A program made the position numbers and the translations under genes. From Zingiber officinale (taxonomy: Eukaryota; Streptophyta; Magnoliopsida; Zingiberales; Zingiberaceae): a stretch of 64,000 bases of DNA. Shown in pieces: positions 1 to 64,000 of the stretch (position 1 is its first letter; each line of letters opens with the position of its first letter). Under the pieces are notes generated by a model. That model had not been told where the DNA came from and did no database searches. It was given only the letters and a program-made list of their open reading frames with translations. The DNA is taken from contig NC_055996.1 in NCBI RefSeq assembly GCF_018446385.1, positions 131,116,532-131,180,531 on the forward strand, read 5' to 3'.

Positions 1-1913
1 GTTAATAATGCATCTCCCCAATAGGAAATTGGCAAATTAGCTTGCGCCATCATAGACCTAACCATTTCAAGAAGAGTCCTATTTCTTCTTTCAGCTACCC
101 CATTTTGCTGTGGAGTTCCAGGGATTGTCAGCTGTCTAATAATCCCTCTATCATTACATATTGTCTTGAACATATCAGGCAAATACTCCCCACCACGGTC
201 AGTGCGTAAAGCTTTAACTTTACGTTCCGTTTGATTTTCAACTTCGTTCATATAACGAATAAAGCAATCTAATGCTTCGGATTTGTGAGAAATCAAATAC
301 ACATGACCGAACCTAGAGAAATCATCAATAAATGTAATGAAATAGGAAGCTCCATGTCTAGCCTTCACATTCATTGGACCACAAATATCCGAATGAATTA
401 ACTGCAATGTTGATTCAGATCTAATAGCCTTACCAAATGGTTTCCTAGTTGCTTTTCCAGCAAGACAATGCTCACATATAGACAATTGAATCTTAGCTCG
501 AGTGCCCAATAAACCCTCTTTAGCTAATCGATTCATACGTTCTTGTCCTATGTGTCCTAATCTAGCATGCCAAACCTCATCAGTTATATCTGCATCACTA
601 GTTAAAGCAATGTTTGAAAAACAACCATCAATAGCATAATTGACATCTGGTTCTATATCAAGAACCATAAAACCATTTGTTAAATAACCATATCCGATTG
701 ACACTGAGTCAATCTTAAGTTCAACAGACCGACTGTAAAAATTAATACAATACCCTAAATCAAGAAGACACGTAACGGAAACAAGATTCCGTCGAATTTC
801 AGGAGCATACAGGACATCATGTAGAAATAAAACTCTACCACCACGTAGGTTGAGTTTGCAAGTGCCGACTCCTTTGACTTCAACTCTTGCATTATTTTCC
901 ACATAGATCCACTTGTTGCCAGCTGGTACCCGACGGTACTCAACAAATGTAACTCGTTCTCGAGCTACATGGTTGGTTGCTCCCGAATCTATAATCCACA
1001 AAGGATAAGAATCAGCTAACAACACTGAACTAGCAACAAAATGCTCTTGAAAAGAAGACACACTTGGATTTACCTTTTTCGGCTCAGTGCACTCCCGAGC
1101 AAAATGACCCTTTTTGCCACAGTTAAAACAAGTCAACTTGTTTTTAGGTTTCTTTCCAGTCTTCTTAGCTACCTTCTTGATTGAGCCTTGTCCCACAACA
1201 GCAGCTTCCTTCTTCTTTCCCTTCCCTTTCTTGAACCATTTCCTTTTCTTGGATCCATATGATCCTGCAGAACCTACAGCCACATAGGCTTGTCCAGAAA
1301 TCCTTGCGGATTCAACTCTCTCCGCCTCCAATTCTACATGGCGTGAGACATCAGTGAAAGTCTTGATACTCTCACTGTGAGTTAAGGTCTGCTTCATGGT
1401 TTCCCAAGAATCTGGAAGTGAACGTATAACTGCTTGAACCTGTTGTTCATCAGTCAACTCATGACCAGCAATTTTAAGCTCCCGAATCATGTTCGACATC
1501 TCCCTGAGGTGTTGAACCATTGACATATTCGGACGCTTTTTGTAGCTGTCAAATTTAATTGTCAGCTGTCGAAGCTTGCTCAGACTTACTCCACTGTATT
1601 TTTCTTTAAGGGCAACCCAGACTTCATGAGCCGTAAGATATGACTCATATTCAAAAGCTAGGTCGTCTACCATTGAACTAATCAATATACCCTTTGCAGT
1701 GGAGTCCTTTTTCTTCCATGCCTTATAGGCATCAAGATCTCGTCTGTGTTGTGCAGTGGGACCATCAACAGGTACTTCCATAACCTGATTTACAGCCTCT
1801 AGAACTTCTTGTTCCTCAAGTACATATTGTATCTTGAGGTGCCAGATCTTGTAGTTATCCCCATTAAGTTTTTCACCTTTGTTGAGTTCAGCTATTATGT
1901 TTTTGGTTGCCAT
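1..1913 (-). CDS. Ty1-copia gag-pol polyprotein, intact but cut by window edge
   Basis: The minus strand is open from ATG at 1913-1911 to base 1, about 637 codons with no stop, so the gene continues outside the window. Gag comes first. A CCHC zinc knuckle lies at residues 262-275 (CX2CX4HX4C, preceded by a Lys-rich stretch). The aspartic protease active site DSGA is at residue 309. The integrase zinc-binding His begins near residue 449, and the DD35E catalytic residues are D509, D572 and E608. The order gag-protease-integrase before any reverse transcriptase is that of Ty1-copia (Pseudoviridae). The protein would package and integrate the element's cDNA. Reverse transcriptase and RNase H must lie beyond the left edge. 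No frameshift or stop is visible, in contrast to every other copia copy in this window, so the insertion looks young. The lineage within copia was not assigned. Confidence 0.93.
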   Translation of the reverse strand, partial: MATKNIIAELNKGEKLNGDNYKIWHLKIQYVLEEQEVLEAVNQVMEVPVDGPTAQHRRDLDAYKAWKKKDSTAKGILISSMVDDLAFEYESYLTAHEVWVALKEKYSGVSLSKLRQLTIKFDSYKKRPNMSMVQHLREMSNMIRELKIAGHELTDEQQVQAVIRSLPDSWETMKQTLTHSESIKTFTDVSRHVELEAERVESARISGQAYVAVGSAGSYGSKKRKWFKKGKGKKKEAAVVGQGSIKKVAKKTGKKPKNKLTCFNCGKKGHFARECTEPKKVNPSVSSFQEHFVASSVLLADSYPLWIIDSGATNHVARERVTFVEYRRVPAGNKWIYVENNARVEVKGVGTCKLNLRGGRVLFLHDVLYAPEIRRNLVSVTCLLDLGYCINFYSRSVELKIDSVSIGYGYLTNGFMVLDIEPDVNYAIDGCFSNIALTSDADITDEVWHARLGHIGQERMNRLAKEGLLGTRAKIQLSICEHCLAGKATRKPFGKAIRSESTLQLIHSDICGPMNVKARHGASYFITFIDDFSRFGHVYLISHKSEALDCFIRYMNEVENQTERKVKALRTDRGGEYLPDMFKTICNDRGIIRQLTIPGTPQQNGVAERRNRTLLEMVRSMMAQANLPISYWGDALL

Positions 1914-2355
1914 AATTTATCATAAATAAACACATTATTTAGTATTCAGTGTAAATCATATGTATGCAATTTATGATTGACTTAATATTACTTTGAGTTG
2001 GTTTACAAAATCAAGTGACAACTGTGTTTTCACTTATCATCCGTATGACCAATCAAATTAATATTAATCAATTCTATTACATACATCCAAACAAATGAAC
2101 TAATCATTTATAATATCATGAATTCATTAATTAAATAAACTAATCATTTAACATATCATGTTTTTTTTTAATTAAATGAACTAATCATTTAATACATTAT
2201 GAACTAATCATGTATCATGTCAAGCAAACAGCATAAATAAATGAACATATCATTAATATAAAATTATGCTGCAAATTGTTAACATATAACCAACTGACAT
2301 GAATGAAATGGACTAACTATTGTTCATACAAAACGACAATAAAAATAACAGAACT
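1914..2355 (-). other. AT-rich spacer between extra ORF and gag
   Basis: This 440-bp spacer contains several near-repeats of a motif like aactaatcatttaat (about 2090-2220). I see no coding frame. It could hold an intron or an internal ribosome entry region for gag, but nothing in the sequence proves either. Confidence 0.5.
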
Positions 2356-2901
2356 CTAATAAACTAGATAGGCAACTACCACTCCCACTAGGACAGACAC
2401 TAGTGCAGTGGCTAATATAATCCCTCTCAGCCTGGACTCATTTGGGGTAATCCCAGGCAAGACAGCTTCAAGATTTTCAATTGGATCCCACACACACTCT
2501 CCCAGATCCTCTTCAGATTCATCTGGATCTTCAGGCTCTTCTGAATGCTCTTCAGATTCTTCTGGATCCTCCTCTGGAGGATCTTCTGAATCCTCTTCAG
2601 ATTCATCTGGATCCTCCTCTGGGTCTTCAGGACCCCAATAGAGATGTAGCAACTGTCTGCACATCTCTGAGTACGAGATGTGTCCATCATAATCATCCCA
2701 AAGTTGGAATGCTATCTGCCTAAGGTTTTCTGGCAGTGAATAGACTAGAGCAAATCTTCCGTGTGTGTCTTCTACTCGCTCGAGTTTCCAGAACAACCGA
2801 TCGAGCCGACCAATAAGCCATCCGAGTCCTAGAACAGGGTCGAAATCAAGCTCCTTAATCTCCTCCCAAAGCTCATGTTGTCGTGAATCACGACTAGCCA
2901 T
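2356..2901 (-). CDS. Extra retrotransposon ORF: EF-hand-like, acidic, tail-anchored protein
   Basis: This 181-codon ORF lies on the gag-pol strand, between the primer-binding site and gag. ATG is at 2901 and TAG at 2356-2358. Three parts are visible. Residues 1-90 look globular; residues 59-88 read like an EF-hand, with a helix, then DDYDGHISYSEM, then a helix. The loop has acidic residues at 70 and 72, Gly73, Ile75 and Glu79, but Trp sits where the first Asp should be, or the loop is one residue short. Residues 91-132 are almost entirely Glu, Asp, Ser and Pro, from short imperfect DNA repeats. Residues 160-181 form one hydrophobic helix ending at the stop, as in tail-anchored membrane proteins. 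Extra ORFs upstream of gag are known in Ogre/Tat Ty3-gypsy elements. I do not recognise this protein family. It could be a captured host gene or an element-specific accessory protein. Confidence 0.7.
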   Translation of the reverse strand: MASRDSRQHELWEEIKELDFDPVLGLGWLIGRLDRLFWKLERVEDTHGRFALVYSLPENLRQIAFQLWDDYDGHISYSEMCRQLLHLYWGPEDPEEDPDESEEDSEDPPEEDPEESEEHSEEPEDPDESEEDLGECVWDPIENLEAVLPGITPNESRLRGIILATALVSVLVGVVVAYLVY

Positions 2902-4252
2902 CTGAAAAATTGAAAAATAAATAAGTCAGTACAAAACCGACTAACCAGTACAAAACCGGCTTATTTCAATTTATACAGGCATAGTACCAACATAATAAAT
3001 CAAGAAAAAACAAATCTTCTCGATTTTCAGGAGTTTAAGTCGACAATTAGAACTAATCTAATTGGTCAGACCCATTGGATCGGTTGATTAAGGATCCAGA
3101 TCCTAAGCTCAGTCCATTGTCCTTAATTAGAACTAATCTAATTGGACAGGGATTTTTGTACCTATGTTCTGTTAATTTTTCTCTAAGTCCATTTCAACCA
3201 ATTTCAGACTTATTGATCAAACTCAGATCCGTTTGATCAAACCAATGTCATTGGTTTAAGTCTGACCAGTTAGAACAAATCTGATTGTTTTGATCAAATC
3301 TGACTCAATTGAACAAATCTGGTCATTTGATCATATTTGGTCCAAGTCCAATTAATCAACCCAAATTAATTTCGGGTTAAGATCAAATTGGTTCGGTTAA
3401 ATCAACTAATGATTTATACTTGAACCGGGTCTAAATAAACCAACCAATTTAAACCTACCTAATTAATTAAAATTAGACCAACAATCATAATTCTAATTAA
3501 TTTTAACATGCATAATATATATATATTTTTTAAACACAGAAGCTTAAAAAAAATTTACAGGAAGAGCCATTCGAAAATAAAAGGTTTCGTTTTTTTTTAA
3601 AAAATTGCATGCAACACCTTTTATATATATATAAATTTGATTTTTTTAAATCAAACTTTTCCTCATGAAATGTTTTCATGAAGCACGTTCTTCCCCTTTT
3701 TTTTTAGCATCCCGTTTTCTCCGCCGCCCGCTGCCCGCTGCCCACGCACGCTGACCACGTTCGCAGTTCACACATCGTGCACGTTGTGCACGCCGTCTCA
3801 GCCGCGCACCAGCGACAAACATGGTACAGAAACGGCAAGAGGCCGAGGCCGCCTTAAGCACGAAGTCGGCATTTTCTTCACCACAATCTATTCGCCGCCC
3901 ATCACCACAGTGCCTCACCCACGACGAACGCAGGTAGCAAGTCTCTGCTTGTGCAGAAATTGTGAGAGGCAGCAGCCATGAGCACTCCGTCAACCAACCA
4001 AGACGCCATCATAGGCCACATAATGCCTTCACCGGTATTTCATTGCGGCCTAAGCCCTGCTTTAATGGAAATCACTAGAGCAGCGACGTTAACGCCGATG
4101 GTGACTCTTACCAGCGACCCTGTCGCTGGTGAGCGACGTCGTATGCTACGACACATTAGTCGTGCAAAAGACAGTGACGAGAAATGGCAAATCGAGAAAA
4201 CATCGGAACAACGATTTTATAATTCGTCTTATGCATTTAGAAATAACTACGT
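2902..4252 (-). other. Long 5' leader of copia element
   Basis: About 1.35 kb separates the primer-binding site from the extra ORF. The part near the primer site (3690-4240) is GC-richer, and 3000-3660 is AT-rich with repeated ggtcaaatctga-type phrases. Short ORFs occur on both strands (for example 3676-3993 minus) but none resembles a known protein. Most copia leaders are only a few hundred bases at most, so this one is unusually long and may contain an intron or a captured segment. Confidence 0.6.
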
Positions 4253-4264
4253 GCTCTGATACCA
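4253..4264 (-). other. Primer-binding site (initiator Met-tRNA)
   Basis: The minus strand reads TGGTATCAGAGC one base after the LTR end. This is the standard plant copia primer site, complementary to the 3' end of initiator methionine tRNA. It fixes the element's orientation and its LTR boundary. Confidence 0.92.
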
Positions 4265-4265
4265 A

Positions 4266-4595
4266 TGTTGAATATATGTTCTAAATGTATGTTAGATGAA
4301 TTAATTAAATGCGGTAAAAACTTACAGCGATCTCCCGCAGATCTGCAATCGACAATGACGAAGCTCGCTATCGGAAGAGCGATCACAGGATCGGAAAGCC
4401 CTCCGCAATTCCACAAACCAAATCCCGCCGCTTTGGATGTTCACCTCTTACTCTCGTCGCACGATCGCGATTTCTCACCCTGAGCCTTGGACGGACCCCC
4501 TTTATATAGGGAAATACCCTAGGGGCATAATGGACATTTCCATTATGTGTAGTGGGGAACATGGGCCACGTTCCCCACTATCCCCATTTCTAACA
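4266..4595 (-). repeat. 5' LTR of the left-hand copia element
   Basis: In minus orientation the LTR starts TGTTAGAAATGG at 4595 and ends TTCAACA at 4266, 330 bp, and the primer-binding site follows directly. The flanking five bases outside (gaaag, 4596-4600) should recur at the far end of the element if it is complete. Confidence 0.85.
4501..4508 (-). promoter_or_regulatory. TATA box in copia LTR
   Basis: TATATAAA on the minus strand lies about 90 bases into the LTR, a suitable place for the U3 promoter that starts genomic RNA synthesis. Confidence 0.55.
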
Positions 4596-5817
4596 GAAAG
4601 TTGAATATCCATCCCAAGGAGAGGGGAGGGAGACAGGGATGGGAATGAATATCTTTCTTTTGATGAATTATTAAAATGGGTTGGGTCTCCATTGAGATGA
4701 CTTACAAATTCCAGCCCACCATGGTGATGTGTATAAATTCCAATTCCCTTAAAATATCTGTAATTATATTGTATTTTTTAGGAGCAATAATTTGCTGGGA
4801 GTGGGAAAGAGAAGTTCTTTGATGGATATTAAATTGATTATTGGGTTTCGATGGATGCAGTGATCTTAAAATTATATAAAATTAGTTTTTATGTATTTAT
4901 TTAATTTTTCTAATTGTAAAAATAATATTAAACATTAATTTAGCTAAATATTAATCAGACCTAGAGAGTTCGGAATAGATTGAAACTAGATACTATGAGT
5001 TCTTCTGATTTTTATGATTATATTCATGCCCTCAAATATCAATTTAACATAATATATTGAGTCCAATGATTTTTTTAGCATGAATTTATCTAAAAATTAA
5101 TTCGTATTTAAAAAATCATTGTTTTCAAAATATTGGATTAAATTAATGTTTGATAGTATTTTTATAATCAGAATAACTATACGAACACATAAGAATTATT
5201 TTATATCATTCTGAGCTCTCTAAATCTATCAGCTGGTTTTGATTAAAATCGACTGATTAATTTTTCAAACACACGGGAAGAAATTGATTTAACTGGAAAA
5301 AAGTCAATTAATTGATTTTTTTTCCAATCGAATTGATTTGAGGATGGGATAAAATAAAAAGTGTGTACTTAGATTTGATAATTTTAAGATTATAGTACGT
5401 GACTTATGTATTTTAGAAATTTATGTACTGGATTCGATTATTGAAAATCATCAAAATTTATATTTATTTTGCATAAATTTAATTTGAATAAAAAAACTTA
5501 TATCTATTTTTGCTAAGGCTCAATAATAACTCTATTATTTTATAAGCTAGTACCAGTTCTTTTAAAAATTTGTCTTGTTAATCATTTTGTCGTCATAAAG
5601 AATAATTAATATGAAAGCAAATATTAAGCAATAAGATTAGTGCAATCTATCTTCTTTTTCAAAAACAAATCACAATTACCTTAGATCATCAACATTAAAA
5701 ATTCACATAATTAAATTTTACATAAGAAAAATATAATTAAACAAATAGAAAAAAAACTCAATGCATATACTAACCTCTACAATATAACTAATGGCCTTAA
5801 AATGTCAATATAACCTC
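4596..5817. other. AT-rich intergenic DNA
   Basis: No gene is seen. Around 5210-5280 a phrase like gagctctctaaatctatcag followed by an inverted partner resembles the centre of the fold-back repeats at 28-31 kb, so a decayed member of that family may be present. Confidence 0.4.
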
Positions 5818-7540
5818 TACATTACGACTTAGGATACATTATGATTTTTCTTTTTTAAAGGATTATTACGTTGTATGAGAAATTTCTATTGCTTTACAAT
5901 GTATAGTTATTCAATAAATAACTTGATATTATAGCAACTACAAAATTGCTTTACAATGTATAGTTATTCAATAAATAAATAACTTGCTTTACAATGTATA
6001 GTTATTCATAAACCATTTTGTCAACTACAAAATTGGAGGTCTTTGTCCTAACTAGTTTCTTATTCTTTTAGAAGGAAGTTGGGATTGAAAGTGCCTTTGA
6101 CACCACTCAATAGGATCGGAGAACACTTTAGCACCGTTGTAGATTTCATCGTCTCAAATCACACATTTATATACTCAAATCCGATGTACAATCCACAAGG
6201 CCTTCGGTGGGATCTTCATCTCACTTGGTAGCATAGCACAAACACGCACACATAAAAAGGCAAATTAATTTGAAAGGGTTTCAAATTTAAGTCCATAATA
6301 TATCGAGAATAGCATGATTTTTCATTTAAAGAAAAAAAGCTTCCTTTTCCCTTAGCTGATTTTTCTTTGAACCATCCAACCAAAGGTCAAGCAACACTCA
6401 TATTGGAGGAAAAAGAATATATCCATAGGTTCCCTTCTTTTGTTTCAAATAGGTCGAGTGCTTTTTTGTCTTGAAAAATTATATAGTTACCTCATGGTTT
6501 TATCATTGCTCATGTCAAAAACATTTTGAATGGTTTTAATTATTACAGCATATGTTGTCTTTCTTGTTGTCAACTCCATCCGTTGGTTCTCCAAGGAACA
6601 ACACTTTGTTATACGCTCCTCCACAGAAGTTGAATACTGAGCTATAGCTGCCACAATTACTCGGTTGGATTCAAAACTTGCTATAAGAGCTTCTCACATG
6701 CATACAAAGCGAATGATGCCACCAAAGCGAACGATGCCACCAAAGAAACAAAATTTGTGTACTTCTTGAGCTGTTTTTCCATTGCTCTCCAAGAAAATAA
6801 ACCAAACATGGTGTGTTCTTTTTTTGTTTTTGTTTTTGTTTTTTTCTCTCTTGATGTTGTCTTAGTCCAATTTCTTTGTCTTGCATATGTATAGATGATC
6901 ATCTATGATAGTATAGAAATGATAACACAAGTGCTCACTTGCCACGCGTAATTTATTAACATAGTTAATTTGTAATTCATTAATATATGTAATTGTAAAT
7001 GCCAAGTATTTGATCATTTTTCTATCTAATACCAATAGTGGATATTATTCATGTGTTTTACTCAATTAATATCTAACTGAATCACTGTAATTCTATAATT
7101 CAACTAATGTTCATTGTTAAGGATTAATTAATGTTTAGGATTACGGTTAACTTAACTTCGGCAAACTTTTTTTTTCTTCCACAATTTCTATCTCATATTA
7201 AAACTCTTCTTGTTTTATCCAAAATTATAATAATTTTAAAATCACAAATTCAAAAGGTTCATTACAATTTAAATTTTAATTATGTCAACTTAATGCTAAA
7301 TATTAGAGCCTACATTATTTTACAAATCAATCTATGCACCATAAACTTCATGTCTTTACACGTTGTGTGTTGAAATTAAACATGTAAAACACTTATATTT
7401 TCTTAAAAAAATGTGCTTTAAAACTTGAAGACCAAGAATTTTCCTTATGCTCCAAAGCATTATTAGAATGTGGGTGCATGCCTTAATGTTCTACTTTCTA
7501 ATTATCAACATCACTACCTATCCCACCAAATATTGTAAGA
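5818..7540 (+). repeat. Segmental duplication, copy 1
   Basis: This block is collinear with 25531-31440. Shared landmarks include the phrase around 6115-6190 (agaacactttagcacc) with 26283-26360, the block 6515-6900 with 26370-26755, 7085-7330 with 27120-27440, and 7360-7540 with 27920-28015 plus 31300-31430. Copy 1 carries about 330 bp (6192-6515) that copy 2 lacks. Copy 2 lies just downstream of the CNL gene, but no CNL sequence is seen next to copy 1. Confidence 0.85.
5889..6009 (+). repeat. Three-copy local repeat
   Basis: A unit beginning ttgctttacaatgtatag starts at 5889, 5946 and 5984. Spacing is uneven, so it looks like local slippage duplication. Copy 2 of the segmental duplication has a single diverged unit near 25612. 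Confidence 0.8.
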
Positions 7541-7550
7541 CTCTATATCT

Positions 7551-7596
7551 AATAATAATAATAATAATTATTATTATTATTATTATTATTATTATT
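7551..7596 (+). repeat. AAT/ATT microsatellite
   Basis: Six AAT units run into about ten ATT units, forming a palindromic trinucleotide tract immediately left of a GC-rich insertion. A matching AAT tract lies on the other side at 8485-8501. Confidence 0.9.
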
Positions 7597-8484
7597 GATC
7601 CTGTCCGAGAGTCGAGTCGACGGACGTTGGGGAGAGGACGCTCACTTTGACTGGATGTAGACTGAAGATGACGTGGACCTACAACGAGTTAAGCCTGCAA
7701 CCACAAGTCGTTAGTGCCAAGCCAGGGAGGGGTTCCCTGACAATGACCCTCCGACGCTCAAGTCAGTCACCGACGGCAAACGAATGAAGTGGAGAAGAGA
7801 AAAGAGCAGCGGCGTAATTGTGGCTACAGTAGTCGTGAGCATACCTCCGTCGAAGCCTGGAAATCTTTATATAGGGCTCCCGGGAGGCGCGTGCACGCTT
7901 CTCAAAGCATACCTGGAAAGGTTGTGTCAGAAAAGCGTGTCTGACGCGATACCCTAACAACCCGAGCATATCCTTGATGCGACAGTGGAAGCTTCCACTG
8001 TACGATTCTCCATCTGCCCATATCGCCAACCATGTCACCTGCCGATGACACGGGTCCCTAGAAAGATATCACCAACTGCTCCTTTTGTCCGTTATTGGGC
8101 CGAGCGGGAGAGCCGCTCGACCAATCTGTCGTCCGGGTGACATCATGGCCGGACCGAGCGGGAGAGTTTGCTCGGCCAATGGTGCGCTGTCTCGGCTCCG
8201 TCTTGTCAAGCGAGGGAGGCGTGCTTGCTTGGTCAGGGCTACGTCCACTGTTCAATAGAGCGGGATGGTCGTTTGACTTTTGTCCTTCCATGCTTGAGCT
8301 TTTTGAGTGTTGGAAGCTCAGTATTTGGTTGAGCTATCGTAGTGTCGGATCGGCTACTCTTCATGCCGACCGGGAAGGTGGTTCGCCCGATCGGATGCTT
8401 GCCCAGGACGTTGCCCACTTTGCCTATGATTCTCCACATGATGATAACCTCCTACTAGATGGGCCCCACCCTTACTACCGGATC
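7597..8484. mobile_element. GC-rich transposon-like insertion in ATT tract
   Basis: About 890 bp of GC-rich DNA sits in an AT-rich neighbourhood. It begins GATCCTGTCC and ends TACCGGATC, so GATCC preceded by ATT repeats forms a short inverted terminal repeat. It contains repeated gctcggcc/gagcggg phrases and a 141-codon ORF (8095-8520) that runs out through the microsatellite and looks accidental. I could not assign it to a superfamily. It is probably non-autonomous. Confidence 0.5.
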
Positions 8485-8940
8485 AATAATAATAATAATA
8501 AAATGACCACTTATATTTGAATGATCTCTTTCTCATTTTCAAAATAATAGGATGAGAGTAGTGATATGTATAGAGAAAAATATTAAGAAAATATTTTGAG
8601 ATACATACATAAATTCATGATCCGTTATTTAATTTTTTTTTTTATGGTTCTCATTATTTCTATGTCTATTCTTGAGATTTTCTCCATGTACATATTATTT
8701 TTCTAAGAATTGATTAGTAATTTAATACTCAATAAATACTAAACACATTCATTAACTAATAATACGCTTCCCAGTTTTTAAGATATTAAGAATAAATTAA
8801 TAAATAAATAAATTTTCTCTAATAAATAACTCTTCGTTTTAGAAATTTCACAAATTTTATACGGTAAATTTTACTGACCAGAATTTGACCAGCTTGAAAA
8901 TTCACTTGAGGGTCAACCCTGTTGAGCACACCAAATACAA
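8485..8940. other. AT-rich intergenic DNA
   Basis: It starts with an AAT microsatellite (8485-8501). I see no gene, RNA or clear transposon end in the remainder. Confidence 0.4.
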
Positions 8941-9199
8941 TAGACGGAAGGCATGAGCACTGTTCATCGTCTTCCCCAAACAAAATGGGCAAGTCGCGCC
9001 AAACGGCCAGGGGAAGATTCGAAGATGGGAACCCCCTCCCCTTGGCACGACTCTCTTTTGACACAAGGTCCACTGCATTTCGAGTGGTGCATCAGCAGCC
9101 GCTACACCAAGGACCGCCGGAAGAGAATACAGGCGTATTGGAAAGGGCTCGGGGAGACCAAACGGTATAGCAACAACTGTGCTTCTAGAATGACACTAA
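8941..9199 (+). pseudogene. Unidentified coding-like remnant left of MITE
   Basis: A GC-richer stretch is open from ATG at 8953 and is interrupted by the Tourist-like MITE at 9200. If the MITE and one TAA copy are removed, the frame stays open for about another 20 codons on the other side before a stop near 9694. The protein is basic, with Arg/Lys-rich patches, and I do not recognise it. It may belong to the same degraded gene as the PP2C fragment to the right. Confidence 0.35.
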
Positions 9200-9627
9200 C
9201 CCTCTGTTTGGGAGGAGGTGAGTAAAGGGGAGGAAAAGATAAACATGGGTAAAATGACTTTTTACCCTTGTTTGGGAGAGAGTGAGCTATGAAGGGGAAG
9301 GGGAGAGAAGGGTAAAGCTTCCCCTTGCATGCTCGGGAATAAGCGAAATTCCTTACACCCCAAATTGGGGTGTAAGGAAGGGTAAGGAGAAATTATTATA
9401 ATTATATCCTTATTTATTTTTTCACATGCAGATTTATTAAAAAAATAAGAGGATATTTTTTTAAATTTGTATATTTAACCTTCATTCCATCCCTTTCCTC
9501 TCACATAAACTTTCCCTCCCTTCCAAACAAGGGTAAGATAAATATATTACTTTCCCTTCCTTTTCCTCCCTTCCCCTTCCATCCCCTTCCATTAATAAAC
9601 CTTACCTCACCCCATCCAAACAGAGGC
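9200..9627. mobile_element. Tourist-like MITE (PIF/Harbinger type)
   Basis: This 428-bp element has inverted ends CCCTCTGTTTGG (left) and GCCTCTGTTTGG (right, reverse complement). It is flanked by the 3-bp duplication TAA (9197-9199 and 9628-9630). The TAA target and TTTGG-type ends are hallmarks of Tourist MITEs mobilised by PIF/Harbinger transposases. It encodes no protein. Confidence 0.88.
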
Positions 9628-10244
9628 TAATGCGCCGTGCAAAAGAAGCCAAGGCTCACATGACCTTGGGCAATCATCTTCAACGCTTCGTCGGTTAGAA
9701 GCACCCTCTGGAACTGCGACTGACAAAAGTAAACGCTGCACCGGAGGTTTCCCTATCTCCGGAAACCTTCAGCGTAGTTTCTCCCATGGTCTTCCGAGGC
9801 GCTTTCGCCGTGTTGCCGTGGCGCACTCTCTCTTGTGTGAGATCACCAAGCGGAACTCTAAAACCATCTCCAGCGCGACACATGGCCGGAGTTTCCTCGT
9901 TGCGCCCATCAAGGGGCTCCAAGACGAAAGCGCAGTGGTCCGACATGCCTGTTTCCGTCGAGGGTAACATCCAATGGGAGCCGAGTAAGGCAAGGGAGGA
10001 TTACGTCGTGGTCGTCTCGGAGGAGCACGGGTGGGTCTTCGTCAGCATCTACGACGGCTTCAATGGCCCTGACGCCACCGACTACCTGCTTTTCAACCTC
10101 TACGCTTCCATCCATCACGAGCTCAAGGGATTCTGGGACGATAAAGACAACACCTTTCCCGGCGAGGGACTTCTCATCAAATTGATTTCTTCTCGCTGCC
10201 GATTCACCGAATTCTGTATTCACAGAATAAATCACCGCCGCTAG
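9628..10244 (+). pseudogene. Protein phosphatase 2C fragment, POLTERGEIST-like (pseudogene)
   Basis: The frame ending at 10244 contains AQWSDMPVSVEGNIQWEPSK and then VSEEHGWVFVSIYDGFNGPD. This is the N-terminal catalytic region of plant POL/PLL-type PP2Cs, whose metal-binding motif is IYDGFNGPDA instead of the usual DGHGG. Intact members dephosphorylate Ser/Thr targets in stem-cell and receptor-kinase signalling. Here only the first part of the catalytic domain remains, the expected Gly before IYDG is Ser, upstream sequence is frameshifted, and no later catalytic exons follow. It is therefore a pseudogene or gene fragment. A nearby MITE insertion (9200-9627) fits lack of selection. Confidence 0.8.
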
Positions 10245-10610
10245 CAGAGGTGCGAGCAGAGTCGCTGCCATTAGAAGCACGATTTAAAATGGCCACATTC
10301 TAATCATTTAGTATAAAATCTAAATGACAAAGTCTGCTACTCAGATTTTGACCATTTCGCACTGTCCAATTTTATATTGGTGACTTTATCAACAGACAGA
10401 TTCCAATTCCAGTTGAATGCGACAAGAAAATTATTATATAAATTTAAATAAAAATATTTTATAAATAGTATTCAACGTTGAAATACATTAATTTTCTAAA
10501 TTACGTTCGTAATGAAAAATAAATAAAGCCGTCTAAACTAAGAGTGTTTAGCTACGAGTTAATCCGCGGATTGAGAAACACATATAAGATAAATTTTATG
10601 TCAATTTATT
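10245..10610. other. Intergenic DNA after PP2C fragment
   Basis: AT-rich, with no gene seen. The last 11 bases before the next repeat (gtcaatttatt) recur at 13691-13710. Confidence 0.4.
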
Positions 10611-13520
10611 TGTCACGCCCCGGGGAGTCTCTGTCAGAAGAAATTTCGACAGCATGTACGGATGATAATCTGAAACTTTACTACATCATATAGATACCTC
10701 GACCAACACGACCGGAATATACATATAACATAAAAGTAAAATAAGCAAGCATCCATGCAGTTAATAGTAAAAAACTAAATGAATGCAACGATAAGGAAAA
10801 ACCAAGTCAAAAATCCTACTCAACTACACCCATAAAGCTCAAATCTGATATCCTACTCCACTACACCCATAAACACACAAATCACAACGAACTCATCTTT
10901 TCTGTCATCCAGGCATGCATGTAGCAAAACATATCCAATAAAGCCCATCGAAAATAAAAACATACAATATCCAAGTGTCAAAAACCAGAACAAGTCTAGA
11001 TAGTAATAAGAAAACCAAAAGACAAAAACACACATCCTCGCGATTTGCAGGGGACTAGCGATTGGAACTCCTCCGGACAGCCTCAACCTGAAAATAGTAA
11101 ATATCCACAGGGTGAGTCAACTCCTCAGCGAGTAACTACTGATATGCATAGTAAAAAATATAATAAATAACTCTAATCATGCGTACAGTCTCCTGATATA
11201 AGAAGGATAAATGCAACTAAAATAAATAGGAGAACAACTGTACTAACTAGGACCTGGTGTATGGATAATAAATCGAGAGGTATAGAAATCCTGCATGCAT
11301 GTCAAACAAATGCATCCATCCAATATGCAGCATACAAGTGCAGTAAACACAAGCAATAAATGCATCAATGCGTATGATTCCAATGATATGTCCTGATCAC
11401 CCCTACTGCCAGTCAACCATCTCACACACGATGGTGAGACCGAGTGGGTATGGCTGTGACAACCGTGCACTCTGCCATCACTGCTCATAATGAGTGACCG
11501 AGTGGACGGGATGCTGTCGGAATATACCTATCCTCCTACCCTAAATCATAAGTGAGGGAGCGTAATGCTCTCATCTCTTTAAGCAAGTCCAGAGGAGGGA
11601 TCCTTGCCGGCTACCACGCTGCGTCACACTACCCATGAGCGGACCAACGGAGCTTAACAGAGCAAAACTATCTGTCGACTACCACGATGCGTCTCCAGAC
11701 CAATGGAGCCTAACAAGTAGAACTGCCTGCCAGCTACCACGTTGAGTCACCGGACCAGCGGAGCCTAACAGCAGAACTGTCACACACCCTACCTGATATA
11801 CCACTAACCCATGAGTGGTGGTGTGTGTAGATCTATGTAACTGGCGATGTGCTCAACAATAATGGAGCCGACTATCGCACAGCATGCAATCATGCAAGAT
11901 GGTCCATGATATTAAGCATAGAAATATCCTGAACATATTCATCTCTACATAATGTGTACCATAGGATAATGAATCAAATCAAAGGTCTAAGTACACAGAT
12001 CATATAAGGTATAAAAACCTAGGTCCTGAACATAATAAAGTATGGTTATATCACTATGCCTATAAGCATGTATAATCAGGTAGGTACTAACATGAAGTGC
12101 ATAACAAAACAATCATGTAACACATATCGGGTAGTGACCAACCGATGCAGATAAGAAACATAATCATTACTATTTGTTAAAAACACTACTATGCATATCA
12201 AATGACATATCTAAAAACATAAGTCAAAGTACCCGCCTCCAATAAGAGGATCGTATCCGAAATAGATCCCTCGTCGAGACACCGTCTCGAATCAAAGTCT
12301 TGTATCACAATGTTTAGTTTAGCTAATTCTATCATGCATCCACTAACTAAACTAAATCCTAATCAAATTAAGAAATTTAGAATTGGATACACTATGCCTT
12401 AATTCAAATAATCAACTCAATTCCAATATAGAATGTATCCCATCCATACTTAACCTAATACTGAGCATGACTTACCCAACTCTGAAACCTCAGCCGGTGA
12501 TCCACAGCCAAAGACAACTTGCTGCCAGTAAACCTAACCGAAGCGAGGTAAATGGTGCTGCCCTCTAAATCAAATACCCTACATCACCATCAACACATTT
12601 GTATCTGCATTAGTCCCAAATCTAAATCCACAACTCTTAAATAAGGGATCTTACCTTCAACACCAAACACCACTTATCTTTAGGTGCTATCTGTATCGCC
12701 AACACCTGCATTTTAGTCTCCAGATCAGAATGAACTCAAGAATCATCACAGCCAATAACTACCTAATCCCATAACAATCTATGCACCTTACCTATTTCTC
12801 TCTTACTGTCTGTGACGACCAGGGATCCGACAATTAGTGGCGCAGCGAGACCATGCTGCTAGGGCACATCTTGGAGAGGAAGGAAACTCACGAGGGGAAA
12901 ACCCCTGGTGGCCTTCACAACAAGGGTAGAAGAGATGGCGGCTCGGTCGAATTTGGTGGTCGGCGACAGTGCTAGGGCACAAGGACGGCGACAACCGGCG
13001 CTAGGGCACGGCAAAGAGGTTCCATGCGTTGACGTCGGCGCGATGAAGAAGGGAAAGAGGAGGAGAAGCTCGCGTCGGCGCTGGGATCTCCACGGCGAGG
13101 GGCGACGGGAAGAGGAGGGAAATCGACAGAGGCTTCAGAGATTTCCCTTGGCCGGGGGTTATGAACGCAGGGGAGAAAGGAACCGTCAAGTGGCGGTTAG
13201 GGCACGAGTTCGACGAGGGAAGAAGACTCGACGCGAGGAGGCGTCGAGTGAGGGTCGGGCACGCGGGGGAAAAGGGAAACGGAGAAGAATAAAAGAAAGA
13301 GAAAAACAAAAGAAAATACAATATAAAGGAAAAATCAAACATTTCCATGCTTAAATGGGTAACCCAAACAGGCTCTCCCGGGGCCCAATATTTATCTCCG
13401 TAAACTCGTCATACGAGTTCTGAAAATTTTTCGAAAATTTTCTAAAAATTCTGAAAAATGCCCTTGTGGTTATTCGTCCTTTTTCGGTATTTTACATTAT
13501 TAACCCCCAGGGCGTAACAT
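10611..13520. mobile_element. 2.9-kb LTR-like repeat (possible solo LTR)
   Basis: The block begins TGTCACGCCCCGGGG and ends CCCCCAGGGCGTAACA, so the two ends are inverted (TGTYACGCCCYGGGG). A start of TG and end of CA fits an LTR, and its length fits the long LTRs of some gypsy chromoviruses. It has internal tandem repeats and a GC-rich, Arg-codon-rich segment (12800-13340) but no recognisable protein domain. No 5-bp target duplication was found at the edges, so the solo-LTR reading is inference. Confidence 0.5.
11600..11785 (+). repeat. Three degenerate ~58-bp tandem repeats
   Basis: Units of the form gctaccacg(c/a/t)tg.gtc ... ggagc(c/t)taaca..agaactg occur three times in a row within the LTR-like block. 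Confidence 0.75.
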
Positions 13521-15180
13521 AGACGGTGGACGTATAGTATCTCTGGTGTAATGACATCAATTCTCATGAACTGGTGATCTAAGGTTTACCTCACTATGAG
13601 CCTATGACTTATGTACCCGCATGTACCTCTCTCCATATCCATGGGACCAATACAGGAGGCTGATAAGGTAACAGATCTATCTTGTTTTTTTTTGTCAATT
13701 TATTATATTTTTTTTGTTATAATTTTAAAATATAAATAATACTTTATATCAAATATGTGTACTCATTTGTGTCCATTTACTTTTAAACTATCTAGTTTTG
13801 AATATATTTAATTGATGAAATCCTTCTAAAGTAAAATGGTGAAGATATGAAATTTTTTTAATTTTTTTAAAAAATTGATGGGCCCATGAGTTAGCCTGGC
13901 TAACATACTATATCCGCTTTAGATTGGGTTGAATTGGAAAATTTCTAATCCACCAAGATGATGGGTTGATCCGTCTCGCCTTGCCAAATAATTGCCCTGC
14001 GACGAGTCAACTTGTCTTGCCACGAATTGACCTATCTAATAGCTCTATTCTTGTAGCCGTTTGATAAAGACGTGGATGGATTTAAGATTTTAAATCGCGA
14101 GCTGAAGGTTTAGGTTTTGGGAAGGGCGGATTGATGTGTATCTTAGCTTGCAACATTAAGATGTCGTCGCAGGGCAGCGTGATCAACTGACTGACAGTCC
14201 AAACTCTTCTTCCACCTTCGGAGTGGCTGTGGCCCAACCTAATCCTATAATAGATCCGCCCCTAGATAAAGATCCTAAGACTGGTAGTGAAAGTTCTTCT
14301 AGTCGATGGAATTCCCAACTCACTCCCCTAACTACGCCTCATCGTAGATCCGAAGGCGTCTGCCATGGTGGAAATTCCTAAGCCTTCTATCTCATCCTCT
14401 TCCTCTATCAACACGTGATTCTCCTGTCGAAGACCTACTAATCGATGATGGTTTTGCTTGTTTTGGTGGAAAAAAGGTTAGATTTTGAGATGCTTCGCCT
14501 AATATTTTTAGGTTGTAATATGAGCGATGTGGCAGAAGTGGTCTCTTCCTTGGGAAAAGCTGGAGAAGAGTCATGACTTTCAAAATTTTACACCAGTCAT
14601 TTCTTGACAGTCAGTGTGCCCAGTGAAGTATGCTCATAGTAAATTTCTTTAGATTCAAAGAATATTGGGCATTTCTGTAGTGGTAGAACCAACAAAAGGT
14701 ATCAGACTAACCGATGCACAAAAGATATAGCACATGAAACATTAAAATTAAAGAATCTTAAAGTAAACAATTATTTCTTCTAAATTATTAATCGTCCAAT
14801 TTTGAAAACCATTTTCTATATAGATACCACCAAAGATGTGTGATTCCATAAAAAAGAAATATTAAGGAGGCTAGTATCAAGCACTTGGTTTAAAGTTTGA
14901 AATGCATAAATTAAAAGAATGTTATTAATTATTTAATCATCAATAAAACATAAATTCTTCGTGACAAGGTAGAGGATATTTTCATTGTCGAGAAAATTGA
15001 TCGATGTATAATACCAATATTTAATTTTGTTATCTACTCTATCGCAGAAGCCAATGATACAAGCCTACTTTCAATTAATAAATTTTAAAGTTGTTCATAA
15101 GGAAAAAAAAATTATTCAACATGAAAAAAGGAACAAATATTGAAATTTATATTAGAAAATCACTTTATCAGTGGGCAAAA
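13521..15180. other. Intergenic DNA with possible gene-like remnant near 14370-14580
   Basis: Most of this is AT-rich non-coding sequence. Around 14365-14480 the plus strand shows an ATG followed by a Ser-rich reading frame, and a coding-looking stretch (SPVEDLLIDDGFACFGGKK) in another frame that ends at a possible splice donor. I do not recognise a product and regard it as a decayed exon at most. Confidence 0.3.
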
Positions 15181-17545
15181 GATAGTTGATTGATTGAAGA
15201 GGCAGAAAAAGGATGCAGATTGGCCTCCGTCGCCTGCTAACTCAAGCTAATCTGGTGAGGGTGATTACATCTGCTACTTCTCTCTTATTGTTATTGAAGG
15301 ATAAAAGAAACTGATCCAGCTCCTTCTCGCATTCCATATTTCTTATCCTTTACGAATTGAAAGTCAACTCTCCGATCAAAGGTACTCAAATATTGAAATT
15401 CAATCTCATATCCAAAAAAAAGAGCCAAGGTTCCAATTTCCTTGGTTATCTCTTTGCTGCAAGTCTTATTCTGTAATAATTTATTTATTTTATTTTTATT
15501 CCATATCAAGTTTAATTTAATATATTAGAAAAGATATATTATTGTTTGCTTATTTCTCATTTGGTATGATAATTTATTTATTTCTCTTTGGGTATGATAG
15601 TTTAAAATTTTCTCATTTGGTATAATATTTAATTTTTTAAAATTATTTTTTATCCACTTTATAATTTTATTCAACTTACTGTTTGGTATGATCAATTAGC
15701 AAGAATTATGGCTAGAAAGCTGTATGACTGAATGCTAGAGTAGGAAGGTCATAAAACAGTTCAAAGATACTGGTTCAACAAAAATATTTTCAGATAGAAT
15801 TCAAATGTAAAGTTTTCATACATCAGGTACATGGAAGAACACACTGAATATTTTCCTGTATCATGAGTTAATCTATATAGGATTTTCTTTATCTTTTCTT
15901 TGGTATTGCTTGCAAGAGACTGAAATAACTTATTACTAACACTTACCTTTATTTATGCTTATTACTAATAAATCTTGAAGTTGTTGGTATTTATTTTGAT
16001 TAAAATCAAGTCATATACGTGATTCCTTGAGCTCAGCCATCAGAGTAGAAATTATATGGCCTCCTATAAGTATCAAAGACATAGGATCTCGCTTGCATAC
16101 AGAGCTTAAGGAAGCAATAATTCAGGTAAAACCTATTTCTTTTTAAAACATTACTATTATAAAGTTCTTATTTTTTTTATGTTTATCTGTAAGTTAACTT
16201 ATATAAGCTGACTGGCAGACACTGAAAATTGAATCAGTAAACCTAACATTTGTAAGGGCAATTTTTTGAAATGGGGATTGGCAGTCAGACCCCGAGGATG
16301 CATTCAGACAATATAGTCTTAATTCAGTAATGAAACAGCTCTATTTTATAATATATCAGGTTTTATGGTTCTATACCTTCAATAACCTTACACGTTTGTT
16401 TTAATTGTTCTACCTACTTCTGTCATGGAGACTATTTAGTATTTCAAAATTAAATACAGAATCTTATTCTTATTTATCAGGTCAAGGTTCTTGTGACATT
16501 TCCTAGTTTTACTGAGATCATCATCATGATGTACTCTTGCCCAAATCATTTTTTTTACTTTGCAACTCTTTAACTCTGTTCTTATTCCTTTCAACCTCAG
16601 GAACCTTTATTTTCAACAACACTTGACCTCGTATCAGTTATTGTATTTTGTGAGTTTGAAAAGCCTGCACTTATCACTTACCCAGATGTTGCCATAAATT
16701 ATAAGTTTCAAAGTCAGCTCTGTTTAATTATTACCGGCCCTTTGTTCATAACAGTATAGCTTGATGTGCTTGTTTAATAGATTCATAGTCCTTCAACTCT
16801 TATTTTGTTACTCTGTCTTGCATACTAACGACTGACTACTACTACATAGCAAAATGTTACTTGGCCATTTTATTCGCCTAAATGACCTCAAAAGAACTTT
16901 AAGAATTAAACTGCATAATTATAGCATACTCAAGTTCTAAAAGACCTCAATGTTTTACATGAATTGTACTGTGCTTTTCTTGTTCTCTAGTTATGTTCTG
17001 CTTCGAAGGGCTTTTCTTTTGTCCAGAAGCTGCTTCTTTGTTTCTTCACAGTTTCTGCATATATCATATCAGCTCTCCGGGACATTAGGTTTCTAAACAC
17101 ATAACTAAAATCATAAAAGGTGGTTCTTCTTTGCTATTACTAATTGCCATGCTAACCTACTCTTTTGTGGCATCCTTTAGATTTTGCACTTTGGTGTCGC
17201 ACCAATTTCTTCACATGCTCTCGTGCTTTTTGTTGATCAATTAGCTGATAAGTTGCTGATGTCCTTAATTTCTTTGAGTAATAATTTTTCCAGTTAGCTT
17301 TATTTTGGATGCGGTTCTGTTACTGGTGCTTCTATTCAAGTCAATTTTGTCACAATTAGTTTAGATGTGGTTCTTTTACTGGTGCTTCTACTCAAGTCAA
17401 TTTTGTCACCATTATTTTAGATGCGGTTCTTTTACTGGTGCTTCTACTCAAGTCAATTTTGTCACGATACAACTAGTTTACTCTGTGCATTGCAGGTTAG
17501 GTTCTGTAATGTGCTTCGAGGACATTGAAGTCCTATGTTCAAATT
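15181..17545 (+). other. Intron-like T-rich region with possible small exons
   Basis: Two short stretches look like exons. At 15213-15260 an ATG opens MQIGLRRLLTQANL and meets a GTGAGG donor. At about 16041-16125 an open 28-residue segment (VEIIWPPISIKDIGS...) lies between AG and GTAAAA. The rest is T-rich, like plant introns. No protein family is recognised and no complete gene model can be built. It may be an unrecognised multi-exon gene, a transcribed remnant, or chance. Confidence 0.28.
17308..17475 (+). repeat. Three-copy 56-bp minisatellite
   Basis: Units start at 17308, 17364 and 17420, each beginning gatg(c/t)ggttct and ending after gtcac. They differ at only a few positions. A small frame runs through them, but period 56 is not a multiple of three, so it is unlikely to encode a repeated peptide. 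Confidence 0.92.
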
Positions 17546-18429
17546 AGAAGTAGGCCAGAAGTTTTTTTTTTTTTTTTTTTGCTGAAGAGTATTTAACTAG
17601 GTACATATGCTTGGTGAAGGTGTTTGTCCATTTGATTTACGAGGAAAAGTTCCTAGTCTTGGATTTTGCTTATAATATGATGGTTGAAGATGATCTATGG
17701 TAAATTAGTTGAGTTTTTATTTTAGAAGACTTTATTAGTTTTAAAATTTAATATTTTGAGTGAATTTTATTAGTGTGTAGTTAGTTTTGGATGTAAAAAA
17801 CTTATTATAGGTATTGAATTTGTAATTTTGATTCAAATGGTTGCTAGATGAATAAAAAAATATATGTTAGCATTTTAATTTGTATTTTGATTTTTTTTTA
17901 AATTTTATTTTAAGTGATGAATAAATTGTGATCATGTGTAAAATTTAAGTTTGATTACATATTTTAAATAAATATTAGTGATCATCTTTAATATTATAAA
18001 TGATATTTATTAGCGTCATTATATATTGGGAGTGTTTTAAAATGACTTTAAAAATTATATTCCTGACTATTTTTATTGTTTTTATAATAAATTATAAGAT
18101 ATTTATAATTGTCAATATAAATGAATTTAGATGATATTTATATTTATCCTTTTTTATGAAAATAATAAGGTATATAAAAAGGTTCTTGAAACCTGATTCT
18201 TTTCTAACATTTGGTACTGTGGTTATATCTCTAAATTGACACACTTTTGAAATTCTCATTGATATTTTATAATGATATTACAAAAATATCAAAGGGCTTA
18301 ACACAACATCACTTTATAGGATGATTAACAGTGATGTCATTAAAATTTTTGTTTCACTAAAAGTATATTATAAGAGTATTTATGTGTTCCTTCAAGAATA
18401 TTATTTTTATAGATAAAGTCAACAGTTAA
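17546..18429. other. AT-rich intergenic DNA
   Basis: A poly-T tract lies at about 17563-17580. No gene or clear transposon end is seen. Confidence 0.4.
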
Positions 18430-20035
18430 ATCTATTATTGAGTATTATAAATGTCATAGGTATGATCATTATACATCATAATGTTATATTAATTTGAAAA
18501 AAAATAAAATGAAGATCAAATTAGTTATAATAGTTATAACTATTATAGATCAAAATGTTATACTAACTTAAAAAATAAAATAAAGATCAAACTTTGGTAT
18601 GACATGCTAAAGGAGAAAGACATACTACGAAGATAGATAACAAAGATGAAAATATATTTATAGTTGTGAAAGGAGATAGATAACAAAGATGAAAAGAGAA
18701 ATAAAATAGCCAACGGAAGTAAAAAATGTATTTTTTTTTGTATGAATAATATATCAAAAATTTATAAATATATAATCCTACTATTAAGAAAATTGTCATC
18801 AGTTGTGATGTTATATTTGATAAAAGCCACCTAGTCATATAATCAAAATGGTGTTAAATAATTTTTTTTATAAATTTCGATGATGATGAAAAAGTGCAAC
18901 AATTTTCTATGTAGATTTGAAAGAAAGTATATTTATCAATCAACGATCATGTGAAATTTGATAATAAATATAAAATTTATAAATTTAAAAAATTCTATAT
19001 GGATTAAAATAAGTCCCATTATTTCTCGATATAATTGTATAGGCATTTATTTTTTTAAAGGAAGGATTTTAAAAAATGTCCTTAGGAATATACTCTTCAC
19101 TAAGATTGAAAAATATTGACTTAATTTACACTAAAAATAATACATTTATGTTTGCAAATTTTAAAAATTCTATGATGGCAGCATTTGAAATGACGATCTT
19201 GGTATCATCATTATTTCTGTGATATTCAAGTGGTGCAAATTTCTCCTAAATTTTTTGTTTCTCAAAATCTTGTACAGGTTTTAAATGAAAAATTGTAATC
19301 CTATAAACATTTCATCTGTTACACAAAGATATTAGAGAAAAGAAGATTGATGTCACATTTTACAAATAAATAATGAGGAGTTTAACATACTTGATAATAA
19401 CAACAAAACATGATATAATATATGTTGTAAGTATGATTAATAGACACATATGTTGGGTTATTCTAAAAAAGATACATCCCTTAGTTGCAAAGATTTTTTT
19501 TATATATTTGCATGATACTAAAGAATTTGGGCTATTCTAAAAAAGGGGAAAAGTCAATTTATTTTGTTTTGCGGATAGTGATTATTTATGAGATCTAAAT
19601 GATTAAAAAATATATATGAATATGTTTTTATGTTGGGACAAGAGTTATTTCATGGTCATCGAAGAAACAATCTATTGGTACATATTATATCCACTGAAGT
19701 TGAGTTTTTTGTTATAATATCTTGTGCTTGTAAAGCTATTTTACTAAAGAAAATCTTTAAAAAAATATATTTTGAGGAGGATGGATCTCCTCAGATTTAT
19801 TGTGGCAATATTTCAACAATAAAGTTTTCTAAAAATTTAGCATACATGGTCAAACTAAATACATAGATGTGAGATACTATTTCATAAGGAATTTCATAAA
19901 TGTTGAATCATTAATTTTGGGTATTGTAGAAGCAAGAATGAAATTGCTAATATATTAGTCAAAGTCTTTTAAATTTTCTATATTTCAAAAGCTCAAACAA
20001 CTAGTTGGTATTTACCAACTAGATGAAATTTTAAA
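18430..20035 (+). pseudogene. Heavily decayed Ty1-copia gag-pol
   Basis: Fragments appear in the correct order on the plus strand. A gag zinc-knuckle remnant lies at about 18455-18490 (CHRYDHYTS). A reverse transcriptase segment at 18975-19045 reads IYKFKKFYMD then NKSHYFSI, the decayed form of the YKLKKALYGLKQAP motif. The later 'FKNSMMAAFEMT' block sits near 19155-19200. RNase H lies at 19630-19900, with EVEFFVIISCACKAILLKKI then IYCGNISTIKFSKN. Many stops and indels are present, and most of gag, protease and integrase is deleted. It is an old insertion with no functional product. Confidence 0.8.
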
Positions 20036-20228
20036 ATTTGAACACTTATTAAATTGATTATTACATCAATTTAAAGAAGAGATTATTGATAAAATTTAAT
20101 GTCAGTGATGTAGTGGATACATGAGTTGACAAAGGAAATTATCATGTGTTAATTAGTGGTGAAATAATGGAGTTAGTGGATGAGGGATAATGAGATAATA
20201 GTTAAATTGTGGAGTTAGTGGTTAATAT
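20036..20228. other. Spacer left of hAT MITE
   Basis: AT-rich, with no coding content. It ends with the 8-bp MITE target copy gttaatat (20221-20228). Confidence 0.4.
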
Positions 20229-20594
20229 TAGGTGTACAGATGAATCAAGTCGCTCATGAATAGATCATGAGTGGCTTGGTCAAAATTCGACTCGAGCTCT
20301 AAGTTGATTAAGCTCAAGCTAAGCTCGAGTCGTCTTGATTAGAAATCGAACCGAGTTTGAGCCTAATTATTACTGACTCGATAGTTTATCGAGCTAGTAA
20401 TAATAGATATTTTTATAATATATAATATATTAATTTATTTATTAAAAAATAATTAAAAAATAAAAAAATTAAGCTTTAGCTCGAGCTCAATCTCAACTCT
20501 ATGGGCTCGAGCGAGCTCGAGCTTGAGCCAGTATAAATCGAGCCAAGCTTAACCTAGGCTAACTTGAGCTTAGTTCGATTCGTTTAACATCCTA
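20229..20594. mobile_element. hAT-type MITE with 8-bp target duplication
   Basis: This 366-bp element starts TAGGTGTACAGATGAATCAA and ends with the inverted counterpart (reverse complement TAGGATGTTAAACGAATCGA). It is flanked by the exact 8-bp duplication gttaatat at 20221-20228 and 20595-20602. Its interior is rich in gagctcgagc-type palindromes. An 8-bp duplication and TAGG ends fit non-autonomous hAT elements. It lies about 600 bp upstream of the CNL start. Confidence 0.88.
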
Positions 20595-21192
20595 GTTAAT
20601 ATAATCAAGTCAATGGAGTATAATTAAGTGTTACTAAATTAGTAATTTTTATATTAACTTATAAATAGACGATTTATTATGAATGAATTATATTTAAAAT
20701 TATTTTATCCTCCGTGTCTATCCTCCATCTTTTACTATTGTGTAAAACTTTCGGATTTTATAACACAAGCTAGCCAACTGTAGGTACCCTTCTAATTATG
20801 ATCGCATTGTTTAATCCGTTTAAACTTAAATATAATTCTTTTAATAGATCTCTTAGAAATCTAATGAGGCCCAAAATAATTACATGAAGCGTTTCTTTTA
20901 AGCAACGGACTTGGAAATTTGTTATGAATGCCTGCGGCGTTAACGACGAAGATTTAATGAATACCCACATCACTGCCATGGCCAGCTGGAATTTGTAAGC
21001 AATCTGGTTGGAGATCCAACCATTTTTAATAATCCAATACCTTTTTAATAATCCATCATAAAGAAAGACCGGAAGCGGGAGTCATCGTCCTGCAAATTAT
21101 TTATTTATTTATTGCTTCTCTTTTCCTTCTCCTCCAAGCTGCTAGCCAGATCCACACCCAACAACTTGTGCATCCTTAATTCATCCGGAGCT
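20595..21192 (+). other. Upstream region of the CNL gene
   Basis: This holds the presumed promoter and 5' leader of the resistance gene. An AT-only tract at 21098-21114 (ttatttattt repeats) could serve as a weak TATA region but is very close to the ATG. No W-box cluster was evident by eye. Confidence 0.4.
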
Positions 21193-24100
21193 ATGGAAGC
21201 AGCTTTAGTAACTGCTGCGTCTCGCTTCATGGTCCAGAATGTGTCAGATCTCCTCCAACTCGACGAGAAACTCAAGGCAATAACTGCAAGTAACAAAACG
21301 AAGATGAAGAAGCTCAAGGAGTTGTCCGCGATCATTGACGCGGTGATCCAAGATGTTGACTCCCGCCCTTTTATTGATGCTGCTGTGAAGATCTTGCTGA
21401 CGAAGCTCAAATACTTGGCCTACGATCTCGAGGATGTTGTGGATTACTATGACACCACAGTCTTGCAGAAGAAGCAGAGATCAAACAGTACTTCTTTAAG
21501 GCTGGTGCGTGATTTCTTCTCTCCTAATAATCAAGTTGTTTTTAAGAGTAGGATAGGTGGCATGATAAAAGCTATAACAGAAAGTCTGGATTCTATTTTG
21601 CTGCAAAAGTCCGTTCTTCTCGATTTGCCACAAAGCACGTCGGAACCACGTCTCTACAGAGAGACCCACTCCCGCAATAGCTTTGTTGTTATAGGGAGAG
21701 AACCAGAGAGGAATAAGATTGTCGACTTGTTAACAAAGGATGATGATGATGAAAGCAACCATGGCACAGTGAAGGTCATTGCCATTGCTGGGATGGGTGG
21801 CTTGGGGAAGACTACACTTGCTCAGCATGTTTTCGATGATGAGAGGGTGAAAGCTCAGTTTGAAAATTCAAGAATGTGGACAGTTGTTGGGGCTGAATTT
21901 GACCCTGCAAAGGTAATGAAATCTGTTTTAGAAGCAGCTACTGATGCACCAGTCAACATCTCACAAATAGATTCAGTGAGACAGAACATAGAAAAAGCAC
22001 TATCTGGGAGGAAATTTCTGCTCGTTCTTGATGATGTCTGGAATGAAGATCCATTAAAGTGGGGCATACTAAAAGCAGCCTTGACATGTGGGGTGAGGGG
22101 AAGCAAAATTTTGGTGACAACCCGTAACCAACAGGTGTCTAAAATTATGGGCTCATCCAATACCACCCACCAATTACAACAGTTGTCCCAAGATGATTGT
22201 CTGTCCTTGTTTCAACAATTTGCTTTTGGAGACGAAGCAGTGGATCAAAAGCTGGTGAAAATTGGTGAAAAGATTGTTGAGAAATGTGGCGGTGTGCCCT
22301 TGGCTGCCATATCTCTTGGTAACATGCTCCGTGGCACTCGAGATGAGACTTATTGGTCCTCAGTATTGAAGAGTGAAATATGGCAACTCCGAGATGAGGA
22401 AGATAAAGTGTTAGCTATACTAAAGTTGAGCTATGACGCTCTCCCCCCACGGTCAAAGAAGTGTTTTGCATTTGCCTCCCTATTCTCAAAAAATTATAAG
22501 ATGGCAAAGGATGAACTCATAAAACTATGGATAGCAAATGATTTTGTACGCTCGGACAAGAATTTTGATGCTGAAACAATTGGCAACAACGTCTTTGATG
22601 AACTTGTAAATAAGTCGTTCTTTCTCTCAGCATCTATTAGGAAGCGTAATTATAGAGATTTTTCCTGGGAACCTTCCAATGAGCTTGATTGTGAAGATGC
22701 TTGCACAATGCATGATTTGATGCATGATCTGGCACGATCAGTATCTGCAAATGCATATTGGAATTCTGATCAAGACTCGGTGGAAGATGTTGGAAACAGA
22801 ACATATCATGTGCAAATACAAGGAGGAGAGGAATCAAGCATGGCTCAGGTCTTAGGCAAGAGACCATTGTACTTGCGCACCTTTATGGCCCAAAATCCAT
22901 CATCAGGTTTGAGTATCAATCTGCTTGAAGTCTTCTCAGAACTGAAATTTTTGCGGGTGTTAGATTTAAGTTACAATCACATCAAAGAGGTGCCGACGTC
23001 AATAGGAAATCTGATACTTTTGAGGTACCTCAACTTATCTAACAATAATATTGAAGTTCTACCCGACTCCATAACCCTTCTCTCCAATTTACAGTATCTC
23101 AATCTCAGTTTCAATGAGGAATTTCAAGAGCTACCAAAAAAGTTAGGGAATATTCAAAACCTTCGGGATCTTGATTTAACATGTGGTTTTTTTGAAAGTG
23201 ATTTTAGATTGACACACATGCCTAGTGGATTATCTCGACTTACTAATCTTCGAAGTTTAAGTCTCTTTGTTGCTGGGGACAGAATTGGTGCATGCTCAAT
23301 TATAGAGCTTGAGGATTTGAAGCTTCAAGGAGGAATGACAATTAAATTTTCCAAAAATTTTACAAATTATTCTTGTGGTGGAAGAAAAATCTTGAAGAAT
23401 CAAGATCTTAATGCACTGTGGATCGAGTTTAATAATTCAGACAGATATGACAAGGACATGTTGGATGATCTTTGTCCCAACACGAGTTTAAAGCAGTTAA
23501 CCATATCCAACTATGGGAGTCCACAATTTCCAACATGGTTGATGGAGTCACAATTGCCAAATTTGGTTGAAGTTAACCTTCAAAAATGCTTCAGTTGTGA
23601 ACATATTCCTCCGTTTGGAAATCTGCAGTTTCTTAAGAAGCTTGACTTAAAGTTTATCAGTGACATCACACATATGGGTGCTGAGTTCCATGGGTACGGA
23701 GGATTTCCTTCCCTTCAAGAACTCTGCTTGTCTTCGATGGATAATTTAGAGGAATGGTCAGAGTCTCATGGTGTCGATGAGTTGTTCCCTAAACTGCAGC
23801 TGCTGCAGGTTTTCGATTGTTTCAAATTGAAAAGTATGCCGAGACTTCCTACAATCCAACACCTTGATATATCATACTGTAGTGGGAGCCTACTCTCATG
23901 TATTGGAAGGCTAACTTCTCTTTCTGTTCTCAGTGTGGATGGTATGAATGACATGACATCTCTTCCAAGTGACTGCATCAGAAACCTCACATCTTTGAAG
24001 GAATTAGAAATTATAAATTGCAGGCAACTCCAGTCTCTTCCTGGGGATGAAATGCAGCACCTAGAAATGCTTCGTTCGTTAACCATTGACAATTGTGATA

Positions 24101-24675
24101 ATTTGGCATCCTTCCCTTCAGAAGTGGGGCGTCTTAGTTCTCTTTGTTCTCTACAGCTCTCAAATTGTCCAATTATAATATTGCAGCCACAAGAACTCAT
24201 ACAAATCTTGAATTCAGTAGATGAGTTCGAAATAGAGATTTGTAACAAGAAAGTCAATTTACTTGGGCAACTGCAATACTTGCACACTCTCAAAGACTTG
24301 TCTCTATGCGGTGCACATGATCATAGATCAGATAACTTTACTTTCAGAATTCCAAAATTAAGTATTTGTTGTTGTGATGAATTGAAGTCGTTGATGATAG
24401 CAGAAGCAGCAAGTCATACTGTGCTAGAAGGCATATGCATAAATGGAATCTCCAATCTCACGACCTTGCCTGACTGGCTGCCGCATCTCAAGTCTCTTCG
24501 TTCACTAACAATCGAGAAGTGCCCACGATTAGAAAGGGTGCCAAGGGATTTGAAGGATCTGCCTAAGTTGAGTGAATTGATACTTATCAATTGCCCACGG
24601 CTGGAAGAAAGATGCGAAAGGGAGACAGGCGAAGATTGGCCTATCATCTCACATCTGCTAACTATTTTTATATAA
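21193..24675 (+). CDS. CC-NBS-LRR disease resistance protein (CNL)
   Basis: This intronless gene encodes 1160 aa from ATG at 21193. An in-frame ATG at 21112 would add 27 residues, but MEAALVTAASRF matches the usual CNL start. The coiled-coil/Rx-N domain holds an EDVID-type motif (LEDVVDYY, about residues 79-86). The nucleotide-binding domain has the P-loop GMGGLGKTT (200-208), kinase-2 LLVLDDVW (276-283, with the Trp typical of CNLs), GGVPLA (366-371), RNBS-D beginning CFAFASLF (424) and the MHD motif (506-508). Leucine-rich repeats run from about 560 to the C-terminus. Such proteins are cytoplasmic immune receptors that switch from ADP to ATP on effector recognition and form resistosomes. 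All key motifs are present, so it is probably functional. The pathogen recognised cannot be read from sequence. The closest well-known types are RGA2/RPPR13-like proteins. Confidence 0.95.
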   Translation: MEAALVTAASRFMVQNVSDLLQLDEKLKAITASNKTKMKKLKELSAIIDAVIQDVDSRPFIDAAVKILLTKLKYLAYDLEDVVDYYDTTVLQKKQRSNSTSLRLVRDFFSPNNQVVFKSRIGGMIKAITESLDSILLQKSVLLDLPQSTSEPRLYRETHSRNSFVVIGREPERNKIVDLLTKDDDDESNHGTVKVIAIAGMGGLGKTTLAQHVFDDERVKAQFENSRMWTVVGAEFDPAKVMKSVLEAATDAPVNISQIDSVRQNIEKALSGRKFLLVLDDVWNEDPLKWGILKAALTCGVRGSKILVTTRNQQVSKIMGSSNTTHQLQQLSQDDCLSLFQQFAFGDEAVDQKLVKIGEKIVEKCGGVPLAAISLGNMLRGTRDETYWSSVLKSEIWQLRDEEDKVLAILKLSYDALPPRSKKCFAFASLFSKNYKMAKDELIKLWIANDFVRSDKNFDAETIGNNVFDELVNKSFFLSASIRKRNYRDFSWEPSNELDCEDACTMHDLMHDLARSVSANAYWNSDQDSVEDVGNRTYHVQIQGGEESSMAQVLGKRPLYLRTFMAQNPSSGLSINLLEVFSELKFLRVLDLSYNHIKEVPTSIGNLILLRYLNLSNNNIEVLPDSITLLSNLQYLNLSFNEEFQELPKKLGNIQNLRDLDLTCGFFESDFRLTHMPSGLSRLTNLRSLSLFVAGDRIGACSIIELEDLKLQGGMTIKFSKNFTNYSCGGRKILKNQDLNALWIEFNNSDRYDKDMLDDLCPNTSLKQLTISNYGSPQFPTWLMESQLPNLVEVNLQKCFSCEHIPPFGNLQFLKKLDLKFISDITHMGAEFHGYGGFPSLQELCLSSMDNLEEWSESHGVDELFPKLQLLQVFDCFKLKSMPRLPTIQHLDISYCSGSLLSCIGRLTSLSVLSVDGMNDMTSLPSDCIRNLTSLKELEIINCRQLQSLPGDEMQHLEMLRSLTIDNCDNLASFPSEVGRLSSLCSLQLSNCPIIILQPQELIQILNSVDEFEIEICNKKVNLLGQLQYLHTLKDLSLCGAHDHRSDNFTFRIPKLSICCCDELKSLMIAEAASHTVLEGICINGISNLTTLPDWLPHLKSLRSLTIEKCPRLERVPRDLKDLPKLSELILINCPRLEERCERETGEDWPIISHLLTIFI

Positions 24676-25530
24676 GCTCCTCAACTTAGCCGATCATCTC
24701 ACATGTATCACACATTGATATTTTCATAGGCTCCTTAAAAAAAACGTAGTACTACTGCCACGTTAGCAGCCCCCTCATGAATTTCCCACGCCATTGAGAG
24801 GGAATTCAACAGAAATCCAAATTGACAAGTGCATGAGGTTGAAATTCTCTGTTAAATTTTGATACCCTGACTACTACAGTCATTATCCGTGCACTTTACC
24901 AACTGAGCCCGCCTGAGACCTATTTTATAGGTTCCTCAGATTCAGCCGAACATTATTCCAAAGGTAATTTTGAAAATCATTTTAATTGAATAAAACAATA
25001 GATCATTATATTATATGTATTTCTATAATTGCATGGCTAAACTGCTTCTTTATTGGGATACAACATGATTTCTTTTTTCTTTTATATAAAAGTTTATTTT
25101 TTATTTAATTTAGTTACTTATTGAAAAGTGATAGTGTTCAAACTCATACACTTTATACTAGTCTTGATATGCTAAGGTTGTTCAGTCCGGAAAAAAAAAG
25201 GTAGAATCTTAGAGCTTTCAGAGTTCTCATAAAAAAATAGCCACTTATTTAGAATTCTTATATCTTGATAAAATGTAGTGTAACAAATTTATAAGCAACA
25301 CAAATGTATTTGTAATTCAAATGTGATAATACTGATTGAATACTCCTAAAATAATTGGTAAGATGATATTGGATAAACCTCAAATCACTTATATAATATA
25401 GTATTGTTACCATCCTTTTTAATAAGATTGAATTATTTCCTGGGAGGCTGAGCATGAGATCATTATTGCTATTTAAAGGTACATCTGTTGTGGATTATGA
25501 AGTTGTTCACGTATGTGATTTATTATATGT
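24676..25530. other. 3' flank of the CNL gene
   Basis: It holds the presumed 3' UTR and a tRNA-like SINE remnant (about 24765-24920), then AT-rich sequence with no gene. Confidence 0.4.
24765..24920 (-). repeat. tRNA-derived SINE-like remnant
   Basis: On the minus strand GCGGGCTCAGTTGGTAAAG, near 24913-24895, matches an RNA polymerase III A box. GGGTATCAAAAT about 45 bases later is a weakened B box. A non-tRNA tail of about 85 bp follows. The stretch does not fold as a complete tRNA, so it looks like a SINE copy, not a tRNA gene. Confidence 0.45.
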
Positions 25531-25689
25531 CACATTATGACTTACTCTGTTGTTGGATATATTATGATTTTTCTCTTTTTAAGGATGTTTACTATGTTAT
25601 ATAGGAAATTTTTATTGTTTTATAGTGTATAATTATGCAATAAATAAATAACATAAATTTTCTGATAATTATTATGTTTTTCTATTTTT

Positions 25690-26220
25690 TTTCACATGCT
25701 TATTATTATTATCCAACAAAAACAAAACAAAACCTTATTTTTGGTCACTCATCTGGAGCTTGGTGTTCTTCTAGCTGCTATGGTAGAGGACAGGGTGCGT
25801 GGTTGACGTCTGAATTTTTCTTCATTCCGGCGCTTCCATTAATAAGGATCAACGCCGTGCCGCAGCTGCAAGTAAGGTCTGGTCCTGTTTTTCGTCCGGT
25901 GGTGTTTAATTTGTGCAATTTTAGCGCGGTTGGGAACAGGAATCAACGTTGAACACAGAAGCATCCGAGCGTGCTGTGGCTGCGATAGCAGAGCTTGGGG
26001 AGAGGGGAGGTGGACAGCTCGATGTGCAGGAAGGGTACGCCTCACAGCTCCTTCCAATGTCTTGCTTTCCGAGAGTGCTGTTATCCTTGCTGTGGAGGTG
26101 AGATGAAGTTTCATATTGAGATTTTCATTGAATTTATGTTCTTCCAATTAATTAGTTTCTTGCACATCATGCTATTTAATAATCAAGCAAAGAATGCACA
26201 TGTGAGAATAGTTGGGTGAA
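25690..26220. other. GC-richer segment without recognisable gene
   Basis: This part of copy 2 has no counterpart in copy 1. Short frames on both strands (up to about 100 codons) do not resemble known proteins. It may be a decayed gene fragment. Confidence 0.3.
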
Positions 26221-27450
26221 ACCATTTTTTTCAATTACAAAGTTGGAGATCTTTGTCCTAGTTTCTTGTTCTTTTAGGAGAAAGTTGAGAACACTTTAGC
26301 ACCATTGTAGATTTCATCGTCTCAAATCACACATTTATATACTCAAATCCGATGTACAATATGAAATAACATTTTGAATGGTTTTAATTATTACAGCATA
26401 TGTTGTAATTCGTGGTTCCAACTCCATCAGTTCTCCAAGTAACAACACTTTGCGATACACTCATCCACAGAAGTTGAATACTGAGCTATAGCTGCCACAA
26501 TTACTCGGTTTGATTCAAAACTTGCTATAAGAGCTTCTCGCATGCATACAAAGCGAATGATGTCACCAAAGAAACTGTTATGTGGTTTCACAGTGCAGGA
26601 GTATCGAACGATGCCACCAAAGAAGCAAAATTTGTGTACTTCTTGAGCTGCTTTTCTATTGTTCTCAAAGAATATCAACCAAACATGGCGAGTTCATTTG
26701 TTTCCCTCTCTTGACGTTGTCTTAGTCCAATTTCTTTGTCTTGCAATGTATAGACTATGATAACATCGAAACAAAAAAAAAAAAAACAAAAGAACTCAGT
26801 TAGTCTTATTGACTAGTCCTGGGGTGACCGGCTTGACTCACAGAATTTTTTCATCGGTCACTAGGATAAATTAAGAAGTGCTCGTGCATGACAGGTCAAA
26901 AAAATCTAGTATCCTTTAATTACGCATCCCATTTGGAGGATATGATTACATAGAAATGATAACACAAGTGCTCACAAGTGCCGCGTGTAATTTATTAACA
27001 TAGTTAATTTGTAAGTCATTAACATATTTAATTGTAAATGCTAAGCATTTGATCATTGTTCTATCTAATACCAATTGTGGATTTCATTAGTATCTAACTG
27101 AATCTTTGCAAATCTATAATTCAACTAATGTTCATTGTTAGAGATTAATTAATGTTTAGATGAATCATTTATCATTACATTTGTTTTTTTTTTAAAAGAG
27201 AAGCATTGATACATTTGTTACACAAGAAACTGTGTTCAGGGTTAAGCGCGTGGCCAACGGTCAACCTCCGCAAACTTTATTTCTTCCCCAATTTCTATCT
27301 CATATTAAAACTCCCTTGTTTTATCCATAATTATAATAATTTTAAAATCACAAATTCAAAAGGTTCATTATAATTTAAATTTAATTATGTCAACATAATG
27401 CTAAACGTTAGAGCGTACATTATTTTACAAATCAATTTATGCACCATTAA

Positions 27451-27908
27451 CGGCAACCGTCGGCTGCGGCGGCCAGAGATGGCTGGCGGCGGCGGCGGCG
27501 ACGGCGGGCGTGGTGGTCGCCGGTGGTCACGGGCGGCGGTGGTCGTCGGCGGCAGCCGGCTGTGGTCGCTGGCGGTGGTCGTCAGCGACGGCCGGAGGTG
27601 GTCGTCAGCGACGGCCGGAGGTGGTCACCGGTGGCGGGTGGCGGCGAGCGACGGTCGCGGGTGGCGGCGAGCGACGGCCGTGGAGGACTAGGAGTATATT
27701 CGACATTTAAATTTTGGTTAAATGATGATCTCGTAATGTAATCGGATTACATAGTATTTGTTTTGTAATCCAGATTACAAAACTTCACTACCTTTTGTAA
27801 TCCATATTACATTACATTACAAGTTTAAAATTAAACCAAACAAAATAATCAACCTTGTAATGTAATCCTGATTACATTACAAGACAGATTACATCCTATC
27901 AAAAGCAG
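27451..27908. mobile_element. 458-bp insertion flanked by ATTAA
   Basis: Comparison with copy 1 (about 7330-7350) shows an empty site. The insert is bounded by attaa at 27446-27450 and 27909-27913. The left half is extremely GC-rich (repeated ggcggtggtcgtc-like units, 27470-27690). The right half carries repeated palindromic TAATC..GATTACA phrases. No terminal inverted repeat was found, so the class is unknown. Confidence 0.6.
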
Positions 27909-28199
27909 ATTAATGTCTTCTAAGTTGTGTGTTGAAAGTAAACATGTGAAATTTGAAAACACTTATACTTTCTGAAAAATGTCCTTTAAAACTTGAAGAC
28001 CAAGCATTTTCCCTACGGTAATTTATCAAAAGACGTACTTAAATTTATGAATTAATAAAAAGACATATTATATTTTAGTATTTATCAAAGGGCACACTTA
28101 ATTTACTAATCTTTCTATTTTAATCTTCAATCAGTGCTACGCATTCATGTTGGGTCTGTTATTTTTCATTTAGGCCCATGAGTATTAGGTTTTGTTATT

Positions 28200-28490
28200 T
28201 TTTTTTTGATATATTTTAATATATCTGGAGAAGTTGAAATATACAATGAACGACACTGTTAGTCTCCTTACAATTTTATAAATTCATAGGACCGGAACTA
28301 GATCCAATCAGACATGTCTAGGTCAATTGGTAGATTTTGATCAAAATCCACTGATCGATTTAGAGATCTTAGAATGTAACTATTTTAGATTTTATGGATT
28401 TTGAGACGGTAAGGAATCCAACGGTGTCGTCCATTGCATAATTCGACTTCTCTAGATGTGTTAAAATTTTATAAAAAATTAACTAAAATA
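28200..28490. repeat. Fold-back repeat, copy 1
   Basis: The left arm (28205-28290) and right arm (28400-28490) are imperfect inverted copies (for example ggagaagttgaaatatac against its complement near 28440-28465). They flank a centre with its own small inverted phrase (ttttgatcaaaatccactgat). Confidence 0.7.
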
Positions 28491-29284
28491 TAAATCTATT
28501 CATATCAAACCTAAGTTAGACTTGATATTTTTTCATATGAAACCCCTGCTTGATATAAATGGATTTAAACATTTAAACCTTCTGGACAAGCTCCTGTTTT
28601 ACTTTTTCCAAAAATCAAATAAATGGCGGTCCACCATCACAAGTAACCTATAAAAATTTATCATTTGTGGTCATGAAGTCCAAAAGAGAAAGAGACAAGC
28701 TTATATGCATCTTAAATAGGATAACATTGTTGAAAGGTAAAAATTTAACAGAAAATAGATAATAAAACGCATGATAAAGTGCAGAAAGTTACTGAATTGT
28801 AACAACTCTTCCAGATAGCATATAATCAACAAGGATTTCAATTGATGAGTTTAGACATTGTATATTCGAAGTGAGAAAAACTAGCATATTAGAAAGGAAA
28901 TTAGATTGACTTCCTAGTAATCGTGCAAGATAATTTAGTTCCTACATAAAAATATATTTATATGGTGTGGTTACAATTACAGTCAACTTTGGCCTTATAA
29001 TTATTGTAATGTCCAGAGAGATACTAATATAATGTTTAAAAATTTGATTTTTTTAAAAATGCATTTCATTTCCGATTATACAAAAGTAACAAAGTAACCC
29101 CTAAATCTTGGAAAGAAACATTCAAAGGTATCAATTATATGAAGCAATGAAAAGGTAGATTTATGGGGAAAAAAGGTTTTATAAAACCTTGTAAGCCCTC
29201 GAGTACAACACTCCAATAATATTTTTTAATCATAGTTAATAGATAAATGATTAATCCACTGTCAAAGTGATATTCTTTTAATCA

Positions 29285-29715
29285 TAGTTAATGTATCATA
29301 TTAGGTTCAACATGGATCTAATATGAAATCATATCAGGTCCATGTCCATATCAGACTCAACGTGAAGATTTTTGATGATTTTTTTTTATTACATTTTAAC
29401 ACATTCGAGAAGTCGAAATAAATAATGGATATCATTTTTAAACTCCTTGCAACCCTAGAAATTTACATGAACTGAAATGAGTGTAATCAGAGCTCTCTAG
29501 GTCCATCAGTGAATTTTGACCGAAATCCACTAATAGACATAGAGAGATTTAATTGTACTCATTTCAATTCCTATGGATTTTTAAAGTTGCAAGGAGTTCA
29601 AATATACTATCCATTATTTATTTTGACTTGGAGGTGTTAAAATATAATTAAAAAAAATCGTAAAAAATCTTCACATTGAACCTGATATGATACATATTAG
29701 ACTCACAGATCGATT
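29285..29715. repeat. Fold-back repeat, copy 2
   Basis: Arms of about 200 bp are inverted relative to each other. The left arm has caacgtgaagattttt near 29360, the right arm its inverse near 29665-29680, and both carry acattttaacac and aaataatggata-type phrases. It belongs to the same family as the repeats at 28200-28490 and 30880-31035. Confidence 0.75.
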
Positions 29716-30879
29716 TCCTTACAAAAAAAAATGAAAAATCTATCCTGAAAGGGACCATTAACCATGTTGTATTCAATCTTTATTTAATAACTTAGAGAAG
29801 CTTCCATCTCATGAGTCTGTTTTATGGTGATATTTTTACTAGTTTAAATCTCAATTAGCACAATACTTAAGTTCGGTGTGTTTATGAAATATATTTACGT
29901 CGCAGTTGAAACATTCACACACAACTACATTGATGTTTGATTGGAGCTTTACACCAACCAACAAAAGAAAGTAAATTAATTAAGTGGGTTGCAGTTTTAA
30001 TTAATGAAGACTAAATTAAATGAAATTATTAATCATATTTAAATACATTAAGCATTAATGTATTATTTAATTAGAATGAAAAATATTAATAACTATTAAT
30101 TATTGTAATTCAATTTGTTAACAACATGTTTTTTTAATAAAATATTGTTATCAAGTAGTGGTAGAAATATTGTTTTAACTCATTAACACTTTTAATTAAA
30201 TAAAATATTAAATGATTATATATCAAAATCTGGTACGATATTTTCTAAAAACAAAGTATTAACAATATTTTAGGAAATAAATATTATTTTTTAATATAGT
30301 AAAATTTGGTCCAATGACTGAGTCGATAAGGAATTAAAAAATTATTTAAAAATAGAGTTGACATTTTTTTATTGATTTAATAATAAAATAATAATTTTAT
30401 CATACCAAAGTAAATATTTATGAGGATTAAAAGTTTTTACTAAAGATCTCCAAAACTAGTTGTTTATAAGATAAAAAAAACTAAAAATAATAACTATGAA
30501 TTTATCTGCACAATGAACAGTGAGTGGATGAATGAGCAATAACTTCGACTTTAATTCATCATTAACAATATTAGAATTTGTTTATAAAATATTATAATAC
30601 TATATAATTATGTTAGAACTATTTTCTAGTTTGGGATGACGAAATCTATATATTTTTTAACCTTATTCTTTACAAAAGGGTAGAAAATTGAAGAAGAGGA
30701 AGAAGAAATGATAAGACAGCTTTATGTTGTTAATTGCTAATCGGATCAAACTAAGAATTTATTCAAAGTTCTTCTGTAACCCTCCAATACTTGCTTCGTC
30801 CATGCACTAATTTGAAAGTAAAAATTAACATGAAGCATTGCATAGGAATTGTAACCCTCCAATACTTGCTTCTGTTTTG

Positions 30880-31035
30880 CATAGGTTCATCAAAATTTAC
30901 TGATGAACCTAGAAATCTTAAATTATATTTATTATAGTTTCTGTGAATTTATAGGGTTGCAAAGAGTTTAAATATGTTATCCATTATTTATTTCAATTTT
31001 TCTAAATATATTAAAATATTACAAAAAAAATAATT
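30880..31035. repeat. Half-copy of the fold-back repeat
   Basis: Only the centre and right arm remain (gttgcaaagagtttaaatat, then ttatccattatttatttcaa). Confidence 0.55.
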
Positions 31036-31440
31036 AAGTCTTATAAAATATTATTCATACGAGTTATGAAAAAAAAAAGGAAGAAAGATAAAAGAGGAGA
31101 GAAAAAATAAACGAGAAATTACATACATACATAGAAGAAAGAAAAGAGAAAAAATGATAAAAAAAATGATTAGAAAAATTAAATTTATCAGGAATATAAA
31201 ATAAAAAATATACTTAAAGAAATGAATATTAAAATAATATACATGTTTTAATCAATTTAAAAATTTAGATTAGTCATTTAATAAATTGCCGTTTACCTTA
31301 TGCTCCGAAGCACCCTGTGGCACGTGATATATCATGAGTGCCTTAATGTTCTAATCTTTTTTTATTTAGATATATATTAAACACTGTCGGTGCTTTTATC
31401 TCTCTAATCAACATCATCACCACCTATCACGTCAATTATA

Positions 31441-32234
31441 CTCTCTCTTATAATACATATTATCTCGTGTCTTTATCTTAAGAGCTAAGACTAAATCCCC
31501 ATAATTTATCCTTGTGAAATCGTCCGGGAGGAGCCGTTAAAGTAACGATACTCTATCTTATAATGATAATAATAAAAAAAAAATTATGTCTTCTACAACC
31601 TTCCCAAAAATCTTCATAAAATTGATAAAATTTTCATTTCATATTTCAAATTATATGCGTCTGATTTTCAGCCGAGACAAAATTGATCATGTAAATTTGA
31701 ATGGCCAGCAATATTAAACTAATAAATATTATCTTCTAAAGATTCCCATTCAATGGACTTTGTCCCTTCAATGTCGCATCTAATTCTTTATTTATTCTTA
31801 ATTAAAAAAAAAAGAGATGCATGAATTTTATAATATAATTCATCTTTGACCTTATTAGTAAACGAACAAATATGGACCATAAAATTGGCGTGTATTAGTA
31901 TGCTGTGAAAAAAAAAACTTTTTAAGTTGACTTAGAGGTAGATATTAAAAGAAAATAAATAATTAATAATAATACTCACTAAATTTAATAAAATACATAT
32001 TTTATTTTAATTAATAAATTTATATCGATTTAATCAAACTTTGGAAGTCTCCTCTCAGAAATGAATAAGAAAATCACCAATTCGCTTAAATACTATTTCT
32101 GTCAAACCTCAAAATTAAAGCAGGTGCCGCCCGCTGCCCGAAACTTTCGGTCACCGATTTCCTTTGTCGGCCACGTTTTCATTTCGTTAATTAATTTATT
32201 TTATTTTATTTTTTCCGTCTGTTTTCTCCACTAC
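31441..32234. other. Upstream region of the JAZ gene
   Basis: AT-rich promoter-side sequence. Only candidate regulatory sites close to the gene can be named, and these are listed separately. Confidence 0.4.
32172..32177 (-). promoter_or_regulatory. AACGTG element (MYC2-type T/G-box)
   Basis: CACGTT on the plus strand is AACGTG on the minus strand, the T/G-box bound by MYC2-type jasmonate factors. A second copy lies at 32246-32251. With two copies near the JAZ promoter, negative feedback by MYC2 is plausible, but hexamers occur often by chance. Confidence 0.3.
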
Positions 32235-32243
32235 TATAAATAA
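32235..32243 (+). promoter_or_regulatory. TATA box of JAZ gene
   Basis: TATAAATAA lies 222 bases upstream of the JAZ ATG, leaving room for a leader of roughly 190 bases containing a pyrimidine-rich stretch. Confidence 0.55.
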
Positions 32244-32456
32244 AGCACGTTCTTGTTACTTCATTTTTTAAATATTTTTTTTACCAATTTTATTATTGTT
32301 TTTCTCTTCTCTCAAGAGTCAAGTCCCACCCACCGCACTGCGATCCAGTTCACCGCTGCTACGACGAAGCAAAACCCTAGGAGGCTTTAAAAGAGATCGA
32401 GCGAGCAAAAAAAGGGAACATTAATTCGGCGTCGAATTCAACTGAAGGCGAGCTCA

Positions 32457-34107
32457 ATGGTGGAGGAGAATATGGGAAGCAAAGAGGAGTCCAGCTTCTC
32501 CAGGACGTGCAGGCTGTTGAGCCGGTACTTGAGGGAGAAGGGCAGCTTGGGAGGCCTTCCGCCGCTCGATCAACGGCCGCAAGGTGAGGCTTTTCGTCAC
32601 GGATTTGGCACTTTTGTTCGGTTTTCTGTGTTTTCAAATTGGGGGGAAATTAGTTGATTGCTCGTGTTTGGTTTGGGGATTCCCCGCTGAAGCTGTGTTT
32701 CGGTGTGATCGCCCAGTTTTTTCTTTGAAGTTTCTAATTTGGACAGCGAAATCACCGATCTTACTACTTATCGGACTTGCCTACTTTGATTCTGCAAAGC
32801 TTTTTACCTGAACAATTGATTCACCCAAACCTACCAAAATGAGCTTTTTTGCTTCCTTTTTTTATATATTTCTTTCCCTTTTGTATGCGAGCTTATGAAA
32901 TTTCGTTGCAGTTATTCTTGTCAAGTTTTTATTCTGCAAATGTTTCGATTTTAAACAACTGATTCAAACAAGTTTATCTGAATGCTTTTTTTTTTTTCTT
33001 TTCAAAAAGAAGTTATTCATGCAAGCTTGTCAGTGAGTTGCAGTTTCTCCCAATAATCGTTTTTTTTAAATTTTCTCAAAGGCGCCCCAAATTTAAATTT
33101 CTTTTTTTTTATATAATTATCTCTTTCTTATTTTCACAAAAATATTTTTATTTATTGACATGAACACCTTTGATGATTTTCGACCCTTTTAATTTTTTCC
33201 TATTCAACTTTGGCCACTTGATTTTGTCCAAATATTTCTCTTTCACTTTCTCTTTTCCTGATTAGTTTGCCCTTCAAATTAATAAGCAGGCCAGTGGTTC
33301 ATAATTTTCTGAATCAATTTCTTGTACTCGTTATCAGGCAAATCTAGGGAACCCAAAACCATCAACTTGTTTCCAAGGGTAGATGTGCTAGAAGAGATCC
33401 AAACACAGATCAACCAAGAGAAAACCTCTCACATATCCTTGAATTTTTCCCCCCAACAATCAACACAAGGACCTGCCAATGCCTCAGAAACCAAGTAAGA
33501 GCAAATTGGCATCGGTATCATTGCTGAGTACAGAATTGTCGAACTTGATGTTATGATGAATATTTCAGGCAGATGGAGATGAACCAGCTCACTATCTTTT
33601 ATGCCGGCGAGGTGCTTGTTTTCAACAACTATCCCGCCGACAGAGCCAAGGACCTGATGCAGATGGCAAGCAAAGAGAGTGTTCCAGCTCAAAATTTCAG
33701 CTTCTCCACCCCTCACGTTGCAGCTGCTGGAGCTGAGTGCAATTCCAAGCCTGAAACCAAGCTGGCTCAGGGTCAGTCGATATCAGTTAACAAGTATAGT
33801 TTGAGAACAATTTGCTCAGTGTAACAAGAATCTTTATGGGTTGTAGATATGCCGATAATGAGAAGGAATTCCCTGCATCGGTTCCTCGAGAAGAGGAAAG
33901 ACAGGTTAGTAATGAAGTTATATGCTGGTGTTGGCTCACAATGAAACTAAATAGCTCTCTTTGCTCAAATGTTTCAGAATCCATTCCAAGTCACCGTATC
34001 AAGGCAATCCTTCTTCGTCGGTGAATGAGGCAAAGCTGGAATCTAGCGAACCTTGGCTCAACCTAGGCAGACAAATCTCAGATCACAGTTCAGATGCTAG
34101 CAAATGA
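32457..34107 (+). CDS. JAZ (jasmonate ZIM-domain) repressor, TIFY family
   Basis: My model has five exons: 32457-32583, 33338-33494, 33569-33771, 33847-33904 and 33978-34107. All introns are GT-AG and phases agree. The product is 224 aa. The N-terminus (SRTCRLLSRYLREKG) resembles JAZ1/TIFY10 proteins. The TIFY/ZIM domain is at about 97-130 with core TIFYAG at 103-108; it binds NINJA and mediates dimerisation. The Jas motif is at 163-189 (PIMRR, SLHRFLEKRKDR, ending SPY). It binds MYC factors and, with JA-Ile, the F-box protein COI1. The last intron splits the Jas motif after KRKD, the conserved Jas-intron position. PWLNLG (207-212) resembles a weak EAR-like motif. JAZs act in the nucleus as repressors degraded on jasmonate signalling. 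The degron has Met where Ala is usual (PIMRR). Orthology to a numbered JAZ was not established. Confidence 0.93.
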
Positions 34108-34884
34108 CATGGAAGAGTGGTCTCCAGTTTCCGCAAATTTAACCACGTGGAGGAAGAGTTAGATGTGCTATTTGTTGTTTGTGACATCCATTATGATCCT
34201 CTTTAGTTTTGTTGTGATAATGAAAGAGAGAATATCACTTCTTTGTTATTGATGTGGCATATACATATACGATTGCAAGATTAAGTTACGTTTTTTCCAA
34301 TGTTACTTTGAAATTTGAGAAAGGAGATTATGTTTAGCCAAATAATTCTGCGCATAAGGAAATAAAAATTAAAAAAAACTCAGTGAATTGATAATAATGG
34401 TCACTCTAGAACAAATGATATCCTTGAGATTTATGTCATTTGAGTGTGACACTCTCTGCCCTAAAATGTCGACAGAAAGAAAACTGTGTTGGGGTAGCAT
34501 AACAAAATATGTAGTTTAGTTAAATACAATCTGAAGCAAGCTAAGATGAAGTCCACAGTTGAAATGCAGATTCAATCCAAGAACAAGTAAATCGAATCAA
34601 ATTAATAAATTATTTTTTGAATTTGGATCTCAAATTATATAACCAATCATTTCCAATTACAATGTATAAGAGAACCAGCAGACGATTAAAGAATTGGAAT
34701 TTATTTAGTAAGTGGAAGAGAGAGAGAGAGAGAATGAATCCGGGCCAAGTTGCTGGCCATGGAGCTCATCCTTATTTATTATAAATAAGTAATAAATGAA
34801 TTAATTAGAATAAATTAATGGTAATAATGAATAAATAACGCATTCTTTAGGTTTATGCGCATATCTGTTCTAAGCCTGATTCCT
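34108..34884. other. Shared 3' region between convergent JAZ and ERF genes
   Basis: It holds the 3' UTRs of both genes. A short GA microsatellite lies at about 34715-34733. I see no other gene. Confidence 0.5.
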
Positions 34885-35484
34885 TCAGAAGCTCCACAGA
34901 GACGAATCCACGCCGCCGTGATCGGCGGGAGGCGACTCCGGCTCCTCCGAGACGAAGCCGTACATGAAGTCGTCGTCCATGGCGATGGGGAAGTCGACGC
35001 ATTCCACGTCGGGCGGAGCTTCCCTTGACGAATCCATGAACGACCAGTCCAGCGCTTCCTCTGATCTCCCCGCCGAGGAATCCCCCGACGGAGAGTCTGA
35101 AGCCGGAGAAATGGAGATACGCGGGGGGAGGATCGGGGAAGGCGGGGTGCTGGCGGCGTGGAGGGCGGCGGCGGCCTGGATTTGCTGGAAGCTGAGGGGC
35201 CGGACGGCGGCGATGCGGGGCGGGGGGGATTGGGGGAAGTTGAGGCGGGCGCGGCTGCCGCGGAGGCAGGCGGAGGCGGCGTCGAAGGCGCGGGCAGCCT
35301 TCTCCGCGGAGTCGTAGGATCCGAGCCAGATCCGCTCGCGGCTGTTGGGCAGGCGGATCTCCGTCACCCACCGCCCCCATTTCCGCTGCCGCACTCCCTT
35401 ATAGCGCGGCTCCCCTATCTCCGCCGCCGATGCCGCCGTGGAAGGCGATCCACCACCGCCTTCCCTCTCCTTCTTCTCCGACAT
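34885..35484 (-). CDS. AP2/ERF transcription factor, ORA47/ERF018-like (DREB subfamily)
   Basis: This intronless gene encodes 199 aa from ATG at 35484 to TGA at 34885-34887. One AP2/ERF domain spans residues 27-84 ([20 protein letters not shown], then [19 protein letters not shown]), and Val40 is the DREB-type Val14. The match to [19 protein letters not shown] is characteristic of the Arabidopsis ERF016-ERF019 group, which includes ORA47, an activator of jasmonate biosynthesis genes. The C-terminus is acidic, with a Ser-rich linker, and ends SLWSF, as is common in this group; it probably activates transcription. The gene is GC-rich against AT-rich surroundings, as is usual for single-exon monocot genes. 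It converges on the JAZ gene with 777 bp between stop codons. The exact orthologue is uncertain. Confidence 0.92.
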
Positions 35485-35560
35485 TGAGTAACCGAGGGCT
35501 TCCGGATTTTGGCGTTCGACGAAATACCAAATCGTCGAAATGGCGGGAAGCCGATGCCCG

Positions 35561-35568
35561 GTTTATAT
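35561..35568 (-). promoter_or_regulatory. TATA box of the ERF gene
   Basis: ATATAAAC on the minus strand lies about 77 bases upstream of the ERF start codon, which implies a short leader. Confidence 0.6.
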
Positions 35569-36878
35569 GCATAACACCGACCATGCGAGCAGCCGCATCG
35601 ATCGAAAACAATGTCCCGTGCCTTATTCAAATGAAAGCAACCTCCTTTTCCACCCAACTAGTAGTTTTCATCGTTTAGGTGGGGTCATTGTGGGGAAGGT
35701 AGGTGTCTTCTTGGGTGACACTCGTACTGTTAAACGAGACCACATCAGATTCTAAGTGGTTCCGCCTCTGTGGTTCTGCGGTGCTTCGTGCGGGCTTCCT
35801 TTATACCGCCACGCCGTCCTTGTTTTTCTTATGCCGTCTCATGTTTTCATTGAGAGACTCCAATCTATTTTTTATTTTAAATTATAATCCAAAATCAAAA
35901 TTTAACTCTACCATTTATGTGACAAATTCAAATACTATATAGCTACTTACTAATTATCAGTAGGATTAACATTTATTATACAAATTTATTATAACTTTAG
36001 TTTAATTTTATTGGTTATATTAATTAGAATCCATTACTCATTAAAATTTTCTATTTTCCATTAAAACATGAATGTGACATTTTGCTAAATCAACAAAGTT
36101 ATCGTTAATAACACATTAATTTATCTAGAATATATTCCTGTCAGAATTCATGTATGGACAAAAGGAGACCATTAAAAATAATTTCGAGCAAGCCCTAATT
36201 CAGCTATTTATAGTTAACCCAAGTGATTAGAAGATTAGAGGAGTTTTTATTTTTTTTTTCTAAAAATATATATCCGTCAGAAATTAATTTCTTATCTCAT
36301 TATAATAAAATCTGGAAAGACTGCACTTTACTGATCCACGCAATTTCAGAATGTGTTCTTCATGTTAATTACCAAGAAGACTTTGTGTGTGAATATCTGC
36401 AGATTAAGTTTGACCTATATATCACTGTCCATTGTGGATGCATTAAATAAATGTTACAAAGTTTCCAAGCCGACATCCTGCATCCCGCTCAACAATAGTT
36501 ACAAGCTTTGCCTTTTCCTTTCCATTAACAGTGCAACTAAACTGCGAAACTGGTGCTGTTCTTCTTAATTTGGCAGTATGCGACAGTAGATAAAGTGTGG
36601 CATCTGCAGTTTAATGCATGCCTTCTGATATACAGAAGTAGATCTTGATCATCAAGCTGAGGAAGATACTAGGAAAGACCAGTATTCATATATGAAGATA
36701 TTGGAATCATATGTTCAACGGGGAGTACTTCTAGAGGACAAGTGCTCAGAGAATACTTACGTGAAGGGATTTTAGGTGTGTAAAGCATGTGTAGGATGCT
36801 GATAACAAGTTGGCATGAGAGGAGAGAGAACCAAAAACATAGAAAATGATTGATCATTTTGAAAAAAAAAAGAAGTAC
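35569..36878. other. Promoter side of ERF gene, then AT-rich intergenic DNA
   Basis: The first 250 bases upstream of the ERF are moderately GC-rich. The remainder is AT-rich with only short, unconvincing frames. Confidence 0.4.
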
Positions 36879-37080
36879 CACTACTAGAATAAAGGCCTAT
36901 TATGACACTGTAGTTATGACACCTGTTAAAAAACGTAATTATAAATACTCTATAAGGACATTCATAAAAAATGATTAATTTTAAAAATAAATATCATATT
37001 AGAATCCATGTCATAACATTTATTATAAATGTCATTATATAAACATATGAATCACAATTATTTTATTTGTTTAACCTAAA
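36879..37080 (+). mobile_element. Left end of a CACTA (En/Spm) transposon
   Basis: It starts CACTACTAGAATAAAGGCC, the typical CACTA terminus, followed within 200 bp by several short subterminal repeats with core TGACA or TGTCAT in both orientations (36905-37040). The opposite end (ATTCTAGTAGTG) was not found, so the element is truncated or its right end is mutated. Confidence 0.6.
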
Positions 37081-38190
37081 CTTTTCCCAACTTCTCCCAT
37101 AGCCGCACGAGGCATCCTTTCCGCTCCTTCCCTCTCCTGTTGCGAGAAGCAAGATCCTTGCTCGCCAAGTAGCCGCAATTTTTTTTCTTGTTTAGTAAAT
37201 AGTTCTGTTGCCGACGAAGATGCAGCGAGCGTCGACCGTTGAGGCAAGGAGGGGCGACCGCTCCTCGCCAGGCAACGAGCGACCGCCTCGTGGTCGATCG
37301 GCTCGCAAGATGCTGCAAGCGAGGTAGTGAGGCAACGAGGCAAGGAGCAAGAAGTAAGATCTCTGCTCGCCAGGTAACTGTAAATTTTTTTCTTGTTTAA
37401 TAAATACCTCCGTTGCTGACGAAGAGGTAGAAAGTGCAGACCGCCGAGGCAAGGAGGGGTGACGGGTTGAATAGGCGTTATTTATGATATTTAGTAAATA
37501 CCTCCTCACCATGTCCTTGTTTAGTAAATTTTTTTCTTTTGGCACGGAGTGTTTAGTTATTTATGATTAAATAATAGGCGCTATGTTTGGTATTTAATTA
37601 TTATTGTTATGATCATTACAAGTTGGACGGGTTGAATAGCTCCAATCACTTCATCATTGAAAATGTAGTGAAAATCTCGAAGCAAAGTTAACACAATACA
37701 ACATAATGCTAATGAGTTTGTTTTCCTTTGGCTCATCGCTTGTCAAGACGACTACGTCCAAGGCTAATCTAGTGTTTTACAACCTCTATCGATTTCCTCC
37801 TTTTTGGACAAAAACGAAGGTAGAGAAATCTTCTACAATAATATTACAACACACAACAAAAAAGATCAAGCAAGAAGAAGTTATAATGAGTTAATTGAGG
37901 GATTTGATTTCTTCTTCAAATGGTTATTGATCCTTCCTGTAAACATCGACAATTAAATTATCAGTGGGTTGGATTTGTTGTCAACTTAATCGTCAATCGT
38001 TGGATGACAATGAGGATATGATGATCTGACTGTCGGAGCTTGAATGAGGCAAACAATAAGAAGAAGATTAGAATGACGACCAGGGGTTCCTCGACACAGC
38101 CATTCCGACGCTCGAGTTATCGACGCTCGAGTTAGAGAACGAAAAGGAAGATGAATATTAAGATTTTGATGTACTTAGATGTGTGTTATC
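37081..38190. other. Repeat-containing region, possibly CACTA interior
   Basis: Two related segments (about 37135-37265 and 37345-37460) share caagat(c)...tgctcgcca, tttttcttgtttagtaaat and gaggcaaggaggggtgac. They are a local duplication. Small frames on the minus strand run through them, but no protein family is recognised. Confidence 0.45.
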
Positions 38191-38340
38191 AAGGAGCTGG
38201 GAGGCTAAGGGGTTGGGAGGCCCGAGAGATGAGAGACCAAGGGAGTTGGGAAGCTAAGGAATCGGGAGGCTTGGGAGTTGGGAGGTCAGGGAGGCCTGGG
38301 AGCTAAGGAGTCAGGAAACTTGGGAGTTGAGCATCGACTC
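38191..38340 (+). repeat. G-rich minisatellite
   Basis: Degenerate units of about 15-17 bp, of the type gggaggcttgggagtt, repeat for about 140 bp. Confidence 0.7.
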
Positions 38341-38723
38341 AACTTCCCTCTAATAGAGCCACCTCAGTAGGTCTCGCTAATCTTATTATATCCACGTGGT
38401 GTCCACTGATCATCCTCCGGATCATAAGTCTCCTCTTTAAGTTTAGTCGTCGGAGGCAGGAGTCTGACTGACTAGATTGTTTTGTAATGGGAAAAATTCT
38501 AGTTGCCTTGACTACTTAAGCCACGTGACGGATCTATTGTGTAATTATGAAGAGATTACACATTAAATATCAACACACCTCAGTCATTATGTCTTTAAAT
38601 ATAGCCATTCCTTTTAAGCATGCCACCTGCATTATCCGCCTTGATTCCCTAGCCCAAAATGCACCAATGTGCTTTCAAGATTAGATCACATTAATGTGAT
38701 ATGACCTACGATAGAGAAGACAA

Positions 38724-38940
38724 GGGGGTGTTTGGTTTACATTTTACATGTTGTTTTCTATTTTTATTTTATGAGAAAATGGAAAACGCGTTTGGTTTGT
38801 ATTTTTCACGTTTTTTTCAAGAAAAAGAGAGAGCATTTTCTAAGAAAACGAAAAACGCAGAAAAGTCATTTTATGAAAAAAATGATAAAATATGATTTTC
38901 TAGAAAATGAAATGAAAATGCAAACAAATCAAACACACCC
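38724..38940. mobile_element. MITE-like element
   Basis: An AT-rich block of about 215 bp is bounded by GGGGTGTTTGGTTT on the left and its inverse (reverse complement AGGGTGTGTTTGATTTG) on the right, ends typical of plant MITEs. No clean target duplication is visible, so the superfamily is left open. Confidence 0.55.
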
Positions 38941-39550
38941 TAAGTGTCTCTTACTAGGTAATGATTACTCTGGATTTTATTTGTTCCATGTGCTTGATCC
39001 TTGATGTGCGTAAATTATATATACTTTTATGCATACTTTAACACACATTCATTTGTATTCTTTGAGTTCTATGATATTATATTTTTCTTTATCATATTTT
39101 CAATATAATTACTCTTTTTGTTGGATATTTATTCATGTTTGATTTTTCTTGATAGAATGCATTTTCGGAGTGAAAACAGAGCTAAGGCGTACTTCAAAGC
39201 AATCCTAGAAGAGTAGCAAAGTCCTAGTAGTGCCCTTTGGCATGACCATGTGTCACACCACCACTTAAGCAGAGTCAGGCCATGCCTGGAGGCACAATCG
39301 TGCCCCCTCACTAGAGAGCAAGCAGAGTCCGGCTGTGCCTCCCACCAATAACCAATCTAGGGGCGGCCGTGTGAAACTACATGATCGTGCCTCCCTTCCA
39401 GAGCCAGTTCATAGGGCGACCATGCCCCAAGGCACGATCGTGCCTCTCCACCTGAGCTCATTCATGCTCTGGTCGTGTCCAAAGGCCCGACCGTGACACG
39501 GGCAAAGAACATGAGGGGCTCATGCCTCCTTGCTATAAAAGGAGATTTTT
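38941..39550 (+). repeat. Gypsy-type LTR fragment
   Basis: The segment has phrases typical of plant gypsy LTRs (cttttatgcatactttaacac, and repeated cacgatcgtgcc and ggccgtgtg), plus a TATAAAAGG box near 39533. Clean LTR termini and target duplication were not found. Confidence 0.45.
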
Positions 39551-40336
39551 GTTGGATCGTGAAAGTCGATAGAAGGGGGGGGGGTGAATATCGATCGAAA
39601 AATTCTCATATTGAATTAGAGTAAGCACAACGGAAAAAATAGAACAACGTTAACACAAACCAATTTACTTGGTTCGGAGCCTTGGTCGACTCCTACTCCA
39701 AGGTCTACACTTATCGAGTTCTTTCGTTGGGCAATCACTAATAGTTCGTAAAATCAGATTACAATATTGAGTACAGGAACTATTAAAAACAATATCGACA
39801 ACAAAATAAAGGAAAGAAAAACTCTTAGCAGCACGTTGTCGGAGTAGTGTCGTAGGAGCACAACGCAGTAGAGCAGATATCGTTGTTGTTGTTGTTGTTG
39901 TTGTGAATTGCTCCAGGACTCACCCTCCTTATATAGGAGGCTCCGAGCGCCCGGATCCCTTCCGGGCGCCTGGACCGTGACGCCGTCAGACCAATCAGCG
40001 TGCTCCAAGCTATCGAGGAAAACATTTGTCTTCTGGGCGCCCAAACCACCTTTCTACAGAAAGTTCTTCTCCTGCAAGAAAGAGTTAGTCCGAGGTAAAA
40101 TAATAGTTTAAACTACCCTACAAAACAGAAGTTTGCACAATAGAAAAGATTAGTAATTAGATTCCGTCTCCCCGAGACCGAAATCTAGTCACGATCTCAA
40201 CTTAGATTTTTAAATGGATCTAAGTTGGATCGACGCCTAAGTTCCCTTCCTTGGAACACGTCCTCATAGTCACTCACCTCCAGTGACTTACCTTAACTTA
40301 CCTACTAGACATCCGATCATCCCTTCGACCTGTCTG
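39551..40336 (-). repeat. LTR part (minus orientation), interrupted at 40336
   Basis: It begins TGTTGGATCGTGAAAGTCG and resembles the end of the LTR at 51437 (both read TGT.GGA.CG...AGAAGGGGGG(G)TTGAAT-like). It also contains a short GTT microsatellite at 39882-39903. The sequence is cut at 40336, where another LTR starts; the last five bases, gtctg, are the expected target copy. The remainder of this LTR is not seen in the window. Confidence 0.5.
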
Positions 40337-42908
40337 TGTTGGAATGTATACTAAAAGTCTAGCTTTTTGTATAAACATTTACTTAGAAATAAGAATCATA
40401 TTGGTCAAAAATCTACATTTATAAGCTAAGTGTAGTTGTTCAATTAATTTATATTGTAGATAACATGATGTGTGGTGTCACATACAGAAGATTATGTTAT
40501 TAGTTTTTTATAAATTATAAACAATTGCTCACGAATAAGATGGATAGGAACAAACCATTGGAATAGTCGTAGTATAATTTCGTATTAGTTTATCTTGACT
40601 ATAAAATTATACTAGTACACTTAGAGTGTATTGAGCTGGACCATTTAAGGTAAGTTCTTTTTATACTGACTGAATAAAAGGACAAGACCTTTGTTATTAT
40701 GGAAATGTGTGCTCTTAATCATGATATAATAACAAGCACATATACTTAATATTTATTTCTTTGATTTATCAAAGGGTGCAATTTAGTTCGATAAATCAAT
40801 AGACCCGATAAGTTGGGAAATGATATTATTTATATGATATGTTGTTGATTATAGAATGAAACTGTGTCCTAGTAATCTAGGTTGATAATGTCCCTAAGAT
40901 GAGCTCATAAGGATTGCCATGTTAAACCTTGCAGGTGGACTTAGTCCGACACGACAATAAGGATGAGTGGTACTAGTCTTGGACTAAGATATTAATTAAA
41001 GTGAGTTATCAGTAACTCACTTAATTAGTGGACATTCGATATCTTAAACACAAGGAGACTAACACTCTCATGATAAGAAGAAGCCCAAAATGTAATTTGA
41101 GATTGATGCGGTAGTTCAATAATAATTCTTTAGTGGTATGAATTATTATTGATGAAATTAAGTTGGGTGTTCGGGGCGAACACGAGAAGCTTAATTTCAT
41201 CGGGAGACCAACACCAATTCCTCCTCTTGGTCCCTATCACAACCTCTTATTTATAAAGTATTATACCCACCTTCTTACCCACCTTAAGGTGGCCGACCAA
41301 GCCTAGCTTGGAGCCCAAGCTAGGGCCGACCAAACCAAGGTGAGTTGGATCCAAGGGTGGCCGACCCTAGCTTGAACCCAAGCTTGGTGTGACCGGCCAC
41401 AATAAATTAAAAGGATTTTATTTTTTAAAAATATTTCTTATGTGGAAACCATGATTTTAAAAGAGAGTTTAAAATTTAAATCTTTCCTTTTATATCTTTC
41501 TACAAAAGATTAAGAGAAAGGTTTGATATCTTTCCTTATTTGTAGTTAAAAGAAAGATTTTAATTTTTGATAAAACTTTCCTTTTATAAAACCATCCTCA
41601 TGATTTTAAAAGAGAGTTTTAAAATTAAATATTTCCTTTTATAGTTTTTACAAAAGATTAAGAAAAGATTTGATATCTTTCCTTATTTGTAGATTGAAAG
41701 GAAGATTTTAATTTTAGAGAAAACTTTCCTTTTTGTAAATCATCCACATGTTTTAATAGAGAGATTTTAATTTATAAAAATTTCATTTTATGACCAACCA
41801 TGAAGCGAATTTTCAAAAGAGAAATTTTTATTTAAAATTTCCGGAAACAAATTAGGAAGTTTTAATTTTGTATTTAAAACTTTCCTTATTTGGAGGGATT
41901 AAGGTGGCTGGCCACATATATAGTTTGAAAGGAAATTTTATTAAACTTTCCTTTCATTGGCAAAGAGAATAAGGAAGTTTTTAATAAAACTTTCCTTATT
42001 TGACAAGACCAAGGAATATAAAAGAGAGAGTAGAGGTGCCTCACCTCATAACAATATCTCTTTTTTGGTTCCTCTCTTCCTTGGTTGGTGGTCGGCCCCT
42101 CTCTTCCTCTCCATCTCCTATTCTTCTTCCTTGGCCGACGACATCTTCATCTCAAGGGTTTTGGTTAGTGGCCGGATTTTGTTAGAGGAAGAAGGAGAGA
42201 TAGGAGGCTTTGTTTCTAGTATCCCTTGGAGCTTGGTGGTGGTGGCCGAAACTTGCTTGGAGAAGAAGGAATCTTGGGTGGTTCTTGTCTCGGTAGATCG
42301 TCACCCACACGATGTTCGAGATAAGAAGAGGAATACGATAGAAGATCAAGAGGTTGTTGCTTACAAAGAAAGGTATAACTAGTAATTCTATTCCTCATCA
42401 TACTAGTTTTCTTTGTATAGATTTTGAAATACCAAACACAAGAGGCATATGATTCTAGGTTTCGAATTTGTGATTCGAGTTTGTGTTCTTTTGTTTTTTT
42501 TTCAATTTTGTGATTCGATTGTTCCTTTTGGTTAAACCTAGGGTTACTATAAGGAAATTAAATATTAAATTTCGTTGAAAGGATTTGTCTAGGAAGTGGT
42601 GGATGCTCCCATACCCAAGAAGGCCTAGTGCCTCGCCATGTTTAACCTGGAAGCCAATCTCTGAAATTAATATTTAATTGAATTTGTAACATAGGTGGAT
42701 TTGGATTAATAATGTTAAGTATCGTTTGCGATCCAAGTCTAAACCTCTAAGAACAGATAAGTTAAATTTGGAATCAATAATGTTAAGTTCCGTTTGCGAT
42801 TCCAAATTTAATTTCTAAAGAACACAATAGGTTGTTAGGAATGGTTCAGGACTTGTACAAAATTTTTGTATAGGGAAACCAATACGATATTCCCAGTAGT
42901 AACCAACA
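40337..42908 (+). repeat. 5' LTR of a plus-strand copia element (2.57 kb)
   Basis: It starts TGTTGGAATGTATACT and ends CCAACA at 42908, immediately before a tRNA-Met primer site. Long, nearly repeated tracts such as aaactttccttttat recur in 41400-42000. A related LTR in the opposite orientation lies at 56536-59201, which supports the boundaries. Confidence 0.85.
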
Positions 42909-42910
42909 AT

Positions 42911-42923
42911 TGGTATCAGAGCT
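42911..42923 (+). other. Primer-binding site of plus-strand copia element
   Basis: TGGTATCAGAGCT follows the LTR after two spacer bases, complementary to initiator Met-tRNA. Confidence 0.9.
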
Positions 42924-43994
42924 AGGGTTTGCCTCTGTGTGTTTGGTTTTCATTTTAATTATGCACATGTCATATATATTTTAGGCAGGATAATAGTAGG
43001 ATATGCTAACTTTGTGGTTGCAAGCTCCAACTATTATGACTTAATGTGATTGTGTGTGATTGGACCCTTGGACATGTCAAGGGCATTTTTATGTGTGTGC
43101 ATGATTGTATTTATTAAATATAGCAGGAGCTGTATTAGTTTTAGGATTTTATATTTTTGTTTCGATCTAAATTACATGTATATTCCTTTGTGGAATATAT
43201 GATCGATATATGTAAAATTCTATTTTTGTCGCGGATCGTATCCTTGCGAGGCGTGGTACTATTTGTGGACCAGAGGCGCAACGGAAAAAGAAGCAAGACA
43301 GATGCGGTGACTAGACCCGATTACGGTGGCTAAAGATGGCAACAGCTAGGGTTGACAACACACGGAGGACAGTGATGGAAAGTGCCATAATAGTTGGAAA
43401 ATTATTTTTCCGTATCTGTTGCTTTATTTGCTGTGATGTGTGCTTGCATAGTTAAAATTCCTCACCTTAAATAACTAAGTGGGAGAGGGATTAGTAAATA
43501 AATTTCACGGTCTCCATTACTGGTTTGTAAGTGATGCGACAAACTTGCGTGTTGGCTCTAAGTGGCTCCCTCCCCATCGGACGAGTTTGTTTGCAGATCA
43601 CTAGATCAAACTTCCTTTATGGATGGTTATAGGAAATTATTTAGGAGCGTGTGATCTTCTCCATCTGAAGGGGCATAATCCTATTTAATGGACTAAGTAT
43701 CAAGTAATGGTATATACTTAGGCACATTTAATAGTATCCTCCCCATCGGAGTCACTACTATTATTTGTGCGGCCGAAGGAAAAACCAACTATTAATTTTA
43801 TTTGTCATTAAGTTAGGTTGACAAGAATAAAATTAATGGGTAAAACCTCCTCTTACAAATATTTGATTTTTTATACGTCCACACTATCGTGGCATGTAAA
43901 ATTCACAGTGTTTGAGGTGTTGGTAAATTTAAATAGTATTGTTTGAGGAATCAATATTATTCTAAATTTAGAGTCTTGACCAAAAGTTTATTTT
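42924..43994 (+). other. Leader of plus-strand copia element
   Basis: About 1.07 kb lies between the primer site and gag without a recognisable gene. It is matched in inverse orientation by 62400-63680 of the other copy. Confidence 0.6.
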
Positions 43995-44510
43995 GTGATT
44001 ATTAGGATGTCTTTCAACCCACTGGCTATTATACTGAAAGAGAATAAACTTACTGGTCCCAATTACATAGATTGGAAAAGAAACCTGGACATTGTCCTAA
44101 CTGTTGAAGGCTATAAGTTTGTACTATTAGAGGTCTGCCCTAATGTGCCTAATAGCGATTCTAGTGAAGAGGAAATTGAATATCATAGGAAATGTGTCAA
44201 GGCAAATGAGATGGCGCGGAGTTACATTTGATTTTATATCAAATGTGCTGCAACATCAGCATCAGACCATGCCCACTGGCTATGACATGATGTACAATTT
44301 CAAGGAACTCTTCAGACACTAGAATCGGAATGACAGGCAGGACTGTATGATCTCTAGGTACTGGACTAAAAGCAGGAATGAAGAAGCCGAAAGGCAAGTG
44401 CTTCATTTATAAGCAGTCTGGACATTTATAGGCGGAATGCCCTCGTAAGAAGAGAACAATATAGGTATATCTTATTCTCTAGTAGTTGAAACATGTTTAG
44501 TGGTGTTATC
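43995..44510 (+). pseudogene. Copia gag, broken
   Basis: The frame opens with a typical copia gag start (LKENKLTGPNYIDWKRNLD) and stops at 44231. Downstream, shifted fragments include a zinc knuckle near 44390-44450 with Tyr replacing the second Cys (CFIYKQSGH). The frame is finally interrupted at 44510 by a solo LTR. It could not make functional nucleocapsid. Confidence 0.85.
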
Positions 44511-45931
44511 TGTTGGTGCAACATCCCTCAGGTCAAGGTTGACCTGGTTGACCAAGCTGAGTCTTGGTTTGAGTTTAGATGTTTGACAATAAGATATTGA
44601 TTGAAGAAGAGTCAAGTAGGTCAAGGGAGTGACCGGATACTTGACTGGGAAGTCCTAGTGAGTGAAGCTAGGCAGATGGAAAGTCCTAGTGAGTGAAGCT
44701 AGGCAGATGGAAAACCCTAGTGAGTGAAACTAGGTGGAAGTCCTAGTGAGTGAAGCTAGGCAGATGGAAAGTCCTAGTGAGTGAAGCTAGGCAGATGGAA
44801 AACCCTAGTGAGTGAAACTAGGTGAAAGTCCTGGTGAGTGAAGCCAGGCAAGGGAAAATTCAGATGGATCAAGGATGATCGGACATCTGGTGTTGGGAAG
44901 TCCAAGTAGGTCAAAGGATTGACTGGATACTTGGCATGAGGAAATCCAGATGGGTCAAGGTTGACCAGACATCTGGTGGAAGTCCAAGTAGGTCAAGGGA
45001 GTGACCGGATACTTGGCACGACTAGAAAAGTCCAAGTGGGTCAAAGGGATTGACCAGACACTTGGTGGGAAGTCCTAGCAGGTCAAAGGAGTGACCAGAT
45101 GCTAGGCATGATGTACCAACGGGTTAAGGTTGACCGGGTGTTGGTTTGGTAGGCTTGGAACTTGGTTTTGGGCAAAAACCAAGTACTGGATCGATCAGTG
45201 GATCGATCCAAGCCTTTCCTAGCGAACAGAGAGCCTCTGGATCGATCCGTGGATCGATCCAGATGTCCCAATCGATCAGTGGATCGATTGGGACGCGGCT
45301 GCTTCGCGCGATAAGCGCTGGATCGATCCAGGCGTTTTTCCCAGAGCACAGAGGCGCTCTGGATCGATCCGTGAATCGATCCAAAGCCTCCCCGATCGAT
45401 TGTGAACATTCGAATCGATCGGGATCCGACCGTTGACGTCGATAAAGGCCGCAGGCGCACGATTCCTTCGGCAGTACTTCACCGATTCACTCCAGATCTC
45501 TCGCCAACTTCTCCACAGCGCTTTCAAAGATCAGATCGCCAGTTCTTGAAGGATCTTGGAAGCTTTCCAAGTCAAGAGGCGGATCAAAGGCAAGAAGAGA
45601 AGCTAGGGTTAGGGTTTTCTGTACTCATTGTAAGCTTTGCGCTTGTATTTTGTTTCCCTTTCCTTTCTTCTTGTACTGAGAGTCTTGTAGGGCTTCTCCG
45701 CCCTCGGTAGTTACCGAAAAGGAGTGTTTTCATAGTGGAGGGTGCGTGCGTGGTGTGGATCCTTGGATTAGTCACCTTTTGTGAGGTGGATACCAAGTAA
45801 ACCAACCTTGTTAGCGTTGTGTGATTGTTTCTGTTATTTTCCGCTGCATATCCTTGAAGAAACAAGCAACGCCGAGCAACGAGCGAGCAACGAGCTATTC
45901 ACCCCCCCTCTAGCTACTTTTGGTCCTAACA
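44511..45931 (+). mobile_element. Solo LTR inserted in copia gag-pol (TSD ttatc)
   Basis: This 1421-bp LTR starts TGTTGGTGCAACATCC and ends GGTCCTAACA. It is flanked by the perfect 5-bp duplication ttatc at 44506-44510 and 45932-45936. It carries tandem repeats of cctagtgagtgaagctagg (44650-44850) and an array of GATCGATC palindromes (45185-45420). No internal region or second LTR is present, so the element was reduced to a solo LTR by unequal recombination. Confidence 0.9.
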
Positions 45932-45936
45932 TTATC

Positions 45937-47221
45937 TACCGATACCTGGTGTGTAGATTCAAGAACCACTGATCATGTCTGTAAATCATTGCAGGGGTTC
46001 CAAGAAACCCGACAACTATACGAAGGAGAAATCACTGTTTACATGGGCAATGCTACAGAAGTAGCAGCTATTGCAGTGGGAGATGTTTATAGGAATAAAA
46101 TATTGGTTTTGAGAAATTATCTTTGCGTACCAAGTTTTAGAAAGAAATTGATTTTAGTTTCTAAACAATACAAGGATGGATATTTTGTCTATTTTGATAA
46201 CAAAGGTGTTATCAAGAAAAATAGGGAAGTTATCTGTTCTGGTACGTTGGTTGACAATTTGTATACTCTAAATCTAATAACTCCTATGATGCAACAAATG
46301 AAAATTAATAACACATCTTCTAATTCTAATAAGAGAAAGTAACCTTCGAATATGAACCAAACATATCTTTGACATTTAAAGCTTGGTCATATTAACTTGA
46401 GTAGGATTCAAAGGTTAATAGCCAATGGACTTTTGGGTTCATTGGTGGTGGAAAACTTTCCAACCAGTGAGTCTTACTTGGAAGGAAAAATGACCTAGAG
46501 GCTTTTTAAGACTAAGGGGTATAGAGAAAAAGATGTGTTGAAATTATTCTGATTTGTGTGGACCTATGACTATCCAGGCAAAAGGTAGTTTCGAATATTT
46601 CATCTCTTTTATAGATGATTATTCGAGATATGGGTATATTTACTTGATGCACTGCAAGTCTGAATGCTTTGATAAGTTCAAAAAGTACAAGGATGATGTG
46701 GAGAAACGTCATGGTAAAAGTATCAAGATATTACGGTCTGATCGTGGTGGCGAATACCTCTTTGAAAAGATTAGGAATTACTTATCAGAGGCTGAGATTC
46801 AATCCCAATTATCTACACCTGGTACACCCCAACAGAATGGTGTGACAAAATGAAGGAATAGGACTCTTATGGAAATGGTTAGATCGGTGATGAGTTATTC
46901 AGAAATACCAAAATTCATTTTGGGGATATGCTCTGGAAACAGCAGTGTATATTCTGAATATGGTACCTTCTAAATCAATACCCTTTACTCCCATGGAATT
47001 GTGGAATGAGCGAAAGCCTAGTCTGAATCATATTCAGATATGGGGTAGTCCAGCACATGTGCTGAAAGGAGATACTGACAAGTTGAAATCATGTACAGAA
47101 GTTTGTCTGTTTTGTAAGATATCCTAAGGGAACGAATGGTGGTTTGTTTTATAATCCTAAAAATCAGAAGATCATTGTTGACACCAATGCTCGATTTTTA
47201 GAGGAAGATTAGATGGAGCAT
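45937..47221 (+). pseudogene. Copia protease-integrase, broken
   Basis: It continues the gag-pol cut at 44510. The protease start reads TWCVDSRTTDHVC, where DSGAT is expected, so the active-site Gly is lost. Integrase follows: GHINLSRIQ near 46388, FISFIDDYSRYGYIYLMHCK near 46600, LRSDRGGEY near 46735 and TPGTPQQNGV near 46815. The DD35E Glu region has a stop (TGA) right after. Numerous stops and frameshifts are present. The sequence ends at RFLEED (about 47210), where another LTR begins, so reverse transcriptase and RNase H are missing here. Confidence 0.88.
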
Positions 47222-48097
47222 TGACAACATTACAAGAACCTATAGGGTCACACACAAAGGGCAATTAGATGAAGATTAGGTTCATATAATGGACTAAGAG
47301 GATTATGTTCATATGATGAACCAAATTGAATTAAGAGTAATCCAAATTAGACTAATTGAGTTGGACTCAATTTGATTCATGTATTGAATAAGTCTAATTT
47401 TGACTATGATTCATTGAGTCAATTTAATACAATGAATAGAGATTCATTAAATTAAATTGACTTGAATCAAAGGTTAGATTTGATTAACCATGGGAGATAA
47501 AAAGGTCAAGTTTGACTTGACTTGAGAGGAAAGATGAAGGGTCAAGTTTGACTTGACCAAATGCCACCTCATTTGTGACTTGGCATGGACCAGCCAATGA
47601 TGGTGTTCCATATCATCAAGGCCACATCATTGTGTGCCACCTCATGAGGAAGACCAAGAGTCATGACTCTTGGTATTCCATGGAGGTATTAAACCTCCAT
47701 TAAGTGGCCGACCACTTTAGGTGTGTGAAGGAATTGCATGGTGTGCTCATTCACTTCTTCTTCTTCCTCTCTAGTTTTTCTCTCCCTCTCATCCTCCATT
47801 GCCGAGACTTCTCAAGGGTGCTAGCACATTCTAAGTTGTTCTCTCCACCTTTTTGTCCGTGTGGATACGTGTAGAGGAGTGTACACTTGACACTCTACGA
47901 GATCCGGCAACCTTTGGACGAGCGGGATAAGCGAAGGGCATCGCTACAAGGGTAACGCTCTTATCATGTAGATCTAAGGTAGATCTAGTGTAGACAAACA
48001 TGTACAAGATTATTTTATATATTTTCGCACGGATCCGTGGCTAGCTTCGGGGTTTTCGCAACGCAAAAAGCGATTTTTGTGGCTTGAATTGCTAACA
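47222..48097 (+). repeat. LTR of another copia-type family
   Basis: It begins about TGACAACATTACAAG with the phrase acctatagggtcacacac, and ends GCTAACA after cgcaacgcaaaaagcg. No matching 5-bp duplication was found at its two edges, so it is either a remnant of a larger insertion or has been rearranged. Confidence 0.6.
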
Positions 48098-48530
48098 TTC
48101 CGGGCGCCCGGGCCAAGAAAGTCAACAAGGTTGACTTTTCTCAATCCGGGACCTCTGCTCAGGTTCAGCTCATCTCAGTCTGGGTCTTTCGCTCCGTCTC
48201 CACTAGCTTGGGTGATCTCGGCCATCCATAATAGAGCTTACCTGAACCCAAGTTCCGACCTTCTCCTCGAGCAGCTTTCCTCCCCGGTTTCTCATCCCTC
48301 GAACATCGTGTACGTTCTTCTCGTCCACCGGTGTACTCTTTCGCGGTCACCTCGTCCCTCGAACGCACTGAGCCCGTCGGCTCTCTCCCGTGCCGTCCTT
48401 CTCGTTAGCTGCATCTTCCGCTCGACTTCCTGTGCTCCTAAGCTCCTACACACTTAGACACAAGGGTTAAAACCAACAGGACCTAACTTAACTTGTTTGA
48501 TCACATCAAAATACCTTGGGGTTCCAACAA
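48098..48530 (-). repeat. Truncated copy of the gag-only element's LTR
   Basis: It starts ccgggcgcccgg and ends ggttccaaca. It corresponds to the right-hand part of the LTRs at 51437-52420 and 54448-55449, shared features being the doublet gtcaac..gttgactt and cttggggttccaaca. The other end of this LTR is missing. Confidence 0.7.
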
Positions 48531-49078
48531 TAGGTTCTTAAAAAGCCCTATGGTAAAATTTCTAGCTCAATGGGGAGCTTAGGTATAGGGGGAGCCTTGG
48601 GATAGGTTCCAATGCATGTTGCATTATTTTTGTTTCAGTAGTGTAAGTCCAAGTGTGTAGCCTTGGCAACGTAAGTCCATTCGGCAGTGTAAGTCTAAGT
48701 GTGTAGCCTTGGCAACGTAAGCCCATTCAGCGATGTAAGTCCAAGTGTGTAGCCTTGGCAACGTAAGTCTATTCGGTGGTGTAAGTCCAAGTGTGTAGCC
48801 TTAGCAATATAAGTCCATTCGGCAGTTTAAGTTCAAGTGTGTAGCCTTGGCAACGTAAGTCCATTCGGCGATGTAAGTCTAAGTGTGTAGCCTTGGCAAT
48901 GTAAGTCCATTCAGCGGTGTAAGTCCAAGTGTGTAGCCTTGACAACGTAAGTCCATTCAACGGTGTAAGTCCAAGTGTGTATCCTTGGCGACGTAAGTCC
49001 ATTCGGTGGTGTAAGCCCAAGTGTGTAGCCTTAGCAACATAAGTCCATTTGTTTTAGCATGTTTATTTGCTATATATT
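48531..49078 (+). repeat. 3' internal region of a retroelement with 46-bp tandem repeats
   Basis: About nine copies of a 46-bp unit (gtgtaagtccaagtgtgtag, then ccttggcaacgtaagtccattcgg-like) run from about 48638 to 49050, with units differing at up to a few positions. The same stretch continues after the next solo LTR into a polypurine tract and LTR. The repeats therefore belong to the 3' non-coding internal region of the element whose LTR starts at 50923. Confidence 0.85.
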
Positions 49079-50873
49079 TGTTGGTGCAATATCCCTAAGT
49101 CAAGATTGACCTGGTTGACTAAGCTTGAGTCGGCTCAAGCTTGAGTTTTGATGTTTGAGTTTCGATGTTTAACAATACATGGAGATTGCAGGTGTAATCG
49201 TCTGATTGGGGAGATTGTGGATGCAATTCTCCTCTGGTTAGGGTTTGACCAGAGTGATGTGAAGAAGAGTCAAGTAGGTCAAAGGATTGACCAGATACTT
49301 GACTGGGAAAGTCCTAACTAGAGGGTAGGCAGTTGAAAGTCCTGGTGAGTGAAGCCAGACAGTTGGAAAATTCTGTTGAGTGAAGCCAGGTGAAAACTCT
49401 AGTGAGTGAAGCTAGGTAAAAGCCCTGGTGAGTGAAGCCAGGCAGATGAAAAATCTTGGTGAGTGAAGCCAAGTGAAAAACTTAGTGAGTGAAGCCGGGA
49501 AGTGGGAAAGTCTTGGTGAGTGAAGCCAGACAGATGAAAAATCCTGGTGAGTAAAGCTAGGTGAAAACCCTAGTGAGTGAAGCAATGTGAAAGTTCTGGT
49601 GAGTGAAGCTAGACAGGTAGAAGTCCTGGTGAGTGAAGTCGGGCAGTGGAAATACCTGGTGAGTAAAGCTAGGCACGTGAAAATCTAGGTGGGTCAAGGT
49701 TGACCGGAAACCTGGTGTGGGAAGTCCAAGTAGGTCAAAGAGTTGACTGGATACTTGGCATGAGGAAATCCAGATGGATTAAGGGTGATCGAACATCTGG
49801 TGGAAGTCCAAGTGGGTCATGGAGGACCAAACACTTGGCATGAGACGATAAGTCCAGATGGGTCAAGGTCGACAGGACATTTAGCACAAGAAGAAAAGTT
49901 CAAGTGGGTCAAAGGGATTGACCAGATATTTGGTGAAGGAAACCTAGCAAGTCAAGGTTGACCGGATGCTAGGCATGATGTTCCAACAGGTCACGGTTGA
50001 CCAGATGTTGGAATTGAGGACTCTAGACTTGGTTTAAGCAAGTCAAACTTAGCCCAATCGATCAACAGATCAATTGAACAGAGGTTCAATCGATTGGGTG
50101 CTGTGTTGCGATAAGCAGTGGCCCAATCGATCAATTGATCGATTGGGGCCAAAAATTGCGAGTACAGAACCTCTCCCGATCGATTGGGCACCTCCAATCG
50201 ATCGACCGATCGATTGGGGAACTGGAAATCGCGCATATAGGCTGAATCGATCAGACAATCGATTCAGGCATTTTCCAGAGAGCACAGAGATGCTCTGAAT
50301 CGATCAACCGATCAATTCAAAGCCTCCCCAATATATTGAGAGTCATTCAATCGATAGGGATCCGACTGTTGCACAGGTTATAGCCGTTGGCGAGCGTTTT
50401 CCTTCATAGAGTTCACGGCTCAGAGTTCTTCGATCCATCTCCAGCAATTCTTCTCCACCGAGCTCAGTGACACATACTAATTCTTGAAGGTTCTTGGAGG
50501 CAAGTGCTGGTGCACGTCCAAGTCAAGAGGCGTTCTACAACAAGAAGAAGAAGTTAGGGTTAGGGTTTTTCAGTGTAAATCTTGTAAGATCTTACTTGTA
50601 TTTGCTTCCCTTTCTTTCTTCTTGTACCGAGAGTGTTGTAAGGCTTCTCTGCCTTCGGTAATTACTGTAAAGGAGTGTTTTCATAGTGGAGAGTGCTCGC
50701 GTGTGTGGATCCTTGGATTAGTCACCTCTTCTTGAGGTGGATACCAAGTAAATCCTCGTGTTAGCATTGTAAGTGTGTTTCTTTTTATTTATTCCACTGC
50801 ACATCTTCAAAGAAGCACATCAACGAGCGTGCGGCGAGCTATTCACCCCCTCTAGCACATTTCGACCCTAACA
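49079..50873 (+). mobile_element. Solo LTR (TSD atatt)
   Basis: This 1795-bp LTR starts TGTTGGTGCAATATCC and ends GACCCTAACA, flanked by atatt at 49074-49078 and 50874-50878. It is the same family as 44511-45931: shared start, shared gtgagtgaagc repeats at 49330-49670, an array of CAATCGATTG palindromes at 50050-50330, and shared agagtc/gttgtaaggcttctc region. Confidence 0.9.
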
Positions 50874-50922
50874 ATATTTTCCCTAACTTAAACGTATTGC
50901 CAAACATCAATTAAAGGGAGAT
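50874..50922 (+). other. Polypurine tract region
   Basis: Ending ttaaagggagat directly before an LTR start (TGTTGAAG), this is the plus-strand primer site of the element whose 3' LTR follows. Confidence 0.65.
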
Positions 50923-51436
50923 TGTTGAAGCAATCCCAATGGTCCGTCAGACCATGTGTTTTGGTGTTTAGGCAAAGAGTTTAAGTTAGGTTCACCCTTG
51001 TGTTTGATATGTGTATATGAGTGTGCAAGTTTATAGGATACACATATGACTCAGTTTGATGGCTTCGGGTCCGGTGAAGGATGGAGCATCCGAGGGATCG
51101 TGGACAAGGCAGCAAGGACAAGGGCCGAGGGAAGCGACTTCGACGCATACGCGAAAGATGGCATTAGGACTATCCGCGGGCTTTGGTACATCTGAGGGAC
51201 GAGAGTCAAAGGAAGTATGCTTGAAGGCAAGAGGTCAAAGCTACAACGAAGAGTCAAGTGAGTCGTAAGGGTGAGGGTCTGAGTACTGAGAGATTGTACT
51301 TGGGTACCAGTCGACTGGTGATTTCATTAGTCGACTGGTGTAGTCGACTGGGAGCGAACATAATGCTTGTGTTCGCTCGACCAGTGTGGAGCAGTCGACT
51401 AGTACTTTTACCAGTCGACTGGTATCGAGCCGTTGG

Positions 51437-54400
51437 TGTAGGACCGTTGGGCCGGCTTGAAGGGGGATTGAATAGCCCTGTAAAATAAAAAACAAACCAA
51501 CCCTTCTCGAACTCTTAAACTAACACTTGCATAAAATTAACTTAAACAAGAAAAAGCAAGAAAAGGAAGAGGCACCGGATTTGACTTGGTTACAACCGGG
51601 GTGGTTGTTAATCCAAGAAAGATGATCGCACTATCAATCTCCTTCAGGTGGAGAAGCCTCTTACAACGTTGAAGCTCAGGAAACAGAAGCTAACTACAGA
51701 GAGCGTACAAGTGTTTGAAAGAAATACTTGAGTTCTGAATTGATGAAAAGCTTCTGGACCAAGGCTATATTTATAGCCTTGGTCGGAGCGCCTGGAAAGG
51801 TTCCGGGCGCCCTGGGGGGATAAAACTTTATCCCCCAACGTTCAGATCGCGTAAATCACGATCCTGGTCAAAATCAAGGTCCGGGCGCCCCGGAGCCCAA
51901 AGTCAACAGATGTTGACTTTTTTGTCCGGGACCTCCTCTCTGGTTCAGTCCCGCCTCGGTCCGGTTCTTCTTCTCCGGATCCGCTCGCTTGGGTGATCTC
52001 TGCCATCCGGAAAAGGGCTCACCCGAACCCAATTTCCGGTCTTCTCGAGCGGGCTTCCCTCCGGCTTCTCATCCCTCGGAATCACCGCGTGTTTCCTTCT
52101 CGTCTGCTGGCGTACTCATCCGTAGTCTTTGTCTCTCGGACGCACCGTGGGTCGTCCTTCTCGCTAGCTGCGTCTCTTGCTCCCTAAGCAATCTTTCGCT
52201 CTGGCTTTCGTCCCTCGGAACCACCGCACGCTTCCTTCTCGTCCGCCGGTGTACTCTTCCGCAACACCTCGTCCCTCGGACTACCGTCCTTCTCGCTAGC
52301 TGCGTCTTCCGCTCGACTACCTGTGTTCCTAAGCTCCTGCACACTTAGACACAAGGTTAGAACAACACAGGACCTAACTTAACTTGTTGATCACACCAAA
52401 ACAACCTTGGGGTTCCAACAATCTCCCCCTTTTTGGTGTGATCAACCCAAGTTAAGCTAGGGTTAAAATAGATATTAAATAAAATTAAGTAAATTACTTA
52501 ATTTACAATTTAAGCGCAAAAAGATAGAAAAGATAAAATCTATCTACCTCCCCCTAGACTTATACTTTCCCTTCTCCCCCTTTGATCACAAAAAAAATGG
52601 GGTTCCAAGAAAAACAATCTAAGGGTTAAAGACTTAGAAAAAGTATTTCTTTTTTTTTTAAATGACTTAGGCAAAAAAAATTCTAAGTAAGTATATTTCT
52701 AATTTGAAATAAAATGTTTTGAATAACCTTTTTCAAGCACTAATTAATTCTTGTATTAATGCTTCATTAGTAAGTTAATTAAATATTTATTTCAATATTT
52801 TGGCTTCCAGGTCATGGCGAGGCACTAGACCTTCTTGGTTATTGGAGCAACAACCACTTCCTTAGACAAAGCCTCATAAAGAAATTCTTTGTTTAATTTT
52901 CTCACTTAAAGTGCTAATTTTAATTTTAAAATTAATTTAAGCATGACTTCGGAACCCAATATAGGTTCCAGCCTACTGGATTAACCAAAAAATTTTTAGG
53001 GACATATTTTCTTGAAATGTTCTTAATTTATCCCGAGTGATATTTAAAGTACCAATTTAAATTATTAAATCTTCTAAAATTGGTTTTAGATGAACATGCA
53101 TAGTTTTTCAAGTTATCTACTTGAATTTTCAAATCATCATTTTCAAGTTTCAATTTTTCATTTGCTAGTTTTAATTTATCTAATTCTTCTAAGGGACAAG
53201 ACTTAGCTAGAATTACTTTTAAATTTTTATTTTCACTTTCTAATTTGCAGCAGTCTTTTGTTAAAAGTTTAACAAACTTAAACATTTTATCGGGAGGAAG
53301 AGATCATACCTGACTTACCTTGTCGATCTCGTTGTCCGTTTCTCCCCCTGAGCTGCTGCTTTCTTTCGACGTGTCTCCCCCTTCATCGATGCTCTCGATG
53401 CTCATTTCGGAAGAGCTTGAATCGCAGTCGTCGTCTTGATGACTCGCCATCAGTGCGAGTCCGGAGAATGCTTCGACTTCCGATTCGGACGATGTATCGT
53501 CCCACGTCGCCTTCAGGGCCTTTCGTTTCTGGATAGGCTTCTTACCCTTCTCCTTGTCTTTGTTCTTCAGCTTGGGGCAATTGTCCTTGACATGCCCTTC
53601 TTCGTTGTAGTGGTAGCAGCGAATCGTCTTTTTCTTCTTCCCCTGCGGATGGTTAGTAGATCTAGATTTACAAAGTTTCTTGAATCTTCTTACCATCATT
53701 ACCATTTCCTCATCGTCGAGAGAGGATTCCGACTCAGGTTCGTCTCTCGAAGCTTTGAGGACGACGTTGTTCTTGGGCTCCTTCATTCCTGCACATCTTG
53801 ACTCATAGACTTCAAATGTTGAAAAAAATTCTTCTAATGAAATTTTTTCTAAGTCCTTCGAAATGTAAAGAACATCTACTAGTGATGCCCATTTTAAATT
53901 TCTCGGAAATGAATTTAACGCGTACCTGAGCAAATTTCGATTACTTACCTTTTCTCCGAGATTCGTGAGTCCGGTGATGATTTCTTTTATTCTGGAGTGC
54001 AGATGTGCGACTGTCTCGTCTTCCCCAAGTCACAGGCTGGTGAGCTGATTGCGAAACAGATCTCATCTAGCGAGCTTGGCTTCAGACGTACCTTCATGTA
54101 ACTCGAGGAACTTCTCCCAAAGTTCCTTTGTGGAGTTATATTTACCGATCCTGTTGACTTCTTGAGGCCGAAGAACGCTCAGCAGATGGTATTCTGCTTT
54201 GCCGTTCGCCACGAAGTCGGCCTGCTCCCTTTTTGTCCATTGATTTATTTCCTTGTCCTCTGGAGCTTCAAAGCCAAGTTTCATTGTTAAAATTAATTCA
54301 ATATCCGTAGTAAAAAATACCTACATTAGTTTTTTTTCCAGGTAGCGAAGTCCCCTTCGTATTTCGGCGGGTGGATGCTTGGTCCGACCATCTCGTTGCT

Positions 54401-55449
54401 TCGTTCGACAGTTAGTCCTCCTGAAGCGTCTCGGCTCTGATACCACTTGTAGGACCGTTGGGCCGGCTAGAAGGGGGGGTTGAATAGCCCTGTAAAATAA
54501 AAAACAAAACAACCATTCTCGAACTCTTAAACTAACACTTGCATAAAATTAACTTAAATAAGAAAAAGCAAGAAAAGGAGGAGACACCGGATTTGACTTG
54601 GTTACAACCGGGTGGTTATTAATCCAAGAAAGATGATCACACTATCAATCTCCTTCAGGCAGAGAAGCCTCTTACAACGTTGAAGCTCAGGAAACAGAAG
54701 CTAACTACAGAGAGCGTACAAGTGTTTGAAAGAAATGCTTGAGTTCTGAATTGATGAAAAGCTTCTGGACCAAGGCTATATTTATAGCCTTGGTCGGAGC
54801 GCCTGGAAAGGTTCCGGGCACCCTGGGGGGATAAAACTTTATCCCCCAACGTTCAGATTGCGTAAATCGTGATTCTGGTCAAAATCAAGGTCCGGGCGCT
54901 CGGAGGGCTCCGGGCGCCCCGGAGCCCAAAGTCAACAGATGTTGACTTTTTTGTCCGGGACCTCTTCTCCGGTTCAGTCCCGCCTCGGTCCGGTTCTTCT
55001 TCTCCGGATCCGCTTGCTTGGGTGATCTCTACCATCCGGAAAAGGGCTCACCCGAACCCAACTTCCGGTCTTCTCGAGCGAGCTTCTCTCCGACTTCTCG
55101 TCCCTCGGAATCGCCGCGTGTTTCCTTCTCGTCTGCCGGCGTACTCATCCGCAGTCTTCGTCTCTCGGACGCACCGTGTGCCGTCCTTCTCGCTAGCTGC
55201 GTCTCTTGCTCCCCGAGCAATCTTCCGCTTCGACTTTCTTCCCTCGGAACCACCGCACGCTTCCTTCTCGTCCGCCGGTGTACTCTTCCGCAACACCTCG
55301 TCCCTCAGACTTTCGTCCTTCTCGCTAGCTGTGTCTTCCGCTCGACTACCTGTGTTCCTAAGCTCCTGCACACTTAGACACAAGGTTAGAACAACACAAG
55401 ACCTAACTTAACTTGTTGATCACACCAAAACAACCTTGGGGTTCCAACA
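51437..55449 (-). mobile_element. Complete gag-only LTR retrotransposon (TSD gttgg)
   Basis: The LTRs are 51437-52420 (984 bp) and 54448-55449 (1002 bp), nearly identical apart from a 17-18-bp insertion in the right one and scattered substitutions. The target duplication gttgg lies at 51432-51436 and 55450-55454. In minus orientation the primer site complements initiator Met-tRNA (54433-54445) and a polypurine tract (AAAAAGGGGGAGA) lies at about 52422-52435. The 2-kb interior holds only a broken gag; protease, integrase, reverse transcriptase and RNase H are absent, so it needs a partner element to move. General LTR and polypurine-tract style resembles Sirevirus-type copia elements (inference). 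Confidence 0.93.
53028..54420 (-). pseudogene. Gag of the gag-only element, broken
   Basis: Reading starts near 54420 (KYEGDFATWKK) and soon hits a frameshift in an A tract and a TAG stop. It then continues through 54284-54063 (FEAPEDKEINQW and on), two in-frame TGA stops at sites where CGA (Arg) would be natural, a long frame at 53933-53304, and finally 53285-53028. The CCHC knuckle near 53600 reads CYHYNEEGHVKDNC, with the second Cys changed to Tyr. Acidic Ser-rich and Lys-rich segments follow, then a predicted coiled coil in the last part. The TGA stops fit C-to-T decay of methylated CpG. Confidence 0.85.
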
Positions 55450-55943
55450 GTTGGGATGTAACGGTTAAATCTCCACAGAAGGCAGTCGACTAATGATTTT
55501 GATAGTTGACTGGTAGGCAGGGTTTTCCAACCCGTGACCTATATAACCAAGCCTTGGGAGTTTGGTTAAGGTTAACAAAATAGAGGTGGTTAACCCCTAT
55601 TAGTAGTCTACCTGTGCCCTAGCGTCAAAAGAGTTCTTGTAAGAGTTGTGGCGAGGTTTCTCCACCCACAAGGAGGTTTGAGCTAGCCAAAGTTTGTCGG
55701 GGAGTCATCCACCGACGGATGGGATCGTCCACCTTACGAATAGTCGTGGAGTAGGAGCAAGATATCTCCGAACCATGTTACATTGACGTGCTAGCGGTTT
55801 GCATTTCTTGTCTTGTATTTAGATTAGCTTTCTACTTGTTTGTTTGTATTTTCGCTGTGTAACTAACAAGTGTAGGAAGAAGCGATCGATTTTGGGACGC
55901 CGTCTATCCAACCCCTTTTCTAGCTGGTCATCGATCCCCTACA

Positions 55944-55992
55944 TAGAGTATATCACTTGGTAACTTCTTTAACTTCAAAACCTCCTTCATAT
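55944..55992. other. Short flank between two retroelements
   Basis: Forty-nine bases of unassigned sequence between the LTR ending at 55943 and the next LTR start. No target duplication could be matched. Confidence 0.3.
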
Positions 55993-56535
55993 TGTTGGAG
56001 TGTATACTGAAAGCCTAAGCTTTTGTAAACATTTGTTTTGAATAAAGAATCACATTTGGTCAAATTATCTACATTTGTTTGTAGTTGTTCAATTAATTTA
56101 TATTGTAGATAACATAGCATGTGGTGTCACATGCAGAAGATAATGTTATCAGTACCTTATAAATTATAAACAGTAGCTCACGACCAAAATGGAAAGGAAC
56201 AAATCATTAGAAGGTCGTAGTGTAATTAGGTATCAGTTTATCTTGACTGTATAATTACACTAGTACACTTAGAGTGTATTGAGTAAGACCATTTGAAGTC
56301 GTTTCTTTTATACTGACTTTATAAAGGAACAAAAACCTCAGTTATTATGGAAGTGTGCGCTGTTAATCCTAATATAATAACAAGCATATATATTTGATAT
56401 TTATTTCTTTAATTTATCAATGGGTGAGATTTATTTCGATGAATCAATAAGCCCGATAAGTTGGGAAATGATATCACTTATAGTGTGTGTTGTTGATTAT
56501 AGAAGGAAACTGTGTCCTAGAGATACTAGGTTGTA
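55993..56535 (+). repeat. 5' portion of the plus-strand copia LTR
   Basis: It starts TGTTGGAGTGTATACTG and follows 40337 onwards for about 540 bp (gtgtcacatgcagaag, tatactgac..ataaagg, cccgataagttgggaaatg). At about 56530 it switches abruptly to the inverse orientation of the same family. Confidence 0.8.
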
Positions 56536-59201
56536 TTCTTTTAAACTAGAGGTTCCACTATACAAAAATTTTGTACAAAGGTCTGAACATTTTCCTAGCT
56601 ACCATGTGTTCTTTTAAATTAGATTTTGGATCGCCTGCGGAACTTAACACGTTTGATCCAAAACTTAATCTATTTGTTCTTTTAGGTTTTGACTTGGATC
56701 TCCTTCGAAACTTAATACGTTCGACCCAAGTCACCTTAAGTTATTAATTCCATTAAATATTAATTTCCATAATTGGTTCCAGTACTGACGTGGCGAGGCA
56801 CATGACCTTCTTGGATATGGGAGCAACCACCACCGACTAGACAAAACCTTTTATGGAAAGCTAATATTTAATTTCCTAAAATAACTTTAGGTTAACCGAA
56901 AAGAACAATCAAATCACAAGGAAAAGAAAAACAAAAGAACACTATATCGAAAACAAATTCGAAACTCTAGAATCGTATGCCTCTTGTATTTAGTATTATT
57001 TCCAAAAATAACTAGTATGATGCAGAAAGAAAAAATACTAGTTATACCTTTTAGAAAAACCTCTTGATCTTCTACCGTATTCCTCTTCTAACCTCGGACG
57101 TTGTGTGGGCAACGATCTTCCGAGATGAGAAACCACCAAACACCTTCTTCTTCCTTGCAAGTTTCGGCCATCAAAACTTCTTCTAGGATGAAGAGGTTCG
57201 GCCACCACCACCATGCTCCAAGGGATGCTAGAAAAGAGGCTTCTTTTCTCTCCTTCTTAGATCCGGCCACCAAAGCTATCTCCACCATGAGAAGGTTTCG
57301 ACCACACAAAGGAGAGGAGAGGAAAGAAAGGGCCGGCCACACCCAAGGAGAAAAGAGAAGAAAAAATAGAATAGAGATGTTCACCATGAAGCCTCCTCTA
57401 CCCCCTCTTTTATAATCCTTGGTCTTGGCAAATAAGGAAAATTTAATAAAAACTTCCTTAATTATTTTGCCATTGAAAAAGAAAATTTATTTAATTAAAA
57501 ATAATTTTCTTCTCATCAATTCATATGGCCGGTCATATTAAAGCTACAAACAAGGAGAGTTTTAATTAATTAAAACTTCCTAATTTGTCTCTAGAAATTT
57601 ATAAAAAATTTCTCCAATAATTTTCATCCCTTCATGATTGGTTAATAAAAAGGAAATTTTATAAATTAAAATCTTTCTTTTAAACATGTGGATAAAAAGA
57701 AAGTTATCTCTAAAAATTAAAATCTCTTTTAATCTACAAATAAGGAAAGATATCAAATCTTTTCTTAATCTCTTGTAGAAACTTATAAAAGAGAATATTT
57801 AATTTTTAAACTCTCTTTTAAATCATGAACATGGTTAAAAAAGAAAGTTTTCGTAAAATTTAAAATCCACCTTTTAATCAACAAATAAGGAAAGATTTCA
57901 AATTTTAAACTCTCTTTTAAACATGTAGATGATTTACAAATAAGGAAAGTTTTTACCAAAAATTAAAACCATCCTTTTAATCTACAAATAAGGAAAGAGA
58001 TTAATCTCTTCTCTTAATCTTTTGTAGAAAGCTATAAAAGGAAATTTTTAATTTTTTTTAAACTCTCTTTAAAAACCATGATATCCACATAAGAAATAAT
58101 TTTAATAAAAAATTCTTTTTAATATTCTAGTGGCCGGCCACCTAAGCTTGGGACCCAAGCTTTGGCCGGCCACCTACATGACTCATCCACTTGATCTTGG
58201 CCGGCCCTAGCTTGGGTTCCAAGCTAGCTTGGCCGACCCTATTGGATGGGTAAGAAGGTGGGTATGCGGTGGGTATAAATCTCTATATACTAGAGGCTAC
58301 GATAGGGACCGAGAGGAGGAATTGGTTTTGGTCTCCCGATAAAATTAAGCATCCCATGCTCGCCCCGAACACATAACTTAATTTTATCAATAATAATTCA
58401 TTCCACTAGAGAACTATTATTGAACTACCGCACCAATCCCAAATTACATTTTTGGGCTCCTTCTTATCATGAGTGTGTTAGTCTCCCTGTGTTTAAGATA
58501 ACAAATGTCCACTAATTAAGTAAGTTACTGACAACTTACTTAATTAATATCTAGCTCCAAGAGTAGTACCACTCAACTTCATCATCATGTCGGACTTAAG
58601 TCCACCTGCAGGGTTTAACATGACAATCCTTATGAGCTTCTCTTGGGGACATTCTCAACCTAGATTACTAGGACACAGTTTCCTTCTATAATCAACAACA
58701 CACACTATAAGTGGTATCATTTCCCAACATATCGAGCTTATTGATTCATCGAACTAAATCTCACCCATTGATAAATTAAAGAAATAAATATCAAATATAT
58801 GTGCTTGTTATTATATTAGGATTAAGAGCACACACTTCCATAATAACTGAGGTCTTTGTTCCTTTATAAAGTCAGTATAAAAGAAACGACCTCTAATGGT
58901 TCTACTCAATACACTCTCAGTGTACTAGTGTAATTATATAGTTAAGATAAACTAACACCTAATTACACTACGACCTTCCAATGGTTTGTTCCTTTCCATC
59001 ATGGTCGTGAGCTACTGTTTATAATTTATAAGGTACTGATAACATGATCTTCTGTGTGTGACACCACACACCATGTTATCTACAATATAAATTAATTGAA
59101 CAACTACATTTATCACAAATGTAGACATTTGACCAATGTGATTCTTATTTCTAGATAAATGTTTTATACCAAAAGCTAGGCTTTTAGTATACATTCTAAC
59201 A
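56536..59201 (-). repeat. 3' LTR of a minus-strand copia element
   Basis: In minus orientation it begins TGTTAGAATGTATACTAAAAG at 59201 and runs about 2.67 kb to the junction near 56536. The family is that of 40337-42908. The stretch 57088-57387 gives an accidental 99-codon minus-strand frame. The left terminus differs from the other LTR of this element (63696): the last 20 bases are replaced or mutated. Confidence 0.82.
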
Positions 59202-59212
59202 ATCTCCCACTT
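59202..59212 (-). other. Polypurine tract of minus-strand copia element
   Basis: On the minus strand TAAGTGGGAGAT directly precedes the 3' LTR start, as required for plus-strand DNA priming. Confidence 0.7.
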
Positions 59213-62200
59213 ATACTAAAAGACTAAGCTGCCATACATCTGATTCCCATGCCTTTCAAAAAGCTCTTGCCTTAAGGACCTTAGGTTATCATCTGATGCA
59301 ATCTAGGCGGCAACAACTTCTCCTCGTTATACAATTTCTCGTATTGGGTAGTACTTGCGCTCTATTGTGTTTACTTGCCTTATAGACTCATGGTTTCTTC
59401 GAGTTTGTTACTGCACCATTATTATTACAATAAATTGTAATAATCTTTGGACAAACTAGAAATCATATCTAAGTCTATCTTGAGGTAATTAAGTCATTCA
59501 GCTTTTATGGCTACCTCAGAGGCTTGCCATATACTCAGCTTCTATGGTGGAGTCCAGAAAAACACCTATGCTTATCACTCTTCCATAGTTATGACTTTTC
59601 CTCCTAAAGTAAACACAAAACCCCGAGGTCGACTTATTATTGTCCCTATCCGATTGGAAGTCAAAATCCGTGTAACCCACAGGGACCAAATTAACTGCCT
59701 TGTAAGCTAGCATATAATCTCTAGCGCCTCTAAGGTACTTTAATATATGCTTTACTGCAGTCCAATATCCTTGTCTAGGGTTACTTTGATATCTGCTAAC
59801 TATGCCCTTGGCAAAACAAATTTCTGATCTCGTACATAGCATACATTAGGTTGTCTAACTGCCGAAGCATAAAGAACTGCCTACATGTCCTCAATCTCCT
59901 TTGATATCATCGGAGACATCTCTTTAGATAAAGACACTCCATGCTTAAAAGGTAAGAAACCTTTCGAGGAGTTTTGCATGCTTTAAAACGAGCAAGGATT
60001 TTCTGATGTATCAAGCTTGGGATAAGTAAAATATATTTTTTCTTTCGATCCCTTATTACTTTGATCTCAAAAATATATACATTCTCCCAAGTCCTTTATA
60101 TCGAATTATTTGGACAACCATACCCTTACTTCTGACAACATTTTGATATTGTTTCCAACTACCAAAAATGTTATCTTCGTATAGTACAAGAAATACCACA
60201 ACGTTTCCATCACACCTTTTGTATACACAAGACTTATCCGTTTACTCAATAAATCCATAGGTCTGGATTACTTTGATAAACCGGATGTTCCAAGACCTTG
60301 AAGCTTTGCCTCAGTCCATAGACTGATTGAGCTTGCACACAAGATGCTCTTAGCCCTTTGCAATGAACCATTCTGGTTGCTTTATATGGATGCTTTCATC
60401 AAGACTTCCATTAAGGAATGCTGTCTTGACATCCACTTGCCAAATAGATAAAAGAATCCGGATAGACTTAAGCATGACTACCAGTGAAAAAGTTTCCTTT
60501 TTCATCAAGCCTTGCTTTGAAAGTTACTACCTTCCTTTCTATCCCTCTTTTCCTATTATAGACCTTTTTACACCCAAAGGCTTTTACACCATTTGGTGGT
60601 TCTACAAGCTTCCAGATTTTATTAGAATACATATATTCTAATTCTGTTATTCATTACTCTTTGCCAAGATATTGCATCTTTATCTTGGAGTGTTTCGTCA
60701 TATGTCCGGAGATCAGGTTCATGTCCTTCAGGGATCGAGTCCAAAAACTCTCCCAAAACATGAATCTTTTTAGGTTGTCTAACAACCCTCCCACTACGAC
60801 AAGGCACTTTCTGCAATTGTGTATCATTTGTGATACGTGTTGCAGTTTCCTTGTGGTATCTCATCTTGTACAGTTGGTACTAGATTAGACATGCCTTTTA
60901 TTATTTCCTTAAGAACAAATTTTCTTATGGGCACATGGTTTATTACATAGTCCTTTTCTAAAAATTGGTTATTGATGCTAACAATGACCTTCTGATTTTT
61001 AAGACTATAAACCTACTTTCATTTTACTAGGATAACCCACAAACAAGTGAATTCCTGTCCAACTTATCATTGTCTCTCTTCTGCATATGTGCTGGACTAC
61101 CCGAATCCGAATATGCTTCGAAATAGGCTTACGCATATTCAGCAATTCTATATGAGTAGAGAGTTCTGACTTTAGAAGGTACTATATTCACTCCCGTTTC
61201 CAGAGTATATCCTTAAAATGATTTTGATAATATTCTTAATAACTCATCAATCTACTTATTTCCATAAGAGTCCTATACCTTCCTTTTCCTACACCATTCT
61301 GTTGGAGTGTACCAGGTGCAGTTAGTTTGGATTGAATCCCTACTTCTGATAAATGACTCCTAAATTCTCCCAAGAGGTACTTGCCACTACGATCTTACCG
61401 TAGTGTCTTGATACTTTTACTTTGTCGTTTCTCCACATCAGCCTCGTACTCTTTGAACTAATCAAAGCACTTAGACTTGCGGCACATCAAGTAAATATAT
61501 CCGTATCTCAAATAGTTGTCTATAAAATAGATGAAATATTTGAAACAACCTCTTGCCTGGATGCTCATAGGATCACACAAATCAGAATGAACCAATTCCA
61601 ATATATCTTTGACTCCATACCCCTTAGACTTAAAAGCTTCTTGGTTATTTTTCCTTCCAAGTAAGACTCGTAGGTTGGAAAGATTTCCACTACTAATGAA
61701 CCCAAAAGTTCATCAGCTACCAATGAATCCTACTCAAGTTAATATAACCTAGCCTTAGAAGCCAAAGATATAATTAGTTCATTTTCGAAGGTTACTTTCT
61801 CTTAAAGTTAGAAGATGTGTTACTAATTTCCATTTGTTGCATCATGAGAGTTATTGGATTTATAAATTGCAAACCAACGTACCAGAACAGATAACTTCCC
61901 TCTTTTTCTTAATAACAACTTTGTTATTAAAAGAGGCAGAATATCAAGTTCTTTGAATAGTTTAGAAACTGAAAACTAGTTCTTTCTAAACTTGGTGCGT
62001 AAAGACAATTACTCAAAAATCCATGTTTTATTCTTATCAAAAGATAAACATCTCCCACTGCAACAGCTACCATTTTTACAGTAGTGCCCATGTAGACAGT
62101 GTTTTAATTTTCATTTAGTTACCGGGTTTCCTGGAACCCTGCAATGAATTGCGGACATGATTAATGACATCTGTATCTACACTCCAGGTTCTGGTAGATA

Positions 62201-62390
62201 ACACCACTAAACATGTTTTAACTAATGAATTAAATACACCTATATTGTTCTTAGTTCTAAGAAGACAGTTTACCTTAATGTTCAAGTCCTATTTCCAATC
62301 ATTACAATTGGGATTACTAAGTCTTTCTTATAGTATGACTACTAGGGGATTGACAAACATTTTAAATCCTAAGAATCACAAAAATACTTG
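59213..62390 (-). pseudogene. Copia gag-pol on minus strand, decayed
   Basis: Reading right to left: a gag start remnant near 62350 (NPLVVIL), then almost at once protease (TRTWSVDTDVINHV near 62190, active-site DSG lost), integrase (61700-61260), the integrase-RT linker (SGRVVRQPKK near 60770), reverse transcriptase (60640-59850, many stops) and RNase H with FAKGIVSRYQSNP and TAVKHILKYLRGA (59842-59516). Most of gag and the zinc knuckle are deleted. Stops and frameshifts are frequent. It is the same family as the plus-strand copy at 40337-47221. Confidence 0.85.
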
Positions 62391-63680
62391 GTCAAGATCA
62401 ACTCCTTAAAAATCCCCATGAATTTTGTATGCCACGATAGTGTGGACGTATACAAAATCGAAGAGGAGATTTTATTCATTAATTTTATTATCTCGTCAAC
62501 TTTACTTTATGACGAATAAAATTAATAGTTAATCTGTCTTTGATCAAATATTTGGTCAAAAACTTTTGAATTTAAAAAAAATATTGATTCCTCAAACAAT
62601 ATTATTTAAATTCACCAACACCTCAAACACCGTGAATTTTGCATGCCACGTTAGTGTGGACGTATACAAATTCAACATTTGTAAAAGGAGGGTTTTAACC
62701 CATTAATTTTATTATCTTGTCAACCTAACTTTTTGACAAATAAAATTAATAGTTGGTATCATTTGGTCACACAAATAATAGCAGTGACTCCGATGGGGAG
62801 GATACTATTAGATGTGTCTAAGTGTATACCATTACTTGACACTAAGTCCATTAATAAGATTATGCCCCTTCCGTTGGGGAAGATCACACGCTCTTAATTA
62901 ACTTCCTATAGTCATCCAAAAATGGAAGTCTGTTCTAGTGATCCACAAACAAGCTCATCCGTTATGGAGGAAGGCACTCAGAGCCAACGCGCAAGCTTGT
63001 TTGCATCACTTACAAACCAATAATGGAGACCATGGGATTTACTTAAAAATCCCTCTCCCACTTAGTTATTTATAAATGAGAATTTTAACTATGCTAGCCT
63101 ACTAAATATGTAAACTAACACACACCACAATATAAAAGCAATAAATAGAAAATCTAATTTTCAACTATTATGGCTTTTGTCTCTTGTTGTCCTCTGTGTG
63201 TTGTCATCCCAAGCTGCTGCCATATTTGGCCACTGCCACCGGGTCTAGCTGTCGCATCCATCTTGCTCCTAGTTCCGCTGCGTTCCACGCTTTGCAAGAT
63301 TTGATCCGCGACATAAATAGAATTTTACATTTTGATCCTATATTCCTCGAAGGAATATACATGTAAACTAGATCGAACATAAAATAAAATTTACATCCAT
63401 CGATCCTATATTCCATAAAAGGAATGTACATGTAACTAGATCAAAAATAAAATTCTAATAAAACTAAATACAGCTCCTGCTGTATTTTATAATACAATCA
63501 TGCACACACAATAAAATGCCCTTGACATGTCCAAGGGTCCAATCACACACATAATAACTATAAGCCATAATAGTTGGATCCTGCATCCACAAAGTTAGCA
63601 CATCCTACTATTAACCTGCCTAAATTATGTATGACATGTGCATAATTAAACTAATACCAAATACACAGAGGCAAAACCCT
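62391..63680 (-). other. Leader of minus-strand copia element
   Basis: It matches 42924-43990 in inverse orientation. A local duplication is evident: gccacgatagtgtggacgta near 62430 and a second copy near 62645, each followed by an agga.ggttttaaccattaattttatt-like phrase. No gene is seen. Confidence 0.6.
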
Positions 63681-63693
63681 AGCTCTGATACCA
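63681..63693 (-). other. Primer-binding site of minus-strand copia element
   Basis: The minus strand reads TGGTATCAGAGCT, complementary to initiator Met-tRNA, two bases from the LTR. Confidence 0.9.
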
Positions 63694-63695
63694 AT

Positions 63696-64000
63696 TGTTG
63701 GTTGCTACTCGGAAAAAACTAGAGGTTCCACTATACAAAAATTTTGTACAAAGGTCTGAACCTTTTCCTAGCTACCATGTGTTCTTTTAAATTAGATTTT
63801 GGATCGCCTGCGGAACTTAACACGTTTGATCCAAAACTTAATCTATTTGTTCTTTTAGGTTTTGACTTGGATCTCCTTCGGAACTTAACACGTTCGACCC
63901 AAGTCACCTTAAGTTATTAATTTCATTAAATATTAATTTCATTAAATATTAATTTCCATAATTGGTTCCCAGTACTGACATGGCGAGGCACATGGCCTTC
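63696..64000 (-). repeat. 5' LTR of minus-strand copia element, cut by window edge
   Basis: It begins (plus strand) TGTTGGTTGCTACTCGG and repeats the left part of the LTR at 56536 onwards, including the shared block ctagaggttccactatac. It runs off the right edge. Confidence 0.85.

Follow-up and report, generated by a model that had tools for sequence, protein, structure and literature searches.

A conserved, probably capsid-related and tail-anchored accessory gene upstream of gag in a copia retrotransposon family of ginger

The stretch of Zingiber officinale DNA analysed here (64,000 nucleotides, hereafter the window) contains in its first 4.6 kb the 5' part of a copia element, whose features all lie on the minus strand. 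A long terminal repeat (LTR) with TG..CA ends (4266..4595) is followed by a primer binding site, TGGTATCAGAGC (4253..4264), which was read directly and which we take to be of the tRNA-Met type. The leader then extends for about 1.36 kb, with 28 AUGs between the LTR and an extra open reading frame (ORF) of 181 codons (2356..2901). Between this ORF and gag lies an AT-rich spacer of 442 bp with 22 AUGs (1914..2355). The gag ATG is at 1913, and the first 637 codons of the gag-pol frame (3..1913) encode Gag, a zinc knuckle and the start of the integrase, as recognized by Pfam; the window edge falls inside the integrase. Two repeat features were also observed: a 31-base palindrome (90% self-complementary; 4550-4580), which is located upstream of the TATA box in the 5' LTR and is present in both LTRs, and an imperfect 40-base direct repeat that occurs three times within the spacer (2093-2213). 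Scans of the window against Rfam (gathering threshold) and for tRNAs were empty.

The earlier note on this DNA had described an intact copia element with an intact gag-pol, which is false for this copy. In the neighbouring 8 kb beyond the window edge (L021), which was read separately and has the 3' LTR, the gag-pol frame remains open for about 118 codons and thereafter continues in other frames. The open gag-pol frame listed for this copy is 757 aa, whereas stop-free frames of 1330-1334 aa are reported for 8 of the 131 gag matches listed in the genome. The two LTRs do not differ at any of the 329 positions compared, which, together with the interrupted pol frame, indicates that the element inserted recently and that its pol is broken.

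The ATG-to-stop frame of the extra ORF, on the gag-pol strand and between the 5' LTR/primer binding site and the gag ATG, was borne out. Its product begins with a head domain (residues 1-90; 2632..2901), which has five predicted helices in an AF2 model and appears to resemble the C-terminal domain of the Gag capsid in profile comparisons of sister heads (Pfam and own-gag) and possibly in fold matches. The helix-[sequence]-helix segment that had been noted earlier was found here, with DDYDGHISYSEM at residues 69-80. The head is followed by an acidic tract built of 9/12-bp repeats (residues 91-139; 2485..2631); its presence had been correctly reported, but it comprises 49 residues and not 42, of which 30 are Asp or Glu, for a net charge of -30. 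The protein ends with a transmembrane helix (residues 155-180; 2362..2439), with the stop one residue further on, which was recognized from hydropathy and is helical in both AF2 models. As had been proposed, this is the one strong hydrophobic helix of the protein (KD mean 2.7 over residues 161-179): the N-terminus is not hydrophobic, and the next best segment reaches a KD of 0.7. On hydropathy, the layout is therefore that of a tail-anchored protein, with a single C-terminal membrane helix and no N-terminal signal. In ginger tails seen whole, YLVY or YLVF forms the extreme end of the hydrophobic helix; in one locus (L072) the helix has two acidic residues inside. The window copy is somewhat atypical, with 181 aa versus 188 in the reference copy L003, relative to which its head is shorter by four residues and its acidic tract by three.

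An ORF of this length appeared in 1 of 1000 order-2 Markov leaders, an estimate weakened by the acidic repeats, which themselves favour ORF length; the existence of homologues is stronger proof of a real gene. A distant one, P0005, is a 214-aa protein encoded on a 1393-bp contig, with the same layout, 38% identity in the head, a linker of net charge -43 and its own hydrophobic stretch close to the C-terminus, which suggests that the gene may exist outside ginger. No relatives were found in a collection of viral contigs (queried with the ORF, P0005, Gag and two alignments) or in bacterial and archaeal genome contigs (queried with Gag alone).

In ginger itself, the ORF belongs to a copia family with, as sampled, at least 150 copies. 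A genome search with the ORF gave at least 153 matches (150 of 5527 first-look candidates were scored) and one with P0005 at least 150 (150 of 4460 scored), and a search with Gag gave 131 best matches (131 of 90,957 candidates scored). About every sixth of these 131 was taken, by hand count, to give a sample of 22 loci, 11 of them at places already matched in the searches with the ORF or P0005 (one partially) and 11 newly fetched. The ORF or a remnant of it was present upstream of gag in 21 of these 22 loci, and in 10 of the 11 fetched ones (the exception was L099), which agrees with the earlier view that the gene is specific to the element, lies on its sense strand and precedes gag. However, many copies have decayed: of the 11 loci retrieved through their gag, only 4 retain a full-length frame, and gag has decayed likewise. 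A second set of 59 copies combined the top 20 matches, among them the window copy, with 39 from lower ranks. As this set was chosen by ORF match, it inflates the conservation of the ORF, which is intact in 40 of the 59 copies (20/20 of the best and 20/39 of the others) and has a length divisible by three in all 59. The first 188 codons of gag are kept in 29 of the 59.

The ORF is under purifying selection. Nine heads were analysed, namely those of L003, P0005 and seven of 16 subfamily loci (subfamily letters A-D are our own labels); L076 is partial, P0005 has no DNA sequence and is therefore absent from dN/dS, and L061, L062, L064, L065, L068, L069, L073, L074 and L075 were left out by eye as near-duplicates, recombinants or broken copies. 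Among the eight ginger heads, dN/dS was at most 0.40 in 27 of 28 pairs and 1.20 in the remaining one, many A-B, A-C and D pairs having dS above 1 and hence rough ratios; this agrees with the earlier proposal that the ORF is maintained. Where head comparisons were unsaturated, dN/dS was 0.22 for A against A, 0.13-0.23 for B against B and 0.23-0.40 for B against C. For the tail (28 codons), comparisons of the A/B backbone with that of C gave a dN/dS of 0.21-0.69; among C copies, which show very few changes, it was near or above 1, or there was no synonymous change. Similarly, variants shared by at least three of the 59 copies were less often nonsynonymous (stops included) than rare variants, with nonsynonymous to synonymous counts of 39:25 versus 161:51 in the ORF (p=0.025), 11:13 versus 82:32 in the head (p=0.017) and 137:76 versus 869:258 in gag (p=1e-4). 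In this same test on the 59 copies, the tail (p=0.79) and the acidic tract (p=0.10) taken separately gave no clear difference.

Sequence profiles and modelling indicate that the head and the C-terminal half of the copia Gag capsid (CA-CTD) are likely diverged relatives. In a Pfam scan of the heads, from which B_L071 was excluded, the best sister head matched Retrotran_gag_2 (PF14223) with 19.7 bits (E=6.1e-4), under the curated 27-bit cut-off, and aligned to profile positions 78-163 of 172; the window-type head gave no match. With a profile of the family's own gag, the scores of all nine heads (L003, a close copy, standing in for the window head) were reached by only 0-3 of 1000 shuffles, versus 36-488 of 1000 for an N-half gag control. 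Support from hhalign was weaker. The AF2 model of the head shows five helices with block pLDDT of 74-88. An AF2 model built from the single sequence was of poor quality (mean pLDDT 48), and the 9 rows of a viral fold search with it included no capsid of a retrovirus or pararetrovirus, so the capsid fold matches rest on the better model. Foldseek against the PDB gave no match at E <1, and BLASTP of P0005 against the window Gag gave none. Compared with copia Gag (PF14223), the ginger protein is without the N-terminal capsid half and the zinc knuckle: Pfam detected neither a knuckle nor a full capsid in the ORF.

The signals around the ORF predict a spliced LTR-ORF message. A putative 3' splice site AG directly abuts the ATG (2902..2903) and comes first when the 73 YAG candidates that lie between the LTR and gag are ranked by the U content of the 15 bases before each YAG; it is kept in 57 of the 59 copies. 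The only GTAAGT in the 5' part of the element, a putative 5' splice site, lies within the 5' LTR (4320..4325), and is conserved as GTAAGT in 50 of 55 copies and as GT in 53 of 55. However, its exon side is poor, with five other GT sites outscoring it in a 7-position count. The leader from this donor to the ATG (2902..4325) would be intron-like. There is no AUG in the LTR between the estimated start site and the LTR end, so that, with the acceptor placed at the ATG, the AUG of the ORF would be the first one in a spliced LTR-driven mRNA. Conservation is 72-89% within the leader and rises to 98.5% over the 24 scored sites before the ATG, but this may reflect linkage, because the ORF head (98.1%) and the spacer (97.5%) are nearly as conserved.

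The head has a history distinct from that of the rest of the element, in that near-identical elements bear two heads that are only about 50% identical. When an A-headed copy (L003) is compared with B-headed ones (L066 with L077), the 120 bases ahead of the ATG are 96.6% identical and the head only 67-68%, with identity back at 93% in the tail, 98% past the stop and 96% in gag. All six B-headed loci compared have an A backbone, and all five C loci have their own, and B heads are nearer to C heads; in this comparison, L078 (the gag of the L070 element) matched only partly and the gag match of L084 was short. The gag DNA of the six B-headed loci is 96-98% identical to that of A (in one of them over 140 bases only), and A-type tails were seen in nine more B-headed loci. 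An exchange of heads by recombination between elements would fit the sharp borders, which lie at the ATG and at the acidic repeats. Two loci, L065 and L069, have an A-type start and a B-type end within the head (measured for L065).

There is good support for regarding the ORF as an accessory gene that is conserved, related to capsid and tail-anchored. As for its function, the leading mechanism, whose probability we judge evenly balanced, is that this CA-CTD relative, with its acidic linker and C-terminal membrane anchor, acts on Gag at a membrane. The protein would be made from the spliced LTR-driven RNA and would insert in the ER or another internal membrane with its head in the cytosol. The head could then touch Gag through a capsid-type interface, while the acidic tract might contact a segment of Gag that is strongly basic (residues 219-262, net +17; 1128..1259); the outcome would be to bring Gag or particles to the membrane. 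We favour a role of the acidic tract as a linker or as a contact with basic Gag over the calcium buffer suggested earlier. However, a finely tuned contact between head and Gag becomes less certain given the swap of heads on the same backbone. A bolder version, which we regard as possible but rather doubtful, is that a piece of capsid has become a second, spliced, membrane-anchored structural gene that steers particle assembly to the membrane, its head being exchanged by recombination while the anchor and gag are kept. If true, this would be an independent invention of the job done by retroviral matrix or envelope tails.

Action on Gag at the membrane ranks ahead of a role directed at the host, in which the tail-anchored, capsid-derived protein would target, for example, a membrane or silencing factor, and head exchange would reflect changing host partners. 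This alternative, to which we give a minor share of belief, would account for the two heads on backbones that are nearly the same in gag, and for an A-B divergence that is far greater in the head than in the tail or Gag. However, no host partner is known, the heads have kept their Gag-like signature, and selection on them is, at the level tested, purifying and not diversifying.

Less probable still is a self-limiting factor resembling p22/p18 of Ty1, i.e., a CA-CTD fragment, held at the membrane, that poisons particle assembly. In its favour, p18m is described as a stand-alone, copia-type capsid C-terminal domain of five helices, which is proposed to block assembly (PMC8458377), and the head of the ginger ORF is CA-CTD-like. 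However, the Ty1 proteins are translated from a start within gag and are identical to it, and cannot be lost separately, whereas the ginger ORF is a separate gene upstream of gag, strongly diverged and equipped with an acidic linker and a membrane anchor. A separable, purely inhibitory gene should vanish from a selfish element, yet this one persists in at least 150 copies, which favours a helper over a self-inhibitor.

We consider it very unlikely that the ORF encodes an envelope-like protein of the kind found in plant retroelements. With the Env-like ORFs of SIRE and Athila, as portrayed in the accessible part of one account (PMC7264820), it shares a membrane helix and a possible spliced message, with splice signals ahead of the ATG. 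It differs from them in lying on the wrong side of gag-pol, before gag and not after pol, in lacking an N-terminal hydrophobic signal, in carrying its anchor at the extreme C-terminus and in having a Gag-like head.

The reading of the ORF as a captured or element-specific EF-hand membrane protein that binds calcium is now highly improbable. A canonical EF-hand has a 12-residue loop with an acidic residue at position 1. In the loop WDDYDGHISYSE, read with Gly at position 6, that residue is missing and position 1 is Trp; the ligand pattern is replaced in P0005, P0003 and subfamilies B and C, in all of which that tryptophan is retained, as are a tyrosine and two leucines around it. The Pfam EF-hand matches, obtained for the window type only, were far under the cut-off (E=0.11 and 0.2), and no second loop was seen in the ORF. 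Nor is capture of a host gene supported: protein searches with the whole ORF (five hits) or with the N-terminal 100 residues of P0005 (self only) returned no host relative, and in profile scoring the sister heads behave like the C-terminal portion of copia Gag. Two Zingiber officinale gene models, P0004 (methyltransferase) and P0006 (SHORT ROOT IN SALT MEDIUM 1-like), appear to contain pieces of the ORF; they were rejected as host relatives, being probably annotation artefacts, i.e., models that swallowed copies of the ORF. Finally, a chance frame held open by the acidic repeats, which are indeed stop-free, is refuted by the 38%-identical homologue of like layout, by dN/dS and by the constant multiple-of-three length.

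Extra genes of plant LTR retrotransposons are described, in the portions of two sources at hand, as mostly lacking a known origin or function (PMC7264820; PMC6317226). Like the 5' sense eORFs or aORFs among them, the ginger ORF is in sense orientation between the 5' LTR/primer binding site and gag, and, as in the eORF-5'F class, it is found in most copies sampled from the best gag matches; the 5' aORF of sunflower Tekay, for instance, is reported in 500 of 523 elements (PMC11728184, as excerpted). However, the eORFs covered by the available passages of these sources are mostly in Ty3/gypsy elements or 3' of pol (PMC11728184; PMC6317226), whereas the ginger ORF is 5' in a copia element. The reference survey, in its accessible sections, counted only eORFs of at least 250 codons (PMC6317226), so that the ginger ORF, with 181 codons here and 188 in L003, would escape it by its length alone. 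Within the extracts of the plant eORF literature consulted, no eORF that is both capsid-related and membrane-anchored is described, and a literature search, at the same partial depth of text, found no paper describing such an ORF. In this family of at least 150 copies, a likely capsid origin, an anchor layout, a likely route of expression by splicing and a natural experiment with two heads are visible jointly, and the role of the gene is directly testable. If the ORF acts on Gag, it would reveal, for the copia group, either assembly directed to membranes or self-control held at a membrane.

The element seems to have inserted in a cluster of resistance genes. Large NBS-LRR-type frames (start MEAAL..), identified by eye, flank it at 21052-24675 (plus strand) of the window and at the low end of L021 (minus strand). 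Elsewhere in the window, an AP2/ERF-like frame (34885-35562, minus strand) and a frame with a CCHC-like knuckle (53304-54029, minus strand), which resembles another copia-type gag fragment, were also recognized by eye. In addition, a GC-rich block with TG..CA-like ends (7596-8486) lies within a TTA/TAA repeat and is perhaps a solo LTR or another insertion.
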